Source of the DNA: Nocardioides jiangsuensis | GTDB taxonomy: Bacteria > Actinomycetota > Actinomycetes > Propionibacteriales > Nocardioidaceae | Length of the DNA: 64,000 bases | Direction: 5' to 3' | Assembly: GCF_019679455.1 (NCBI RefSeq) | Contig: NZ_JAIEZQ010000003.1 | Location: forward strand, 434,001-498,000 | Part shown: positions 1-64,000 of the stretch, in pieces | Numbering within the stretch: the stretch's first letter is position 1 | Layout: each line of letters begins with the position of its first letter | Translations under genes and position numbers: made by a program | Notes under the pieces: generated by a model | Database searches by the model: none | Told to the model about the DNA's origin: nothing | Seen by the model: the letters and a program-made list of their open reading frames with translations, nothing else

Positions 1-480
1 GTCGCGGTGCACGCCGCCCTCGACGAGGCGCTCCCGGACGGGCTCGACGTGCTCGAGGTCGTGCAGAGCCCCGGGGGATCGCTCTCGGACCGGCTCGAGG
101 CCAGCACGTGGCGGATCACCCTGCCCGGCGTACCGGCGGACGTGGCCGCCTCGGCGGTGGCGGCGTTCCTCGCCGCGGACGAGGTCTCCGTCGAACGGAT
201 GACGAAGAAGGGGCTGCGCACCTTCGACTGCCGCGAGGCGGTCGTGTCGCTCGGATCACACGCTACGACGGGATCCGGGACGGAGTGTGCGATACTCGAC
301 TTGGTCTTGCGACACGGAACCCCGTCCGTGAGACCCGACGACGTCCTCGCCGGACTCCGCGCGATCGGCGGACTCGAGGTTGGTTCCGCTCCCGTACACG
401 AGCGACTGGCCCAGGGTCCTCTCGACGCGCTGACCGGCACGGTGGGCGATCCGTTGGCGCCCGACCGCGACGCAGTGTGA
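1..480 (+). CDS. TIGR03936/DUF2344 radical-SAM-associated protein, C-terminal part
   Basis: The gene is cut by the left edge of the window; the frame is open from base 1 and 159 codons are visible before the TGA at 478-480. The visible protein has the alternating Ala/Val-rich look of the DUF2344 domain, with a segment near residue 65 reading VERMTKKGLRTFDCREAV. In actinobacteria this family lies directly upstream of rne and is linked to a radical SAM protein; its exact role is not established. The call rests on this fragment plus its position before rne and rplU. The last 40 residues are acidic and poorly conserved in style. Confidence 0.65.
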   Translation, partial: VAVHAALDEALPDGLDVLEVVQSPGGSLSDRLEASTWRITLPGVPADVAASAVAAFLAADEVSVERMTKKGLRTFDCREAVVSLGSHATTGSGTECAILDLVLRHGTPSVRPDDVLAGLRAIGGLEVGSAPVHERLAQGPLDALTGTVGDPLAPDRDAV

Positions 481-742
481 CCGAAGGTGACAGGTTCGGT
501 CCGTCCCAAGCTGCCGACCGCGGACTGTGCCACGCGACCGCCTGAGCGACGATGACTTCGGAGGATGTCGCCGCCGCTCCAGTCACGGCTCGGTGGCCCG
601 CTCGCGCACAGCGCGGGTAGGACCGCAGGTGCCCGCTGGGGCCTCGACCGCAGGCTTGCGTCGGACCGGTTCGCCGGCCGGCGACTGACTCGCTCCCGAG
701 GTATCGCGTCCCAGGACGTGTCCCGGGAGCCTAGGAGAGCAC
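481..742 (+). other. rne upstream region
   Basis: This 262-bp gap separates the DUF2344 gene from rne. No clear sigma-A promoter stands out. The only firm element is the ribosome binding site AGGAGA at 733-738 just before the rne ATG. Long 5' regions of RNase E genes are autoregulatory in Escherichia coli, but nothing visible here shows that. Confidence 0.4.
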
Positions 743-3700
743 ATGCTCGACGCTGAGAACCCGGCAGTTTCTGACGAACTGACTGCACCCACCACGGACG
801 CCCAGGTCGGCTCGACCGCCGACACGGCCTCCACCGCCCCCGACGACACGCCCGGCGAGGCACCCGCGAAGAAGGCCGCCGCGAAGCGCGCCCCGGCCAA
901 GAAGTCCGCCGCCAAGAAGGCACCGGCCAAGAAGACCGCGGCCAAGCGGACCACGAAGAAGACCGCGGCCGCGCCGGTCGAGGAGACCGCCGCCGACGCG
1001 GTCGACGCCACGCAGGCCGCGCCGCCCGCCGAGGCCGCCGCTGACGCGGTCGTGACCGGGACGGACGCAGCGCCCGACGTGACCGCCGAGGGCGGGACCG
1101 ACGCCGCGCCGGCGAAGAAGGCCACCGCGAAGCGGACCCGCAAGGCACCCGCCAAGCGCACCAGCAAGAAGGCCGCCACCGCCGGTACGACGGACCAGCC
1201 CCTCGACCTCGAAGCCGGGGAGGCCGCCGCCGTCGCGCAGGCTCCCGCCGGGGTCCCGGCCGCCGAGGCGGAGGAGACCGAGGATGAGGCCGAGGCCGAG
1301 GTCGCGGCCGCCGCCGGCAACCCGCCGCCGGTGCCCGTCCCGCTCTTCCAGGCTCCTCAGCCCACCAAGGCCCCGGCCCGCAGCCGCAAGAAGGCCGCGG
1401 CCCCCAAGCCCGACGCCGAGGGTGTCACCGAGACCCAGCCGGAGACCGCCGAGGGCGGCGAGGAGGCCGAGGCCACCAGGCCCGCCCGACCCGCACGCAA
1501 GCGCGCCGCGGCCAAGCCCCGCGAGCAGCGCGAGGAGACGGCCGAGGAGCCGACCGGCGCCCCCGAGGGGCAGGACGAGACCTCGGAGGACGAGAGCGAG
1601 GGCGGCTCGAACCGCCGCCGGCGTCGCCGGGGCGGTCGCCGCCGCCGCAGGTCCGGGGGCGACAACGACACCGAGGGCAGCGAGTCCTCCGACGAGCAGG
1701 ACGACCGCGAGAGCGGCGAGGAGCGCGGCAACGGCGGGAACGGGGGCGACGAGTCCGAGGACTCCGGCTCGGCCGGCAGCCGCCGCCGCCGCCGTCGCCG
1801 TCGCGCCGGCGACGAGGGGGACAACGGGCAGGACGACCCGGACAACACCGTCACCCGGGTCCGCCAGCGCCGCAACGCCGAGGACGAGATCACCGCGCTG
1901 AGCGGCTCCACCCGGCTCGAGGCCAAGAAGCAGCGCCGTCGAGAGGGCCGCGAGGCCGGTCGTCGCCGCGCCCCGATCGTGAGCGAGGCCGAGTTCCTCG
2001 CCCGCCGCGAGGCCGTCGACCGGGTCATGGTGATCCGGCAGAACAAGGACCTCACCCAGATCGCCGTGCTCGAGGACAAGGTCCTCGTCGAGCACTACGT
2101 CGCCCGCGAGTCGCAGACGTCGCTGATCGGCAACGTCTACCTCGGCCGGGTGCAGAACGTGCTGCCCTCGATGGAGGCCGCGTTCATCGACATCGGCAAG
2201 GGGCGCAACGCCGTCCTCTACGCCGGCGAGGTCAACTGGAGCGCGCTCGGCTCCAAGGACGGCCAGCCGCGCAAGATCGAGTCGGTCCTCAAGTCCGGCC
2301 AGCCGGTGCTGGTCCAGGTCACCAAGGACCCGATCGGCCACAAGGGCGCCCGCCTGACCAGCCAGATCAGCCTGCCCGGCCGGTTCCTGGTCTACGTGCC
2401 CGACGGCACCACCAGCGGCATCTCGCGCAAGCTCCCCGACACCGAGCGGACCCGGCTGAAGACGCTGCTCAAGGAGATCGTCCCCGACTCCGCGGGCGTC
2501 ATCGTGCGCACCGCCGCCGAGGGCGCCAGCGAGGAGGAGCTGACCCGCGACGTCGAGCGGCTGACCGCCCGCTGGGAGGACATCCACAGCAAGGTCGAGG
2601 GCGGCAACGCCCCGCAGCTGCTCTACGGCGAGCCGGACCTGACCCTCAAGGTGGTCCGGGACCTGTTCACCGAGGACTTCGCCAAGCTCGTCGTCTCCGG
2701 CCAGGACGCCTGGGACATGGTCGAGGGCTACGTCAGCCACGTCGCGCCGGACCTCGGTGAGCGACTCGAGCGGTACGACGGCGACCAGGACGTCTTCGCG
2801 GCGTACCGGATCGACGAGCAGATCGACAAGGCGCTCGACCGCAAGGTCTGGCTGCCGTCGGGCGGCTCGCTGATCATCGACCGCACCGAGGCGATGACGG
2901 TCGTCGACGTCAACACCGGCAAGTTCACCGGCTCCGGGGGCAACCTCGAGGAGACGGTCACGAAGAACAACCTCGAGGCCGCCGAGGAGATCGTCCGGCA
3001 GCTCCGGCTGCGCGACATCGGCGGCATCATCGTCGTCGACTTCATCGACATGGTGCTCGAGAGCAACCGCGACCTCGTGCTGCGGCGCATGGTCGAGTGC
3101 CTCGGCCGCGACCGCACCCGCCACCAGGTCGCCGAGGTCACCTCGCTCGGTCTCGTGCAGATGACCCGCAAGCGGATCGGCACCGGCCTCCTCGAGGCGT
3201 TCAGCGAGAACTGCGAGCACTGCCACGGCCGGGGCCTGGTCGTCCACCACGAGCCCGTCGAGGCGAGGAAGAAGGCCGAGGAGGAGCCGCGGCGCAGCCG
3301 TCGCGGTGGCCGCGCCGGCCGGGGCCGCGACGAGGAGCCCAAGGGCAACGGCGGCAACGGCAACGGGGGAGCCCCCTCGCCGAAGGACGTCGCCGCGATG
3401 GCCAAGCACGAGCAGGCCGAGCAGGCTGCGGAGCCCGCGGAGCCGGCGAAGGCCACCGAGCAGCGCGAGCTCCAGCCGGCGGCGTCGGGTCCCGACGGCG
3501 TCCCCTCCGAGCAGCGCGACGAGGCGGCCCAGGAGAAGCCGAAGAAGGGCAAGTCCAAGGGCAAGGGGCGCGACCGCGACGCTGCCCGGCGTGAGTCGGG
3601 TCCCGCCGCTCCGGCCGAGGCCGCCGAGCCCGGCCGGCCCACCGAGGGCGCGCCGGCCGAGGAGTCCCGTCCTGCGACCGCTGCCGCGGAGACGGCCCCC

Positions 3701-4252
3701 GAGGCACCGGCGGAGCCCGCTGCGCCGGTGGTCACCACCGTCCGCCGGCGCTCGGTACGCCGCGCCGCCGGGACGGCGGCTCCGGCCGACGCCACGGCGC
3801 CCGGCCGGCCCACCGAGGGCGAGCCGGCCGAGGCACCTCAGCACGCCGCCGCCCCCGCGGCGGAGGCGCCGGTCGAGGCCACCGTCGAGACCGCGCCCGA
3901 GGCTCCGCCCGCTCCGCCGGCCGAGCCGAAGGTGGTCACCACCGTCCGCCGGCGTTCGGCACGTCGTGCCGCGGGCCCGCCGAGCGGTGCCGCGGCCGTG
4001 GGCACGCTGACCGCGCCCGCCGACGCCGCCTCCGGGGTCACCCCCGACGGCTCACCGGCGACGCAGGGTGCGCCCGAGGTCCCGGTGGGGGAGGTGGCCG
4101 ACCAGCCCGTGTCCGACGAGCCGGTGGCCGCGGTCCTCGACGAGTCCGAGGTGGGCACCCCGTCCACCCAGGACACCGAGAACGACGCCGAGGGCGAGGG
4201 CCCCGCGGCCGCGCACGTCCCGGTGAAGAAGAAGGGCTCGCGCAAGCGCTGA
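743..4252 (+). CDS. rne: Ribonuclease E/G family protein
   Basis: Single-strand endoribonuclease of RNA processing and decay, 1169 aa. Residues 1-420 are a low-complexity tail: Lys/Ala repeats of histone-H1 style near residues 33-75, then Arg-rich and acidic blocks. The catalytic core starts near 425 with an S1 domain (GNVYLGRVQNVLPSMEAAF). The two metal-binding aspartates are D722 in VVDVNTG and D766 in IVVDFIDM, and the zinc-link cysteines are C824 and C827 in CEHCHGRG; these spacings match E. coli D303, D346, C404 and C407. The C-terminal 300 residues are disordered in style and contain two copies of a block ending VVTTVRRRS. The ATG at 743 follows AGGAGA with good spacing. Embedding the core between two disordered tails is typical of actinobacterial RNase E. 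Confidence 0.95.
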   Translation: MLDAENPAVSDELTAPTTDAQVGSTADTASTAPDDTPGEAPAKKAAAKRAPAKKSAAKKAPAKKTAAKRTTKKTAAAPVEETAADAVDATQAAPPAEAAADAVVTGTDAAPDVTAEGGTDAAPAKKATAKRTRKAPAKRTSKKAATAGTTDQPLDLEAGEAAAVAQAPAGVPAAEAEETEDEAEAEVAAAAGNPPPVPVPLFQAPQPTKAPARSRKKAAAPKPDAEGVTETQPETAEGGEEAEATRPARPARKRAAAKPREQREETAEEPTGAPEGQDETSEDESEGGSNRRRRRRGGRRRRRSGGDNDTEGSESSDEQDDRESGEERGNGGNGGDESEDSGSAGSRRRRRRRRAGDEGDNGQDDPDNTVTRVRQRRNAEDEITALSGSTRLEAKKQRRREGREAGRRRAPIVSEAEFLARREAVDRVMVIRQNKDLTQIAVLEDKVLVEHYVARESQTSLIGNVYLGRVQNVLPSMEAAFIDIGKGRNAVLYAGEVNWSALGSKDGQPRKIESVLKSGQPVLVQVTKDPIGHKGARLTSQISLPGRFLVYVPDGTTSGISRKLPDTERTRLKTLLKEIVPDSAGVIVRTAAEGASEEELTRDVERLTARWEDIHSKVEGGNAPQLLYGEPDLTLKVVRDLFTEDFAKLVVSGQDAWDMVEGYVSHVAPDLGERLERYDGDQDVFAAYRIDEQIDKALDRKVWLPSGGSLIIDRTEAMTVVDVNTGKFTGSGGNLEETVTKNNLEAAEEIVRQLRLRDIGGIIVVDFIDMVLESNRDLVLRRMVECLGRDRTRHQVAEVTSLGLVQMTRKRIGTGLLEAFSENCEHCHGRGLVVHHEPVEARKKAEEEPRRSRRGGRAGRGRDEEPKGNGGNGNGGAPSPKDVAAMAKHEQAEQAAEPAEPAKATEQRELQPAASGPDGVPSEQRDEAAQEKPKKGKSKGKGRDRDAARRESGPAAPAEAAEPGRPTEGAPAEESRPATAAAETAPEAPAEPAAPVVTTVRRRSVRRAAGTAAPADATAPGRPTEGEPAEAPQHAAAPAAEAPVEATVETAPEAPPAPPAEPKVVTTVRRRSARRAAGPPSGAAAVGTLTAPADAASGVTPDGSPATQGAPEVPVGEVADQPVSDEPVAAVLDESEVGTPSTQDTENDAEGEGPAAAHVPVKKKGSRKR

Positions 4253-4258
4253 CCGTGC

Positions 4259-4317
4259 CGGCCGGGGCCGGGGGCACCGCGGGGCGTTCGCTCCCTGTGC
4301 CCGGCCGGCCCCGGCCG
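4259..4317 (+). terminator. GC-rich hairpin after rne
   Basis: Left arm 4259-4277 and right arm 4297-4317 are nearly complementary (both built from CGGCCGGGGCCGG), with a loop near 4278-4296. There is no T-tract. It lies 7 bp after the rne stop and before the rplU promoter, so it probably marks the end of the rne transcript. Confidence 0.6.
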
Positions 4318-4380
4318 TACGGTGACGTCGTGAGGGTGGCTGGGGATCCGCTCCTGACGGACGTCCCCTCCGGACCCGTT

Positions 4381-4410
4381 TTGACCCGGCCCCGGTCTCT
4401 TGCGTAAACT
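4381..4410 (+). promoter_or_regulatory. Sigma-A type promoter of rplU-rpmA
   Basis: TTGACC at 4381-4386 and TAAACT at 4405-4410 are separated by 18 bp. The expected start is near 4417, giving a leader of about 124 nt before rplU. This is the best-looking -35/-10 pair in the window and suits a strongly expressed ribosomal protein operon. Confidence 0.65.
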
Positions 4411-4540
4411 CGATCCTCGGCGTGCAACGCGCGCCCATCCTGTGTGCCAGACGCACCGCTCCCCGTCGTACGACGTAGTCGGGAACGCGCTGTGCCGCAG
4501 ATCATTGAACTTGTAGTCCGACGAAGAGAGTGAGTCCGCG

Positions 4541-4852
4541 GTGTACGCGATCGTGCGCAGTGGCGGCCAGCAGCAGAAGGTTGCTGTCGGTGACGTCATC
4601 GAGATCGACAAGGTTGCCAGCGAGGTTGGTGACTCCGTCAAGCTTCCCGTGGTGCTGCTCGTCGACGGTGAGAAGGTCACCTCGGACGCAGATGCTCTGG
4701 GCAAGGCCAGCGTGACCGCCGAGGTCCTCGGCGCCACGAAGGGCCCGAAGATCATCATCCAGAAGTACAAGAACAAGACCGGTTACAAGAAGCGCCAGGG
4801 TCACCGTCAGAAGTACACCCAGGTCAAGGTCACCGACATCGCTGCCAAGTGA
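4541..4852 (+). CDS. rplU: 50S ribosomal protein L21
   Basis: Large-subunit protein L21, which binds 23S rRNA near L20. It has 103 aa, the usual length. It begins [18 protein letters not shown] and ends with the basic motif [18 protein letters not shown], both diagnostic. The start is GTG at 4541, preceded by GAAGAGAG at 4523-4530. The gene is first in a two-gene operon with rpmA 56 bp downstream. Transcription probably starts at the promoter at 4381-4410. Confidence 0.97.
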
Positions 4853-4908
4853 CCCTCCAGGTCACCGGCCGGCTCACGGTTATTCACGAGAACAAGGACT
4901 GAAGACTC

Positions 4909-5166
4909 ATGGCACACAAGAAGGGCGCCGCGTCCACCAAGAACGGTCGCGACTCGAACTCCCAGCGCCTCGGCGTGAAGCGTTACGGCGGCCAGCTGGT
5001 GAACGCCGGCGAGATCATCGTCCGTCAGCGTGGCACCCACTTCCACCCCGGCACCGGTGTCGGGCGTGGCGGTGACGACACCCTGTTCGCCCTCGTCGGC
5101 GGCAACGTCGAGTTCGGCACCAAGCGCGGGCGTCGCGTCGTGAACATCGTTCCGACGGCTGAGTGA
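4909..5166 (+). CDS. rpmA: 50S ribosomal protein L27
   Basis: Large-subunit protein L27, whose N-terminal tail reaches towards the peptidyl transferase centre. It has 85 aa. The N-terminus [16 protein letters not shown] is the mature type found in actinobacteria, without the cleavable extension of Firmicutes L27. The motif [18 protein letters not shown] is diagnostic. The gene follows rplU and is closed by a strong intrinsic terminator. Confidence 0.97.
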
Positions 5167-5192
5167 CGGAAGCCGCACCAGCTACAGACCTC

Positions 5193-5235
5193 CGAGGGGC
5201 GTTCCGCGAGACTGCGGGACGCCCCTCGACGTTTT
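5193..5235 (+). terminator. Intrinsic terminator of rplU-rpmA
   Basis: A 15-bp stem (5193-5207 with 5214-5228, one G-U pair) has a 6-nt loop and is followed by ACGTTTT. It lies 26 bp after rpmA and separates the ribosomal genes from obg. Confidence 0.85.
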
Positions 5236-5289
5236 CCTCCTAGAGTCGGACCACCCCCGGGACCGACCTGCAACCGAAAGGCCACACCC

Positions 5290-6912
5290 ATGGCAGTCCC
5301 CACCTTCGTCGACCAGGTGGTGCTGCACGTCACCGCCGGACGCGGGGGCAACGGTGTGGCCTCCGTCCACCGCGAGAAGTTCAAGCCCCTCGGCGGCCCG
5401 GACGGCGGCAACGGCGGCCCCGGCGGCAGCGTCATCCTCCGGGTCGACCCCGACGTGACCACGCTGATCGACTACCACCACAACGCTCACCGCCGCGCCG
5501 AGCACGGCGGCCACGGCGCCGGCGGCAACCGGAACGGCGCCCACGGCTCCGACCTGGTCCTCCCGGTGCCCGACGGCACCGTGGTCAGCGACGCGCAGGG
5601 CACCGTGCTCGCCGACCTGGTCGGCCCCGGCACCGAGATGGTGATCGCCGAGGGCGGACGTGGCGGCCTCGGCAACGCCGCCCTGGCCTCCTCCAAGCGC
5701 AAGGCCCCCGGCTTCGCGCTGCTCGGCGAGCCCGGCGACGACCTCGAGATCACCCTCGAGCTCAAGGTGGTCGCGGACATCGGCCTCGTCGGGTTCCCCA
5801 GTGCCGGCAAGTCCAGCCTGATCGCGGCGCTGTCCCGGGCCCGGCCCAAGATCGCCGACTACCCGTTCACCACGCTGGTGCCGAACCTCGGCGTGGTCAC
5901 CGCGGGGGAGACCACCTTCACCGTCGCCGACGTCCCCGGCCTGATCGAGGGCGCCAGCGAGGGCCGTGGCCTCGGCCACGACTTCCTGCGCCACGTGGAG
6001 CGCTGCGCCGCCCTGGTGCACGTGATCGACACGGCCACCATGGAGCCCGGCCGCGACCCGCTCTCCGACCTCGACGTGATCGAGGGCGAGCTCAGCCGGT
6101 ACGGCGGGCTTGAGGACCGCCCCCGCCTCGTGGTGCTGAACAAGGTCGACGTACCCGACGGCCGTGACCTCTCCGACATCGTGCTGCCCGACTTCGAGGA
6201 GCGCGGGCTGACCCCGATCCCGGTGTCCGCGGCGAGCCACGAGGGGCTGCGCGAGCTGTCGTTCGCGATGGCCGAGATCGTGGCCGCGAGTCGCGCCGCC
6301 AAGCCCGTGGTCGAGGCGAGCCGGATCGTGATCCGTCCGCAGGCCGCCGGCACCGGTCCGGAGTTCACCGTGAAGCAGACCGGTGAGGGCTGGCGCGTGC
6401 GCGGCGAGAAGCCCGAGCGCTGGGTGCGCCAGACCGACTTCAGCAACGACGAGGCCGTCGGCTTCCTCGCCGACCGGCTCAACCGGCTCGGAGTCGAGGA
6501 GAAGCTGCTCGGGCTCGGCGCCGAGGAGGGCGACACCGTCCTGATCGGGGACGTCGAGAACGCCGTGGTCTTCGACTTCCGCCCGATGATGGACGCCGGC
6601 GCGGAACTGCTCAGCCGCCGCGGCGAGGACCAGCGCTTCGAGGAGTCGCGGCCCGCTGCGCAGCGCCGCCGTGCCATCGACGAGGCGTACGCGAGCCGCG
6701 CGGAGCACGAGTCCCGCGCCGACGTCGCCCGCCGGGCCGACGGCCGCCTGACCGGGGAGTCCCGGGAGCACTACGAACGCCGCATCGAGGACTTCGGCTG
6801 GGACGAGAACGACCCCGGCGCAGGGACAGCCGCCGCGGACGTGGCCGACGAGTCGCCCACCGCGGTCGAGCGTCCCGAGGTGGTCGAGGCCGGGGAGGAC
6901 GACGAGGCGTGA
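5290..6912 (+). CDS. obg: GTPase Obg/CgtA
   Basis: Essential ribosome-associated GTPase acting in 50S assembly and stress control. It has 540 aa, longer than E. coli ObgE (about 390), because of the OCT domain and an acidic tail. The Gly-rich Obg fold covers residues 1-158. The G domain shows GFPSAGKSS (168-176), DVPG (D214), NKVD (284-287) and SAAS. The OCT domain lies at about 350-430 ([19 protein letters not shown]). The last 110 residues are Arg/Glu-rich and disordered in style. The ATG at 5290 fits the conserved [14 protein letters not shown] start. The stop overlaps proB by 4 nt, so the two are translationally coupled. Confidence 0.96.
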
Positions 6913-8039
6913 GCACGACCACCCGGTCCGACGTGGCCGGTGCCGCGCGGGTCGTGGTGAAGGTGGGGTCCTCCTCGCTCACCACGGCCGCCGGCGGCAT
7001 CGACCCGGGCCGGGTCCGCGCGCTCGTGGACACCCTCGCCGGGGTCCGCGCCCGCGGCGCCGAGGTGGTGCTGGTCTCCTCCGGCGCGATCGCCGCCGGC
7101 CTCGCCCCGCTCGGCCTCACCCACCGCCCCCGTGACCTGGCCACCCAGCAGGCGGCCGCGTCGGTGGGCCAGGGGCTGCTCGTGCACCGCTACACCGAGG
7201 AGTTCGCCCGGCACGGGCTCGGTGTCGGCCAGGTGCTGCTCACCGTCGACGACATGACCCGGCGCAGCCACTACCGCAACGCCTACCGCACGTTCGCCAA
7301 GCTGCTCGAGCTCGGCGTGCTGCCGATCGTGAACGAGAACGACACCGTCGCCACCGGCGAGATCCGCTTCGGCGACAACGACCGGCTCGCCGCGCTGGTG
7401 GCCCACCTGGTGCACGCGGAGCTGCTGCTCCTGCTCTCCGACGTCGACGGCCTGTACGACGGCCACCCCGACGCCGTGGGGACGACGCTGCTCTCGGACG
7501 TCACCTCCGAGGAGGACCTCGACGACGTGCGGATCGGCGGCACCGGGTCGGCCGGGGTGGGCACCGGCGGCATGCAGACGAAGGTCGAGGCGGCCCGGAT
7601 CGCCACGGGGGCCGGCATCCCCGTCGTGCTCACCTCCGCCGACAACGCCGCGCGCGCCCTCGCCGGGGACGACGTCGGCACGATGTTCCACCCCACCGGC
7701 CGTCGCCGCCCGACCCGGCTGCTCTGGCTCGCGCACGCCACCGAGCCCAAGGGCCAGGTGGTGCTCGACGAGGGCGCCGTCCGCGCCGTCGTGGACCGCC
7801 GCGCCTCGCTGCTCGCCGCCGGGGTCACCGGCGTGCGCGGCACGTTCGTCGGCGGCGACCCCGTGGACCTGGTCGACCCGCACGGTGTGCCCGTGGCACG
7901 GGGACTGGTCAACTACGACTCCGACGAGCTGCCGGACCTGGTCGGCCGGTCCACGCACGAGCTGGCGCGCGAGCTCGGCTCGTCGTACGAGCGGGAGGTC
8001 GTCCACCGCGACGACCTCGTCCTCCTGCACCGCCGCTGA
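6909..8039 (+). CDS. proB: Glutamate 5-kinase
   Basis: Phosphorylates L-glutamate with ATP, the first step of proline synthesis. It has 376 aa. The amino-acid kinase domain covers about residues 12-265, with [11 protein letters not shown] at the start, [10 protein letters not shown], and the [12 protein letters not shown] and [10 protein letters not shown] motifs. A PUA domain covers about 285-365. The GTG start lies inside the last codons of obg (GTGA overlap). The product feeds ProA, encoded 1.8 kb downstream after two inserted genes. The family is known for proline feedback inhibition at the kinase domain. Confidence 0.95.
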
Positions 8040-8074
8040 GCTCTCCAGGCCTTCCGGGGCGAGGGTCCTTTACC

Positions 8075-8080
8075 TAGGCT
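8075..8080 (+). promoter_or_regulatory. -10 box TAGGCT upstream of the FemAB-like gene
   Basis: TAGGCT lies about 57 bp before the ATG at 8137, predicting a leader of about 50 nt. The same hexamer serves proA in this window. No clear -35 is visible. Confidence 0.4.
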
Positions 8081-8136
8081 GTGCACACGGGCGCCTCGGT
8101 GCTCCACGCTGGCTATCCGGGGACGGGGGCGGGGCC

Positions 8137-9255
8137 ATGGCCCGACGGCAGGAGCGGTGGGAGCGACTGTCGCCTGCGTGGGAGGTGTCCGGTGAGGTGC
8201 CCGCCCACGAGTGGTCGGACGTCCTGCACAGCGACCCGGAGGCCCTGGCGTCGCAGTCGCCGGCCTGGGTCGAGGCGGTCTGCTCGTTCTCCTCGTACGT
8301 CGACGTCTCCCGCCTGTACCGTCGCCGTGACGGGTCCCGGCTCGTCCTGCCGATCGTGAGCCCGCGGTTCATGCCGCCGTCGGTCGCTTCCCGGCTCTCG
8401 ATGCCCGAGGGCTGCTCCACCGGTGGCGTGCTGGCCGAGCACGGCAGGCTGTCCCGTGAGGACCTGGCGGTGGTCATGGCGGACCTGGCCAGGAGACCCC
8501 TGGCCTCCGTGGTGGTCCGGCCCAACCCACGACTCGGCCACTACTGGTCGGACGCCGCCCCCTGGACGACGGTCCGGGACGTGCACGCACAGGTCCTCGA
8601 CCTCGGCGGCGGGTTCGGCGAGGTCTGGCCGCATCGGTTCCGCAGCTCGGTCCGGCGGGCTGTGCGGAAGGCCGAGCGCAGCCGGCTCACCGTGGAACGG
8701 GACACCACCGGCGCCCTCATGGCCGACTTCCACACCATGTACACCCAGTCGGTGATCCGGTGGGCGGGGCAGGAAGGCGTGCCTCCGGTCGTCGCCCGCC
8801 TCCGCGCGGCGCGAGGCGAGTCGCTGCGCAAGTTCCTCACCGTGGGCGTCACCCTGGGCCCTGCCTGCACGACGTGGATGGCCTACCTGGACGGTGAGCC
8901 GGCTGCGGGGATCATCGTGCTCACCCAGGGCAGGAACGACACCTACTGGCGCGGGGCCATGAACCAGGACCTGGCCGGCCCCAGCCGCGCCAACGACCTG
9001 CTCCACCGGCTCGCGATCGAGGACGCCTGCGAGCGGGGCATGGAGCGCTACTTCTTCGGGATCAGCAACCCCGGCTCGAGCCTCGAGCGGTTCAAGGCGG
9101 GCTTCGGTGCGCAGCACGTTCCGTACTCCGACTACTTCTGGGAGGGCCTGCCGCTGGTGCGGACCGTGCACCAGGTGAGAAGACGGGCCTACCGGGCACT
9201 CCAGCGGACCGACCGCGTGCTCCGCCGGGCGCATCGTGGCAGCCGACGGACTTGA
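8137..9255 (+). CDS. FemAB/BioF2-like GNAT acyltransferase
   Basis: Predicted 372-aa transferase of the FemAB-related double-GNAT type, which joins aminoacyl or acyl groups to cell-wall or lipid substrates. The central part carries RSSVRRAVRKAERSRLTVE, then the C-terminal acetyltransferase half with GEPAAGIIVL, and YWRGAMN near residue 270, where these enzymes carry the conserved YxxGA-like segment. It ends with NPGSSLERFKAGFGA, typical of the family. The ATG at 8137 was chosen because upstream codons lie in the shadow of proB. Its substrate is unknown. It splits the usual proB-proA neighbourhood and is the least conserved-looking gene of this block. Confidence 0.7.
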   Translation: MARRQERWERLSPAWEVSGEVPAHEWSDVLHSDPEALASQSPAWVEAVCSFSSYVDVSRLYRRRDGSRLVLPIVSPRFMPPSVASRLSMPEGCSTGGVLAEHGRLSREDLAVVMADLARRPLASVVVRPNPRLGHYWSDAAPWTTVRDVHAQVLDLGGGFGEVWPHRFRSSVRRAVRKAERSRLTVERDTTGALMADFHTMYTQSVIRWAGQEGVPPVVARLRAARGESLRKFLTVGVTLGPACTTWMAYLDGEPAAGIIVLTQGRNDTYWRGAMNQDLAGPSRANDLLHRLAIEDACERGMERYFFGISNPGSSLERFKAGFGAQHVPYSDYFWEGLPLVRTVHQVRRRAYRALQRTDRVLRRAHRGSRRT

Positions 9256-9427
9256 CGCTCGGGCTCGCCGATGCGGCCCGGAGGGGCGCCCGAAGGGGGG
9301 CAATCGACCCCCATTTTCCTGCGGTGGCTACCGTTCCGAAGGCATTTCTCCATTCGTCTGACCGTCCCGAACGTGCCGCGCGACACTTAGGGGCAGGCGA
9401 AGTTTCGGGACCTAGAAGAGGTGACAT

Positions 9428-9778
9428 GTGGGTGAGCCCATCCGGCTCTGGCACGTGACCGTGACCGTGGCAGGCAACGCCGTAGAACCCCTGGTGGTCC
9501 GCAACGCCCTCCGTCGCCTCAGCGACCAACGGCCGTTCCTGCACTCGCTCAAGTACGCAGGCTCCCGCGCCGAGATCCAGTACTGGGAGGAGGGCGAGAC
9601 CCTCCTCGACGCCTCCTCGCTCGCGCTGCGGGTGTGGAACGAGTACCGGGAGTCCGCCGGCCTGCCGCGCTGGGAGGTCGTCGGCCTCGAGGTGCTCGAG
9701 CGCGGGGTGTTCCAGAGCCGCGGCATGGAGTACTCCGTGATCGTCGATCTCCAGGACGTGACACCGCTGCCGTTCTGA
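9428..9778 (+). CDS. Conserved hypothetical protein upstream of proA
   Basis: A 116-aa soluble protein with no membrane segment and no motif I recognise. It starts GTG at 9428 with AGAAGAGG at 9414-9421 as ribosome binding site. The N-terminus IRLWHVTVTVAGNAVEPLVVRNAL and the even spread of charged residues suggest a small alpha/beta fold. It is followed 25 bp later by proA, which seems to have its own promoter. I have no function to propose. Confidence 0.75.
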   Translation: MGEPIRLWHVTVTVAGNAVEPLVVRNALRRLSDQRPFLHSLKYAGSRAEIQYWEEGETLLDASSLALRVWNEYRESAGLPRWEVVGLEVLERGVFQSRGMEYSVIVDLQDVTPLPF

Positions 9779-9791
9779 GGTGGCCCCGACC

Positions 9792-9797
9792 TAGGCT
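9792..9797 (+). promoter_or_regulatory. -10 box TAGGCT of proA
   Basis: The expected start of transcription, 7 nt after the box, is base 9804, the A of the proA ATG. This predicts a leaderless mRNA. Confidence 0.55.
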
Positions 9798-9803
9798 GGT
9801 CCC

Positions 9804-11075
9804 ATGACAGCAACCACACCGGACCACGGCGTCGAGGCCGCCGTACACCAGGTCGCCGGACGCGCCCGGGCCGCCGCCACCGAGCTCGCGCTGGCCACCC
9901 GTGCCCGCAAGGACGCCGCGCTGCACGCGATGGCGGACGCGCTCGTCGGCGCCGGCCCGGAGGTCCTCGCCGCCAACGCCGAGGACGTCGCCGCCGCCGA
10001 GGCCGCGGGAACCGCCACGGCGATCGTGGACCGGCTCCGGCTCGACGTGTCGCGGGTGGCCGCGATGGCCGAGGGGCTGCGCGACGTGGCCGGGCTGCCC
10101 GACCCGGTCGGTGAGGTGGTCCGCGGGTCCACGCTCGCGAACGGGCTGGAGCTGCGCCAGGTCCGGGTGCCGTTCGGGGTCATCGGGATCATCTACGAGG
10201 CCCGCCCGAACGTGACCGCCGACGCCGCCGGGATCTGCCTCAAGGCCGGCAACGCGGTGCTGCTCCGCGGCTCGTCGAGCGCGCTGCGCTCCAACACCGC
10301 GATCGTGGGCGTCCTGCGCCGCGCCGCCCGCGACTCCGGGCTGCCCGAGGACGTCGTCCAGCTGGTGCCGGGGGAGGGCCACGAGCCGGCCAAGGCGCTG
10401 ATGCGCGCGCGGGGGCTCGTCGACGTGCTCATCCCGCGGGGTGGCGCCGGGCTGATCCGGTCGGTGGTCGAGGAGTCCACGGTGCCGGTGATCGAGACCG
10501 GTGTCGGCAACTGCCACGTGTACGTCGACGCGGAGGCCGACCTCGAGCAGGCGGTCGCGATCGTGCTGAACGCGAAGACCCAGCGCACGTCCGTGTGCAA
10601 CGCCGCGGAGTCGCTGCTCGTGCACCGCGACGTCGCCGACGAGTTCCTGCCCCGGGTGGTCTCTGCGCTGCAGGAGGCCGGGGTCACCGTGCACGGCGAC
10701 GAGACGTTCGCGGCGTGCGACGGGGTGGTCCCCGCCACCGACGAGGACTACGGCCGGGAGTACCTCTCGCTCGACATCTCCGCGGCCGTCGTCCCCGACC
10801 TCGGCGCCGCGGTGGAGCACATCCGCCGCTACTCGTCCGGGCACAGTGACGCGATCGTCACCCGGTCGCAGCCGGCCGCCCGCCGGTTCGTCGCCGCGGT
10901 CGACTCGGCGGCGGTGCTCGTCAACGCCTCGACCCGGTTCACCGACGGCGGAGAGTTCGGCTTCGGCGCCGAGATCGGCATCTCGACCCAGAAGCTGCAC
11001 GCCCGGGGACCGATGGGGCTGCCGGAGATGACCTCCACGAAGTACGTGGTCACCGGCGATGGACACGTCCGCTGA
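9804..11075 (+). CDS. proA: Gamma-glutamyl phosphate reductase
   Basis: NADPH-dependent reduction of glutamyl-5-phosphate to glutamate semialdehyde, the second step of proline synthesis. It has 423 aa, the usual size, with an aldehyde dehydrogenase fold. The catalytic cysteine is C265 in [13 protein letters not shown]. The cofactor region shows [21 protein letters not shown] and the C-terminal part [21 protein letters not shown]. No ribosome binding site is seen before the ATG; instead a TAGGCT box 7 nt upstream suggests a leaderless transcript. Its end overlaps the next gene by 17 nt. Confidence 0.96.
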
Positions 11076-11673
11076 CGTCGAGTCACCCGATGTCTGGGCC
11101 GACCCGGCCCAGGAACGTCTCGGCACACCGGCCAACGTCGTCACCCTCGTCCGCACCGTCGCCTCGGTGGTCGTCGCCGGCGTCGCGGTCCGCGGGGACA
11201 GCCTGCCGCTGCTGCTGGTGGCGCTCGGGCTCTACTGGGCCGGCGACCTCCTCGACGGGGTGGTCGCCCGGGTGCTGCGCTGCGAGAGCCGGGTCGGCGC
11301 GGTGCTCGACATCCTGGCCGACCGGACCTGCGCGGCGGCGTTCTACGTGGGCCTGGTCTGGTACGACGCGGACCTGGTCTGGCCGGTGCTGGTGTACCTC
11401 GTCGAGTTCATGGTGGTCGACGCGTACCTGTCCCTGGCGTTCCTGTCCTGGCCGGTGCGCAGCCCCAACTACTTCTACGTCGTCGACCGGCCGCTGTGGC
11501 TGTGGAACTGGTCCAAGCCCGGCAAGGCGGCCAACTCCGCGATGTTCGCGGTGATCCTGCTGCTGACCGGCAACGTCCCGCTCGGGCTCGCGATCGCGAC
11601 CGCGCTGCTCGTGCTCAAGTGCGCCTCCCTGGTGCGGCTCATGCGGCTGGGTCTGCCCATCCCGGCGCACTGA
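11059..11673 (+). CDS. CDP-alcohol phosphatidyltransferase family protein
   Basis: Membrane enzyme that transfers a phosphatidyl group from CDP-diacylglycerol to an alcohol. It has 204 aa with several hydrophobic segments. The full signature D-x2-DG-x2-AR-x8-G-x3-D-x3-D is present in [13 protein letters not shown] followed by [14 protein letters not shown], so the active site looks intact. The substrate (glycerol phosphate, inositol phosphate or other) cannot be read from the sequence. The ATG at 11059 lies inside the end of proA, suggesting coupling. Confidence 0.85.
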
Positions 11674-11749
11674 GGGCGGGACGCGGTGGCTCGGCGGGGT
11701 GGGGCGGGCAGGACGCGACGGGTCGGCAGGGGACGGTAAGGTATGGCCC

Positions 11750-11902
11750 ATGTCGCTCACGTCCATGATCACGGCTGCCGCTGAGACCCACAGCAGCGAG
11801 CCTGCCATCCACCCGTACGCCGTCGGCGCCATCGTGCTGGGGATCCTGCTGGTCCTGCTCGTCGGTCTGCTGATGTTCGGCAAGGGCCGCGACCACGCCT
11901 GA
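11750..11902 (+). CDS. Small single-pass membrane protein
   Basis: A 50-aa protein. After about 23 polar residues comes one transmembrane segment ([20 protein letters not shown]), then a short basic tail GKGRDHA. The in-frame ATG at 11750 is preferred over one 51 bp upstream, because the upstream codons read as non-coding. It lies 26 bp before nadD on the same strand. No function is known to me. Confidence 0.7.
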
Positions 11903-11928
11903 CATGCGACCTGGGACGACGGACGCCG

Positions 11929-12582
11929 GTGACTGAGCTCGCTCGCCTGCCCCACGACGGCAGGCGCCGCATCGGAGTCATGGGCGGCACCTTCGACCCC
12001 ATCCACCACGGCCACCTCGTCGCCGCGAGCGAGGTGCAGGCCTGGTTCGACCTCGACGAGGTCGTCTTCGTGCCCACCGGCGAGCCGTGGCAGAAGGCGC
12101 ACCGCGAGGTGAGCGCGCCGGAGGACCGGTACCTGATGACGGTCATCGCGACCGCCTCCAACCCCCGGTTCTGGGTGTCCCGCGTCGACATCGACCGGGG
12201 CGGCCCGACGTACACCATCGACACGCTCCGCGACCTGAAGGAGCTCCTGCCCGACGCGGACCTGTACTTCATCACCGGTGCCGACGCGCTCGGGGAGATC
12301 TTCACCTGGCGGGCCGCGGGGGAGCTGTTCGAGCTCGCCCACTTCGTGGGCTGTACCCGCCCCGGCTACGAGATGGACCTGTCCACCCTCGAGGGGATCC
12401 CGCACGACGCCGTGACGATCGTCGAGATCCCGGCGCTCGCGATCTCCTCCACCGACTGCCGCAACCGCACCGCGCAGGGTGAGCCGGTCTGGTACCTCGT
12501 CCCCGACGGCGTGGTGCAGTACATCGGCAAGCACGCCCTCTACGCCACCGACCAGCCCGAATCCAAGCTAGGACTCACGTGA
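11929..12582 (+). CDS. nadD: Nicotinate-nucleotide adenylyltransferase
   Basis: Joins nicotinate mononucleotide to AMP from ATP, making deamido-NAD for NAD synthesis. It has 217 aa. The nucleotidyltransferase motif [12 protein letters not shown] is at residues 19-30 and the C-terminal substrate motif ISSTDCR replaces the usual ISST-x-IR. The GTG at 11929 starts the protein with 14 residues before the core. Its stop overlaps the rsfS GTG by 4 nt, a conserved pairing. Confidence 0.95.
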
Positions 12583-12959
12583 CCGCCACCGCCCACGCCC
12601 TCGAGCTCGTGCACGCCGCCGCCCAGGCTGCGTCGGACAAGCTCGCCGAGGACATCATCGCCTTCGACGTCTCCGACCAGCTCGTCATCACCGACGCCTT
12701 CGTGCTCTGCTCGGCCAGCAACGACCGGCAGGTCAAGGCGATCGTCGACGCCATCGAGGACAAGCTGCGCGAGCTCGGTGCCAAGCCGGTACGGCGCGAG
12801 GGCGAGCGCGACGGCCGCTGGGTCCTCATCGACTACGCGGAGATCGTCGTGCACGTCCAGCACGAGGAGGAGCGCTCCTTCTACGCCCTCGAGCGGCTGT
12901 GGCGCGACTGCCCGACCATCGAGCTGCCCGAGGCGGCCACCTCGGGGCGCGGGGAGTGA
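12579..12959 (+). CDS. rsfS: Ribosome silencing factor RsfS
   Basis: Binds L14 on the 50S subunit and blocks subunit joining under nutrient limitation. It has 126 aa, the usual length, with motifs [31 protein letters not shown] and the C-terminal [24 protein letters not shown]. It is coupled to nadD upstream and to the phosphatase downstream by GTGA overlaps at both ends, forming a tight three-gene unit. Confidence 0.95.
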
Positions 12960-13588
12960 CCGCGCGTCGGCTGGTGCTGCTTCGGCACGGGCAGACCTCG
13001 TGGAACGAGGCCGGCCGCGCGCAGGGCCACGCCGACATCTCGCTCGACGCCACCGGCCACGCCCAGGCGGCTGCGGCGGCGCCGTACCTCGCCGCCGTGC
13101 GGCCGGTGGCGCTGTGGAGCTCCGACCTCGCCCGCGCCCGGGAGACGTGCGGCTACGTCGCCGAGGCGGCCGGGTTGTCGGTCAAGCACGACGAGCGGCT
13201 CCGCGAGTTCGACGTGGGGGTGCGCCAGGGGCTGACCCTGGACGAGTTCGCGGTCCGGTTCCCCGACGAGCACGCGCAGTGGGTCGCCGGCGACCAGCCG
13301 ATGCCGGTGGCGGGCGGGGAGACGGCGGGCGACGTGTGCGCCCGGATGATGCCGGTGCTGCGCGAGTGCCTCGACTCCCTCGACGCGGGGGAGACCGGGG
13401 TGGTCGTCGGGCACGGCGCATCGCTCAAGGTCGGCCTCCTCGGCCTGCTCGGCTGGGACATCGACGGCCACCGCGACCTCGTGGTGCTCGACAACTGCGG
13501 CTGGGCCACGGTCGAGCGGCGCGCGGGTGACGAGCGCATCCGTCTGGCCGGCTACAACGAGAAGGTGCTCCGAAGCGCCGCCATCTAG
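12956..13588 (+). CDS. Histidine phosphatase family protein
   Basis: A 210-aa phosphoglycerate-mutase-like phosphatase. It has the catalytic LLRHGQTSWNEAGRAQGHADISLD near the N-terminus and the second histidine in VVGHGASLKVGL. The specificity of this branch cannot be read from sequence. The GTG at 12956 overlaps the rsfS stop by 4 nt, and an earlier in-frame codon inside rsfS is less likely. In many actinobacteria a phosphatase of this type follows rsfS, so co-expression is conserved. Confidence 0.9.
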   Translation: MTARRLVLLRHGQTSWNEAGRAQGHADISLDATGHAQAAAAAPYLAAVRPVALWSSDLARARETCGYVAEAAGLSVKHDERLREFDVGVRQGLTLDEFAVRFPDEHAQWVAGDQPMPVAGGETAGDVCARMMPVLRECLDSLDAGETGVVVGHGASLKVGLLGLLGWDIDGHRDLVVLDNCGWATVERRAGDERIRLAGYNEKVLRSAAI

Positions 13589-13602
13589 GGGAGGATGGAG
13601 CC

Positions 13603-14082
13603 ATGAACGCGAGCATCGGTGATGTCACCAGGCGGGTCGTGTGCAACGGCGGTGTGGTGGTCGGTGACGACGGCTCCTCCGGCGCCGAGGAGGCGCTTCG
13701 GTTCGCCCTCGAGGAGGCGCGCCGCCGGGAGACCACGCTGCACGTGGTGCGCGCCTGGTCGATCATGAGCACCGCGCGGCCGATCGACGTACCGCAGGGC
13801 ATCGCCGCCTCCCTGGAGGAGTACGAGGCGACCGCGTTGTCCGACGAGCAGAAGCGCGTCGCGCAGCTGCTCGGGGAGGACCACGGAGTCGAGGTCGAGG
13901 TGCACGCCGTGCACGCGCCCGCGGTGCAGGCCCTGATCGAGGCGTCCGAGTCCGCCGACGTCGTCGTGGTCGGCTCGCGCGGCCTGGGCGGGTTCCGCAG
14001 CCTGGTGCTCGGCTCGGTCGCCGAGCAGGTGCTCCGGCACGCCGCCGGGCCCGTGATCGTCGTACGCCACAAGGCCTCCTGA
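13603..14082 (+). CDS. Universal stress protein, UspA family
   Basis: A 159-aa single-domain Usp protein. The ATP-binding signature G-x2-G-x9-G-S is present in GSRGLGGFRSLVLGS, followed by VAEQVLRHAAGPVIVV, so it is the nucleotide-binding type. The N-terminus VVVGDDGSSGAEEALRFALEEA is canonical. The ATG at 13603 has GGGGAGG upstream at a suitable distance. It lies 14 bp after the phosphatase and could share its transcript. Confidence 0.92.
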   Translation: MNASIGDVTRRVVCNGGVVVGDDGSSGAEEALRFALEEARRRETTLHVVRAWSIMSTARPIDVPQGIAASLEEYEATALSDEQKRVAQLLGEDHGVEVEVHAVHAPAVQALIEASESADVVVVGSRGLGGFRSLVLGSVAEQVLRHAAGPVIVVRHKAS

Positions 14083-14126
14083 CACGGGAGGTACCCCTCG
14101 ATTTCGCATCCGAGGGGGCTGTTGGC

Positions 14127-14132
14127 TAAGAT
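14127..14132 (+). promoter_or_regulatory. -10 box TAAGAT of tRNA-Ala
   Basis: TAAGAT lies 29 bp before the mature tRNA 5' end, predicting a 5' leader of about 23 nt. No good -35 is visible. Confidence 0.5.
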
Positions 14133-14161
14133 TCCCGAGTTGCCTGACCGAGTCGGGCGGC

Positions 14162-14237
14162 GGGGCTGTGGCGCAGCTGGTAGCGCACCTCCATGGCATG
14201 GAGGGGGTCAGGGGTTCGAGTCCCCTCAGCTCCACCA
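14162..14237 (+). tRNA. tRNA-Ala (anticodon GGC)
   Basis: A 76-nt cloverleaf with encoded CCA (14235-14237). The acceptor stem includes the G3-U70 pair that identifies alanine tRNAs. The anticodon GGC is at 14195-14197 in the loop ATGGCAT, and the T arm contains GGTTCGAGTCC. It reads GCC codons, very common in this GC-rich genome. Confidence 0.97.
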
Positions 14238-14242
14238 ACACG

Positions 14243-14273
14243 GAAAGCCGGTTCTCACGGAGAGCCGGCTTTC
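14243..14273 (+). terminator. Hairpin terminator after tRNA-Ala
   Basis: A 14-bp stem (14243-14256 with 14260-14273, one G-U pair) with a 3-nt loop, 5 bp after the tRNA. The tract after it is GTCGTTCTC, only partly U-rich. Confidence 0.7.
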
Positions 14274-14323
14274 GTCGTTCTCGGTGAGCCGCCGCCTGGC
14301 CGGAGGCCCCTCGCGGTCGCTGC

Positions 14324-14830
14324 TCAGCCGGTGTACGGCGACGGCCCGCCCGGCATCTGCGCGAGGAGCTCACGACCCCGCTGCGCGAGCTTGTGCTCGA
14401 CGAGCACCTCGTACTTGGTCGCCACCACCTGGCTCACCGAGGTGAAGTCGCGGCGGCCGCGGGTTGCGGCGTACCCGACCAGCGCCCAGATCAGCCCGAA
14501 CAGCGCCCCGAACAGCGCGGTGGAGAGGACCACCGGAAGCGTCTCGCCGGTGCCGAAGACTGCGAACACCAGCCCGATGAACAGGCCGAGCCACAGACCG
14601 GAGAGCATGCCGCCGACCGCCACCCGTCCGGTGGTGAGCCGCCCCGTGACCCGCTCGACCTGCTTGAGGTCGGTGCCGACGATCATGCAGTTCTCCACGG
14701 GGAACTCGTGGTCGGAGAGGTGGTCCACCGCGCGCTGCGCGTCGGCGTACGCGTCGTACACCCCGACGGACATCGGGAACTCCAGCGCCAGCGCGGCGCG
14801 GGACCCGGGAAGGTTCGCCTGGTTGTTCAT
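14324..14830 (-). CDS. General stress protein 17M-like membrane protein
   Basis: A 168-aa protein. Residues 20-65 match the start of the YflT/general stress domain (SVGVYDAYADAQRAVDHLSD, then CMIVGTDLKQVERV). It is followed by a glycine-rich pair of membrane segments (LWLGLFIGLVFAVFG and ALFGALFGLIWALVGYA) and a basic C-terminus. The ATG at 14830 gives MNNQANLPG. A CACGAT box at 14837-14842 would place the transcript start on this ATG. Its biochemical role is unknown; family members are stress-induced. Confidence 0.75.
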   Translation of the reverse strand: MNNQANLPGSRAALALEFPMSVGVYDAYADAQRAVDHLSDHEFPVENCMIVGTDLKQVERVTGRLTTGRVAVGGMLSGLWLGLFIGLVFAVFGTGETLPVVLSTALFGALFGLIWALVGYAATRGRRDFTSVSQVVATKYEVLVEHKLAQRGRELLAQMPGGPSPYTG

Positions 14831-14908
14831 GCCCCCATCGTGGCAGCAGGGTCCACTCGCGCGAAGGCCGCGCGCGGGCTCGGCTCGACACGCCTCGACG
14901 GGCCCACG

Positions 14909-14914
14909 TAGCGT
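14909..14914 (+). promoter_or_regulatory. -10 box TAGCGT of the GyrI-like gene
   Basis: The predicted transcript start is 14921, one nt before the ATG, so the mRNA would be essentially leaderless. Confidence 0.45.
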
Positions 14915-14921
14915 GCGCCTC

Positions 14922-15368
14922 ATGACGGGGACCCGGACAGAGCACCTGACGAGCGCGCTCGGCGCCGTGACACGGGTGGCACGCGACGACCTGCCCATCA
15001 TGTACCTCGACGTCGCCTTCGACGTCGAGGCGATCCAGGCGGGCTGGCCGGCGTTCGAGTCCCGGTTCACCTCGCTGCGCGGACGCAAGATGATGGCCGT
15101 GGTCTTCCCCGAGCAGGGCATCTACCGGCTCGCCACCGCGATGCGCGACGAGGACGACCCGGACGCGCTCGGCCTCGACATGGGCGCGCTGCCCGGCGGG
15201 GCCTACCTCCGGCTCGCGCTCGTGGGCGAGGCGCCGCGGGTCTACCGCGACATCGGGCCCGCCTTCGACGCGCTGCACGGGCTGGGGGAGTACGACGCCT
15301 CCCGGCCCTCGATCGAGCTCTACCGCCGCCACGGTGAGGTCGACTGCCTGATGCCGGTCCTCGGCTGA
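14922..15368 (+). CDS. GyrI-like small-molecule-binding domain protein
   Basis: A 148-aa protein resembling stand-alone GyrI-like (SHS2 duplicate) effector-binding proteins. The pattern is ARDDLPIMYLDVAFDVEAIQ, then KMMAVVFPEQGIYRLATAM and GGAYLRLALVGEAPRVYRDI, and an acidic residue in the C-terminal IELYRRHGEVDCLMPV. It has no DNA-binding domain. The ligand is unknown. It is divergent from the stress protein gene and convergent with the next gene. Confidence 0.55.
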   Translation: MTGTRTEHLTSALGAVTRVARDDLPIMYLDVAFDVEAIQAGWPAFESRFTSLRGRKMMAVVFPEQGIYRLATAMRDEDDPDALGLDMGALPGGAYLRLALVGEAPRVYRDIGPAFDALHGLGEYDASRPSIELYRRHGEVDCLMPVLG

Positions 15369-15400
15369 CCGGACGCGGAGGCTGCGCGACCTAGGTGTAC

Positions 15401-16120
15401 CTAGGCGGGGTTCCGGGGGAGCAGCCGGTCCCAGCCGTCGACCAGGTCCAGGTTGGCCACGACCGGGAGCCGGACCGGGTAGGTGATGCCGACGAGCTCC
15501 CAGAAGCGGGTGAAGCTCCACGGGTCCGCGGGGTCCTCCCGATCCTCCGGGGGGTGCCGGTCGGCGTGCTGTCTGCGCCCCGGCCACCAGATGCGGATGC
15601 CGCGCGCGGGGATCTCCTCGACCTCGGCGTCGACGTCGTCGGCCTCTTCGGGTCCGGCCTGGCGGAAGTGGGTCGCGACGTCCGCGACGGGGACGCCGAA
15701 CACGGCTGCGACCGTCGCCGGGTCACCCGCCCACGCGCGCGCCACCGACTCGACCTCGCCGAGGTGCCGGGCGAGCGCCAGCGGGTAGGAGGCGAACCTG
15801 TCCAGCACGGTGCCGGCGCGGAGCAGGTGGTGCGACCAGCCGTCGTTGCCGGCGAGGCCGACCGCGCTGACCACGGTGTCGAGACGTTCCGACAGGGCAC
15901 GGCAGATGGCCACGTCGTACAGGTTGAAGTACTCCGGCCACAGCACCCCGGTCCAGCCGTCGAGCGGTTCGAAGACGTCGATGGTGGCGGGGCTCAGCGG
16001 ACGCCCCACGTCGGACACCGAGGTGGTGACGCCGTGCTCGCGCAGGTACGCGGTGATGCCGTCCACCAGGTCGCACGCGGCCACGTCGCGGAACGCCGAC
16101 ACCGTCAGGTAATGCCCCAT
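15401..16120 (-). CDS. Hypothetical protein
   Basis: A 239-aa soluble protein I do not recognise. Its first 75 residues (MGHYLTVSAFRDVAACDLVD, then LSPATIDVFEPLDGWTGVLWP) resemble small domains found in actinobacterial proteins of unknown function. The middle part is Ala-rich and the last 60 residues contain many Trp and Pro (IRIWWPGRRQHAD, then PWSFTRFWELVG). There is no signal peptide or membrane segment. A TAGGGT box at 16129-16134 predicts a 1-2 nt leader. Confidence 0.65.
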   Translation of the reverse strand: MGHYLTVSAFRDVAACDLVDGITAYLREHGVTTSVSDVGRPLSPATIDVFEPLDGWTGVLWPEYFNLYDVAICRALSERLDTVVSAVGLAGNDGWSHHLLRAGTVLDRFASYPLALARHLGEVESVARAWAGDPATVAAVFGVPVADVATHFRQAGPEEADDVDAEVEEIPARGIRIWWPGRRQHADRHPPEDREDPADPWSFTRFWELVGITYPVRLPVVANLDLVDGWDRLLPRNPA

Positions 16121-16128
16121 GCCCGCGC

Positions 16129-16134
16129 ACCCTA
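16129..16134 (-). promoter_or_regulatory. -10 box TAGGGT of the 15401-16120 gene
   Basis: On the minus strand the predicted start is 16122, two nt before the ATG at 16120. Confidence 0.4.
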
Positions 16135-16192
16135 GCCCCCCGCGGCCTCGCGGACAGCCGAACCGCGGGACGTGGCGGCGTCGGGACGCGGG

Positions 16193-16648
16193 TCAGCGCT
16201 TGGCCGAGCGGACCTTGGCGACCGCCACCGCGATGAGCAGACCGAGCAGGAGCACGAGCAGGAGGACGGGAGACAGCACGGCCAGCAGCACGAGCGCGAC
16301 CACCGCGGCCACGATGGCGGCCTTGACCTTGCTTCCGCCGCCGGACCAGGCTCCCTTGACCGCCGCCCAGACGGGGTTCTTGCCCTGCAGGCCGGCCTGG
16401 ACGCCGCTGACCGCGGCCTGCTGCTTCGCCCCACCGCCGGTGACACCCTCGGCCACGTCCGCGAGGCCGGAGGACGCGGCTTCGACGGTGCTCTCGGCCA
16501 CCCCGGTGAGCTTGCCTCCCAGGGCGTCGATCTTCTGCGACACCTTGGCCGCCGCGAACTCGAGCGCGGTGCTCAGCACGTGGCGGAACGCGGCGCCGGG
16601 GCTCGCCGTGGAGTCGGTCGTCGCAGGGTCGGCGTGGTGTGCAGTCAT
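16193..16648 (-). CDS. Putative membrane protein with long C-terminal hydrophobic segment
   Basis: A 151-aa protein. Residues 1-110 are Ala/Gly/Ser/Thr-rich and polar with amphipathic stretches. Residues 112-145 are one very long hydrophobic region (VALVLLAVLSPVLLLVLLLG), enough for one or two membrane passes, ending in the basic VRSAKR. The ATG at 16648 follows a GAGGAAG ribosome binding site. No family recognised. Confidence 0.65.
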   Translation of the reverse strand: MTAHHADPATTDSTASPGAAFRHVLSTALEFAAAKVSQKIDALGGKLTGVAESTVEAASSGLADVAEGVTGGGAKQQAAVSGVQAGLQGKNPVWAAVKGAWSGGGSKVKAAIVAAVVALVLLAVLSPVLLLVLLLGLLIAVAVAKVRSAKR

Positions 16649-16772
16649 GTGATCACTTCCTCGGTTCGACCGTACCCGTCGGCCGGCGCCCTACCCGTCC
16701 TTCCCGGTGCGGACGACATCCGACCCGGCTCAGGGTCGAGGTCCCCCCTGCCCAGGCATCGTGGGTGGCCGC

Positions 16773-17135
16773 TCACTCCCACCAGAGCGTCTCGCCGAGC
16801 ACGACGACGACCAGCAGGGCCGGGAACAAGGACAGCGGGAGCCACAGCAGCGCCCACTGTTCGTGCCTGACCTTGGCGACGACCGCGAGCGCGAAGGCCG
16901 CGAGAGACGCGACCAACCCGCCGAGCAGCGCCACCGCGCCGAGGAGACCGACCCAGGTGTCCTCGGTGGCACCCACGCCACCCACGGCCAGCGCCACCGC
17001 GAAGATCGTGTACGACACCGCGATCACGGCCGCGACCGCAGCCGCGAGCCCGACTGCCCACCGGGCCGGGCGGGAGTGCCCGTCGGCGGGACCTGCGGGG
17101 CTGCGGGCGGGTCCTGGCACGGGTTCGGCTGTCAT
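16773..17135 (-). CDS. Three-pass membrane protein of unknown function
   Basis: A 120-aa protein with a polar N-terminus of 28 residues and three predicted membrane segments (AVGLAAAVAAVIAVSYTIFA; LLGAVALLGGLVASLAAFAL; ALLWLPLSLFPALLVVVVLG). The ATG at 17135 is preferred over a GTG at 17144, because the AGAGAGG ribosome binding site at 17145-17151 would abut the latter with no spacing. No function can be assigned. Confidence 0.65.
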   Translation of the reverse strand: MTAEPVPGPARSPAGPADGHSRPARWAVGLAAAVAAVIAVSYTIFAVALAVGGVGATEDTWVGLLGAVALLGGLVASLAAFALAVVAKVRHEQWALLWLPLSLFPALLVVVVLGETLWWE

Positions 17136-17243
17136 CGAGCTCACCTCTCTCGCGAACCCCCGGTTCCTCGTGGCTCGATCGTCCCATCGCCGCCCGGTCG
17201 GGAGCAGAGGACAACGGCCCCCGTTCCGCCAGGTGCGGCGCGG

Positions 17244-18005
17244 TCAGGTGATCGTCATGCCGCCGTCGACCGCGAGGGTCTGCCCGGTCACGTAGCCACC
17301 GGCGTCGCTGGCGAGGAAGACCAGGGCCGCGGCGAGCTCGCGGGCGTCGCCCTTGCGGCCGGCGGGGATCCGCGGCGCCATCGAGTCCAGGTAGCCCTCG
17401 GGGTACTGGTCGGTCATCTCCGAGGCGAAGAATCCCGGCGCCAGCGCGTTGACCCGGATCCGCTTGCGGCCGGTCCACTGCTGGGCGAGGTCGCGGGTCA
17501 GCCCGATCAGGCCGGCCTTGCTCGCGGCGTACGCGGCCTGGGGGAGTCCCGCGGTGGTGATCCCCAGGACGCTGCTGATGTTGACGATGCTGCTGCCCGG
17601 CCCCATCACCCGGCCGCACTCCTGGGCCATCCAGTAGCAGCCGTTGAGGTTCACGTCGACGACCGAGCGGAACTGCTCCGGGGTCTCCCTGGTCGCGGGC
17701 ACCGCGGTGCCGAGCCCGGCGTTGTTGACCAGGACGTCGACCCGGCCGAAGGCCGCCATCGTCTCCTCGACGAGCCGGCGGCAGTCCTCGGGCTCCGCGA
17801 CGTCGGTGCGGACCGTGATCGCGCGGCGACCGGCCGCCTCGACCAGCTCCCGGGTCTCGTCGAGCCGCTCCACGCGGCGCGCGCCGAGCGCCACGTCGGC
17901 CCCGGCCTCGGCGAGGGCCTGCGCGAAGGCCACCCCCAGCCCGGACGACGCCCCGGTGACCACGGCCACCTTGCCGTCGAGGCGGAACATGTCGAGGACG
18001 CTCAT
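17244..18005 (-). CDS. SDR family oxidoreductase (FabG-like)
   Basis: A 253-aa classical short-chain dehydrogenase. It has the cofactor motif TGASSGLG near residue 18, NNAG near 93, the catalytic Ser of NISSVLG and the Y-x3-K pair in AAYAASKAGL, and ends GYVTGQTLAVDGG as in 3-oxoacyl-ACP-reductase-like members. Two adjacent ATGs exist (18008 and 18005); AAGGAG at 18011-18016 favours the inner one. The gene is last in a minus-strand run with galE, galE and a zinc-ribbon gene, linked by short overlaps. The substrate is unknown. Confidence 0.85.
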   Translation of the reverse strand: MSVLDMFRLDGKVAVVTGASSGLGVAFAQALAEAGADVALGARRVERLDETRELVEAAGRRAITVRTDVAEPEDCRRLVEETMAAFGRVDVLVNNAGLGTAVPATRETPEQFRSVVDVNLNGCYWMAQECGRVMGPGSSIVNISSVLGITTAGLPQAAYAASKAGLIGLTRDLAQQWTGRKRIRVNALAPGFFASEMTDQYPEGYLDSMAPRIPAGRKGDARELAAALVFLASDAGGYVTGQTLAVDGGMTIT

Positions 18006-18313
18006 CATTCTCCTTCGAAGGGACGGAGCTGGACGACCACGCCGCCGTACCGGGCCTCGTCGGCCCAGCAGCGGTTGCCGTCGACGTACACGAGGTGGGT
18101 GACCGTCACCTCGGCGGCGAGGGACTGGTCGTCGGCGTACCGGGCGGCGAACCCACCCGTCTCGCTGGTGTTGCCCAGCACCACCCGCCGACCGCCCTCG
18201 TCGGTGGCACGCGCGACGCACTCGCGGCACAGGTAGCCGGGGTAGTGGGGGACCGCCGGCTGCTCGCGGCCGCACACGGGGCAGGTCACCAGGTCGAGGG
18301 ACACGTCGGTCAC
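18005..18313 (-). CDS. Zinc-ribbon-like small protein
   Basis: A 102-aa protein beginning with a likely zinc ribbon: CPVCG near residue 9 and CRECV near 27. The rest (GRRVVLGNTSETGGFAARY; HLVYVDGNRCWADEARYGGV) is a small soluble domain I do not recognise. The GTG at 18313 overlaps the galE stop (GTGA), and its own stop touches the start of the SDR gene. It is therefore translationally coupled on both sides, which suggests a joint role with the sugar-epimerase genes. Confidence 0.65.
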   Translation of the reverse strand: MTDVSLDLVTCPVCGREQPAVPHYPGYLCRECVARATDEGGRRVVLGNTSETGGFAARYADDQSLAAEVTVTHLVYVDGNRCWADEARYGGVVVQLRPFEGE

Positions 18314-19272
18314 TCCGCGCTCTTCCGCGCCGCCCAGGCGCCGGCCACCATGTCGGTGAGGGTGTGCCGCATCTTCCAGTCGAGGTCGCGGGCCGCGAGC
18401 TCGCCGGTGGCCACGATCCGGTCCGGGTCGCCCGGCCGGCGCGGCGCGATCTCGGGGTCGAACGCGATCCCGGTCACCGCGGCCATCGCGTCCATGATCT
18501 CGCGGACCGAGCTGCCGGTCCCGCTGCCGAGGTTGTACGCCGGCGCCAGGGACGTCCCGTCCTCGAGCGCCCGCGCCGCCACCACGTGGGAGTGCGCGAG
18601 GTCGGCCACGTGCACGTAGTCGCGCACGCAGGTGCCGTCGGGGGTGGCGTAGTCCTCGCCGTTGATGCGCGGCGTACGACCGGAGAGGAGCGCCTCGAAC
18701 ACCAGCGGAAACAGGTTGTGCGGGCTGCTGTCGTAGATCGCCGGGTCGCCGGAGCCGACCACGTTGAAGTAGCGCAGCGAGGTGTGCCGAAGGCCGACCG
18801 CGGTCGCCTGGTCGGCCAGCAGCCACTCGCCGACGAGCTTCGACTGGCCGTACGGCGACTGGGGTGCGAGCGGCGTGTCCTCGGTGACGAGCTCCTCGTC
18901 GGGGGTGCCGTACACCGACGCGCTGGACGAGAAGACCGCGTGCTGCACACCGGCCTCCTCCATCGCGCGCAGCACGCTCACCGTGCCGGTGACGTTCTGG
19001 TCGAAGGTGTGCAGCGGCCGCTGGACCGACACCCCGGCGTACTTGAAGCCGGCCACGTGCACCACGCCGGTGACCGCGTGCTCGCGCAGCGTGCGCCGGA
19101 CCAGGTCGGTGTCGAGGATGCTGCCCCGGACGAACGGGGTGCCCTCGGGGACGAAGCCGGCGTGACCGCTCGACAGGTCGTCGAGGACGACGGCCCCGAT
19201 CCCCACCTCGGCGAAGGCCCGGACGACGTGCGCGCCGATGTAGCCCGCGCCACCGGTCACCAGCCAGGTCAC
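18310..19272 (-). CDS. galE: UDP-glucose 4-epimerase family protein (first copy)
   Basis: A 320-aa extended SDR that interconverts UDP-glucose and UDP-galactose or related sugars. It has GGAGYIG at the N-terminus, the catalytic SSSASVYG, and Y-x3-K in SPYGQSKL. It also has the GalE-type LRYFNVVGSGDPAIYDSSPHNLFPLV and RDYVHVADLA. The GTG at 19272 overlaps the stop of the upstream epimerase by 4 nt, so the two are coupled. The exact nucleotide sugar cannot be read from the sequence. Confidence 0.88.
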   Translation of the reverse strand: MTWLVTGGAGYIGAHVVRAFAEVGIGAVVLDDLSSGHAGFVPEGTPFVRGSILDTDLVRRTLREHAVTGVVHVAGFKYAGVSVQRPLHTFDQNVTGTVSVLRAMEEAGVQHAVFSSSASVYGTPDEELVTEDTPLAPQSPYGQSKLVGEWLLADQATAVGLRHTSLRYFNVVGSGDPAIYDSSPHNLFPLVFEALLSGRTPRINGEDYATPDGTCVRDYVHVADLAHSHVVAARALEDGTSLAPAYNLGSGTGSSVREIMDAMAAVTGIAFDPEIAPRRPGDPDRIVATGELAARDLDWKMRHTLTDMVAGAWAARKSAE

Positions 19273-20273
19273 GGGTACCCCAGGACGGACTCGCGCTTCG
19301 CGCTCCACGCGAGCGCCGAGGCGATCGCGTCCTCCATGCTCAGCGAGGAGGTCCAGCCCAGGACCTCGCGGGCCTTGTCCACGTTGGCGAAGGCGCCGAC
19401 GGCGTCACCGGGGCGGGGCGGCGCCTCGCGCAGCGGCACCGGTCGGGCGAAGACCTTCTCGAAGGCGGCGACGAGCTCCCGCACGGTGACGCCCGCGCCG
19501 GTGCCCACGTTGATCACCGTGCTCGGGGCGTCGACGGTGGCGAGCACGTCGTCGAACCGCTCCACGGCCTGCACATGCGCCTGCGCGAGGTCCCACACGT
19601 GGATGTAGTCGCGGATCCCCGTGCCGTCGCGGGTCGGGTGCTCGGTGCCGGTGATCGTGAACGCGTCCTTCTGCCCCATCGCGGCCATCACCAGCTGGCC
19701 GAGGACGTGGGAGGGCTCGCGGGCGTAGATCCCGGACTCGAGGTCGGGGTCGGAGCCGATCGGGTTGAAGTAGCGCAGCATGATCGCCCGCAGGTCGGTG
19801 GCGGCCGCCATGTCGGTCAGCGCCATCTCCATGACCCGCTTGGTCCGGGCGTACGGCGACGGCGGGTCGAGCGGGGCGTTCTCGTCGACCTCGAAGTCGT
19901 CGACGGTGGCGTAGAGCGAGGCCGAGGAGGAGAACAGCACCCGTGGCTTGCCGAGCTTCACGAGCTGGTCGAACAGCTCGAGCGACTTCGTCACGTTGTC
20001 GCGGTAGTACTCGTAGGGCAGCTCGACCGACTCCGGGACCACGATCCGGGCAGCCATGTGGATCGTGCAGTCGAGATCGGGGTGCTCCTCGACGATCCGG
20101 GCGAGCAGGCCGCGGTCGGCGATGTCGCCCTCGTAGAAGATGCGGTCCTTCACGAAGACGCGGGGGCCGGTGAGCAGGGAGTCGAGGATCACCGGGGTGT
20201 GCCCGGCCTCCTCGAGTGCCTTGGCCGTGGTCGATCCGAGGTAGCCGGCGCCGCCGGTGACGAGAACCTTCAT
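19269..20273 (-). CDS. NAD-dependent sugar epimerase, GalE-like (second copy)
   Basis: A 334-aa extended SDR, clearly paralogous to the neighbouring galE. It has MKVLVTGGAGYLGSTTA, SSSASLYA, Y-x3-K in SPYARTKR and RDYIHVWDLAQAHVQAVE. It differs from the other copy in the acceptor region (YFNPIGSDPDLESGIYAREP), so it may prefer a different UDP-sugar. The ATG at 20273 is first in the minus-strand run. A TAGGGT box predicts a start one nt upstream, so the operon would begin with a leaderless message. Confidence 0.82.
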   Translation of the reverse strand: MKVLVTGGAGYLGSTTAKALEEAGHTPVILDSLLTGPRVFVKDRIFYEGDIADRGLLARIVEEHPDLDCTIHMAARIVVPESVELPYEYYRDNVTKSLELFDQLVKLGKPRVLFSSSASLYATVDDFEVDENAPLDPPSPYARTKRVMEMALTDMAAATDLRAIMLRYFNPIGSDPDLESGIYAREPSHVLGQLVMAAMGQKDAFTITGTEHPTRDGTGIRDYIHVWDLAQAHVQAVERFDDVLATVDAPSTVINVGTGAGVTVRELVAAFEKVFARPVPLREAPPRPGDAVGAFANVDKAREVLGWTSSLSMEDAIASALAWSAKRESVLGYP

Positions 20274-20280
20274 GGCCCCG

Positions 20281-20286
20281 ACCCTA
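20281..20286 (-). promoter_or_regulatory. -10 box TAGGGT of the epimerase operon
   Basis: Read on the minus strand, the predicted start is 20274, one nt before the ATG at 20273. Confidence 0.5.
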
Positions 20287-20296
20287 GTGGGGTGGT

Positions 20297-20327
20297 TTGA
20301 AAATGTGTGGCAAGGGATACCAGTACT
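20297..20327 (+). promoter_or_regulatory. Possible promoter of the symporter gene
   Basis: TTGAAA at 20297-20302 lies in an AT-richer patch, with AGTACT at 20322-20327 after 19 bp. The spacing is long and the -10 poor, so this is weak. It would give a leader of about 70 nt before the GTG at 20402. Confidence 0.3.
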
Positions 20328-20401
20328 CACGGGCCTGGTTACGGCCGCGTGACCACCGGGTAACGTGCCGCCGGTCCTGAACACATCTATCGGGAGGCAC
20401 C

Positions 20402-22093
20402 GTGGTTCTCGCGGCCGGTGACCAGCTGAGGCTCGACGCAAACTGGGTCGACTACCTGTTGGTGGCGCTCTACTTCATGTTCGTGCTCGGCATCGGATTC
20501 GCTGCGAAGCGGTCCGTGTCGAGCAGCATCGACTTCTTCCTCTCCGGACGGTCCCTGCCCGCGTGGGTGACCGGTCTGGCCTTCATCTCGGCGAACCTCG
20601 GCGCGATCGAGATCATGGGCATGTCCGCGACCGGTGCGGAGTTCGGCATGCCGACCATGCACTACTTCTGGATCGGCGCGATCCCGGCCATGCTGTTCCT
20701 CGGCGTGGTGATGATGCCGTTCTACTACGGCTCCAAGGTCCGCAGCGTGCCGGAGTTCATGCGGCGACGGTTCGGCACCGGGGCCCACCTGGTCAACGCG
20801 GTGAGCTTCGCGCTCGCGCAGGTGCTGATCGCGGGCGTGAACCTGTTCCTGCTCGCCAGCGTGGTCAACGCGCTGCTCGGCTGGCCGCTGTGGGTCTCAC
20901 TGGTGATCGCCGCCGCGGTGGTGCTGTCCTACACCGCGCTCGGCGGGCTGTCCGCCGCGATCTACAACGAGGTGCTCCAGTTCTTCGTGATCGTCGCCGC
21001 GCTGCTGCCGCTGACCCTGATCGGTCTGAACAAGGTCGGCGGCTACGAGGGTCTGAAGGAGAAGGTGACCGCGGGCCCGAGCGGCGGAGCGGACCTGTCC
21101 TCCTGGCCGGGCCAGGCACTGTCGGGCTTCGACTCGCCGCTGCTGTCGGTGATCGGCATCGTCCTCGGCCTCGGCTTCGTGCTCTCCTTCGGCTACTGGA
21201 CCACCAACTTCGTCGAGGTGCAGCGCGCGATGGCGTCGGAGTCGATGTCCGCGGCGCAGCGCACCCCGATCATCGGTGCCTTCCCGAAGATGTTCATCCC
21301 GTTCATCGTGGTGATCCCCGGCATGATCGCCGCGGTCACCGTCAACGAGCTGGCCACCTTCAAGGAGAACGGCGGCACGGGGGGCTCGGTCGACTACAAC
21401 GACGCGCTACTGCTGCTGATGCGTGACCTGCTGCCCAACGGCATGCTGGGTCTCGCGATCGCCGGTCTGCTGGCGTCGTTCATGGCCGGCATGGCCGCGA
21501 ACATCTCGGCGTTCAACACCGTGTTCAGCTACGACCTGTGGGAGCAGTACGTCGTCAAGGACCGCGAGGACTCCTACTACCTCCAGGTCGGCCGCGTGGT
21601 CACGGTGGCCGCCACGGTCCTCGCGATCGGTACGGCGTTCCTCGCCGCGGGCTACGCCAACCTGATGACCTACCTGCAGACGCTGTTCGGCTTCTTCAAC
21701 GCGCCGCTGTTCGCCACGTTCATCCTCGGTATGTTCTGGAAGCGGATGACCCCGACCGCCGGCTGGATGGGTCTGGTGTCCGGCACCGCGGCCGCGGTCA
21801 CGGTCTGGCTGCTCAGCGGGGACGTCCTGGGCGTGATCGGCATCGAGGGCCAGGGCGGTGCGTTCGTCGCCGCCGGCGCCGCGTTCGCGGTGGACATCGT
21901 GGTCAGCGTCGCCGTGAGCCTGATGACCAAGCCGCGGGAGTACGGCGAGCTGAAGGGGCTGGTCTGGTCCCTGACGCCCAAGGAGTCGTTCCAGGACGAG
22001 CACCCGTCGCGGCTGTCGTGGTACCAGAACCCGAACAAGCTCGCGGGCCTGGCGCTGGCCATGGTCATCGTCCTCAACTTCATCTTCGCCTGA
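20402..22093 (+). CDS. Sodium:solute symporter family protein
   Basis: A 563-aa SSS-family transporter with about 14 membrane segments. Marks include DFFLSGRSLPAWVTGLAFIS near residue 40, where the family has its signature, and GFGYWTT-like LSFGYWTTNFVEVQRAMAS. The substrate is unknown; the first half resembles the sugar/inositol branch more than the proline branch, but that is a soft inference. The GTG at 20402 follows GGGAGG at 20392-20397. A small membrane protein follows 26 bp later, as often seen with such carriers. Confidence 0.88.
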   Translation: MVLAAGDQLRLDANWVDYLLVALYFMFVLGIGFAAKRSVSSSIDFFLSGRSLPAWVTGLAFISANLGAIEIMGMSATGAEFGMPTMHYFWIGAIPAMLFLGVVMMPFYYGSKVRSVPEFMRRRFGTGAHLVNAVSFALAQVLIAGVNLFLLASVVNALLGWPLWVSLVIAAAVVLSYTALGGLSAAIYNEVLQFFVIVAALLPLTLIGLNKVGGYEGLKEKVTAGPSGGADLSSWPGQALSGFDSPLLSVIGIVLGLGFVLSFGYWTTNFVEVQRAMASESMSAAQRTPIIGAFPKMFIPFIVVIPGMIAAVTVNELATFKENGGTGGSVDYNDALLLLMRDLLPNGMLGLAIAGLLASFMAGMAANISAFNTVFSYDLWEQYVVKDREDSYYLQVGRVVTVAATVLAIGTAFLAAGYANLMTYLQTLFGFFNAPLFATFILGMFWKRMTPTAGWMGLVSGTAAAVTVWLLSGDVLGVIGIEGQGGAFVAAGAAFAVDIVVSVAVSLMTKPREYGELKGLVWSLTPKESFQDEHPSRLSWYQNPNKLAGLALAMVIVLNFIFA

Positions 22094-22119
22094 CCCGGCC
22101 GAGCCACCAGGAGACCGAC

Positions 22120-22413
22120 ATGAGCAAGCACGACACCACGGCCGGCAGGTCCCCGCACCGGGCCGGCGCGTTCGACATCCGCACGTTCATCGCGATGCTG
22201 ATCGGCCTGTACGGGCTGGTCCTGGTCGTCACCGGGCTGGTCTCGACCAGCGCCGCCGACCTGGAGAAGGCCGGCGGGGTGAACGTCAACCTGTGGACCG
22301 GGATCGGCCTGCTGGTCGTCGCGGCCCTCTTCCAGGGCTGGGCGATGCTCCGCCCGCTCGTCGTACCCGAGGACTTCGACGGGCGCGAGGACGACCAGCA
22401 CGGCGCCGGCTGA
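22120..22413 (+). CDS. Small two-pass membrane protein downstream of symporter
   Basis: A 97-aa protein with two membrane segments (FIAMLIGLYGLVLVVTGLVS and LWTGIGLLVVAALFQGWAML) and a short acidic tail. The ATG at 22120 follows AGGAGA at 22109-22114. The order symporter then small two-pass protein suggests an accessory subunit, but no motif proves it. Confidence 0.75.
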   Translation: MSKHDTTAGRSPHRAGAFDIRTFIAMLIGLYGLVLVVTGLVSTSAADLEKAGGVNVNLWTGIGLLVVAALFQGWAMLRPLVVPEDFDGREDDQHGAG

Positions 22414-22434
22414 CCGAGCCCGCGCGAGCTGCCC

Positions 22435-22476
22435 ACTGACCTGGCTCAGGCCCTTCGGTGCCGGAGCCAGGTCAGT
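22435..22476 (+). terminator. Hairpin terminator after the symporter operon
   Basis: A perfect 13-bp stem (22435-22447 with 22464-22476), extended by an inner GGC/GCC stem. No T-tract follows. It separates the symporter pair from the leuS leader. Confidence 0.7.
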
Positions 22477-22553
22477 GCTGGTCGCGGGCCGGTTCGCGGG
22501 CCTGTTCGGCGGGCGGACGCACCGGGCACCGGACCGCGGTCCCTCCGCTGCGG

Positions 22554-22559
22554 TACCAT
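22554..22559 (+). promoter_or_regulatory. -10 box TACCAT of the leuS leader
   Basis: The predicted transcript start is base 22566, the G of the leader peptide GTG. No strong -35 is visible 17 bp upstream (GGACCG at 22531-22536). Confidence 0.55.
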
Positions 22560-22565
22560 GAGCCC

Positions 22566-22601
22566 GTGCGGAAGACTCTTCTTCTTAGTCAGCCGCGTTG
22601 A
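22566..22601 (+). CDS. Leucine leader peptide of leuS
   Basis: An 11-codon reading frame, MRKTLLLSQPR, with three consecutive CTT leucine codons at 22578-22586. CTT is rare in this GC-rich genome, where CTC and CTG dominate, so translation here should be sensitive to charged tRNA-Leu. The frame ends in TGA at 22599-22601, inside the first arm of a hairpin, 24 bp before an intrinsic terminator that precedes leuS. This is the layout of amino-acid leader-peptide attenuation. Confidence 0.75.
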   Translation: MRKTLLLSQPR

Positions 22602-22623
22602 CCACGATCCACGTCAGCGCGGC
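22592..22623 (+). promoter_or_regulatory. Leader hairpin between peptide and terminator
   Basis: An 11-bp stem (22592-22602 with 22613-22623, one G-U pair) with a 10-nt loop. The leader stop codon lies in its 5' arm. A ribosome stalled on the Leu codons should leave most of it free, while one at the stop codon would open it. How it influences the adjacent terminator is not evident from pairing alone. Confidence 0.6.
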
Positions 22624-22625
22624 TA

Positions 22626-22650
22626 CCCCTCATGCCTGAGGGGTTTTTTT
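22626..22650 (+). terminator. Attenuator terminator of leuS
   Basis: Stem CCCCTCA/TGAGGGG (22626-22632 with 22637-22643), a 4-nt loop and seven T residues at 22644-22650. It is a textbook intrinsic terminator placed 81 bp before the leuS ATG, so it must be read through for leuS expression. Confidence 0.9.
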
Positions 22651-22730
22651 ATGCCCCGCCGTGAACCGCGGGCCCGGGGCCGGGAGAGGACCACGACGAC
22701 CAGCACGCCGCGACAGGAAGACGAAGACCG

Positions 22731-25235
<2,505 letters not shown>

Positions 25236-25247
25236 CCCCTCACGAAC

Positions 25248-25292
25248 AACCGGGTCGATCTCCTGCACGTGGTGCGGGTGATCGACCCGGTT
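25248..25292. terminator. Bidirectional hairpin between leuS and convergent gene
   Basis: A perfect 13-bp stem (25248-25260 with 25280-25292) with a 19-nt loop between two convergent genes. Confidence 0.7.
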
Positions 25293-25319
25293 GCGTGAAC
25301 GGGGCGCGTGGCTGTCTCG

Positions 25320-25967
25320 TCAGAGGCCGGCGAGGGCCTCGGCGACGGGGGTCTGGCCGGTGAGGACGGTGAACTGCCTGCGGATCGTCGCGGGGTTCCC
25401 GAGGGCGGCGAGGAGGACGGCGGCGACGTCCTCGCGGGGGATCTCCCGCGGGTCCGACCCGGGGTCGAGCGAGATGCTGCCGGTGCCCTCGTCGTCGGTG
25501 AGCCGGCCGGGCCGGACGATGGTCCAGTCGAGGTCACGTCCGCGCAGGTCCTCGTCGGCCGCGGCCTTGGCCCGCAGGTACACCTGGAAGACCTGGTCGC
25601 TGTCGGGGTCGGCCTGGTCGGTGCCCATCGAGGAGACCATCAGGTAGCGCCGTACGCCCGCCTGCTCCGCGGCGTCGGCCAGCAGCGCAGCGGCAGCGCG
25701 GTCCACGGTGTCCTTGCGTGCGGCGCCGCTGTTAGGGCCACCTCCGGCGGCGAAGACCACCGCGTCGGCGCCGGAGACGACGGCGGCGACGTCCGCGGCC
25801 GAGGCCTGCTCGAGGTCGAGTACGACGCCCCGGGCACCGACCTTCTCGAGGTCGGGGACGTGGTCGGGGTTGCGGACCAGGCCGACGGCCTCGTGACCCG
25901 CCTCGGCGAGCTGCCGCTCGAGCCGCAGGGCGATCTGGCCGTGTCCGCCGGCGATGACGACGCGCAT
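25320..25967 (-). CDS. NAD(P)H-binding atypical SDR
   Basis: A 215-aa protein of the NmrA/NAD(P)-binding type. It starts MRVVIAGGHGQIALRL, a Rossmann motif with GGHGQIA, followed by LVRNPDHVPDLEKVGARGVV, VVFAAGGGPNSGAARKDTVD and YLMVSSMGTDQAD. This layout matches YhfK/YwnB-like proteins that bind NADP. The reaction is unknown. It is convergent with leuS and divergent from degV. Confidence 0.82.
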   Translation of the reverse strand: MRVVIAGGHGQIALRLERQLAEAGHEAVGLVRNPDHVPDLEKVGARGVVLDLEQASAADVAAVVSGADAVVFAAGGGPNSGAARKDTVDRAAAALLADAAEQAGVRRYLMVSSMGTDQADPDSDQVFQVYLRAKAAADEDLRGRDLDWTIVRPGRLTDDEGTGSISLDPGSDPREIPREDVAAVLLAALGNPATIRRQFTVLTGQTPVAEALAGL

Positions 25968-26066
25968 GTGCTTCCTTCCGTCGGGGGTCGTGGACGGGGG
26001 AGTACCCCTGTCCCGGGCACAACACGTCCGGGACGCGGACGATTCCGTCAGCACCTGACCGACCGG

Positions 26067-26072
26067 TAACCT
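26067..26072 (+). promoter_or_regulatory. -10 box TAACCT of degV
   Basis: The predicted start is 26079, exactly the A of the degV ATG. Confidence 0.5.
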
Positions 26073-26078
26073 TCCCGC

Positions 26079-26945
26079 ATGCCCCGCACCGCCCTCGTCA
26101 CCGACTCGACGGCCTCGCTGCCGCCCGAGGTCGCTGCCGAGCACGGCATCACCGTGGTCCCGCTGCAGGTGGTGATCGGCGCGCGCTGCTACGACGAGGG
26201 CGTCGACGGCGGTGCCAACGCCGGCACGGTGGCCGAGGCGCTGCGCACCTGGGTGCCGGTGAGCACCTCCCGCCCCACGCCCGCCGCCATGCTCGAGGCC
26301 TACGAGCGGGCGGCCGCCGAGGGTGCCACCGAGATCCTGTCCGTACACCTCTCCGGGGAGCTGAGCGGCACGGTCGAGTCCTCCCAGCTCGCGGCCAAGG
26401 AGTCGCCGGTGCCGGTGACCACGGTGGACTCCCGCCAGCTCGGGATGGCGACCGGCTTCGGGGTGCTCGCCGCCGCGGACGTCCTCGCGGCGGGCGGCAG
26501 CGCCGCGGAGGCGGCCGCGGTCGCGGAGAAGCGGACCAGCGGCACGACCTCGCTGTTCTACGTCGACACCCTGGAGTACCTGCGCCGCGGCGGCAGGATC
26601 GGCGCGGCCGCCGCGCTGCTCGGCTCCGCGCTGTCGGTGAAGCCGCTGCTCAAGCTCGAGGACGGCCGGATCGCCACGATCGAGAAGGTGCGTACGACGG
26701 GCCGGGCGCTGGGCCGGCTGGAGGAGCTCGCCGTCTCCGCCGCCGGGGACCAGAAGGTCGACCTGGCCGTGGCGCATCTCGCCAACCCCGAGCGCGCGGA
26801 GCTGCTCGCGGGCAACCTGCGCACCCGGCTCGCCTCCAACCTCGACGGCCGTGACGTCGTCGTGGGGGAGGTGGGCGCCGTGATCGGCGCCCACGTCGGG
26901 CCGGGCATGGTCGCGGTCGTCGTCTCGCCGCGCTGCGCCGACTGA
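26079..26945 (+). CDS. DegV family fatty-acid-binding protein
   Basis: A 288-aa protein of the DegV family, which binds fatty acids (the FakB group supplies them to the kinase FakA). It has the N-terminal TALVTDSTASLPPEVAAEHG, the ligand-site STSRPTPAAMLEAYERA, LSGTVESSQLAA and VDTLEYLRRGGRI. No fakA is present in the window. The ATG overlaps the predicted transcript start, suggesting a leaderless mRNA. It is followed by comEA after 90 bp, a common actinobacterial order. Confidence 0.93.
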   Translation: MPRTALVTDSTASLPPEVAAEHGITVVPLQVVIGARCYDEGVDGGANAGTVAEALRTWVPVSTSRPTPAAMLEAYERAAAEGATEILSVHLSGELSGTVESSQLAAKESPVPVTTVDSRQLGMATGFGVLAAADVLAAGGSAAEAAAVAEKRTSGTTSLFYVDTLEYLRRGGRIGAAAALLGSALSVKPLLKLEDGRIATIEKVRTTGRALGRLEELAVSAAGDQKVDLAVAHLANPERAELLAGNLRTRLASNLDGRDVVVGEVGAVIGAHVGPGMVAVVVSPRCAD

Positions 26946-27022
26946 GCCCGTCCCCGGGCCGGTCGGTGGACCGGCCGTCCACAGGTACGGCGGCGGGGCT
27001 GTCGCGGGCTGCCCGGGGCTCC

Positions 27023-27028
27023 TACGTT
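27023..27028 (+). promoter_or_regulatory. -10 box TACGTT of comEA
   Basis: The predicted start is 27035, one nt before the comEA ATG at 27036. Confidence 0.45.
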
Positions 27029-27035
27029 CGACCGC

Positions 27036-28022
27036 ATGCGTGGACGCCGAGCAGCCCAGGAGCAGGTCGCCGAGGTCGCCCGGTGGCGACTCGAGCTGCT
27101 GAGCGCCGAGCTCGCCACCCTGCGGGAGGCGACGACCCCGCACGAGGGCGTCCCCCGGCCCGTCGGCGACGATCCGGTGACCGCGGCCCGGCAGAGCGGC
27201 GACGTGGGGCCGGCGGCCGTCGAGTCGTGGGCGGAGCCGCTGGCGCCGGGGCGGCACGCCCGTCGGCCCCTGGGCCCGCTGGCCCGTGTGGGCGGGTGGC
27301 TGCACGACCAGCTGCCGCCGACGCTGCACGGGCGGGTGGCCCTCACCTCCGGGCATCTCGCCGTGGTCGCGCTGCTCGTCGGCGCCGGGCTGGCGCTGAC
27401 CGCGTGGTGGTCGGTGCGCGCCGACGGGGGTGAGCCGGTGCCCGCGCTCGCGCCCGCGGCGTCGCCGCAGGACGGGCTCGCGGTCGTGGACCCGTCGCCG
27501 GAGCCCCCGCCGACCTCGGGTCCGCTGACGAGCCCAGCCGCCTTCACCCCCGCCGCGGCGGCGGGGTCCGCGGCCGAGCCGGGTGCCGTCGTGGTCGTGG
27601 ACGTCACCGGCCGCGTCCGCCGGCCGGGGATCGTCACCCTGCCGGTCGGCGCGCGGGTGGTCGACGCCCTCGAGGAGGCCGGCGGTGCGCGCAGGGGCGT
27701 CGACCTGGTGCCGCTGAACCTGGCCCGCCTGCTGGTCGACGGCGAGCAGATCGTGGTCGGCGTCCCACCCGCGGCCGGGGTCGCCGCCCCCGCGGCGTCC
27801 GCCCCGACGGGGTCCTCCTCGGCGGCCGGCTCGATGGTGAACATCAACAGCGCGTCGGAGGTGGAGCTCGAGGAGCTGCCCGGCGTGGGCCCGGTGACGG
27901 CCGCGGCGATCGTGCAGTGGCGCACCGAGCACGGTGCGTTCACCGCGGTCGACGAGCTGCTCGAGGTGTCCGGGATCGGCGATGCCACCCTCGCCGAGAT
28001 GGCCCCCTACGTCACCCTCTGA
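27036..28022 (+). CDS. comEA: ComEA family DNA-binding protein
   Basis: A 328-aa membrane-anchored DNA receptor of the competence type. The first 100 residues are cytoplasmic and charged. One membrane segment follows near 112-130 (LAVVALLVGAGLALTAWW), then a Pro/Ala linker, an SLBB domain near 185-245 (VVVVDVTGRVRRPGIVTLPV), and a helix-hairpin-helix pair at the C-terminus (VNINSASEVELEELPGVGPV; FTAVDELLEVSGIGDATLAE). The long cytoplasmic N-terminus is a common actinobacterial trait. It is directly followed by comEC, its partner channel. Confidence 0.93.
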   Translation: MRGRRAAQEQVAEVARWRLELLSAELATLREATTPHEGVPRPVGDDPVTAARQSGDVGPAAVESWAEPLAPGRHARRPLGPLARVGGWLHDQLPPTLHGRVALTSGHLAVVALLVGAGLALTAWWSVRADGGEPVPALAPAASPQDGLAVVDPSPEPPPTSGPLTSPAAFTPAAAAGSAAEPGAVVVVDVTGRVRRPGIVTLPVGARVVDALEEAGGARRGVDLVPLNLARLLVDGEQIVVGVPPAAGVAAPAASAPTGSSSAAGSMVNINSASEVELEELPGVGPVTAAAIVQWRTEHGAFTAVDELLEVSGIGDATLAEMAPYVTL

Positions 28023-28035
28023 CGGGCGCGGACAG

Positions 28036-30360
28036 GTGCCGAGCCCGCACGAGGACGAGGGCGAGGAGCGGCCGTCGCCCGACCTGCGGGTGGTGCTGCT
28101 GGCGGTGGTCGCCTGGGCGGGGGCACTGGCCGGGTTCCTCCTGCAGCCCTGGCTGGCCGCCGCCGTGTCCGGACTCGCGGCGGCCGCGGTGACCGTCCGC
28201 TCCAGGAGAGGCCGGCCGGTCGTGCTCGCCGTGGCGTGCCTCGTGGCCGGGACGGCGGTCGGTGGCTCGGCGATGCTGCGGGCGGAGGCCAACCGATCCA
28301 GCCCGGTGGCCGCGCTCGCCGAGCAGCGGGCGTTCGTCACCGCCTCGCTGCGCGTCGCCTCCGACCCGGTGCGACGGGAGGGACGGTTCGCGTCGTACGT
28401 CCTGCTGCGGGCCACGGTGACGGAGGTCACCGGTCGTGGCCGGCGGTACGCCACGCACGTGCCGGTGCTCGTCATCGCGGGCGACCCGTGGCGCGAGGCC
28501 GAGCTCGGGTCGGTGGTCCGGGTGGAGGGGCGGCTGGCCCCGGCGGACGGACCGGACCTGGCGGCGGTGGTGTCGACGAGCCGTGACCCCACCGTGCTCG
28601 AGCCGCCCGCGGGGGTGCTGGACGCGGCGTCGGTGGTGCGGGCCGGGATCCGGGCCGCGGTCGCACCGGCCGGGCCTGAGGAGGAGGCGCTCATCCCCGC
28701 GCTGGTCGTCGGCGACGACCGGGGGATGCCGGCCGGGGTGGTGGAGAGCTTCCAGGTCGCCGGGCTGACCCACCTCCTGGCCGTCTCGGGCACCAACCTC
28801 ACCCTGGTCGTGGGGTTCGTGCTCGTCCTCGCCCGGTGGGCCGGGGTGCGCGCCCGCGGGCTGGCCGTGGTCGGGGCGCTCGGCGTGCTCGGGTTCGTGC
28901 TGCTCGCGCGGCCCGAGCCGAGCGTGGTGCGGGCAGCGGCGATGGGGTCGGTGGCGCTGGTCGGCATGGGCACGAACGGCCGGGACCGGGGCGTGCGTGC
29001 CCTGGGCGTGGCGGTCCTGGTGCTGCTCCTGCTCGACCCGTGGCTCGCGCTCTCGCTCGGCTTCGTGCTCTCGGCGCTGGCCACCGCGGGCATCCTCCTG
29101 CTGGCCCCGCCGTGGCGGGACGCGCTGATGCGGTGGCTCCCGCGCTGGCTCGCGGAGGCGGTGGCGGTGCCGCTCGCCGCCCAGCTGGTCTGCACGCCGG
29201 TGGTGGCCGCGATCTCCGACCAGGTCAGCCTGGTGGCGGTGGTCGCGAACATGGCGGTCGCTCCGCTGGTCGGCCCGGCCACCGTGCTCGGCCTCGTCGG
29301 CGGGCTGGTGATGCTCGTCGTGGACCCGGTCGGGCTCCTGCTCGGTCGTCTGGCCGGGGGCTGCGCCTGGTGGATCGTGACGGTGGCCGACCGGAGTGCG
29401 CGGCTGCCGACCGCCGCGGTCGAGTGGTCGGCCACCGCCGGCTCGCTGGTGCTGCTCTCGCTGCTGTGCGTGGCGGCCGCGCTGGTGCTGCCGCGGATGC
29501 TGGCCCGGCGCGGTTGGTCCGTGGCGGGTGCGCTGGTCATGGTGCTGGTCGTCGTACGCCCGCTGCCGACCCCGGGCTGGCCGCCCGACGGCTGGGTGAT
29601 GGTGGCCTGCGACGTGGGGCAGGGCGACGGGCTGGTGCTGCGGGCCGGCGAGGACACGGCGGTGGTGGTCGACGCGGGACCGGAGCCGGCCCTGATCGAC
29701 CGGTGTCTGGACCGGCTGGGCGTGGAACGGGTGCCGGTGGTGGTGCTGACCCACTTCCACGACGACCACGTCGCGGGCCTGCCCGGCGTGCTGGCGGACC
29801 GGGTGGTGGGCGAGGTGCAGGTGACCGGGCTCCGCGACCCGGAGCAGGGCGCTGCGTCGGTGGACACCTGGGCGTCGGGCTCCGGTGTCCCGGTCCGGGT
29901 GCCGGCGTACGGCGAGGTGAGCCGGGTCGGGGAGCTCACCTGGCAGGTGGTGGGGCCCTCACGCGAGGTCGGCGGCGAGGGGTACGGCGAGGAGGGCTCG
30001 CCGGCCAACAACGCCAGCGTGACCCTGCTCGTGGTGACGCACGGCATCCGGATCCTGCTCACCGGCGACCTCGAGCCCGGGGCCCAGGAGCTGCTCGACC
30101 GGTCGACGACCGAGCTGCGGGTCGACGTGCTCAAGGTGCCGCACCACGGCAGTCGCTACCAGGACCCGGCGCTGCTCTCCGGTCTCGGCGCGCGGCTCGC
30201 GCTGATCTCGGTGGGGGAGGACAACGAGTACGGCCACCCCGCGCCCGAGACGCTCGACCTGCTCCAGGACGCCGGGGCCGAGGTGCGCCGGACCGACGAG
30301 TCGGGGGACGTCGCGGTCGTGGTGCGCGACGGCCACCTGTCCGTGGCCTCGACCCGCTGA
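28036..30360 (+). CDS. comEC: ComEC/Rec2 family competence protein
   Basis: A 774-aa inner-membrane channel for uptake of single-stranded DNA. The N-terminal part has several hydrophobic helices and an extracellular domain. The competence core shows GLTHLLAVSGTNLTLVVGF, which is diagnostic. The C-terminal metallo-beta-lactamase domain has the metal-binding THFHDDHVAGL near residue 572 and KVPHHGSRYQDPALL. The GTG at 28036 lies 14 bp after comEA; codons upstream overlap comEA and look non-coding. Whether the organism is transformable cannot be told from this pair alone. Confidence 0.93.
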   Translation: MPSPHEDEGEERPSPDLRVVLLAVVAWAGALAGFLLQPWLAAAVSGLAAAAVTVRSRRGRPVVLAVACLVAGTAVGGSAMLRAEANRSSPVAALAEQRAFVTASLRVASDPVRREGRFASYVLLRATVTEVTGRGRRYATHVPVLVIAGDPWREAELGSVVRVEGRLAPADGPDLAAVVSTSRDPTVLEPPAGVLDAASVVRAGIRAAVAPAGPEEEALIPALVVGDDRGMPAGVVESFQVAGLTHLLAVSGTNLTLVVGFVLVLARWAGVRARGLAVVGALGVLGFVLLARPEPSVVRAAAMGSVALVGMGTNGRDRGVRALGVAVLVLLLLDPWLALSLGFVLSALATAGILLLAPPWRDALMRWLPRWLAEAVAVPLAAQLVCTPVVAAISDQVSLVAVVANMAVAPLVGPATVLGLVGGLVMLVVDPVGLLLGRLAGGCAWWIVTVADRSARLPTAAVEWSATAGSLVLLSLLCVAAALVLPRMLARRGWSVAGALVMVLVVVRPLPTPGWPPDGWVMVACDVGQGDGLVLRAGEDTAVVVDAGPEPALIDRCLDRLGVERVPVVVLTHFHDDHVAGLPGVLADRVVGEVQVTGLRDPEQGAASVDTWASGSGVPVRVPAYGEVSRVGELTWQVVGPSREVGGEGYGEEGSPANNASVTLLVVTHGIRILLTGDLEPGAQELLDRSTTELRVDVLKVPHHGSRYQDPALLSGLGARLALISVGEDNEYGHPAPETLDLLQDAGAEVRRTDESGDVAVVVRDGHLSVASTR

Positions 30361-30384
30361 CCGGTGGTCCCCGGGCTGACCTGC

Positions 30385-30426
30385 CGTCCGGAGGACCGTG
30401 CGTCGTGGCGCGCGCTCCTCCGGACG
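30385..30426. terminator. Bidirectional hairpin between comEC and kinase gene
   Basis: A perfect 11-bp stem (30385-30395 with 30416-30426) with a 20-nt loop, between convergent genes. Its arms and half of its loop match the palindromes flanking the DUF559 gene. Confidence 0.7.
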
Positions 30427-30434
30427 AGGTGGCC

Positions 30435-31916
30435 CTACTGCGTCTGGGAGCTGATCACGCGGTCGTCGGCGATCGCGTAGGCGCCGTCCGAGCCCTGCAG
30501 GTCGATCTCCTGCTGCTCGGTGACCACCCGGCCGTCGTCGAAGGTGTAGGTGATCACGGTCGAGACGGTGTCCGAGCCGGAGCTGGCGGAGGTCTGGCTG
30601 CTCTCGACGGACTCGATCGAGCCCCAGAAGTCCTCGTACTCGTCCTTGCCGACCGACTGCATGCTCGGTGCGAGCATCGACCAGCCGGTGTCGGTGTCCT
30701 CGGGCATCACGTCGAAGTAGCCGTCCACGAAGTCGGCCTTCGCCTCCGCGGTGTCCGGAGCCGGGGCCGGCTTCGGCGTCTTCGAGGGCGTCTGCTCCGG
30801 GCTCGGCGTCGGCGTGGGAGACGGCGAGGGCGATCGCTTCGGGGACGCACCCTGGGTCTCGCTCGGCGTCGGTGTGCTCGTTCCCTGCGTCTGGCCCGCG
30901 GTCGCGTCGCCGTTCAGGTCCAGCAGGGCGTAGCCGGCCCCGGCCACGAGCAGCAGCGCGGCCGCGACAAGCAGCCAGGGGAGCAGGCCCTTGCGGCGTC
31001 GCCTCTCCGGCGGGGCGGCCACCGGAGCGGCGACGGGCCGCGAGGTTGTCGTGGTGGGGTCGTGGGCGTCGTCGGTCGCGAGCGGGACGGTCGCCGCGGC
31101 GGTCCGTTCGCGGCCGCGCTCGGCCACGCGGCGCAGGGCGTGGGCGGCGTCGGCCATGGCCCAGCGGGACCGCGGGTCGCGGTCCATCATCCGCGCGATC
31201 GGCTCGGCCAGGGGCCCGGCGTTCGAGGGCCGCGGCGGGGGCTCCGAGGCGATGGTCTGGAGCAGGGCGATCGGGTTGCGCTGCGTGGGGTACGGCGAGG
31301 CGCCCTCCACCGCGGCGTACAGCGTCGCGCCGAGCGCCCAGACGTCGGACTCCGGGCCCGGGTCGGCGCCGCGGGCGAGCTCGGGGGAGAAGTACGAGGG
31401 GGTTCCGGTGAGCAGTCCGGTGCTGGTCAGCTGCGGGTCCCCGGCCATCCGGGCGATGCCGAAGTCGCTGATCTTGGCCTGGTCGCCGGCGCCGACCAGC
31501 ACGTTGCCCGGCTTCACGTCGCGGTGGATGGTGCCGCGCGCGTGCGCCGCGGCGAGCCCGTCGGCCACCTGGACGCCGATCCGGGCGGCGCGCTCAGGGG
31601 ACAGCGGGCCGTCCTCGCGGAGGATCTCCGAGAGCGTCCGGGACGGGAAGTACTCCATCACCATCCAGATCTCGTCGCCGGTCTCGACCACGTCGAAGAC
31701 GGAGACCACGTTCGGATGGTTGAGCGCGGCGGAGGAACGCGCCTCACGCATCGCCCGGGCGACGTCGGTCGACGTCTGGTCGGGCAGGTTGCCGACGTTC
31801 TTGACCGCGACGTCACGGCCGAGGACCTCGTCCTGGCAGAGCCAGACGGTCCCCATGCCTCCTCGGCCGACGGCGCGCTCCACGCGGTAGCGGCCGGCGA
31901 TCAGTTCGGGCGACAT
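30435..31916 (-). CDS. Membrane-bound serine/threonine protein kinase
   Basis: A 493-aa Hanks-type kinase. The Gly loop VGRGGMGTVW is at 17-26, the ATP-binding lysine is K39, the catalytic HRD is 131-133 and DFG is 151-153. The APE-like motif reads SPE (GTPSYFSPE). A basic stretch precedes one membrane segment at about 311-332, then a Ser/Thr/Pro linker and a 110-aa extracellular domain of NTF2-like style (FVDGYFDVMPEDTDTGWSML). It lacks PASTA repeats, so its signal is unknown. The ATG at 31916 has GGAAGGGG upstream. Confidence 0.93.
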   Translation of the reverse strand: MSPELIAGRYRVERAVGRGGMGTVWLCQDEVLGRDVAVKNVGNLPDQTSTDVARAMREARSSAALNHPNVVSVFDVVETGDEIWMVMEYFPSRTLSEILREDGPLSPERAARIGVQVADGLAAAHARGTIHRDVKPGNVLVGAGDQAKISDFGIARMAGDPQLTSTGLLTGTPSYFSPELARGADPGPESDVWALGATLYAAVEGASPYPTQRNPIALLQTIASEPPPRPSNAGPLAEPIARMMDRDPRSRWAMADAAHALRRVAERGRERTAAATVPLATDDAHDPTTTTSRPVAAPVAAPPERRRRKGLLPWLLVAAALLLVAGAGYALLDLNGDATAGQTQGTSTPTPSETQGASPKRSPSPSPTPTPSPEQTPSKTPKPAPAPDTAEAKADFVDGYFDVMPEDTDTGWSMLAPSMQSVGKDEYEDFWGSIESVESSQTSASSGSDTVSTVITYTFDDGRVVTEQQEIDLQGSDGAYAIADDRVISSQTQ

Positions 31917-32090
31917 GAGACCCCTTCCGGGCGGGCTGCGGGCATGACGACACAGGCGTACCCATCCCGCGGGCGGTTACGCGTCCCGACGGCCTCCGGG
32001 TAGCCGGGCACCGCGTCGATCGGTGGGGCGTCCGCCGTACGACGCCGCCGTCCGGGCCCGTCCCCGCCGTATGGCAGGCTGATCCTCACC

Positions 32091-33074
32091 ATGGCGACCC
32101 CCAAGTCATCCGACGTCCTCGGCCACGTCACGCTCGTCACCGGGCCGGAGGAGTTCCTCAACGAACGGGCCGTCTCGCAGGCCCTCCAGGCCGTCCGGCA
32201 CGCCGACGAGGAGTCCGAGGTCAGCGAGACCACCGCCGACCAGCTCAGCATGGGCACGCTCGCCGACCTGGCCGCGCCCTCGCTGTTCTCTACCATCCGG
32301 GTCGTGGTCGTGCGCGGCCTCGAGGACCTGCCCGAGGACACCCACGAGGGGCTGCTGCAGTACGCCGCGTCACCGGCCGACGACGTCGGTCTGGTGCTGC
32401 TTCACTCCGGGGGGCAGAAGGGGTCGGGCCTGCTCAACAAGCTGCGGAAGCTGAAGACGGTCACCGAGGTCAAGTCGGCGGCGCTCAAGGCGCACGAGTA
32501 CCCCCGCTACGTCTCGGGCGAGGTCCGCTCGCACGGCGGCAGGATCGCCGAGGACGCCGCGGAGATCCTGGTGCAGGCGGTGGGGCAGGACCTCCGGGCC
32601 CTGGCCGGGGCCGCCCACCAGCTCGCGCACGACTTCACCGGCGAGCCGCTGACCGCCGAGGTGGTCAAGCGCTACTTCGGGGGCCGGGCCGAGGTGAAGG
32701 GGTTCGCGGTCGCCGACCACGCCATCTACGGGCGCACCGCCACCGCGCTGGAGGAGCTCCGCTGGGCCCTCGACAACGGCACCGCGCCGGTGCTGGTGAC
32801 CAGCGCCTTCGCGAGCGGGCTGCGGGGGCTGGCGAAGTACAAGGCCGCCTCCCGTGGCCTGCGCGAGGCCGACCTGGCCCGTGAGGTCGGGGTGCCCCCG
32901 TGGAAGCTGCGCACGCTGCGCGAGCAGTCGCGCGGCTGGGAGGACGGCGGCATCGTCCGCGCGATCCACGCGGTCGCGCAGGCCGACGCCGACGTCAAGG
33001 GCGCGGCCAGCGACGCGGCGTACGCCCTCGAGCGCCTGGTCATCACCGTGTCCGAGTCACGTATCCAGCGCTGA
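32091..33074 (+). CDS. holA: DNA polymerase III subunit delta
   Basis: Clamp-loader delta subunit that opens the sliding clamp, 327 aa. The N-terminal VTLVTGPEEFLNERAVSQAL has the degenerate P-loop of the family. The middle shows LADLAAPSLFSTIRVVVVRG and the C-terminal helical collar contains LEELRWALDNGTAPVLV. The gene is divergent from the kinase and convergent with rpsT, the usual actinobacterial order after comEC. Confidence 0.93.
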   Translation: MATPKSSDVLGHVTLVTGPEEFLNERAVSQALQAVRHADEESEVSETTADQLSMGTLADLAAPSLFSTIRVVVVRGLEDLPEDTHEGLLQYAASPADDVGLVLLHSGGQKGSGLLNKLRKLKTVTEVKSAALKAHEYPRYVSGEVRSHGGRIAEDAAEILVQAVGQDLRALAGAAHQLAHDFTGEPLTAEVVKRYFGGRAEVKGFAVADHAIYGRTATALEELRWALDNGTAPVLVTSAFASGLRGLAKYKAASRGLREADLAREVGVPPWKLRTLREQSRGWEDGGIVRAIHAVAQADADVKGAASDAAYALERLVITVSESRIQR

Positions 33075-33175
33075 CGCGTCAGCGCGGGCGGCAGCAAGCA
33101 CGACACGCGCAGGCGGAATGCCGCGCCCGTGGCCGCGCTGTCGGATGGGCTCGTCGACCGGGCCTCCGGGCACGC

Positions 33176-33207
33176 AAAAAGGCGCCGTCCTCGAGAGGAA
33201 CGGCGCC
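33176..33207 (-). terminator. Intrinsic terminator of rpsT
   Basis: On the minus strand, stem GGCGCCGT/ACGGCGCC (33200-33207 with 33181-33188) is followed by five U residues (33176-33180). It lies 14 bp after the rpsT stop. Confidence 0.88.
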
Positions 33208-33221
33208 TGAGTGCTGGGGCC

Positions 33222-33482
33222 TCAGAGAGAGGCGGCCTTCTTGGAGATGGCCGACTTCTTGTTGGCAGCCTGGTTCTTGTGGATGACGCCCTTGGAGGCA
33301 GCCTTGTCGAGCTTCTTGTTGGCGACCTTCGCCAGCTCCTGAGCCTTGGTGGAGTCACCGGCGTCGGCGGCCTCGCGGAACTTGCGGATCGCCGACTTCA
33401 GCGCCGACTTCACGGACTTGTTGCGCTCGTGCGCAGCCTCGTTCTGTCGGTTGCGCTTGATTTGGGACTTGATGTTCGCCAC
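33222..33482 (-). CDS. rpsT: 30S ribosomal protein S20
   Basis: Small-subunit protein S20, which binds 16S rRNA at the body of the subunit. It has 86 aa, the usual length, rich in Lys and Ala. The GTG at 33482 gives the canonical [20 protein letters not shown]. Codons further upstream would add 23 non-conserved residues and are rejected. It ends [12 protein letters not shown]. It has its own terminator. Confidence 0.96.
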
Positions 33483-33639
33483 GGGGCAAGCCTCGATCGG
33501 TTCATTCGGAGTTTGGTCTGGGTGTGCGCATCGCCGTTGCCGGCCGGACACGCGAAGGTCAAAGGTACCAGCGAGGCGGCTTCAGCCTCAAATCGACGGT
33601 ACGGCGGCCGACCGCGGCCGGCCCAGGAGCGCCGGCGGC

Positions 33640-34587
33640 TCAGAGGCCCAGCCTACGGCGCGCACCCTCGAGCAGCCGGGACGACTCCCGGCGCCGGAAG
33701 TCGTTGAGGGTCGGCAGGCCCACGTCGACCGCCACGGTCGTCCGGTAGCCCAGCCACACGCCGAGCGAGGTGAGCAGCGCGGTGACGTGGTCGTCGCCGA
33801 GCTCGGCCAGCACCCGGCAGGAGCGGACCAGGTCGTCGAACCGCGGGTCCTCCACCCACTCCAGGCGCACGACCAGCGGGTCGAACCACGCCGGGCCCAC
33901 CCGCGACATGCCCCAGTCGACGAAGACCACGTCGCCGTCCTCGCGGACCAGCACGTTGTCGTTACGGATGTCCCCCTGGACCACGGCGTCGCCCTCGGCC
34001 ACGGCGAGCAGCCGCTCGTGCCGCTCGACGAGGGCCCCGGCGTGCTCGTGCACCCAGTCGGGGAGCACCCCGCGCGGCAGGGTGGCGACCTCCGGCCACG
34101 CCTCGCCCCAGCGGGCGATGCTCTGCCGGGTGCTGGCGATGTCGAGACCCGCTCCGGCGCCCGCGAGCTCGGCCACCAGGTCGTCGGTGGCGGCCAGCAG
34201 CCGTGCCTCGTCGTCCGGGTCGGTGGTGTCCACGTGCCGCCCGGGGACGTCCTCGAGCACCAGCGCGACCCAGCCGTCGGGCTCGTCGAAGGAGGCCAGC
34301 AGCCCCGCCCACAGGTCGTGGCGGCCCAGGTGGGACAGCACCGCCGTCTCGTGGCGGAACAGCCCCGGCGTCATCGGGTTCAGCTCGGGCCCGACCGCCT
34401 TGACGAAGGCGCGGGTGCCGTCGGCGGCCACCACCCGGGTGGCGCAGCCGGGGGACATCCCGCCGACCTGCTCGAACGTCTCGCGCACCGGGGAGCCGAG
34501 CACGCCGTCGACCCAGGCGCGGACCCGGTCCGGGACCTCGGCGTAGGCCTTCCTGACCCCGACCGCGCGGGGTGCGGCGCCGGTCAC
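33640..34587 (-). CDS. Aminoglycoside phosphotransferase-fold kinase (APH family)
   Basis: A 315-aa kinase-fold protein. The catalytic Brenner motif is VVQGDIRNDNVLV, followed by the metal-binding FVDWGMSRVGPAWFDPL. The N-terminal lobe is weakly conserved but shows TRAFVKAVGPE. The GTG at 34587 overlaps the stop of the upstream APH gene (GTGA), so both are co-translated. Members of this broad family phosphorylate small molecules; resistance is only one possibility and is not shown here. Confidence 0.8.
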   Translation of the reverse strand: MTGAAPRAVGVRKAYAEVPDRVRAWVDGVLGSPVRETFEQVGGMSPGCATRVVAADGTRAFVKAVGPELNPMTPGLFRHETAVLSHLGRHDLWAGLLASFDEPDGWVALVLEDVPGRHVDTTDPDDEARLLAATDDLVAELAGAGAGLDIASTRQSIARWGEAWPEVATLPRGVLPDWVHEHAGALVERHERLLAVAEGDAVVQGDIRNDNVLVREDGDVVFVDWGMSRVGPAWFDPLVVRLEWVEDPRFDDLVRSCRVLAELGDDHVTALLTSLGVWLGYRTTVAVDVGLPTLNDFRRRESSRLLEGARRRLGL

Positions 34588-35546
34588 GACCAGCCTCGCC
34601 GCTGGGCGAGCCAGGCCCAGCTCACCTCGGAGTACCAGCGGGCGTGCACCCGGAGGTAGGGCGAGGAGTTGGGCACCGGCCGGTCCCGGCACTCCAGCAT
34701 GTAGCCGCAGACCAGCGCGAGCAGCACGTCGACGTGATCGGGGTCGACGTCCCGGGTCAGCCGCCGCTCGGCGAGGACCGCGTCCGCGTCCAGCCCGTCG
34801 CCGTACGCCGAGATCAGCAGCAGCACGGTGTCGATCCAGGCCGCGCCGACCACCGGCCAGTTCCAGTCGCAGAGCAGGGCCGGCCCGCCCGCGGGAAGCA
34901 GGAAGTTGTCGTCCCTCCCGTCGGTGTGGACCAGGGTGTCGCCGCGGGTGACCTCGTCCATCCGGTCGGCGAGCGCCGCGGCCTCCTCCAGGTGCGGCCA
35001 GTCGGGGGAGTGCTCGCGGACGTACGCCCAGCCGGTGCGGAAGGTCTCGAAGTCCTCGGCGAACGCGGCCGGGTCCAGCCCGGGCGGTGGCGGGGTGAGC
35101 CGGTCCGCGAGCGCCTCGAGACTGTCCAGGCAGGCGTCGAGCTCGGCGCGGGCCCAGGGGCGCGCGGGGTTCGGTGCGTCGACGTACTCCAGGCCGATGA
35201 CCACCCACAGGTCGTCCTCGTGGCTCCACAGCAGCCGCGGCACCGGGAGGCCGTCCGGGAGCAGCCGCAGCTTCCGGATCTCCTCGCGGTAGGAGTCGGC
35301 GAACGGTGCCTGCGCCTTCTTGCTCGCCGCCTTCACGAACTGCCGGGAGCCGTCCCGGCCGGTGAGCACGGAGGCGAAGCCGGGGGTGAACCCGGCGCCG
35401 GCGGAGTCCGCGGAGACCACGGTGGAGCCCAGCCTGCTCTCGATCAGCCGCCGCAGCATCGGCGGCAGCAGCAGCCAGTCGAGCCGGCGGGCGGTCTGCC
35501 CGTGCGGCACCGGCTCGACGGTGGCGAGGTCTTGGGGCAGGCTCAT
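34584..35546 (-). CDS. Aminoglycoside phosphotransferase-fold kinase (APH family)
   Basis: A 320-aa kinase-fold protein. The catalytic segment is [13 protein letters not shown] with aspartate and asparagine in place, and the metal site is [14 protein letters not shown]. The ATP-lobe lysine is probably that in [15 protein letters not shown]. The ATG at 35546 gives [13 protein letters not shown]. It is upstream of and coupled to a second APH-fold gene, and divergent from lepA. The substrate is unknown. Confidence 0.8.
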
Positions 35547-35682
35547 GGCGCCACATTCTGTCCGCATGGCCCGGCCCCGGCGACTGCCATTACCGGCGTG
35601 TCCTCGTCGGTTCGCGTGCCGTGGGACAATGAGGACTCCGCCTCACCCGTCCAGAGCCAGCCCAGACGTCCGGAAGAAGTTC

Positions 35683-37554
<1,872 letters not shown>

Positions 37555-37580
37555 GTGCCCGCGGCCCCGCCGGTCGCCGG

Positions 37581-38516
37581 ATGACCCTGCTCCCGTTCGA
37601 CCTGCCTCCGGGCCTGCTCGCGTTCGCCGAGCGCGGGGAGGCCTGGGCGTCCTGGCTCGCCGCGCTCCCGCGGCTGGTCCGCGACGTGGGCGAGGAGTGG
37701 GAGCTCGCCTTCGACGGCGCGCCGATGCACGGGTACTGCGCGCTGGTGGTCCCGGTGCGTACGACGGGCGGCCGGCCCGCCGTGCTCAAGGCCACCTGGC
37801 CCCACGACGAGGCGGAGCACGAGCACCTCGGCCTGCAGGCCTGGGCCGGCAACGGCGTGGTGCGGCTGTACCGCGCGGACCCGCGTCGGCAGGTGATGCT
37901 GCTCGAGCGGCTGCATGCCGGCGAGGACCTCACCGCGCTGTGGGACGTCGAGGCCTGCGAGATCGTGGCGGGGCTGTACTCCCGGATCCATGTCCCGGCC
38001 CTGCCGCAGCTGCGCACGCTGACGTCGTACGTCTCGCGCTGGGCGGACGACATGGAGCGGCTGCCGCACGACGCCCCGGTGCCGCGCCGCCTCGTCGAGC
38101 AGGCGCTGTCCCTGGCCCGGGACCTCGCCGCCGACGACGCCTCGGTCGGCACGATGATCCACGGCGACCTGCACTACGAGAACGTGCTCGCCGGGGACCG
38201 TGAACCGTGGCTGGTGATCGACCCCGAGCCGATGTCGGGCGACCCGCACTACGAGGTCGCGCCGCTGCTGTGGAACCGGTGGGACGAGGTGGTCGCCTCG
38301 GGCGACGTGCGCGACGCCGTACGCCGCCGCTTCCACACCGTCGTGGACACCGCGGAGCTCGACGAGGGCCGGGCGCGGGACTGGGTGGTGGTCCGAGAGA
38401 TGAACAACGCGATGTGGACCATCCAGGACGCCGCGCGCGCCGGTGCGGCGATGACCCGCGAGGACCGGGACTGGATCACCCGGGCGATCGCGATCGCGAA
38501 GGCCGTGCAGGACTGA
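37581..38516 (+). CDS. Aminoglycoside/hydroxyurea antibiotic resistance kinase-like protein
   Basis: A 311-aa protein of the APH(6)/hydroxyurea phosphotransferase type. Catalytic IHGDLHYENVL is followed by VIDPEPMSGDPHYEVAPLLWNR, the signature that separates this branch from other APH proteins. Known members phosphorylate streptomycin or hydroxyurea, but chromosomal copies are common and often of unknown substrate. It follows lepA by 26 bp and may be co-transcribed. Confidence 0.82.
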   Translation: MTLLPFDLPPGLLAFAERGEAWASWLAALPRLVRDVGEEWELAFDGAPMHGYCALVVPVRTTGGRPAVLKATWPHDEAEHEHLGLQAWAGNGVVRLYRADPRRQVMLLERLHAGEDLTALWDVEACEIVAGLYSRIHVPALPQLRTLTSYVSRWADDMERLPHDAPVPRRLVEQALSLARDLAADDASVGTMIHGDLHYENVLAGDREPWLVIDPEPMSGDPHYEVAPLLWNRWDEVVASGDVRDAVRRRFHTVVDTAELDEGRARDWVVVREMNNAMWTIQDAARAGAAMTREDRDWITRAIAIAKAVQD

Positions 38517-38580
38517 GACGACCGGCACGTCGACGAAATACCGTCGCCGCAGACCCGGTGGCTTTGGAAGAATGACCGGT

Positions 38581-39234
38581 ATGACCCCCCACGTGACGTC
38601 GGTGAACGTCGGCCAGCCCGAGAGCGTGGGGTTCGCGGGGCGCTTCGGGCGCACCGCGATCCGCAAGCACGCCGTGACCGGTCCGGTCGCGGTGCACGCG
38701 CTCGGCGTCGCGGGGGACCGCGTCGCCAACACCAAGCACCACGGCGGGGTGCACCAGGCCGTCTACGCCTTCGCGCAGGAGGACCTCGGCTTCTGGGCCG
38801 GGGAGCTCGGCCGTCCCGTCGAGCCGGGACGGTTCGGGGAGAACCTCACCACCCTCGGCATCGACGTGAACGAGGCCGTGCTCGGCGAGCGCTGGCGCGT
38901 GGGCACGGTGCTGCTCGAGGTGTGCGAGGTGCGGATCCCGTGCTCGGTGTTCAAGGGCTGGATGGGGGAGTCCGGGTACGACGACCGCGCGTGGGTCAAG
39001 CGGTTCACCGCGCAGGCGCGACCCGGGCCCTACCTGCGGGTGCTGGAGGAGGGGACGCTGCAGGCAGGTGACGAGATCGTCGTCGAGCACCGCCCCGACC
39101 ACGGGGTGACCGTGTCGACGATGTTCCGGGCGTTCACGACCGACCGGCAGCTGATGCCGCGGCTGCTCGACGTGCCCTGCCTGCCGCCGTACATCCACGA
39201 GCAGGCCCGCGCCTACGTGGCGGCGCTGGTCTGA
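38581..39234 (+). CDS. MOSC domain-containing protein
   Basis: A 217-aa molybdenum-cofactor sulfurase C-terminal-type protein of the YiiM group. Marks are GDRVANTKHHGGVHQAVYAF, RFGENLTTLGIDV, and the conserved cysteine C121 in VRIPCSVFKGWMG. YiiM-like proteins reduce N-hydroxylated compounds; that role is inferred. An ATG at 38572 lies only 1 nt from GGAAG, so the second ATG at 38581, 10 nt from it, is preferred. Confidence 0.9.
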   Translation: MTPHVTSVNVGQPESVGFAGRFGRTAIRKHAVTGPVAVHALGVAGDRVANTKHHGGVHQAVYAFAQEDLGFWAGELGRPVEPGRFGENLTTLGIDVNEAVLGERWRVGTVLLEVCEVRIPCSVFKGWMGESGYDDRAWVKRFTAQARPGPYLRVLEEGTLQAGDEIVVEHRPDHGVTVSTMFRAFTTDRQLMPRLLDVPCLPPYIHEQARAYVAALV

Positions 39235-39390
39235 CGGCGGGGAGGCTCGGTGAGTTCCGTATCTCGAAACGGAGTCAAAACCCGGGCGATACCTACCGTT
39301 GAGTAGCCATCTGCTCTACGTTGTGCAGCAACCAGTCAGCCGCCCACTGGCGCGACCCGTCGTGCCCCCGTGGGAGAGATAGGGAGAGCG

Positions 39391-41217
39391 ATGTCCGAGA
39401 CCGCCGTCAACCACGACCTCACCGCGATCGAGAATCGAGCGCCCAACGTCGGACGTCAGTTCTTCGACCGGGTGCAGGCCAGCCCGAACCGGGAGGCCTA
39501 CCGCTTCCCCAAGGGTGACGCGTGGGAGTCGGTGACCTGGAAGGAGACCGGTGACGAGGTCACCAGGCTGGCCGCCGGGCTCGTCGCGCTCGGCCTCGAG
39601 CCGGAGCAGCGTGTGGGTATCGCCTCCAGCACCCGCTACGAGTGGATCCTGGCCGACCTCGCCATCATGTCCGCGGGTGGCGCGACCACCACGGTCTACC
39701 CGTCCACGATGGCCGAGGACGTCGCCTACATCCTGGCCGACTCCGAGTGCCGGGTGGTGTTCGCCGAGGACGACGAGCAGGTCGCCAAGCTGACCGCGCA
39801 CAAGTCCGAGCTGCCGCACCTGGACAGGGTGGTCACGTTCGACGGCACCCCCGACGGTGACTGGGTGATCGGGCTGGCCGACCTGGAGAAGCTCGGTGAG
39901 GAGCTGCTCGCCCAGAGCCCCGGCGTCGTCGAGGAGCGGATCGAGGCGACCTCCCCGGACGCGCTGGCCACGCTGATCTACACCTCCGGTACGACGGGTC
40001 GTCCCAAGGGCGTGCGGCTGCGCCACTCGTCGTGGACCTACGAGGGCACCGCGATCAAGGCGCAGGGCATCCTCGACGAGAACGACCTGCAGTACCTGTG
40101 GCTGCCGATGGCCCACTCGTTCGGCAAGGTGCTGCTGTCCACCCAGCTCGCCTGCGGCTTCGCCACCGCCGTCGACGGGCGGGTGGAGAAGATCATCGAG
40201 AACCTCGCGGTGGTCCGGCCCACCTTCATGGGCGCCGCGCCCCGCATCTTCGAGAAGGCCCACGGGCGCATCATCACGATGCAGCAGACCGAGGGCGGCA
40301 TCAAGGAGAAGCTCTTCAACCAGGCGTTCGCCGTCGGCACGAAGGTCCGCCAGCTCAAGCTGGAGGGCAAGCCGGTCCCGTTCCTGCTCGCCAAGCAGCA
40401 CGCGCTGTTCGACAAGCTGGTCTTCGCCAAGATCCGCGAGCGCTTCGGTGGACGGGTCCGCTTCTTCATCTCCGGCGCCGCCGCGCTGAACCAGGAGGTC
40501 GCGGAGTGGTTCCACGTCGCGGGCATCCTGATCCTCGAGGGCTACGGGCTCACCGAGACCTCGGCCGGCTCGTTCGTGAACCACCCCGACGAGTACCGCT
40601 TCGGGACCGTGGGCCAGGTGTTCCCGGGCAGCGAGGTGCGGATCGCCGAGGACGGTGAGGTGCTGATCAAGGGCCCCGGGGTCATGGACGGCTACCACAA
40701 CCTCCCGGAGCAGACCGCCGACACCTTGCAGGACGGCTGGCTGCACACCGGCGACATCGGCGAGGTCGACGCCGACGGCTTCCTGCGCATCACCGACCGC
40801 AAGAAGGACCTCTTCAAGACCTCCGGCGGCAAGTACATCGCGCCGTCCTCGGTCGAGTCGCAGTTCAAGGCGGTCTGCCCGTACGCCAGCCAGTTCCTCG
40901 TGCACGGCAATGACCGGAACTTCTGCGTCGCGCTGATCACGCTCGACCCCGACGCCATGGCCGAGTGGGCCACGCACAACGGGATGACCGGTGCGTCGTA
41001 CAAGGAGATCGTCAGCTCCCAGAAGGTCCAGGACATGGTCCAGGGGTACGTCGACCAGCTCAACGCCCGGCTCAACCGCTGGGAGACCGTGAAGAAGTGG
41101 ATCCTGCTCGACCACGACCTCTCGGTGGAGTCCGGTGAGCTGACCCCGTCCATGAAGGTCAAGCGCAAGGTCGTCGAGGGCAACTACAAGGACCAGATCG
41201 ACGCTCTCTACCGCTGA
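39391..41217 (+). CDS. Long-chain fatty-acid-CoA ligase (FadD15-like)
   Basis: A 608-aa AMP-binding enzyme activating fatty acids to acyl-CoA. The P-loop signature YTSGTTGRPKG starts at residue 197. EGYGLTETSAG, the adenylate motif LHTGDIGEVDADGFLRITDRKKDLFKT (in part) and C-terminal SMKVKRKVVEGNYKDQID match FadD15-like long-chain ligases. The ATG at 39391 follows AGGGAGAG. It ends 12 bp before the palindromic repeat at 41229, which can serve as its terminator. Confidence 0.92.
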   Translation: MSETAVNHDLTAIENRAPNVGRQFFDRVQASPNREAYRFPKGDAWESVTWKETGDEVTRLAAGLVALGLEPEQRVGIASSTRYEWILADLAIMSAGGATTTVYPSTMAEDVAYILADSECRVVFAEDDEQVAKLTAHKSELPHLDRVVTFDGTPDGDWVIGLADLEKLGEELLAQSPGVVEERIEATSPDALATLIYTSGTTGRPKGVRLRHSSWTYEGTAIKAQGILDENDLQYLWLPMAHSFGKVLLSTQLACGFATAVDGRVEKIIENLAVVRPTFMGAAPRIFEKAHGRIITMQQTEGGIKEKLFNQAFAVGTKVRQLKLEGKPVPFLLAKQHALFDKLVFAKIRERFGGRVRFFISGAAALNQEVAEWFHVAGILILEGYGLTETSAGSFVNHPDEYRFGTVGQVFPGSEVRIAEDGEVLIKGPGVMDGYHNLPEQTADTLQDGWLHTGDIGEVDADGFLRITDRKKDLFKTSGGKYIAPSSVESQFKAVCPYASQFLVHGNDRNFCVALITLDPDAMAEWATHNGMTGASYKEIVSSQKVQDMVQGYVDQLNARLNRWETVKKWILLDHDLSVESGELTPSMKVKRKVVEGNYKDQIDALYR

Positions 41218-41221
41218 CGCG

Positions 41222-42250
41222 TCACCCCGGTCGTCCGTAGGAGCGCGCGCTATCGGCCCCGCTCCTACGGACGACCCGGTCCACGCCCAGGGCGCGGAGG
41301 TCCCGGACCACCCGATCCGGATCCCGGCGGATCTCGTACGTCGTGCAGCGCAGCACCACCCGCCCGGCCACGACGAGTCCCCGCTCACGCGTCATGTCGG
41401 CGGCCCACCGGGCGGCGTGCATGTGCAGGCCGCCGTCGACCTCCAGCACCACGACCCGGCCGTCGGGGAGGTCCCACTCGCAGTCGGTGTAGCGGTTGAC
41501 GCCGTCAGCGTCGCGTCGACGGACCTGCCGCCGGGGGAGCGGCAAACCGTGCGCGCGGCACAGGCGGCCCACGTCGACCTCGGCCATCGACTCGGCGCCT
41601 CCGGCGATGTCCGCGAGCACCGAGCGGAACACCCGGGCCCTGCGAAGCGGGTGCAGGAGCGCCACCCAGTCCGTCAGCGCGGCCGGTGTCGTCAGCCCCT
41701 GCTGCACGGCGGCGGCGAGGAGCCCGCAGGCGGTCCGCTCGACCCGGTGGTAGGCGCCGAACAGCAGGATGGCCGGCTCGAGTCTCAGCACCGGCAGCGT
41801 GGACCGGTCCGAGGTCATCGCGGGAAGGTCGCGGCGCGTCTCGACGTACCTGATGCCGGGGATCCGCGGCAGCCGCTCCGACTTGGGCACCAGGACGCAG
41901 TCGACCTCCCGCCGCCAGCTCCGCAACCCGTGCATCTCGCCGGCGGTGAGCCCGCCCACCGCGGCCTGTGGTCCCGCGTTCAGAACGGCAGCCCACAGCC
42001 GCTGTCGCCGGGTCAGTGGACCGGTCGTCGTACACACCACGAGCGGGCCCACGGGCTGCCACCGAGCGGCGCGGAGCTGGTTCCGCACGAAGTGCCGGTC
42101 CAGCCCCAGGTCGCGCAGCTGCTGGCGTGAGAGCACGTCGGCCTGCCGGGAGGCGAGGTCGTGCCAGCGACCGGGGTCGTTGTGGAGTGCGGACACGCCC
42201 GCCAGCATGGCCGGGCCCTGTCGTGCGTGCAGGTCCTCGTCCACAGTCAA
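41222..42250 (-). CDS. DUF559-type endonuclease-fold protein with AbiEi-like N-terminus
   Basis: Up to 342 aa. The C-terminal domain (about 245-335) matches the DUF559/Vsr-like nuclease fold: RYTDCEWDLPDGRVVVLEVDG (in part), HMHAARWAADMTRERGLVV and VVLRCTTYEIRRDPDRVVRDL, with the acidic D/E-x-D core residues kept. The N-terminal part resembles AbiEi-like winged helices (ASRQADVLSRQQLRDLG). Starts are ambiguous: TTG 42250, GTG 42244 or ATG 42208; none has a clear ribosome binding site. The gene is flanked by two 46-bp near-identical palindromes, so it may be a mobile cassette. Its role is unknown. Confidence 0.75.
   Translation of the reverse strand: MTVDEDLHARQGPAMLAGVSALHNDPGRWHDLASRQADVLSRQQLRDLGLDRHFVRNQLRAARWQPVGPLVVCTTTGPLTRRQRLWAAVLNAGPQAAVGGLTAGEMHGLRSWRREVDCVLVPKSERLPRIPGIRYVETRRDLPAMTSDRSTLPVLRLEPAILLFGAYHRVERTACGLLAAAVQQGLTTPAALTDWVALLHPLRRARVFRSVLADIAGGAESMAEVDVGRLCRAHGLPLPRRQVRRRDADGVNRYTDCEWDLPDGRVVVLEVDGGLHMHAARWAADMTRERGLVVAGRVVLRCTTYEIRRDPDRVVRDLRALGVDRVVRRSGADSARSYGRPG
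41229..41276. repeat. Palindromic repeat, copy 1
   Basis: A perfect 16-bp stem (41229-41244 with 41261-41276) around a 16-nt loop. It lies just past the 3' ends of the ligase and DUF559 genes, which converge here. It shares 44 of 46 bases with copy 2 in the same orientation. Confidence 0.85.
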
Positions 42251-42300
42251 GGGTCGTCCGTAGGAGCGCGCGCTATCCGCCCCGCTCCTTCGGACGACCC
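42251..42300. repeat. Palindromic repeat, copy 2
   Basis: A 17-bp stem (42251-42267 with 42284-42300) with one mismatch and a 16-nt loop. It lies between the divergent DUF559 and hemW genes, directly beside the DUF559 TTG and 5 bp before the hemW -10 box. Here it cannot be a simple terminator. Confidence 0.85.
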
Positions 42301-42305
42301 GTTCG

Positions 42306-42311
42306 TACGAT
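42306..42311 (+). promoter_or_regulatory. -10 box TACGAT of hemW
   Basis: The predicted start is 42318, the G of the hemW GTG. The -35 region would fall inside palindrome copy 2. Confidence 0.55.
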
Positions 42312-42317
42312 GGGGGC

Positions 42318-43544
42318 GTGCCTTCCGCCCTGCCCGACGGTGACCCCGCGCCGTACGACGGCTCCCTGCCCGCCCCCGCGCTCGAGGGGCTCGGCCGCCG
42401 TCCCTTCGGGTTCTACGTGCACGTCCCGTTCTGCTCGGTGCGGTGCGGCTACTGCGACTTCAACACCTACACCGCCTCGGAGCTCGGGGACGGCCCCGGC
42501 GCCTCGCGGGCGTCGTACGCCGACGCGGCCGTCGAGGAGGTCCGCCTCGCGCGCAAGGTGCTCGGCCCGGTCGACGTACCGGTGGAGACGGTGTTCTTCG
42601 GCGGCGGCACCCCGACCCTGCTGCCACCGGAGGACCTGGTCCGGGTGGTCGCCGCGATCGACGAGGAGTTCGGGCTCGCGCCCGGCGCCGAGGTCACCAC
42701 GGAGTCCAACCCCGACAGCGTCTCCGCCGCCGACCTGGCCGTGCTGCGCGCGGGCGGGATCAACCGGGTCTCGTTCGGCGTGCAGTCCGCGGTGCCGCAC
42801 GTGCTGCGGGTGCTCGACCGGACCCACGACCCGCTCCGGGTGCCGCAGGTCGTGGACTGGGCGCGCGCGGCCGGCTTCGACCAGGTCAGCCTGGACCTGA
42901 TCTACGGGACGCCGGGGGAGAGCCTCGCCGACTGGCGGACCTCCCTGGACAGCGCGCTGGCGAACCGGCCGGACCACGTCTCCGCCTACGCGCTGATCGT
43001 GGAGGAGGGCACCGCGCTGGCCCGGCAGATCCGGCGCGGGGAGGTCGCGATGACCGACGACGACGACCTGGCCGACAAGTACCTCGCCGCCGACGAGACG
43101 CTCGAGGCGGCCGGGCTCGGCTGGTACGAGGTGTCGAACTGGTCCCGTGACGGGTCGACCCGCTGCCGGCACAACCAGCTCTACTGGACCGGCGGCGACT
43201 GGTGGGGCGTCGGCCCCGGCGCGCACTCCCACGTGGGCGGCGTGCGGTGGTGGAACGTCAAGCACCCGACGGCGTACGCCGGCCGGATCGCCGGAGGGGT
43301 CAGCCCCGCGCATGCGCGGGAGGTGCTCGACGCGGAGACCCGGCGGGTGGAGCGGGTGCTGCTCGAGGTCCGGCTGCGCGACGGGCTGGACGTCACCGTG
43401 CTCGACGACGCGGGCCGCGCGGCGCTGCCCGCCCAGGTGGACCGGGGGCTGCTCGACCCGGCGGCGCTGGCGGCAGGCCGCGCCGTGCTCACGCTGCGGG
43501 GCCGGCTGCTCGCCGACGCCGTCGTGCGCGACCTGCTGCCCTGA
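42318..43544 (+). CDS. hemW: Heme chaperone HemW (radical SAM)
   Basis: A 408-aa radical SAM protein once annotated as coproporphyrinogen III oxidase and now regarded as a heme-delivering chaperone. The cluster motif C-x3-C-x2-C is C39, C43, C46 (HVPFCSVRCGYCDF). Glycine-rich FFGGGTPTLL and the HemN C-terminal domain (YEVSNWSRDG; WWGVGPGAHSHV) are present. It lacks the extra N-terminal region of true HemN oxidases. The GTG coincides with the predicted transcript start. Confidence 0.93.
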   Translation: MPSALPDGDPAPYDGSLPAPALEGLGRRPFGFYVHVPFCSVRCGYCDFNTYTASELGDGPGASRASYADAAVEEVRLARKVLGPVDVPVETVFFGGGTPTLLPPEDLVRVVAAIDEEFGLAPGAEVTTESNPDSVSAADLAVLRAGGINRVSFGVQSAVPHVLRVLDRTHDPLRVPQVVDWARAAGFDQVSLDLIYGTPGESLADWRTSLDSALANRPDHVSAYALIVEEGTALARQIRRGEVAMTDDDDLADKYLAADETLEAAGLGWYEVSNWSRDGSTRCRHNQLYWTGGDWWGVGPGAHSHVGGVRWWNVKHPTAYAGRIAGGVSPAHAREVLDAETRRVERVLLEVRLRDGLDVTVLDDAGRAALPAQVDRGLLDPAALAAGRAVLTLRGRLLADAVVRDLLP

Positions 43545-43550
43545 GCCGCC

Positions 43551-44036
43551 TCAGGAGACGAAGCGGATGGTGAGCGGGTAGCGGTAGTCCTGCCCGTTCG
43601 ACGCCGCGATGGTCGCCATGATGATCACGACCAGCGCGAAGATGCCCAGCGCGATCAGCATGAAGATGCCGACGACCAGCAGCACCAGCACCGCGCTCAC
43701 GACGAGGTAGATCAGCAGCGAGATCTGGAAGTTCAGCGACTCCACCGCGTGCCGGCGCACGAAGGGCGACTCGTTGCCCTTGATGAGCATGATCACGAGC
43801 GGGCAGATGAAGCCCATCGCGAACCAGGCGGCGACCAGCGTGCCGACGTGGGCGACCAGCGCCCAGGTGCGCTCCTCGGACGTGAGCGGCGCGGCGTACC
43901 CGGGCGGCTGGACCGGGTGGCCGGGCGGCCCCGGCGGTGGCTGCGGGACGTAGCCACCGGTCGGCGGCTGCTGTGTCGGGTCGGGACGCGTCGGGTCGTG
44001 CTGCGGGTCCTGGGGCGAGCCTGGTGACGTGGACAT
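43551..44036 (-). CDS. DUF4870 domain-containing membrane protein
   Basis: A 161-aa protein. Residues 1-50 are a Pro/Gln/Gly-rich cytoplasmic tail. The DUF4870 core follows: TWALVAHVGTLVAAW, then PLVIMLIKGNESPFVRRHAVE and two long membrane helices. Three membrane segments are predicted. The function of the family is unknown; it is widespread in Gram-positive bacteria. It is convergent with hemW, and DUF3097 lies 9 bp upstream on the same strand. Confidence 0.9.
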   Translation of the reverse strand: MSTSPGSPQDPQHDPTRPDPTQQPPTGGYVPQPPPGPPGHPVQPPGYAAPLTSEERTWALVAHVGTLVAAWFAMGFICPLVIMLIKGNESPFVRRHAVESLNFQISLLIYLVVSAVLVLLVVGIFMLIALGIFALVVIIMATIAASNGQDYRYPLTIRFVS

Positions 44037-44045
44037 CGGCCCCTC

Positions 44046-44891
44046 CTAGGGGGTGGTGACGAAGTCGATCAGCTCTTCAACCCTACCGAGCAGGGCGGGT
44101 TCGAGGTCGGCGTACGACGAGACTTTCGACAAGATGTGCTTCCAGGCCCGGGCGATGTCGGCCTGGTCCCGGTGCGGCCACCCGAGACTCTGGCAGATGC
44201 CGCGCTTCCACTCGATGTTGCGGGGGATCGTGGGCCACTTCTGGATGCCGAGACGGTCGGGCTTGACCGCCTGCCAGATGTCGATGAACGGGTGACCGAC
44301 GATCAGCACGTTCTTGCCGACCGGGCTCTTCGCGATCGACTGGGCGATCCGGCTCTCCTTCGACCCCGGCACGAGGTGGTCCACGAGCACGCCGACCTTC
44401 CGCTCGGGGCCGGGCCGGAAGTCCCGCAGCTGCTCGGCGAGGTCGTCCACGCCCTCGAGGTACTCCACGACCACGCCCTCGACGCGCAGGTCGTCGCCCC
44501 ACACCTTCTCGACGAGCTCGGCGTCGTGCCGGCCCTCGACGAAGATGCGGCTCGCGCGGGCCACCCGCGCCTTGGTGCCCGGGACCGCGACCGACCCGGA
44601 GGCGGTGTGCGTCCTGCGGGCCGGGCCCTTGCGTGCCGGCGGGGTGAGGATGACCGGGACGCCCTCGAGCAGGAACCCGGTGCCGAGCGGGAACGTACGG
44701 CGCTTCCCGCGGCGGTCCTCGAGGGTCACCGTCATCAGGTCACGCTCCACCGCGACGATCTCGCCGCACCAGTCGGTGGTGACCTCCTCGACGACGAGGC
44801 CCTTGTCAGCCTCGATCTCGACCGCACGCCCGCGCTTGGGGGCGCGCCAGTCGGTGTTGAGGACGTCGGAGCCGTAGCGGTCGAAGGTCAT
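44046..44891 (-). CDS. DUF3097 family protein
   Basis: A 281-aa soluble protein typical of actinobacteria. The start MTFDRYGSDVLNTDWRAPKR and the block FVEGRHDAELVEKVWGDDLR (a TOPRIM-like acidic stretch with VLVDHLVPGSKES) are characteristic, as is QKWPTIPRNIEWKRGICQSL. The TOPRIM-like features suggest nucleic acid handling, but no activity is known. The ATG at 44891 has a TAGCGT box giving a 1-2 nt leader. DUF4870 probably shares the transcript. Confidence 0.88.
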   Translation of the reverse strand: MTFDRYGSDVLNTDWRAPKRGRAVEIEADKGLVVEEVTTDWCGEIVAVERDLMTVTLEDRRGKRRTFPLGTGFLLEGVPVILTPPARKGPARRTHTASGSVAVPGTKARVARASRIFVEGRHDAELVEKVWGDDLRVEGVVVEYLEGVDDLAEQLRDFRPGPERKVGVLVDHLVPGSKESRIAQSIAKSPVGKNVLIVGHPFIDIWQAVKPDRLGIQKWPTIPRNIEWKRGICQSLGWPHRDQADIARAWKHILSKVSSYADLEPALLGRVEELIDFVTTP

Positions 44892-44899
44892 GGGGCAAG

Positions 44900-44905
44900 A
44901 CGCTA
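44900..44905 (-). promoter_or_regulatory. -10 box TAGCGT of the DUF3097 gene
   Basis: The predicted start on the minus strand is 44893, two nt before the ATG at 44891. Confidence 0.45.
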
Positions 44906-44985
44906 TGCGCCTCTTGCGGGCGGCTCGGGCAGGCACGCCGCCGGGTGGCGCAGGCCACGGAAACCTCTTTCCTCCGACACGGTCG

Positions 44986-44995
44986 CGATATATCG
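44986..44995. promoter_or_regulatory. Palindrome CGATATATCG, possible PadR operator
   Basis: A perfect 10-bp AT-centred palindrome in otherwise GC-rich DNA, 36 bp before the padR-like ATG. PadR regulators commonly bind their own promoters at such sites; the assignment is inferred. Confidence 0.4.
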
Positions 44996-45030
44996 TCAAC
45001 CTATCGGTCTCGTCGTGAGGAGGTTGCCTG

Positions 45031-45624
45031 ATGCGGAGCAACGACTGGGGGAGCTGGGGGCAGTGGCCCGGCCCGGGACAGAGCCGGGGCGGGGCGCCGT
45101 GGGGGTCGGGTCCGCCGCCGTGGATCGCCGGCTTGTTCGGCCTGGCGCAGCAGGGCGGCACCCGGGCGCCGAAGGTACGCCGCGGGGACGTGCGCGCCGC
45201 GATCCTCGACGTGCTGGCCGTGGAGCCGATGAACGGCTACCAGATCATCCAGCAGATCGCCGAGCGCAGCGGCGGGGCGTGGAAGCCGAGCCCCGGGTCG
45301 GTCTACCCGACGGTGCAGCAGCTCGAGGACGAGGGGCTCGTCGAGGCGACCGAGGCGGAGGGGCGCCGTACGCTCCGGCTCAGCGACGCCGGGCGGGAGT
45401 ACGTCGCGACGCACCCCGAGGAGCTCGCCGCGACCTGGCGGGTGTTCGACGAGAGCCCCGAGCAGGAGACCCACGAGCTCAAGCCCGTCATCGGCCAGGT
45501 GATGGCCGCGGTGTGGCAGATCATCGTGTCGGGCAACCGGCAGCAGCAGGCCGAGGCCGCCGAGATCCTCGCCGAGACCCGGCGCAAGCTCTACGGCCTT
45601 CTCGCGGACGGGGACCCGGAATGA
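45031..45624 (+). CDS. PadR family transcriptional regulator
   Basis: A 197-aa regulator. The first 50 residues are Gly/Trp/Pro-rich and disordered in style. The PadR winged helix covers about 50-125 (LDVLAVEPMNGYQIIQQIAE; WKPSPGSVYPTVQQLEDEGL), with a C-terminal dimerisation helix region after it. GAGGAGG at 45016-45022 precedes the ATG. Its stop overlaps the DUF1707 gene (ATGA). PadR-DUF1707 pairs are common and usually autoregulated. Confidence 0.93.
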   Translation: MRSNDWGSWGQWPGPGQSRGGAPWGSGPPPWIAGLFGLAQQGGTRAPKVRRGDVRAAILDVLAVEPMNGYQIIQQIAERSGGAWKPSPGSVYPTVQQLEDEGLVEATEAEGRRTLRLSDAGREYVATHPEELAATWRVFDESPEQETHELKPVIGQVMAAVWQIIVSGNRQQQAEAAEILAETRRKLYGLLADGDPE

Positions 45625-46037
45625 ACATCACCCCGGAGCCCCGAATCGGGGACCGCGAGCGCGAGGCCGCCGCGACCGCCCTGGGCGAGCACTACGCCGC
45701 GGGGCGGATCAGCAAGGAGGAGTACGACGAGCGCAGCGCCGTGGTCTGGGCGGCGAAGACGAACGCCGAGCTGAGGCCGGTGTTCGCGGACCTCCCGGCC
45801 GCACGGCGCCAGCCACCCTCAGCCCCGGTGTCGCCGCCGGTCCCGCAGCGCCGGACCGGCCGCCCCGGCGGCTGGCGGATCCCCCTGCTGCCCCTGCTCG
45901 TGCTGGCGATCGGGATCGCCCTGCTGACGGAGCTGCCCCTCTGGCTGCTGCTGCCCGCGGCCGGCTGGCTGTGGTTCAGCGGCGTGCGGCGGCACCGGGC
46001 CGGCCACCACCCGGGCTGGTCCGGGCACTGCCGGTAG
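45621..46037 (+). CDS. DUF1707 domain-containing membrane protein
   Basis: A 138-aa protein. The DUF1707 (SHOCT-like) domain is at about residues 8-60 (RIGDREREAAATALGEHYAA; GRISKEEYDERSAVVWAA). A Pro-rich linker follows, then two short hydrophobic segments (LLPLLVLAIGIALLTELPL and WLLLPAAGWLWFSGV) and a His-rich tail. It is coupled to the PadR gene. The function is unknown. Confidence 0.88.
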   Translation: MNITPEPRIGDREREAAATALGEHYAAGRISKEEYDERSAVVWAAKTNAELRPVFADLPAARRQPPSAPVSPPVPQRRTGRPGGWRIPLLPLLVLAIGIALLTELPLWLLLPAAGWLWFSGVRRHRAGHHPGWSGHCR

Positions 46038-46059
46038 CGGACGCAGCGCCGACGCGGGC

Positions 46060-46926
46060 TCAGGCCAGGGGGAGCGAGCGGGCGTCGCGGGGGAGCATCC
46101 CGAAGCCGCGGGTGAACGCGTGCCCGAGCTCCTCGGCGGGGTAGGGCCACTCCGCGGCGGCGGCCATGTCCTCGGGGCGCACGCCGCGGCCCGCCAGCTC
46201 GCGGACCGTCTCCGCCACCACCCCGATCGCGTCCCGCTGGCCGACCACGAAGTCGCGGTCCACCGGCAGCCCGTGCCCGGGCACGACCACCGAGCCGGGC
46301 CCGAGCAGGCTGACCACCAGGTCGAGGGTCGCGGGCCACTCCAGCGGGTAGCAGTCAGGGCCGAAGCCCGGTACCGCACTGCGCAGCGCCGACTCCTCCA
46401 CGAGGTCGCCGGCGAACAGCACGTCGGCGTCGGGCACCCGGACGACCGCGTCGCCGGCGGTGTGGCCGCGGCCGGGGTGGAGCACCTCGACCGACCGGTC
46501 GCCGAGGTCCACGACCTTCGCCGAGGAGAACGTGGTCCCCGGTACGACGAGCCGTCCGCCGGCGTCCCCGGCCGCGGTCGCGGCCCGGTGCTCCTCCGGC
46601 ATGGCGGCGGCCGCCTCCTCGTGCGCGACGAGGTCGAGGCCGCCGTACTCCTCGGCCAGCACCGCGTTGCCCAGGAAGTGGTCGAAGTGCGCGTGCGTGT
46701 TGACCACCGCGACCACCTCGCCGGCGCCGAGCCGCCGCACGTGCTCGACCGCGACCCGCGCCGCCGCCTCCGAGGCCAGCGTGTCGATGACGAGCAGGCC
46801 CCGGTCGCCGGCGACCAGCCCGACGTTCACATCGAGGTGCTCGTAGCGCGCCACCCAGCACCGGTCACCGACCTCGACGAAGCCGCCGCCGTGGGGGAGG
46901 TCGTGGGCGATCTCACGTGCGTCCAT
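46060..46926 (-). CDS. MBL fold metallo-hydrolase
   Basis: A 288-aa metallo-beta-lactamase-fold protein. The metal motif is NTHAHFDHFLGN (H-x-H-x-D-H), with HPGRGHTAGDAVV and VPGHGLPVD supplying later ligands. A QuiP/SoxH-like cyclase-type layout is possible. The substrate is unknown. The ATG at 46926 gives MDAREIAHDLPHGGGFVEVG. It is divergent from hrcA and has its own TAGGGT box. Confidence 0.88.
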   Translation of the reverse strand: MDAREIAHDLPHGGGFVEVGDRCWVARYEHLDVNVGLVAGDRGLLVIDTLASEAAARVAVEHVRRLGAGEVVAVVNTHAHFDHFLGNAVLAEEYGGLDLVAHEEAAAAMPEEHRAATAAGDAGGRLVVPGTTFSSAKVVDLGDRSVEVLHPGRGHTAGDAVVRVPDADVLFAGDLVEESALRSAVPGFGPDCYPLEWPATLDLVVSLLGPGSVVVPGHGLPVDRDFVVGQRDAIGVVAETVRELAGRGVRPEDMAAAAEWPYPAEELGHAFTRGFGMLPRDARSLPLA

Positions 46927-46933
46927 GCCGCTC

Positions 46934-46939
46934 ACCCTA
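46934..46939 (-). promoter_or_regulatory. -10 box TAGGGT of the MBL-fold gene
   Basis: The predicted start is 46927, one nt before the ATG at 46926. Confidence 0.5.
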
Positions 46940-46949
46940 GGTCGCGCGA

Positions 46950-46980
46950 TTGAGCGTCCCCTGGGTCGGGCTAGTAGCAT
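46950..46980 (+). promoter_or_regulatory. Promoter of hrcA-dnaJ
   Basis: TTGAGC at 46950-46955 and TAGCAT at 46975-46980 with a 19-bp gap. The last base of the -10 box is the first base of the CIRCE operator, so HrcA binding would block initiation. Confidence 0.5.
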
Positions 46981-47006
46981 TGGCACTCGAATCAGGTGAG
47001 TGCCAG
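46980..47006. promoter_or_regulatory. CIRCE operator of HrcA
   Basis: TTGGCACTC-N9-GAGTGCCAG, a near-perfect inverted repeat differing from the consensus TTAGCACTC-N9-GAGTGCTAA only in the outer bases. It overlaps the expected transcript start and lies 68 bp before the hrcA ATG. Confidence 0.93.
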
Positions 47007-47073
47007 CATCGACGGCCACGGTCACCGGGCCGCCGCGGGCACGCGCTGTCCCACGAGCGAAGGAGGCGAGGTC

Positions 47074-48096
47074 ATGGTCGAGGACCGCAAGCTCGCCGTC
47101 CTCCGTGCCATCGTCGAGGACTACGTGTCGACCCAGGAGCCGGTGGGCTCCAAGGCCCTCGTCGAGCGGCACCGGCTCGGGGTCTCCCCGGCCACGGTGC
47201 GCAACGACATGGCCGCGCTCGAGGACGAGGGCTTCATCACCCAGCCGCACACCAGCGCCGGCCGGATCCCCACCGACAAGGGCTACCGGCTCTTCGTCGA
47301 CCGGCTCAGCCAGGTCAAGCCGCTCTCCGCCGCGGAGAAGCGCGCGATCACCAGTCTGCTCGAGGGCGCCATCGACCTCGACGACGTCGTCCAGCGCAGC
47401 GTCCGGCTGCTCGCGCAGCTGACCCGCCAGGTCGCGATCGTGCAGTACCCGACGCTGTCGCGCTCCACGGTCCGCCACGTCGAGGTGGTCACGCTGGGCG
47501 GCCACCGCCTGCTGCTCGTGCTGATCCTCAGCACCGGCCGGGTGGAGCAGCGCGTGGTCGAGCTCCCCGAGCCGATCTCCGACGAGACCGTGGCCGACAT
47601 CCGGACCCGGATGAACCGCGCCACCCTCGGGCAGAAGCTCACCGACGCCACCGAGCGGCTGGTGAGCCTCCCCGACGAGTTCGAGCCCGGCAGCCGCGCC
47701 CCGGTGGCGCTGCTCGTGGCCGCGCTCGTCGAGGCGATGTCCGACCACCGCTCCGACGAACGGGTCGTGGTCGGCGGCACCGCCAACCTGGCCCGGTTCG
47801 GTGAGGGCTTCGACGCCTCCATCAAGCCGATGCTCGAGGCGCTCGAGGAGCACGTCGTGCTGCTCAAGCTCCTCGGCGAGGCCACCACGCCGTCGACGCT
47901 GACGGTGCGGATCGGGCACGAGGTGCCCTACCAGGAGCTCTCCACGACCTCGGTCGTGGCCACGGGCTACGGCCCCGGCGAGGAGGCGCTCGCCACCCTC
48001 GGCATCGTGGGCCCGACCCGGATGGACTACCCCGGAACCATGGCGACCGTGCGCGCAGTCGCGCGGTACGTCTCCAAGATCCTCGACGAAGGTTGA
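47074..48096 (+). CDS. hrcA: Heat-inducible transcriptional repressor HrcA
   Basis: A 340-aa repressor of class I heat-shock genes, needing GroEL for activity. The winged-helix N-terminus shows [39 protein letters not shown] and [17 protein letters not shown], all diagnostic. The ATG at 47074 has AGGAGG at 47061-47066. An in-frame GTG at 46996 lies within the CIRCE site and is rejected. It represses itself and dnaJ through CIRCE. grpE and dnaK are not in this operon. Confidence 0.97.
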
Positions 48097-49295
48097 TGAA
48101 CGACACTGTGAGCCAGGACCTCTACGAGACCCTTGGCGTCCCGCGTGACGCCGACGCCGACGCGATCAAGAAGGCCTACCGGCGCCTCGCCCGTCAGCTG
48201 CACCCGGACGTCAACCCCGACCCGGAGACGCAGGAGAAGTTCAAGGAGGTCTCCCACGCCTACGAGGTGCTCTCGGACCCCGAGAAGCGGCGGATGTACG
48301 ACCTCGGCGGCGACCCGTTCGGCGGTGGCGCTGGGGCAGGCGGCTTCGGCCAGGGGGCCGGCTTCTCGTTCACCGACATCATGGACGCCTTCTTCGGCGG
48401 CCAGGGCGGGGGAGCGGCCGGCGGCGGCCGGGGCCCGCGTCCGCGGGTGCGCCGCGGCCAGGACGCGCTGATCCGCCTGGAGGTCGACCTCGCCGAGGCC
48501 GCCTTCGGCACCACCCGCGAGCTCAAGGTCGACACCGCCGTGCTCTGCACCGTCTGTCACGGCGACGGCGCCGCGCCCGGCTCCACCCCGGTCACCTGCG
48601 AGACCTGCGGCGGACGCGGCGAGGTGCACCAGGTGCAGCGCTCGTTCCTCGGCGAGATCCGCACGCTCCGCCCCTGCGCGGCCTGCCGCGGCTACGGCTC
48701 GATCATCCCCGAGCCCTGCCGCGAGTGCTCCGGCGACGGCCGGGTGCGGTCCCGCCGCTCCCTGACCGTGAAGATCCCCGCGGGCGTCGACACCGGCACC
48801 CGGGTGCAGCTCTCCGAGCAGGGCGAGGTCGGCCCGGGTGGCGGCCCCGCCGGCGACCTGTACGTCGAGATCCACGTCGCCGAGCACCAGATGTTCACCC
48901 GGCACGGCAACGACCTGGTCTGCAGCGTCACGGTCCCGATGACCGCCGCGGCGCTGGGCACGTCGATCGACCTGCCCACGCTCGAGGCCGACCTGGTCGA
49001 GCACGGCGCGGAGACCGACGTGGAGACCACCGTCGAGCTCGACATCCGCGCCGGCACGCAGTCGGGCACCGAGGTGGTGCTCAACGGTCGCGGGGTGCCG
49101 CGGCTGCGCGGCGCCGGCCGCGGCGACCTGGTGGTGCGGATCGTGGTTGAGACCCCGACCCGGCTCGACGAGCGCCAGGAGGAGCTGCTCCGCGAGCTCG
49201 CCGCGCTGCGGGACGAGGAGTCCCCCGACGGGCACGTGCAGGCCGCCCACAAGTCGGTCTTCGGCCGGCTCCGCGACGCGTTCAACCCGCGATGA
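48096..49295 (+). CDS. dnaJ: Molecular chaperone DnaJ
   Basis: Hsp40 co-chaperone of DnaK, 399 aa. The J domain has the HPD motif ([20 protein letters not shown]). A Gly/Phe-rich linker follows, then four zinc repeats [24 protein letters not shown] and CRECSGDG, then the C-terminal substrate domains. The ATG at 48096 overlaps the hrcA TGA by one base, so the pair is coupled. This is the hrcA-linked dnaJ2-type copy; another dnaJ beside dnaK is likely elsewhere. Confidence 0.96.
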
Positions 49296-50032
49296 GCCTC
49301 CCGGTCTTCCACGTCCCCTCCCTCGCAGGCGTCGGGGTCGGCGGGTCGGTCGAGGTGACCGGCGACGAGGCGCACCACGCGGTCGTCGTCCGCCGGATCC
49401 GGGTGGGGGAGCAGGTCGCGCTCACCGACGGCGTGGGTACGACGGCCGTCTGCACGGTGCGCGAGACCGACAAGCGGACCCTCACCGCGCAGGTCGACGA
49501 GGTCGCCACCAGCGAGGCCGGGGTGCCCCGGGTGACCGTCGTGCAGGCGATCCCCAAGGGCGACCGCGCGGAGCTCGCCGTGGAGATGCTGACCGAGGTC
49601 GGCGTCGACGTGATCGTGCCCTGGGCAGCGGGCCGCAGCGTCGCGGTGTGGCGCGGTGACCGCGCGGAGAAGTCGCTGGCCAAGTGGCGCAGCACCGCGC
49701 GGGAGGCCGCGAAGCAGGCCCGCCGCTCCTGGTTCCCCGAGGTCACCGAGATGGCCACCACCGACGACGTGGTGACGCTGCTGGAGAAGGCCTCGCTGCC
49801 GGTCGTGCTGCACGAGGCCGCGTCCGGTCCGCTCGCCGACCTGCCCGTGCTCGGCCGCGGTGACATCGTGATCGTGGTGGGCCCGGAGGGCGGCATCAGC
49901 GACGAGGAGCTCGCCCGGTTCGCGCACGTCGGCGCCGAGGCGGTCCGCCTCGGGTCGTCGGTGCTGCGGACCTCGACCGCCGGCGTGGCCGCGGCCGCGG
50001 CGCTGCTCAGCCGCACCCCGCGCTGGCGCTGA
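49292..50032 (+). CDS. rsmE: 16S rRNA (uracil(1498)-N3)-methyltransferase
   Basis: Methylates U1498 of 16S rRNA using S-adenosylmethionine, 246 aa. The N-terminal PUA-like part shows [18 protein letters not shown]. The SPOUT knot shows [16 protein letters not shown] and [20 protein letters not shown], both diagnostic. The ATG overlaps the dnaJ stop (ATGA), a conserved arrangement that places it under heat-shock control. Confidence 0.95.
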
Positions 50033-50122
50033 CCGCACCCTGCCCTGGAGCCCGCGCGGGCGCTGAACCCGCGCGACGCTGACCCGCACGGGCCCGCGCG
50101 GGCGGCGCAGGCTCCCGGAGGC
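50033..50122. other. Convergent intergenic region with two copies of a 12-bp palindrome
   Basis: GCCCGCGCGGGC occurs at 50050-50061 and 50092-50103 and can pair with itself or with the other copy. It lies between the convergent rsmE and winged-helix genes and may act as a terminator for either. Confidence 0.5.
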
Positions 50123-51169
50123 TCAGCGGGCGAGGAAGGTCTCCAGCGCGGCGACCTCCGCGTCGAGCTGGGCACGTTCCGCGCGGGTGAGGTCCCGGAA
50201 CAGCTGGACCTCGATCCCGTCGCCGGTCCGTCGCCACAGCCCCTCGAGCATTCCGTCCACGAAGACGGTGGCCCCGACACCGCCGTTGCGACCCATCCAG
50301 CGCGCCCGCTTCTCCGGCTCGGCCACCCGGGTCCGGTCGGCGTGGGAGAGCCACAGGTTGTCGTACTGCCCGAGCAGCCGCACCGGGGCCGGAGTCCCGG
50401 GGTCGGCCAGCGGCAGGCCCGCCAGGTCGAACCAGGTGCGTCCGTCCTCGTCCCGATAGGTCACCAGCTCCTCGCCCAGCGCGTCGAGCACCGCCCTCGC
50501 CCCGGTCAGCCCGGACCAGGTGGTGAGGTCCGCGGGGGAGGCCGGCCCGTACGCGCGCAGGTAGCGCCGGGCCACGTCGGCCAGGTCCGGGTCGGGGTCG
50601 AGCGGGCCGCCGAGCCAGTCCTCCGCGGTCAGGTAGCGCGGCCCGCCGGACCGGCCCCACAGCCCCCGCGGCGGCAGCTGCACGAGCGGGAGCATCGTGC
50701 GGACGGCGGTGGCCAGGTGCCCCGGCTCGTGGTCGGGGAACCGTTCGGCGAGCGCGGCGCCGAGCGCCTTCGACGTGAGCGGTCCTCCCGCCAGGACGTC
50801 GCGTCCGGCAGCCACCAGGTCGTCGTACCGGAGGTCGGCGGTGTGCCGGGCGAACACCGTGCTGCGGTGGAGCCGGTCCAGCATCGGCTGCATCAGCGGG
50901 CGCAGGCGCCGGCAGTCCGCGGCCGTCACCAGGTGGATCGTGCCGCGCATCAGCACCAGGCGGACGGCCTCGCGCCGCTCGAGCGCCCCGGACAGCTCGG
51001 CGGGGTCGAAGCCGGCGACGCGGGACCACAGCGAGACGTACGGTGGCAGGACGTCCTGCGCCTGGAGCCCGAGCAGGTGCTCGGTCATCTCCAGGGCAGG
51101 GACGCCGGTGTGCTCGAGCAGGTGCTGGCGCTGCAGCAGCGTGCGGTTCAGGACGCGGCGGGTGAGCAC
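50123..51169 (-). CDS. Winged helix DNA-binding domain-containing protein
   Basis: A 348-aa member of the HTH_42/YcaQ-related family. Marks are LGLQAQDVLPPYVSLWSRVA, VRLVLMRGTIHLVTAADCRR, and VFVDGMLEGLWRR near the C-terminus. Family relatives include the AlkX/YcaQ DNA glycosylases; whether this one is enzymatic is unknown. The GTG at 51169 gives VLTRRVLNRTLLQRQHLLEH, and a TAGGGT box places the transcript start one nt upstream. Confidence 0.85.
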   Translation of the reverse strand: MLTRRVLNRTLLQRQHLLEHTGVPALEMTEHLLGLQAQDVLPPYVSLWSRVAGFDPAELSGALERREAVRLVLMRGTIHLVTAADCRRLRPLMQPMLDRLHRSTVFARHTADLRYDDLVAAGRDVLAGGPLTSKALGAALAERFPDHEPGHLATAVRTMLPLVQLPPRGLWGRSGGPRYLTAEDWLGGPLDPDPDLADVARRYLRAYGPASPADLTTWSGLTGARAVLDALGEELVTYRDEDGRTWFDLAGLPLADPGTPAPVRLLGQYDNLWLSHADRTRVAEPEKRARWMGRNGGVGATVFVDGMLEGLWRRTGDGIEVQLFRDLTRAERAQLDAEVAALETFLAR

Positions 51170-51176
51170 GCTCCCG

Positions 51177-51182
51177 ACCCTA
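51177..51182 (-). promoter_or_regulatory. -10 box TAGGGT of the winged-helix gene
   Basis: The predicted start is 51170, one nt before the GTG at 51169. Confidence 0.45.
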
Positions 51183-51201
51183 GGACCTCGCGGGGCCCCG
51201 G

Positions 51202-52356
51202 TCAGGGGAGCACGGTGACGCGCTTGGTGTCCTCCCACGGCGCGAAGCCCTCGCCGCCCGACGGGTCGGTGTCGTGCACGACCAGGGTGTACTCGCCCGG
51301 GGGCGCGGTGACCTTGAAGGAGTACGGCGCCATCGTGCAGCACTCCTCGGCGGTGGTGAACCCGTCCGCCACGACCTTGCCGCCTTGCTTCAGCTCCCAC
51401 TGCACCGTGGCCTCGAACGCCGCCGCGAGCCCGGAGACCTCGAACGCGGACCCGGGCTCCACCTCGGCGCCGTCGGCGGGCTCGACGATCCACACCTGGG
51501 CGAGCACGTCGGCGGCGTCGCCCTGGGCCAGCGGCTCGTCGATCGGCACCCCGAAGACCGTGTCGAGGGGGCCGCCGTCGAGGCCGTCATTGACCAGGAT
51601 CCGCACCGGGTCGCGCGACTGGAGGGCGCCCTGCACGGTGTAGAGCAGCTGCTCGACGGCCATCTCGGCCTCCTCCACGGTCATCCACTCGGGACGGTCG
51701 CGGATGATGTCCTCGGCGGCGATGTCGACGGTGATGGTGCCGTCGGAGTGGGTCACCTCGGTGGCGGTCGCCGATCCCCACCCGGCCCAGCCGGACCGGT
51801 AGTCGGGGTCGCGCGGCCGGGTCCCGATGGCGGCGTTGACCGCCTCGACCGCCGCGTCGCGGTCGGCGGGGACCCGGGTGAACTCGCGGTACAGGCGCGG
51901 CCCCCGGCTCGTGTCGCCGAGGAAGTACGCCGGGACCGTCTGGAGCTCGACCGGCCCGTCGGCGGGGGAGGCCGAGGGCTCGGCGGCCGGGGTGCTCGGC
52001 GCCGCGGTCGCGTCCTCACCGGGCTCCGTGCTGGGTTCCGCGCTCGCCTTGCCGGCCGGGGTGGGCGCCGCCGAGGAGGACTCGGTGGCCGGCCCGGCGA
52101 AGTCCGGGTCACCGGCGTCCGTCGTACCGGGACCGCCGCCCACGACCGCGACGGCGGCCACGGTGGCCGCAGTGGCCAGCGCGGCGGCTCCGGCGCCGAG
52201 CAGCCACGGCCGCTTGCGCTGGAACGGCGACCCCGACGTGCGGGCGTGGATCGAGTCGAGGGAGTCGCGCGGCTCCACGTCGGAGACCGCGTCGTCGAGC
52301 AGGTGGCGCATCTGCTCGTCGTCGTCGGGACCGGTCGGGCGGGGGAAGTCGTTCAC
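51202..52356 (-). CDS. Membrane protein with GerMN and Gmad2 domains
   Basis: A 384-aa protein. The cytoplasmic N-terminus (1-48) is acidic and could hold the sigma factor. A membrane segment lies at about 51-72, then a Ser/Thr/Pro/Ala linker to about 140. A GerMN-type domain is at about 145-265 (VPAYFLGDTSRGPRLYREF) and a Gmad2 immunoglobulin-like domain at the end (VWIVEPADGAEVEPGSAFEV). The GTG at 52356 overlaps the sigma gene stop (GTGA). Such pairs suggest a sensor or anti-sigma role, but no anti-sigma motif is visible. Confidence 0.85.
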   Translation of the reverse strand: MNDFPRPTGPDDDEQMRHLLDDAVSDVEPRDSLDSIHARTSGSPFQRKRPWLLGAGAAALATAATVAAVAVVGGGPGTTDAGDPDFAGPATESSSAAPTPAGKASAEPSTEPGEDATAAPSTPAAEPSASPADGPVELQTVPAYFLGDTSRGPRLYREFTRVPADRDAAVEAVNAAIGTRPRDPDYRSGWAGWGSATATEVTHSDGTITVDIAAEDIIRDRPEWMTVEEAEMAVEQLLYTVQGALQSRDPVRILVNDGLDGGPLDTVFGVPIDEPLAQGDAADVLAQVWIVEPADGAEVEPGSAFEVSGLAAAFEATVQWELKQGGKVVADGFTTAEECCTMAPYSFKVTAPPGEYTLVVHDTDPSGGEGFAPWEDTKRVTVLP

Positions 52357-52877
52357 GATGCGTCCTTCAGGAGGTGGCGGAGGGAGGCGACGCCGCGGGA
52401 GGCGTGGCTCTTGACGGCGCCGCGGCTGATCCCGAGCGTGTCGGCGATCTGGGCCTCGGAGAGGTCGAGGTAGTAGCGGAGCGCGATCACCTCGCGCTGG
52501 CGGTCGGGCAGGTCGCGCATCGCCGCGAGGACCTCGCGCCGGCGTTCCGCGACGAGGGTCTCCTCGTCTGCACCCGGGTGCGCGCCGACGACCGGCCGGT
52601 GCTCCAGGCCCGCCGCATGCCTCGAGCGGACGGTGCGGTGCCGCAGCACCGAGCGGGACCGGTTCACGACGGTCTGGCGCAGGTAGGCCAGGCCCTTCTC
52701 CGGGTCGTCGAGCCGTCGCCACCTGCCGTGCATCGCGACGAAGGAGTCCTGGACCACCTCCTCGGCGGTCTCGACGTCCCGGACCAGCAGGACGGCGAGG
52801 CGCACGAGCCGTCGGTAGTGCGCGGCGTACAGCTCGTCGACCGCGGTGTCGGCATCCCAGCGCGTCGAGGCGCTCAT
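52353..52877 (-). CDS. SigE family RNA polymerase sigma factor
   Basis: A 174-aa ECF sigma factor. Region 2 covers about 18-75 (AHYRRLVRLAVLLVRDVETA; EEVVQDSFVAMHGRWRRL) and region 4 about 120-170 (LPDRQREVIALRYYLDLSEA; QIADTLGISRGAVKSHASRG). The ATG at 52877 follows GGGAG; earlier in-frame codons look non-coding. It is co-translated with the GerMN/Gmad2 membrane gene, which may regulate it. The regulon cannot be inferred. Confidence 0.92.
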   Translation of the reverse strand: MSASTRWDADTAVDELYAAHYRRLVRLAVLLVRDVETAEEVVQDSFVAMHGRWRRLDDPEKGLAYLRQTVVNRSRSVLRHRTVRSRHAAGLEHRPVVGAHPGADEETLVAERRREVLAAMRDLPDRQREVIALRYYLDLSEAQIADTLGISRGAVKSHASRGVASLRHLLKDAS

Positions 52878-53049
52878 CGATCTCCCGTCGGAGCGGCGGA
52901 GGGTCGTCATCAGGCTGTTCACGCTAGTTCCACGCGCGAGGCAGTCGGTGGGTTTACACGCCGTGTCGGCGGATCGTCCGGATCGGGATGCGAAGGGTGG
53001 GTGGGTTTGCCCGGTCACGGAGCGGTGGGTCGGCCCGCCAGGGGCGTGC

Positions 53050-53055
53050 CATAGT
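53050..53055 (+). promoter_or_regulatory. -10 box CATAGT of the HIT gene
   Basis: The predicted start is 53062, one nt before the ATG at 53063. Confidence 0.4.
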
Positions 53056-53062
53056 GGCGGGC

Positions 53063-53419
53063 ATGACTGGCGAGAGAGACGCAGACTGCCTGTTCTGCAA
53101 GATCGCGACGGGGGAGATCCCCGGCGACGTGGTGCACGAGACCGAGTCGACGCTGGCCTTCCGCGACATCGAGCCGCAGGCGCCCACGCACATCCTGGTG
53201 ATCCCGCGCAGCCACCAGCCCAACGTGGCCACCCTCGCGGCCAAGGAGCCGGAGACCGCGCTCGCGCTGCTCGACGCGGTCGCCGCGGTCGCTGAGCAGG
53301 AGGGGCTCGAGGCCGGCTACCGGGTGGTGTTCAACACCGGCGCGCAGGCACACCAGTCCGTCTTCCACGTGCACGCCCACCTGCTCGGGGGACGCACGAT
53401 GGGCTGGCCGCCGGGCTGA
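53063..53419 (+). CDS. HIT family (HINT-type) protein
   Basis: A 118-aa histidine-triad hydrolase of the HINT type, which acts on AMP-lysine-like phosphoramidates. The triad HVHAHLLGG is at 102-110. The N-terminus DCLFCKIATGEIPGDVV carries the Cys pair common to the branch. The ATG at 53063 was chosen because the protein then begins at the conserved MTGERDADCLFCKI. It is a usual neighbour of phoH in actinobacteria. Confidence 0.94.
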   Translation: MTGERDADCLFCKIATGEIPGDVVHETESTLAFRDIEPQAPTHILVIPRSHQPNVATLAAKEPETALALLDAVAAVAEQEGLEAGYRVVFNTGAQAHQSVFHVHAHLLGGRTMGWPPG

Positions 53420-53448
53420 GCGCCGTGGCCGGGGGCGGCGGCCCCGGC

Positions 53449-53688
53449 TCAGAACAGCTGACGGGTGACGCCGAGCAGCAGCGGCAGCACGAACGCGAGC
53501 AGCAGCACCCAGGCCACGACCCGGTGCATCCGCCGCCGCGGGTCGAGCGACCCCGCCATCGCGATCATCGCGCCCTCCTCGGTGTTCCGGTCGAACCCGA
53601 GTCGGCGGGCGTCGGCGGGGATCCCGTTGTGGCCGAGGAACACCTCGGGGTGGATCTGCTCCTCGCGCGGCTCGTCGTACTCCCTCAT
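53449..53688 (-). CDS. Small single-pass membrane protein
   Basis: A 79-aa protein. A polar, acidic N-terminus (MREYDEPREEQIHPEVFLGH) is followed by one membrane segment near the C-terminus (VVAWVLLLAFVLPLLLGV). The ATG at 53688 coincides with the start predicted from a TACCCT box, a leaderless layout. No function recognised. Confidence 0.7.
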   Translation of the reverse strand: MREYDEPREEQIHPEVFLGHNGIPADARRLGFDRNTEEGAMIAMAGSLDPRRRMHRVVAWVLLLAFVLPLLLGVTRQLF

Positions 53689-53694
53689 CCCGCC

Positions 53695-53700
53695 AGGGTA
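53695..53700 (-). promoter_or_regulatory. -10 box TACCCT of the 53449-53688 gene
   Basis: The predicted start on the minus strand is 53688, the A of the ATG. Confidence 0.5.
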
Positions 53701-53758
53701 GACCCCGGCACGTGACGGGAATCGGAAAGTCAGGTGCGCGGTTCCCTGGGTGTACCCG

Positions 53759-53764
53759 TAGCAT
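53759..53764 (+). promoter_or_regulatory. -10 box TAGCAT of the phoH operon
   Basis: The predicted start is near 53771, giving a leader of about 52 nt. No clear -35 is visible. Confidence 0.45.
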
Positions 53765-53822
53765 GGGGAGCGTTCCAAACGTCCTGTTCACTCACTTGTG
53801 GAGGTCGGCCGCCAGGCCACCG

Positions 53823-54860
53823 ATGACAGATTCCGACACTCCTCGTCACACGATCGTGGTCCCGGCGAGCATCCCGATGGTGGCCCTCCTCGGCCCCGGG
53901 GACGAGCACCTGACCCTGATCGAAAAGGCATTCAAGGCCGACGTGCACGTGCGCGGCAACGAGATCACCCTGCAGGGTGAGTCCGCCGAGGTCGCCCTCG
54001 CCGAACGGCTGATGGACGAGCTGGTCACGATCATCCGCACGGGTCAGGGCATCACCACCGAGACCGTCGAGCGCGCGATCGCCATGCTCCGGACCGAGAC
54101 CAAGGAACGTCCCGCCGACGTCCTGTCGCTGAACATCCTCAGCAACCGCGGTCGCACGATCCGGCCCAAGACGCTGAACCAGAAGCGCTACGTCGAGTCG
54201 ATCGACAAGCACACGATCTCGTTCGGCATCGGCCCCGCCGGCACCGGCAAGACGTACCTGGCGATGGCCAAGGCCGTGCAGGCGCTGCAGTCGAAGAACG
54301 TGAACCGGATCATCCTCACGCGCCCCGCCGTGGAGGCGGGGGAGCGGCTCGGCTTCCTGCCCGGCACACTCAGCGAGAAGATCGACCCCTACCTGCGCCC
54401 GCTGTACGACGCCCTCCACGACATGCTCGACCCGGAGACCATCCCGAAGCTGCTCGCGGCCGGGACGATCGAGGTCGCTCCGCTGGCGTACATGCGTGGC
54501 CGCACCCTGAACGACGCCTTCATCATCCTCGACGAGGCGCAGAACACCTCGCCCGAGCAGATGAAGATGTTCCTCACCCGCCTCGGCTTCGGGTCGAAGA
54601 TGGTCGTCACCGGTGACGTCACCCAGGTCGACCTGCCCGGCGGCATGAAGAGCGGCCTGCGCGTCGTCGAGGAGATCCTCACCGGCATCGAGGACGTCGG
54701 CTTCAACCGGCTCACCTCGCACGACGTGGTGCGGCACCGTCTCGTCGGCCATATCGTGGCGGCGTACGACGAGTTCGAGGCCCGGCGGGAGAACGGCACC
54801 GGGCCGCACAAGACCGACCCCTCCGGTGAGGGGCGCCGGCAGAGGAGCCACCGAGCATGA
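53823..54860 (+). CDS. phoH: PhoH family ATPase
   Basis: A 345-aa PhoH-like protein. An N-terminal KH-like region (1-110) precedes the ATPase core. Walker A is GPAGTGKT at 137-144 and Walker B FIILDEAQN at 233-241. VVTGDVTQVDLPGGMKSGL is the family mark after Walker B. It heads the phoH-ybeY-CNNM unit, in which YbeY matures ribosomal RNA, so an RNA-related role is likely. The ATG at 53823 gives a normal length; codons upstream read as non-coding. Confidence 0.95.
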   Translation: MTDSDTPRHTIVVPASIPMVALLGPGDEHLTLIEKAFKADVHVRGNEITLQGESAEVALAERLMDELVTIIRTGQGITTETVERAIAMLRTETKERPADVLSLNILSNRGRTIRPKTLNQKRYVESIDKHTISFGIGPAGTGKTYLAMAKAVQALQSKNVNRIILTRPAVEAGERLGFLPGTLSEKIDPYLRPLYDALHDMLDPETIPKLLAAGTIEVAPLAYMRGRTLNDAFIILDEAQNTSPEQMKMFLTRLGFGSKMVVTGDVTQVDLPGGMKSGLRVVEEILTGIEDVGFNRLTSHDVVRHRLVGHIVAAYDEFEARRENGTGPHKTDPSGEGRRQRSHRA

Positions 54861-54909
54861 CCCTCCCAGGGAGCCGTCCGTCCCGTCCGACCCTGCCCGG
54901 GGGCCACGC

Positions 54910-55422
54910 GTGAGCATCGAGGTCCTCAACGAGTCCGGTGACGAGGTCGACGTCCGGGACCTGTCCACGCTGTCGCGGTTCGTGATGGACCGGATGCGGG
55001 TCCACCCGCAGGCCGAGCTGTGCATCAAGCTCGTCGACGAGGACACCATCGCCACGCTCAACGAGCAGTGGATGGAGAAGACCGGCCCCACCGACGTGCT
55101 CGCCTTCCCGATGGACGAGCTGCGCCCCGGCCTGGTCAACGAGGAGCCCGAGGAGGGAGTCCTCGGCGACCTGGTGCTCTGCCCGGCGGTGGCCGCACGG
55201 CAGGCCGCCGAGGCCGGTCACGCCACCACCGACGAGGTGGACCTGCTCACCGTGCACGGCATCCTGCACCTCCTGGGCTACGACCACGCCGAGCCGGAGG
55301 AGCACCAGGAGATGTTCGGCCTCCAGGCCCGGCTGCTCACCGAGTGGCAGGGTGCCCGGGGCGGCGAGACACCCCCCGGCGACGTGACGCCCGCGGACTC
55401 CGACGGAGACCCGCAGAGATGA
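54910..55422 (+). CDS. ybeY: Endoribonuclease YbeY
   Basis: Single-strand RNase for 16S rRNA 3'-end maturation and quality control, 170 aa. The zinc motif HGILHLLGYDH lies near residues 116-126 and the mark DVLAFPMDE upstream. The GTG at 54910 starts the conserved SIEVLNESG. The C-terminal 20 residues are acidic and probably disordered. It is coupled to the next gene by an ATGA overlap. Confidence 0.95.
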   Translation: MSIEVLNESGDEVDVRDLSTLSRFVMDRMRVHPQAELCIKLVDEDTIATLNEQWMEKTGPTDVLAFPMDELRPGLVNEEPEEGVLGDLVLCPAVAARQAAEAGHATTDEVDLLTVHGILHLLGYDHAEPEEHQEMFGLQARLLTEWQGARGGETPPGDVTPADSDGDPQR

Positions 55423-56786
55423 GCGGGCAAGATATCTGGCTGCTGGTCACAGCAGCCGTACTCGTGTTCGTCGCCGGCCTGTTCAGCAGCGCCGAGGCGG
55501 CACTCTCCTCGTTCTCCAAGGCGCGCGCCGAGGAGATCTCCGCGGAGGGCAGGCCGGGCGCCGCGCGGCTCCTCACGATCGTCGAGGACCCGCCGCGCTA
55601 CCTGAACACCGCGCTGTTCCTGCGGATGGCGTGCGAGATCGCCGCGATCATCCTGGTCACCGTGGTGATGCTGGACCTGATCGAGGGCGCGCCCACCGTC
55701 CCCACCACCGAGGAGACGAGTGAGGCCGGCCGTTGGCTGGCGATCCTCGCCTCGCTCGGGCTGATGCTCGTGGTCTCGTTCGTGGTGATCGGGGTCGCCC
55801 CGCGCACCATCGGCCGGCAGCACTCCGAGCGGGTCGCGCTCGCGTCCGCCGGCGTCCTCCTCGGCTTCACCAAGGTGCTCGGCCCGCTGCCGCAGCTGCT
55901 GATCCTGATCGGCAACGCGATCACCCCGGGCCGTGGCTTCAGCGAGGGCCCGTTCGCCTCCGAGGCCGAGCTGCGTGAGCTCGTCGACCTCGCCGAGGCC
56001 AGCAGCGTGATCGAGTCCGGCGAGCGGGAGATGATCCACTCCGTCTTCGAGCTCGGGGACACCATCGTCCGCGAGGTGATGGTGCCCCGCACCGACGTGG
56101 TCTTCATAGAGCGCACCAAGACCCTGCGCCAGGCGATGTCGCTGGGCCTGCGCAGCGGCTACTCGCGGATCCCGGTCATCGGCGAGAACCTCGACGACAT
56201 CGTCGGGTTCGCCTACCTCAAGGACATCACCAAGCGCGTCTTCGACCGGCACGAGGCGGAGTCGACCGAACGGGTCGAGTCCGTGATGCGCCCGGTGCTC
56301 TACGTCCCCGACTCGAAGCCGGTCGACGAGCTGCTGCGGGAGATGCAGGCCAAGCGCAAGCACGTCGCGGTGGTCGTCGACGAGTACGGCGGCACCGCCG
56401 GCCTGGTCACCATCGAGGACGTGCTCGAGGAGATCGTCGGCGAGATCACCGACGAGTACGACGAGGCGCGAGTCGACGTCGAGGTGCTCTCCAACGGCAC
56501 CACCCGCGTCTCCTCGCGGTACCCGGTCGACGACCTCGAGGGGATCTGCGGCGTGCGGATCGACGACGACGACGTGGACACCGTCGGCGGGCTGATGGCC
56601 AAGCACCTCGGCCGGGTCCCGATCCCCGGGTCCGTCGTGGAGACCCACGGCCTCCGCTTCGAGGCCGAGGCCCCGACGGGCCGGCGGAACCGGATCGGAA
56701 CGGTGCTGATCGCCCGCACCGAGCCCGTCGACGAGCACCAGGACGCCGAGTCCTACCCTGACTCCCATGCCGATCGAGCTCACTGA
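55419..56786 (+). CDS. Hemolysin family protein (CNNM plus CBS domains)
   Basis: A 455-aa membrane protein related to CorC/MgtE-linked ion transporters, not a true hemolysin. A DUF21/CNNM domain with three or four helices covers residues 1-190 (FSSAEAALSSFSKARAEEIS). CBS domains are at about 215-335 (VMVPRTDVVFIERTKTLRQA; VDEYGGTAGLVTIEDVLEEI). A CorC-HlyC domain ends the protein. The position after ybeY is conserved. Its last 20 nt overlap the next gene. Confidence 0.93.
   Translation: MSGQDIWLLVTAAVLVFVAGLFSSAEAALSSFSKARAEEISAEGRPGAARLLTIVEDPPRYLNTALFLRMACEIAAIILVTVVMLDLIEGAPTVPTTEETSEAGRWLAILASLGLMLVVSFVVIGVAPRTIGRQHSERVALASAGVLLGFTKVLGPLPQLLILIGNAITPGRGFSEGPFASEAELRELVDLAEASSVIESGEREMIHSVFELGDTIVREVMVPRTDVVFIERTKTLRQAMSLGLRSGYSRIPVIGENLDDIVGFAYLKDITKRVFDRHEAESTERVESVMRPVLYVPDSKPVDELLREMQAKRKHVAVVVDEYGGTAGLVTIEDVLEEIVGEITDEYDEARVDVEVLSNGTTRVSSRYPVDDLEGICGVRIDDDDVDTVGGLMAKHLGRVPIPGSVVETHGLRFEAEAPTGRRNRIGTVLIARTEPVDEHQDAESYPDSHADRAH
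56754..56759 (+). promoter_or_regulatory. -10 box TACCCT of the cytidine-deaminase-like gene
   Basis: It lies inside the end of the CNNM gene. The predicted start is 56766, one nt before the ATG at 56767. Confidence 0.4.
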
Positions 56787-57114
56787 CCCCGAAGACACCA
56801 AGATCGTCACCCTCGCGCGTTCCACCCGGGCGCGCACCGGTGCGGCCGAGGGCGCCTGCGTGCGCGACACCGACGGCCGCACCTACGCCGCGGCCACGGT
56901 CGACCTTGCGTCGCTGAAGCTCTCCGCGGTCCAGGTGGCGGTGGCGACGGCCGTCTCCAGCGCGGCGCGCGGGCTCGAGGCGGTGGCGGTGCTCGGTGAG
57001 GCGACCGGCGTGGACGACGCCGACCTGGCCGCCGTACGCGACTTCGCGGGGGAGGGCGTCACCGTCTACGTCGCGGCGCCCGACGGCTCCGTCGTCGCCT
57101 CGCTGACCAGCTAG
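56767..57114 (+). CDS. Cytidine-deaminase-like protein lacking catalytic motifs
   Basis: A 115-aa protein with the shape of a small cytidine deaminase (ARTGAAEGACVRDTDGRTYA; LSAVQVAVATAVSSAARGLE) in the place such a gene has in actinobacteria. However, the C/H-A-E and P-C-x2-C zinc motifs are absent: the first site reads SAV and there is no later CxxC. It is therefore probably not a deaminase, but a fold relative with another role. era normally follows and is not here. Confidence 0.75.
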   Translation: MPIELTDPEDTKIVTLARSTRARTGAAEGACVRDTDGRTYAAATVDLASLKLSAVQVAVATAVSSAARGLEAVAVLGEATGVDDADLAAVRDFAGEGVTVYVAAPDGSVVASLTS

Positions 57115-57129
57115 CTACTGAGTCCGCGG

Positions 57130-57966
57130 TCAGGGCCTGCCCGCGTGCGGTACGTCGACGCGGATCCTGAGGATCTGCCCGGTGCGGCCGCCCGCGACGC
57201 TCATCGCGCTCTGGTCCCACGTCGTCGCCACGATGAACAGGGTGCGGCCGTCGTCGCCCCCGAGCATGCAGGCGAAGCAGCCCCGGTCCACGTCGACGGC
57301 CTGCAGCACCTCCCCGCCTTCGCGGACCCGGACGCAACGTCGGTGGGGGACGTCGGCGAACCAGACCGCCCCCTCGGCGTCGAGGCAGATGCCGTCCGGC
57401 GCTGCATCGCCGAGCCCGGCCCACACGCGTCGCCCGCCCAGGTCACCGTCCGGGCCGATGTCGAAGGCCGTGAGCCGGTTCCCGTACGACTCGGCGACGA
57501 TCAGGGTGGTGTCGTCCGGGGTGATCGCCATCCCGTTGGGGAACCACAGGTCGTCGGCCACCTCGCGCATCGCGCCGTCCGACCGGACCACGGCCACCGT
57601 GCCCGCGGCCGGTGGGGCCCCGGCCATCATGTCGAAGCCGATCTCGTTGACGAACGTGTTCCCGCGGCCGTCCACGACCACCTCGTTCCACATCCGGTCC
57701 AGGCCGCCGTACGGGGTCAGCGAGCCGTCCGGCTCCTCCCGCCACACCTGACGGCCGCTGCCGCTCGTGACCACGAGGCGCCCGTCCGGCAGCCAGTCGA
57801 TCGAGAACGGCAGCCAGGGCACCGTCCACACGACCTTCCGGTTGCCGTCGTCGTCGAAGGTGAGCACCTCCCCGGTGACCCAGTCGCAGACCCAGAGGCG
57901 GTCGTCGTGCCACCGTGGCGACTCGCCCATGGCGAGGCCGCTCGCCAGCACCGTCGGATCCGTCAT
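57130..57966 (-). CDS. SMP-30/gluconolactonase family beta-propeller
   Basis: A 278-aa protein of the SMP-30/lactonase type. Repeated blades show GESPRWHDDRLWVCDWVTGE, GNTFVNEIGFDM, FPNGMAITPDDTTLIVAESY and PDGICLDAEGAVWFADVPH. These carry the acidic and Asn residues that bind the divalent metal. Lactonase activity on a sugar lactone is the family norm; the substrate is not known. The ATG at 57966 has GGAGGG upstream. Confidence 0.9.
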   Translation of the reverse strand: MTDPTVLASGLAMGESPRWHDDRLWVCDWVTGEVLTFDDDGNRKVVWTVPWLPFSIDWLPDGRLVVTSGSGRQVWREEPDGSLTPYGGLDRMWNEVVVDGRGNTFVNEIGFDMMAGAPPAAGTVAVVRSDGAMREVADDLWFPNGMAITPDDTTLIVAESYGNRLTAFDIGPDGDLGGRRVWAGLGDAAPDGICLDAEGAVWFADVPHRRCVRVREGGEVLQAVDVDRGCFACMLGGDDGRTLFIVATTWDQSAMSVAGGRTGQILRIRVDVPHAGRP

Positions 57967-58043
57967 GCTCCGCCCTCCGTCTGCCCTCGCAGGTGCAGAC
58001 TCCGAGGGTGCGCCGAGCTCATCGCCCGACGTCTTGCATGGGT

Positions 58044-58421
58044 CTAGTGGCCGTCGGGCTTGTTCGGCGCGAAGGGCCACTCCTCGAACGAGGCGCACCG
58101 GCCGTCCTGCGTGAACCGGAGCACCCACAGGTCGCGCCAGGACTGGCCCCGGGGCGCGCCGTACTCCACGAACACGCGGACGACGGCAGTCTGCCCGTCC
58201 ACCGCCACGACGTCGCTCGACATCGTGAACTCCTCGTCCGGCCCTTCGCGTTCGGCGTCCCAGAGCCGGGCGAGCGCTTCGAGGCCCGCGGCGGGGCGCG
58301 CCCAGGGGGAGGGGAGGTAGGAGGCGTCCGGCGCGAACAGCTCGGCGAGCCGGTCGGTGCCCGGCGTGCGCCACAGTCGTTCGTAGTCGGCAACCCACCT
58401 CTCGACAGCCGCGCGGTCCAT
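58044..58421 (-). CDS. Nuclear transport factor 2/SnoaL-like protein
   Basis: A 125-aa protein with the NTF2-like cone fold pattern: VERWVADYERLWRTPGTDRL, APDASYLPSPW, AVVRVFVEYGAPRGQSWRDL and FEEWPFAPN. Such proteins bind or isomerise small molecules, with no conserved catalytic set. It lies 31 bp after the GNAT gene on the same strand, so the two may form a unit. Confidence 0.8.
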   Translation of the reverse strand: MDRAAVERWVADYERLWRTPGTDRLAELFAPDASYLPSPWARPAAGLEALARLWDAEREGPDEEFTMSSDVVAVDGQTAVVRVFVEYGAPRGQSWRDLWVLRFTQDGRCASFEEWPFAPNKPDGH

Positions 58422-58452
58422 GACCTCATTGTGCGCCGCGCGGCCACCTGCG

Positions 58453-58914
58453 TCAGAGCTCCTTGCGCAGGTAGTGGTTGGTGTGCCCGGGCGGGTAGTC
58501 GTGCTTGACGCCGTACTCCACGTAACCCGCCTTGCGGTAGAAGCCCGGCGCCTGGAAGTCGAAGGTGGTGACCTCGGACCAGCGGCAGCCGAGCCGCCGG
58601 CCCTCGTCCTCGACCGCGCGCAGCAGCGCGAGACCGAGTCCTCGGCCCCGGACGGCCTCGTCGACCCACATCGTGTCGACGTCGAGCCAGTGCCAGACGC
58701 GTTCGACCCTGGCGGTGCAGCCACCGATCAGTGCCCCGCCGCTCCCGAGCACGAAGGCGTGCACGGACTCGGCGGCCAGGTTGTCGCCGTGGAACCGCTC
58801 CCGGATCGCCGCGGAGCGGGCCTGGTTGTACTCGACCAGGTGTGTGGTGAGCTGGTCCTCGAGGGTGGCGTCGACGGTCGTGCTCAGCTGCCAGCCGTCG
58901 CCTGGGAGTCGCAT
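58453..58914 (-). CDS. GNAT family N-acetyltransferase
   Basis: A 153-aa acetyltransferase. The acetyl-CoA-binding motif is RGRGLGLALLRAVEDEGRRL, preceded by WLDVDTMWVDEAV and followed by FDFQAPGFYRKAGYVEYGV. The acceptor is unknown. The ATG at 58914 has a CACGCT box that would set the transcript start on it. Confidence 0.9.
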   Translation of the reverse strand: MRLPGDGWQLSTTVDATLEDQLTTHLVEYNQARSAAIRERFHGDNLAAESVHAFVLGSGGALIGGCTARVERVWHWLDVDTMWVDEAVRGRGLGLALLRAVEDEGRRLGCRWSEVTTFDFQAPGFYRKAGYVEYGVKHDYPPGHTNHYLRKEL

Positions 58915-59001
58915 GGGCTCAGCGTGGCCCTGCGCTCGCGACGAGGCAACGCCATTTCCGGAACACCGTCGCCACGAGCCGAGGACGACTTAGCCTCGAC
59001 C

Positions 59002-59889
59002 ATGCGAAACAGCGGGGTGGATGCGCGCTCGAGCGATGACGAGATCTACCGGTGGTTCGTCGGCTCCCTGGCCTACCTCGGCTCCGCGGAGGTCGAGCCC
59101 GGCGTCATCCGCGTGCGGGTGACCGGTGAGGACGGCCCGGGGTCGTCGGGCCGCGTGATCGACGTGGTGGTCTCCCGGCAGGAGCTCCGCTCGGTGGCCT
59201 GGGCCGAGGACGACATCTTCGACGACAGGAACGAGCCCGTCGTCCCCGAGTCCCGCAACCCCGTTCGCTCCGGGCTGGCTCAGCTGAGCCTGTTCGCCGA
59301 GGAGGCCCTGGCCACCGCCCGACCCACCGAGCGGTACGTCGTGTTGCACCGTGGCCGCCTCGTCCCGTCCGTGCGGCGGGAACTGCCACCGGTGCGGGGT
59401 CCCCACGACGAGCCGGAGTCCGCACCGCCGGGGCCGGCCGCGGATGTCACCGGGCGTGCGTCTCGGCCGGGTGCCACACTCCCTGTCATGACCTCGCCGT
59501 TCACCGCCCCCTCCCGCGAGTGCCCGTGCGGGAGCGGCGCGGCGTACGACGTCTGCTGCCGGCCGCTCCACGACGGCGCGCCCGCGGAAACGGCGGAGGC
59601 GCTGATGCGGTCGCGCTACTCGGCGTACGCCGTGGGCCATCTCGACTACGTGTTCCGCACCTGGCACCCGCGGACCCGACCGGCCGACCTCACGCCCACA
59701 CCCGGGACGACCTGGGTCGGGTTGGAGGTCCTCCGGACGGCCGAGGGCGGGCCCTCCGACGACGTCGGCGAGGTCGAGTTCCGCGCGTGGTTCCGCACCC
59801 CGGACGGGGAGCACGTCCTGCACGAGACGAGCCGGTTCGAGCGGCGCCGGGGCCGCTGGGTGTACGTCGACGGCGACGTCGTCCGGTAG
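59002..59889 (+). CDS. YchJ-family SEC-C protein with extra N-terminal domain
   Basis: A single 295-aa frame. Residues 1-162 form a domain I do not recognise, acidic with well-formed secondary-structure patterns (DDEIYRWFVGSLAYLGSAEV; PVRSGLAQLSLFAEEALA). Residues 163-295 are a YchJ/UPF0225 protein with the zinc SEC-C motif CPCGSGAAYDVCC and ALMRSRYSAYAVGHLDYVFR. No stop separates the two parts. Either this is a true fusion, or the YchJ part starts independently at ATG 59488, which has its own -10-like CACACT box. The domains are otherwise known only separately to me. Confidence 0.7.
   Translation: MRNSGVDARSSDDEIYRWFVGSLAYLGSAEVEPGVIRVRVTGEDGPGSSGRVIDVVVSRQELRSVAWAEDDIFDDRNEPVVPESRNPVRSGLAQLSLFAEEALATARPTERYVVLHRGRLVPSVRRELPPVRGPHDEPESAPPGPAADVTGRASRPGATLPVMTSPFTAPSRECPCGSGAAYDVCCRPLHDGAPAETAEALMRSRYSAYAVGHLDYVFRTWHPRTRPADLTPTPGTTWVGLEVLRTAEGGPSDDVGEVEFRAWFRTPDGEHVLHETSRFERRRGRWVYVDGDVVR
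59475..59480 (+). promoter_or_regulatory. Possible internal -10 box CACACT before the YchJ part
   Basis: The predicted start is 59487, one nt before an in-frame ATG at 59488, which would produce the YchJ domain alone (133 aa). Confidence 0.3.
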
Positions 59890-60020
59890 CTCCGAATACG
59901 GCTCCCGGTCCCCGAGTTCCCGCGCCGTCCGGCCACGCGGCCTGGGGTCGTGGGGAGCCGAACCAGGTACGAAGCACGCCGAACCCGCCACCGGCCGCCG
60001 GGCCGGCAGGACCCCTGAGC

Positions 60021-61076
60021 TCAGCGGCTGATCACGACCTTGAGCGCCTTGGTCTCGGCGGCGCGGCCGAAGGTGTCGTAGGCATCCAGCATCTGGTCGA
60101 AGGTGAAGTGGTGGGTGGCGAACTTCTCGGCCGCCAGCTTGTGCTGGGCGACCAGCTTCAGCAGCATCGGCGTGGTCGAGGTGCTCACCAGGCCCATCGT
60201 GATCGACAGGTCCATGATCCAGAGGTCCTGCAGCGCCAGCTCGACCGGCTTCCCGTGCACGCCGACGTTGGCGACCGCACCGCCGGGGCGCACGATCTTC
60301 GTGCAGGCCTCGAACGTGCCCGGGATGCCCACGGCCTCGATCGCCACGTCCACGCCGAGCCCGTCGGTCATCGCCCGGACCTGGTCGGCCCAGTCGTCCG
60401 CGCCGCTGTCCACGGTGTCCGTCGCGCCGAAGGCCCTGGCCTGCTCGAGCCGGTTGGTGTCGAGGTCCAACGCGATGATCCGGGCGGCGCCGTACAGGCT
60501 CGAGGTCATGATCGAGGCAAGGCCGACCGGACCGGCCCCGACGACCGCGACCACGTCACCGGGCTTGACCCGGCCGTAGCGCACGCCGATCTCGAAGCCG
60601 GTGGGCAGGATGTCGGACAGCATCACCGCGGCCTCGTCGCTGACGCCCTCGGGGACCTTGTACACCGAGTTGTCGGCGAACGGCACGCGCACCAGCTCCG
60701 CCTGGGTGCCGTTGATGAGGTGCCCGAAGATCCAGCCGATCCCGCTCGCGCCCTCGTCGGCCAGGCAGTGCGCGTACAGCCCCTGGTGACAGTAGGAGCA
60801 GGCGCCGCAGGCGCTGATGCACGAGATGATCACCCGGTCGCCGACCGCCACCGTGGAGACCGCGGAGCCGACCTCGGTCACCGTGCCGACACCCTCGTGG
60901 CCGAGGATCCGCCCGTCGGTGACGGCGGGTACGTCGCCCTTGAGGATGTGCAGGTCGGTGCCGCAGATCGTCGTGGTGTCGACCCGGACGATGACGTCGG
61001 TGGGATCGACGATCACCGGGTCGGGGACGTCCTCCCAGGCCTTGTTGCCGGGACCGTGGTAGACGAGTGCCTTCAT
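60021..61076 (-). CDS. Zinc-dependent alcohol dehydrogenase
   Basis: A 351-aa medium-chain dehydrogenase. Catalytic zinc ligands are C38 (ICGTDLH) and H60-E61 (GHEGVG); structural zinc ligands are C90, C93, C96 and C104. The cofactor motif is VVGAGPVGLASI, with ALDLDTNRLEQ after it, whose acidic residue favours NAD over NADP. It resembles alcohol dehydrogenases acting on small secondary or primary alcohols; the substrate is not determined. Confidence 0.92.
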   Translation of the reverse strand: MKALVYHGPGNKAWEDVPDPVIVDPTDVIVRVDTTTICGTDLHILKGDVPAVTDGRILGHEGVGTVTEVGSAVSTVAVGDRVIISCISACGACSYCHQGLYAHCLADEGASGIGWIFGHLINGTQAELVRVPFADNSVYKVPEGVSDEAAVMLSDILPTGFEIGVRYGRVKPGDVVAVVGAGPVGLASIMTSSLYGAARIIALDLDTNRLEQARAFGATDTVDSGADDWADQVRAMTDGLGVDVAIEAVGIPGTFEACTKIVRPGGAVANVGVHGKPVELALQDLWIMDLSITMGLVSTSTTPMLLKLVAQHKLAAEKFATHHFTFDQMLDAYDTFGRAAETKALKVVISR

Positions 61077-61319
61077 GAATGAGCCTTCCTCCGTCGACTG
61101 CCCCGGCCCGAACCCGGGTCACGGGATGAACCACGTCCCAGTCTGGTGACGGCCGCGGTCGGCCGACAGGGCCCAACGTCCCGGCGACGGCGCCCGTCGA
61201 GGTCGCCCACCGCGGTGACCGTCCTCGTCCAAAGCCGCACATCCTCCGGGTGCCAGGTCTAGGGTCTGAACCAGAGGCGGTTCATGCCGGCCGTTGCCTG
61301 TCGAAGAGGCGGTGACGCA

Positions 61320-61832
61320 ATGAGTCTGACCGACCGTGAGTTCTGGACCCTCGTCCACGGCATGGGGTTCGGAGCACTGTTCCTGCTGGGGTTCGCAGGC
61401 GGGCTCGAGGGGCTCTACAGCCTGCGACCGCAGTTCCTGCAACCCGCGGGTGTCCGGGACCGTGCGCGTCGCTTGCAGATCGGTGTCGTCACGATGGCGG
61501 TGGCGGCGTGGGGGACGGTGCTCACCGGGACCTGGATCGTCTACCCGTGGTACCGCGAGGACATTCCCGAGAGCCCCCGGTCCGTGCTCCTGGCCGACCC
61601 GGCGACGGAGGAGTGGCACCACTTCGGCATGGAGTGGAAGGAGCACGTCGCCTGGATCAGCCCCATCCTGGCCACCACGGTGGCGTTCATCGTCCTCTAC
61701 TACGGAACCAGTCTCATCCGCCACGACCGCGTCCGTAAGACCACGATCGTGCTGTTCGTGCTCGCGTTCGTCTTCGCCGCGGTCGCAGGGCTCTTCGGGG
61801 CGCTGATCACCAAAGCCGCCCCTCTCGTGTAG
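61320..61832 (+). CDS. Four-pass membrane protein of unknown function
   Basis: A 170-aa integral membrane protein. Helices include FGALFLLGFAGGLEGLYSL, VVTMAVAAWGTVLTGTWIVY, AWISPILATTVAFIVLYYGT and IVLFVLAFVFAAVAGLFGAL. Histidines lie at helix edges (LVHGMGFG, EWHHFGMEWKEHVAW), which could bind metal or heme, but no known motif is complete. The ATG at 61320 was chosen over an upstream in-frame ATG that lies in GC-rich, non-coding-looking sequence. It is followed after 9 bp by another membrane gene. Confidence 0.75.
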   Translation: MSLTDREFWTLVHGMGFGALFLLGFAGGLEGLYSLRPQFLQPAGVRDRARRLQIGVVTMAVAAWGTVLTGTWIVYPWYREDIPESPRSVLLADPATEEWHHFGMEWKEHVAWISPILATTVAFIVLYYGTSLIRHDRVRKTTIVLFVLAFVFAAVAGLFGALITKAAPLV

Positions 61833-61841
61833 GAGACAGAG

Positions 61842-62216
61842 ATGGCATCGAACGTGAACGCCGGCGCCACGGCACCCGAGCACGCCGAGTACGTCGACAA
61901 GCCCGAAGGCCCCGTTGCCGCCGCGATCCTCGCCGCGGGTGTCGGGGCGCTCGCGCTGGGCATCCTCACGACCCTGGCCGAGGCGAGCGAGGGCTTCAAG
62001 GAGTTCCTCACGATCACCGAGCCGGTCGGCCCGCTGTCGGGGAAGACCATCGGTGCCGTCATCATCTGGCTCGTGGCCTGGGCTGTGCTGCACCTGATGT
62101 ACCGCACCAAGGAGGTCGAGTCCCGGAAGGCGCTGACCGTCACGCTCGTCCTCATCGGGCTCGGGGTCCTCGGTACCTTCCCGATCTTCTTCCAGGCGTT
62201 CGCGCCCCCGGAGTAG
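61842..62216 (+). CDS. Three-pass membrane protein, partner of 61320-61832
   Basis: A 124-aa protein. A polar N-terminus (about 22 residues) is followed by helices AAAILAAGVGALALGILTTL, IGAVIIWLVAWAVLHLMYRT and TLVLIGLGVLGTFPIFFQAF. AGGAG lies just before the ATG at 61842. The 9-bp gap to the preceding gene indicates one transcript and probably one complex. No function known. Confidence 0.75.
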   Translation: MASNVNAGATAPEHAEYVDKPEGPVAAAILAAGVGALALGILTTLAEASEGFKEFLTITEPVGPLSGKTIGAVIIWLVAWAVLHLMYRTKEVESRKALTVTLVLIGLGVLGTFPIFFQAFAPPE

Positions 62217-62266
62217 TCGCGTGACGCACTGACAGCGGCCGCGGACGACGACGTGCCCTTTGGGGG

Positions 62267-62731
62267 TTACGAAGGTCGTACCGCCCGGTCGGAGGGACGG
62301 GTCGTCACACCCTTGGCGAAGGAGACGCACGCGGTAACGAGGCCGATGGCGCTGCCGACGATCCCCAGACCCAGCAGGATGCGCACGACGAGCGTCCAGC
62401 CGGCCCAGTCGCCGCTGAAGTCGAAGGGGAACACCTGCCACATCCGCACCAGCGCGACGAGCCCGACCGCGGTCGTGAGCAGGTCGCCCAGCGCTCTCAG
62501 CCAGCGGGGGTCACGGACCAGGTACACCAGGTTGGCGGCCAGGTTCACGACGATCGAGGCGTTCACCAACCCCAGGACCAGCACCAGGTCGGCGGTGAGG
62601 AACGGCAGGACCTCCCAGCCCGGCCAGCGGTTGACGGCGTACAGCATGGCCGCGTTGACCAGCACCGCCACGACGTAGCCGAAGCGGCGCGCGCCGACGG
62701 TCGGACGCGTGCGTGTCGCCGTCTTCGTCAT
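62267..62731 (-). CDS. Four-pass membrane protein of unknown function
   Basis: A 154-aa protein with four hydrophobic segments (GYVVAVLVNAAMLYAVNRWP; LVLGLVNASIVVNLAANLVY; LTTAVGLVALVRMWQVFPF; VVRILLGLGIVGSAIGLVTA). The ATG at 62731 has GGAGG upstream. It is convergent with the membrane pair before it. No family recognised. Confidence 0.7.
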   Translation of the reverse strand: MTKTATRTRPTVGARRFGYVVAVLVNAAMLYAVNRWPGWEVLPFLTADLVLVLGLVNASIVVNLAANLVYLVRDPRWLRALGDLLTTAVGLVALVRMWQVFPFDFSGDWAGWTLVVRILLGLGIVGSAIGLVTACVSFAKGVTTRPSDRAVRPS

Positions 62732-62758
62732 GAGGGCCTCCGGGGGCTGTCGGGCCAC

Positions 62759-63064
62759 TCCTCACGCTAGGCAGCTGCCGTGGTGGCGGTGAGGGGCGAA
62801 GGTCACCCCTCCGCCGTTCAGGCGTCACTCGTTCGGTGTCGAGGCGTCACTCAGTCGGCGTTGAGGCGTCACTCGTTCGGGGCCGAGGAGTCAGTCGTAC
62901 GGCGCCACCGGCACGACTGACCTCTCAAGACCGCACGGCTGACCTCTCAAGACCGCACGACTGACCTCTCAACACCGCACGACTGACCTCTCAACGAGCC
63001 CCGAACGGGCGACAGGCGGATGCCGCTCCGACGGGCGGCGGAACGTCCCGGACTGCGGCTGTTG
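62759..63064. other. Intergenic region occupied mostly by a repeat array
   Basis: No gene is seen. 62819-62998 is an array of 22-bp units; the flanks (62759-62818 and 62999-63064) hold nothing I can identify. Confidence 0.8.
62819..62998. repeat. Inverted array of eight 22-bp repeats
   Basis: Four units of type GGCGTCACTCGTTCGG start at 62821, 62843, 62865 and 62887. Four units of type GCACGACTGACCTCTCAA start at 62911, 62933, 62955 and 62977. The spacing is exactly 22 bp in each half. The second type is an imperfect reverse complement of the first (16 of 20 bases), so the whole is a large inverted repeat centred near 62905. Units differ by a few bases. It is not a CRISPR: there are no spacers and no cas genes. 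Confidence 0.85.
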
Positions 63065-63772
63065 CTACGGCTTGGGGTGCCGGCGATGCCGGTGGTGCTC
63101 CATCACCTTCGCGTCGTGGTCGAGCAGCGGGTCGGCGACCAGGTACTGCGCGAGAAGGCTGTCGTGACGGCGCGGCGGGGGCCTCACGGGCTCCGGGACG
63201 ACCCGGCCCTCGGCGGTGTCCCAGAACCGGTCCGCGACCGCGAACACCCGCCGGGCCACCGTGCCCGCCATCCCGGTGTGCGGCAGGTGCGGGTGCGGCC
63301 GGGTCGGCGCCTTGGTCTCGGCGTCGAAGACCCGCTGCGCCATCAGGTCCAGCTCGGCTGGCGGCCCGTGCGTCAGCAGCGCGCTGACCAGCTCCCGCTC
63401 AGCCTGGTTCTGGGCGTGCAGCTGCCGCTCGACGACCGCCCACAGCTCCTGCCAGGGCAGGTAGATCGCGTGCGCCTCGCCGTACAAGCGCGCCTTCACC
63501 AGCGCCAGGGTCAGCTCCAGCCGCCTGGCCGCTCCGAGGTAGCGCTGCACCAGCGCCTCCCCGTCGGGCACGGCCCGGGAGACCGGTCGCAGCAGCACGA
63601 CCTCGACGGCGGCGAGGTGCCGGCTGGCGGAGGCGAGGAAGCCGTCGGTGTCCGCGTAGGTCTCGCGCGGCCGGGTCAGGTCCCGGTGCGGGGCCGTCGC
63701 CGCGGCCATGCGCTCGTCCAGGGCCCGGTGCGTGGCATCGATCGTCTGCTCCAGCGAATGCCCGTGCGTCAC
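63065..63772 (-). CDS. Putative hemerythrin-like/helical protein
   Basis: A 235-aa mostly helical protein. Histidine and acidic residues recur in a pattern like hemerythrin-like proteins (THRALDERMAAATAPHRDL; LASASRHLAAVEVVLLRPVS; EAHAIYLPWQELWAVVE), but a complete H-HxxxE-HxxxH set is not clear, so the iron site is only possible. The C-terminal 80 residues are Pro/Arg/His-rich. The GTG at 63772 follows GGAGGTGAGG; a longer upstream start is unlikely. Confidence 0.55.
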   Translation of the reverse strand: MTHGHSLEQTIDATHRALDERMAAATAPHRDLTRPRETYADTDGFLASASRHLAAVEVVLLRPVSRAVPDGEALVQRYLGAARRLELTLALVKARLYGEAHAIYLPWQELWAVVERQLHAQNQAERELVSALLTHGPPAELDLMAQRVFDAETKAPTRPHPHLPHTGMAGTVARRVFAVADRFWDTAEGRVVPEPVRPPPRRHDSLLAQYLVADPLLDHDAKVMEHHRHRRHPKP

Positions 63773-63907
63773 GGTCCTCACCTCCCGAGGATGGGCCCGA
63801 CGCGGCCGCGAGCGGCACCGGACCGCTGCTTCCAGTGTGGCCCCGGCCACAACCAAGGACAATGCGCGAAGAACATCGTTCGACATCCGACCGCCACACC
63901 TGACCGC

Positions 63908-63913
63908 TACGTT
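63908..63913 (+). promoter_or_regulatory. -10 box TACGTT of the gene at the right edge
   Basis: The predicted start is 63920, the G of the GTG that opens the last reading frame. Confidence 0.5.
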
Positions 63914-63919
63914 GGATCG

Positions 63920-64000
63920 GTGACCGGTCTGGTGGGTCAGCACGCTCATGAGGCCGCGGTGCATCGTCTCCGCCAGTCCTACGAGGCGATCCCCGCGGGC
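63920..64000 (+). CDS. Probable FAD-linked oxidoreductase, N-terminal fragment
   Basis: The frame is open from the GTG at 63920 to the end of the window, 27 codons. The visible residues VHRLRQSYEAIPAG match the start of actinobacterial FAD-binding (vanillyl-alcohol-oxidase type) oxidoreductases, where a segment of this kind precedes the flavin domain. The rest lies outside the window, so the call is tentative. The start is supported by the leaderless layout of its -10 box. Confidence 0.45.
   Translation, partial: MTGLVGQHAHEAAVHRLRQSYEAIPAG

What the first reader, a model, noticed from the sequence alone, without database searches (positions are those of the whole stretch)
41229..42300. DUF559 endonuclease-type gene bracketed by near-identical palindromes
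Seen: a 46-bp sequence occurs at 41230-41275 and 42253-42298 in the same orientation, 44 of 46 bases equal, each a long hairpin with a 16-nt loop. Exactly one gene, of DUF559 nuclease type, lies between. One copy sits between convergent genes, the other between divergent genes, so they are not simply two terminators. Inference: the nuclease gene and its repeats may move or be lost as a cassette between lepA-linked genes and hemW, with the repeats as substrates.
Basis: partly seen in the sequence, partly recalled or inferred. Interest (0 to 1): 0.66.

Follow-up and report, generated by a model that had tools for sequence, protein, structure and literature searches.

The report
Nuclease gene bracketed by scattered palindromes
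A small bacterial DNA-cutting enzyme gene sits between two copies of a 48-letter palindrome that is also scattered over the genome, and many related bacteria show the same arrangement with their own matching palindrome, which points to an unrecognised partnership between an enzyme and a spreading DNA repeat.

Summary
The unit is a 48-bp palindrome (41229-41276, 42252-42299; 46 of 48 equal); the genome holds 11 exact-ended copies. The gene between joins an AbiEi-type DNA-binding half to a Vsr/EDxHD-type nuclease half (predicted model against PDB). Of 112 homologous loci, 60 have palindromes on both sides; the two copies of a locus share a median 42 of 48 bases, against 26 between loci. Palindrome type varies by genome, and dispersed copies match the cassette's type (T1-only cassette genomes 99 T1:4 T2 copies; T2-only 311 T2:1 T1). 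Palindrome similarity follows the AbiEi half (r 0.51), not the nuclease half (0.09). The same architecture occurs in Microbacterium (22-88 copies), Gordonia (8-13), Knoellia and Microlunatus. A Y1 (RAYT-type) transposase was found in 0 of 19 palindrome-rich genomes. Cassettes mostly stay at shared sites; at acpS-NAXE a congener has a cassette, this genome a solo palindrome, two other congeners none. Best reading: a RAYT-REPIN-like partnership built on an unrelated enzyme. Binding, cutting and copying are inferred.

The parts
41229..41276 (.). palindrome copy A (downstream palindrome), 48 bp, overlaps the 3' end of the nuclease reading frame
42252..42299 (.). palindrome copy B (upstream palindrome), 48 bp, 43 bp before the likely start codon of the nuclease gene
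41222..42208 (-). AbiEi-DUF559 nuclease gene, 328 codons plus stop from ATG 42208 (open frame reaches TTG 42250)
41603..42187 (-). AbiEi-like DNA-binding half (residues 8-202 of the 328-aa protein)
   Evidence: PADLOC AbiEi profile PDLC02249 in 26 of 26 aligned members at E <= 0.01; PDB 6y8q Z 11.9
41267..41596 (-). Vsr/EDxHD-type nuclease half (residues 205-314); invariant E210, D242, E256, D258, H262, D271
   Evidence: PDB 3r3p Z 10.7, 3hrl Z 10.3, 1cw0 Z 9.4; invariants in 50 of 50 aligned
39370..41217 (+). left neighbour: AMP-binding ligase (flank of the site, not part of the system)
42318..43544 (+). right neighbour: hemW-type radical SAM gene (flank of the site, not part of the system)

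Best explanation
It is one member of a repeat-plus-nuclease system of Actinobacteria. A gene for an AbiEi-type DNA-binding domain fused to a Vsr/EDxHD-type nuclease is bracketed by two 48-bp palindromes, and further copies of the same palindrome type are dispersed between genes of the same genome. Proposed working: two protein monomers bind the two 24-bp inverted halves of a palindrome through their AbiEi halves; the upstream copy also serves as operator; the nuclease half nicks or cuts at palindromes or at the hairpins they extrude, and repair or copying spreads new copies, mostly to gene 3' ends, and keeps a genome's copies alike. The cassette itself stays for long times at a home site, moves rarely, and is lost, perhaps leaving a solo palindrome. 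Shown: bracketing, dispersal, type matching, tracking by the AbiEi half, shared sites, empty sites. Inferred: binding, autoregulation, cutting, copying, and that the nuclease is what drives dispersal.
For: Bracketing: 112 homologous loci, upstream palindrome in 76, downstream in 74, both in 60, against 44 palindromes in 235,908 bp elsewhere in the same loci (0.05 and 0.04 expected per search window). In 28 of 73 loci where both can be placed the gene's stop codon ends at position 14 (16 loci), 27 (7) or 1 (5) of the downstream palindrome. Pairing: median 42 of 48 within a locus, 26 between loci; own partner is the best match in 44 of 60. Dispersal: T1 in 28 of 341 genomes, T2 in 62 of 341 with up to 42 copies, reversed-pattern controls 0; Gordonia 13, 8 and 8 and Microbacterium 22, 88 and 74 with up to 2 mismatches, controls 0. 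Type matching in 98 genomes, Fisher p about 1e-13. Co-occurrence: 48 of 82 palindrome genomes have the gene against 49 of 259 others. The AbiEi half tracks the palindrome, the nuclease half does not. AbiEi is reported to bind two 23-bp inverted repeats 3 bp apart, two monomers, 49 bp in all (PMC7319586, passages). Sites.
Against: No insertion, excision, binding or cleavage was observed, and no target-site duplication could be defined. Comparisons between genomes are not corrected for kinship. The search windows and score for palindromes were chosen after first seeing them. 22 of 112 loci have no palindrome at the threshold, and 3 of the 60 two-sided loci have partners that share only 12, 13 and 19 of 48 bases. 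8 of 38 genomes with at least 5 copies have no DUF559 hit at E <= 1e-50; one of them (G170) does carry the gene, so that search misses some. G184 and G187 carry 21 and 7 T2 copies but cassettes of another type. The wHTH columns alone are not enriched among columns that track the palindrome (92 of 263 shifts as high). For the nuclease half Foldseek alone is weak (3hrl E 0.059, 3r3p E 0.56); the case rests on the second alignment.
Confidence: 0.62

Rival explanations
1. Regulon reading: the protein is an AbiEi-like repressor, the palindromes are its operators (its own promoter and scattered targets) or bidirectional terminators, and the nuclease half has a separate job. Nothing moves; copies are kept by selection.
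For: AbiEi is reported to bind inverted repeats in its own promoter (PMC7319586, passages); the upstream palindrome lies just before the gene; the AbiEi half tracks the palindrome; palindromes fold as hairpins and many lie just after stop codons. In this genome copy B and probably the copy at C3:53253 lie between divergent genes, where operators could act.
Against: By a simple gene caller only 2 of 53 fetched T1 palindromes with called neighbours lie between divergent genes (the caller labels C3:53253 otherwise, so the number is a lower bound); 25 of 53 begin -1 to 9 nt after a stop codon. Some lie in frame inside long open frames, some in short arrays, and several solo sites are empty in close relatives.
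Confidence: 0.2
2. One reading: the gene and its two repeats transpose as one cassette, and the solo copies are footprints of lost cassettes.
For: Cassette at acpS-NAXE in G001, solo palindrome at the same site in G000, no palindrome in G002 and G003; internally deleted cassette in G273 with two palindromes and a C-terminal fragment; 111 loci in 45 distinct neighbourhoods; the ligase-hemW group itself is not one clade (3 changes, 32 of 500 shuffles as low).
Against: Over all seven site groups the sites follow the protein tree with 7 changes where 6 is the minimum, so moves look rare, while dispersed copies reach 42 to 88 per genome, many for footprints of a gene found once to three times per genome.
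Confidence: 0.1
3. Another enzyme, such as a RAYT/IS200-type or other transposase, spreads the palindromes, and the DUF559 gene is a passenger or a defence gene caught between two copies.
For: GTAG-type REPs elsewhere are linked to such enzymes (PMC3733652, abstract and passages).
Against: PF01797 (Y1_Tnp) has a match in 0 of 19 palindrome-rich genomes, while 5 of 14 control genomes ring; type matching between cassette and dispersed copies and the tie to the AbiEi half are not expected for a passenger. Other transposase families were not searched.
Confidence: 0.08

Closest known systems
RAYT (TnpA-REP) and REP/REPIN systems of Proteobacteria
   Same: enzyme gene flanked by a palindromic repeat that is dispersed through the genome, repeat types that differ between species, copies mostly downstream of genes (PMC3733652 abstract and passages; RAYTs as single-copy genes, PMC3116915 passages)
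   Different: enzyme is AbiEi plus Vsr/EDxHD nuclease, not a Y1 HUH transposase; repeat is 48 bp and paired to its ends, not 20-40 bp with an unpaired GTAG or CGTC tag; found here in Actinobacteria
EDxHD homing endonucleases (I-Bth0305I) and Vsr repair endonuclease
   Same: fold of the nuclease half (3r3p Z 10.7 over 95 residues, 1cw0 Z 9.4 over 98); I-Bth0305I is described as dimerising on a target of nearly 60 bp (PMC3943268 passage)
   Different: not inside an intron or intein here; carries an AbiEi half; sits between copies of its presumed target
AbiEi antitoxin/repressor of type IV toxin-antitoxin systems
   Same: fold of residues 8-202 (6y8q Z 11.9); reported binding to two 23-bp inverted repeats (PMC7319586 passages), close to two 24-bp halves here
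   Different: no AbiEii toxin among the two flanking genes; fused to a nuclease; repeats dispersed
Pfam DUF559 / REase_MTES_1575 proteins
   Same: nuclease half matches the C-terminal part of both profiles weakly
   Different: the genome's other four DUF559 genes have no palindrome pair beside them

Membership tests
RAYT-REP (REPtron) | Y1 (HUH) transposase gene, PF01797 | tested here: not met
   0 of 19 palindrome-rich genomes; control genomes ring in 5 of 14; the bracketed protein has other folds
RAYT-REP (REPtron) | enzyme gene flanked by copies of a dispersed palindromic repeat | tested here: met
   both flanks in 60 of 112 loci; dispersed copies
RAYT-REP (REPtron) | 20-40 bp repeat with an unpaired GTAG or CGTC tag at one end | tested here: not met
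   48 bp; positions 3-11 paired in 91-100% of 140 palindromes (picked for pairing, so somewhat inflated), pairing 59%, 42%, 37% at the first bases outside in 112 of them
EDxHD / Vsr-type nuclease | Vsr-like catalytic fold | tested here: met
   model residues 205-314 against 3r3p, 3hrl, 1cw0, 1vsr, Z 8.4 to 10.7; Foldseek alone weak
EDxHD / Vsr-type nuclease | catalytic residue pattern | tested here: inconclusive
   E210, D242, E256, D258, H262, D271 invariant in 50 of 50; correspondence to catalytic residues of Vsr is recalled, not aligned here
EDxHD homing endonuclease | cuts the empty target and is copied into it | not testable with these tools
   needs biochemistry or strain-level data
AbiEi | AbiEi fold | tested here: met
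   PADLOC AbiEi profile in 26 of 26; 6y8q Z 11.9
AbiE type IV toxin-antitoxin system | adjacent AbiEii (DUF1814) toxin gene | tested here: not met
   the two flanking genes of the window match AMP-binding and Radical_SAM; not tested in the other loci
Pfam DUF559 | score over the family's curated cut-off | tested here: inconclusive
   20.4-20.5 bits against 20.6 for the protein; reported as over the cut-off at 22 in the genome search
insertion sequence / MITE | target-site duplication | tested here: inconclusive
   empty sites found but intergenic sequence too diverged to define one

The most novel reading that the evidence does not exclude
A class of selfish or domesticated repeat systems not described before: an AbiEi-Vsr nuclease that reads, cuts and thereby copies its own 48-bp palindromes through actinobacterial genomes, evolving in step with them, as a second and unrelated invention of what RAYT transposases and REPINs do.
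Probability: 0.5. Interest if true: 0.92.

Novelty: categorically new. Interest (0 to 1): 0.85.

Why it matters
GTAG-type REPs are thought to be moved by RAYT transposases, and CGTC-type REPs have no known enzyme (PMC3733652, abstract). Here a different enzyme, built from an operator-reading AbiEi domain and a homing-endonuclease-type nuclease, appears to be paired with a dispersed palindrome family in several groups of Actinobacteria. That would make the question of how repeats and enzymes stay together testable in a second, independent system, would suggest a role for a group of AbiEi-DUF559 proteins that match no NCBIfam model, and would offer nucleases whose target may be read off the genome beside them.

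Tried and rejected
Two terminators of neighbouring genes only: rejected, because the sequence is shared across unlinked sites and matched to the cassette type. Known RNA family: no Rfam match of weight (one mir-4018 hit at 20.5 bits against a cut-off of 66). RAYT-driven repeat: Y1 transposase in 0 of 19 genomes; other transposases not searched. Plasmid or phage gene: no plasmid match at E 1e-10, one 33% match in a 7.6-kb phage record, no relative confirmed in viral contigs (131 pattern stretches), no PHROGs match for 26 members. PDB by sequence: no match. Recognition residues: wHTH columns alone do not stand out; the test by halves does. Target-site duplication: could not be defined. Literature: ten searches; in their listings I saw nothing that links DUF559 or AbiEi-nuclease genes to dispersed palindromes. 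The library holds open-licence papers only, and most listed papers were not opened. What I saw: PMC3733652 outline, abstract and passages; PMC3116915, PMC3943268, PMC7319586, PMC12915292 and PMC8861277 passages (the last two, opened because they hold the search terms, are unrelated); all others as search listings.

Rows dropped: of 111 DUF559 places listed, 110 were fetched (G282 left out); two more loci (L097, L104) were added because palindromes led to them, so the 112 and the 98 genomes are slightly biased. For the tree, 98 of 112 proteins were long and open enough, and only 60 of those fall in the seven named site groups, with 4 of the 7 ligase-hemW loci. The tree is a quick one; 32 of its 95 inner branches have support under 80. 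For the structure alignment 59 sequences were first offered and 50 used. The palindrome scan was strict and missed G330's own pair; one search repeated it on the 25 ligase-hemW intervals with the other score.

Full report
Observation. The two repeats are present as described. The unit is 48 bp: 41229-41276 and 42252-42299, 46 of 48 equal. Each folds as a hairpin on either strand far better than shuffled sequence. The window is C3:434001-498000 of a 3.97-Mb genome whose family includes Nocardioides: the relative G168 has a contig of the same length, 80,564 bases, as the N. jejuensis record that carries the same match. Between the repeats lies one gene on the minus strand; its frame runs on through copy A to a stop at 41222-41224.

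The repeat is a genome-wide family. The 48-bp form with exact 9-bp ends occurs 11 times in this genome; the exact pattern read backwards gives 0. In 341 family genomes the T1 form (GGTCGTCCG-30-CGGACGACC) occurs in 28 and a T2 form (GGTCGTGTG-30-CACACGACC) in 62, up to 42 copies in one genome, reversed-pattern controls 0 in the listed tables. The inner arms differ from genome to genome; most listed copies are palindromic inside too, though some single hits are not (G098, 12 of 24 pairs). The four other DUF559 genes of this genome have no palindrome pair beside them; three weak single matches (9.3-9.6) occur in two of the four loci.

The gene is bracketed in relatives too. A protein search at E <= 1e-50 found the gene in 97 of 341 genomes, 111 places. 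I fetched 110 of them and added two found through palindromes. With one mechanical palindrome score, chosen after the first look, 76 of 112 loci have an upstream palindrome, 74 a downstream one, 60 both, 22 none; elsewhere in the same loci there are 44 such palindromes in 235,908 bp, so 0.05 and 0.04 would be expected per window. The upstream copy lies before the start codon, the downstream one at the stop codon; in 28 of 73 loci where both can be placed the stop ends at position 14 (16), 27 (7) or 1 (5) of the palindrome. The two copies of a locus share a median of 42 of 48 bases (57 of 60 share at least 34), copies of different loci 26; the partner is the best match in 44 of 60. Protein and palindrome distances correlate (n 79, r 0.45, 0 of 2000 permutations as high).

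It is not confined to one family. A scan of named genomes gave the best 80 of 112 relatives, among them Microbacterium, Knoellia, Phycicoccus, Gordonia, Microlunatus and Propionibacteriaceae. Of these 80, many of them the same loci as above, 57 have an upstream and 55 a downstream palindrome, 44 both, and 42 of the 44 share at least 34 of 48 bases. Their own palindromes are dispersed in their own genomes: with up to 2 end mismatches 13, 8 and 8 copies in three Gordonia and 22, 88 and 74 in three Microbacterium, controls 0. In 140 palindromes from such pairs position 5 is G in 280 of 280 arms, positions 3-11 pair in 91-100%, and pairing falls to 59%, 42% and 37% at the first three bases outside.

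Cassette and dispersed copies match. In 98 genomes with a fetched gene locus, 13 of 16 with a T1 cassette have at least 2 T1 copies and 0 of 82 others do; for T2 it is 26 of 31 and 4 of 67 (two of the T1 genomes, G170 and G273, came in through their palindromes). The 15 genomes with only T1 cassettes hold 99 T1 and 4 T2 copies; the 30 with only T2 cassettes 311 T2 and 1 T1. Exceptions: G184 and G187 have 21 and 7 T2 copies beside cassettes of another type. Palindrome genomes carry the gene more often than others (48 of 82 against 49 of 259, Fisher p 4e-11; within one genus 28 of 36 with at least 5 copies against 48 of 179, p 1e-8). These counts are not corrected for kinship.

What the protein is. 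Residues 8-202 have the AbiEi fold (6y8q, Z 11.9, 185 residues; an AbiEi profile in 26 of 26 members), residues 205-314 the fold of the homing endonuclease I-Bth0305I and of Vsr (3r3p Z 10.7, 1cw0 Z 9.4), although Foldseek alone ranks these weakly (3hrl E 0.059, 3r3p E 0.56). E210, D242, E256, D258, H262 and D271 are invariant in 50 of 50. AbiEi is reported to bind as two monomers to two 23-bp inverted repeats 3 bp apart in its own promoter (PMC7319586, passages read); that is 49 bp, close to the 48 bp here. Across 93 proteins, similarity of the palindrome's outer 12 bases correlates with identity of the AbiEi half (r 0.51) and not of the nuclease half (r 0.09); bootstrap interval of the difference 0.24 to 0.55. 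The wHTH part alone does not stand out column by column (92 of 263 shifts as high).

Gene gain, loss and sites. Of 30 hemW loci, 24 have ligase and hemW without the gene, 3 have it, in 3 the ligase was not seen. Outside the cassette this genome has 29 bases between the two genes; congener G002 has 27. In the 24 intervals without the gene the scoring scan finds one hairpin over threshold of another design (L085) and, below threshold, a 48-bp palindrome in L093 (G067) of the type that lies beside that genome's own DUF559 gene. Six solo sites of this genome were sought in five relatives: of 17 comparisons with both flanks, 15 have no palindrome by a strict scan (in five of them the interval is no longer than a clean empty site), one has an unrelated palindrome, and one, acpS-NAXE in G001, has a cassette (its downstream palindrome decayed) where this genome has a solo palindrome and G002 and G003 have none. 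The 111 loci fall into 45 neighbourhoods by shared genes on both flanks, chained; the largest, 29 loci, is the one that holds G001's acpS-NAXE cassette, and 7 share the ligase-hemW flanks. On a quick protein tree seven site groups (60 loci) need 7 changes, the minimum being 6, shuffled mean 31; the ligase-hemW group by itself (4 loci in the tree) needs 3 changes and is not one clade; G001's acpS-NAXE protein branches just outside a 21-protein group that holds those four and others. So cassettes mostly stay in place and move rarely; the solo palindrome at acpS-NAXE here may mark a former home (inference). In G273 a cassette is decaying beside the ligase gene.

Where dispersed copies lie. Of 53 fetched T1 palindromes with genes called on both sides by a simple caller, 2 are between divergent genes, 16 between convergent ones, 35 between tandem genes (three of the 53 also lie inside an open frame, and three are cassette copies). 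The caller labels the copy at C3:53253 tandem, though the likely genes there are divergent. 25 of 53 start -1 to 9 nt after the stop of the gene before them. Some lie in frame inside long open frames; 48 bp is 16 codons. This fits REP-like spreading with selection against harm better than a regulon, but does not exclude one.

Comparison. The arrangement works like RAYT-REPIN systems (PMC3733652 and PMC3116915, passages), but the enzyme test fails: a Y1 transposase in 0 of 19 palindrome-rich genomes, and the repeat design differs. It is not filed as a member. The two flanking genes here are no AbiE toxin either. The listings of ten literature searches gave no description of it; they cover open-licence papers only.

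Verdict. The finding is real and, once widened, surprising. What is shown is a type-matched pair of nuclease gene and dispersed palindrome in several actinobacterial groups. What is inferred is that the protein binds and cuts the palindrome and thereby spreads it.

Noticed in passing
L280 (Microbacterium azadirachtae) near 2720-2911 and L281 near 2639-2840: Extra palindromes of the same type stand in short arrays upstream of the bracketed gene.
   Followed up: partly
L101, L110, L113, L039: T1 palindromes inside long open frames, in frame (48 bp is 16 codons); in L113 within the NAXE gene, where the stretch has 6 extra residues against this genome's protein.
   Followed up: partly
L104, 2001-2363 (G273): Decayed cassette beside the ligase gene: two palindromes with only a C-terminal fragment of the nuclease between them.
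   Followed up: partly
L093, gap between ligase and hemW (G067): No nuclease gene, but a 48-bp TTCGTCCG...CGGACGAA palindrome, apparently with a second similar copy, of the type beside that genome's own DUF559 gene (L202).
   Followed up: partly
L162, L177, L179, L186, L192, L195, L198 (site B clade): A clade of the same protein family at one shared site shows no palindromes at the threshold, while L127 and L148 at that site have one: possible domestication.
   Followed up: no
L149 (G184) and L151 (G187): Cassette palindromes are of a CCTCGTGATGC type, yet the genomes hold 21 and 7 T2 palindromes: perhaps orphans of a replaced cassette.
   Followed up: no
own genome C1:237289 and C2:442066: Two diverged 48-bp palindromes with 3 and 2 end mismatches, possible old copies of the family.
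   Followed up: no
L216, L218-L220, L326-L328, L331: A distant group, including Propionibacteriaceae, uses AGTTGTC/ACTTGTC palindrome types.
   Followed up: partly
phage record MT837139.1, 3682-4404: Weak relative (33% over 76% of the protein) in a 7.6-kb unannotated phage record.
   Followed up: no
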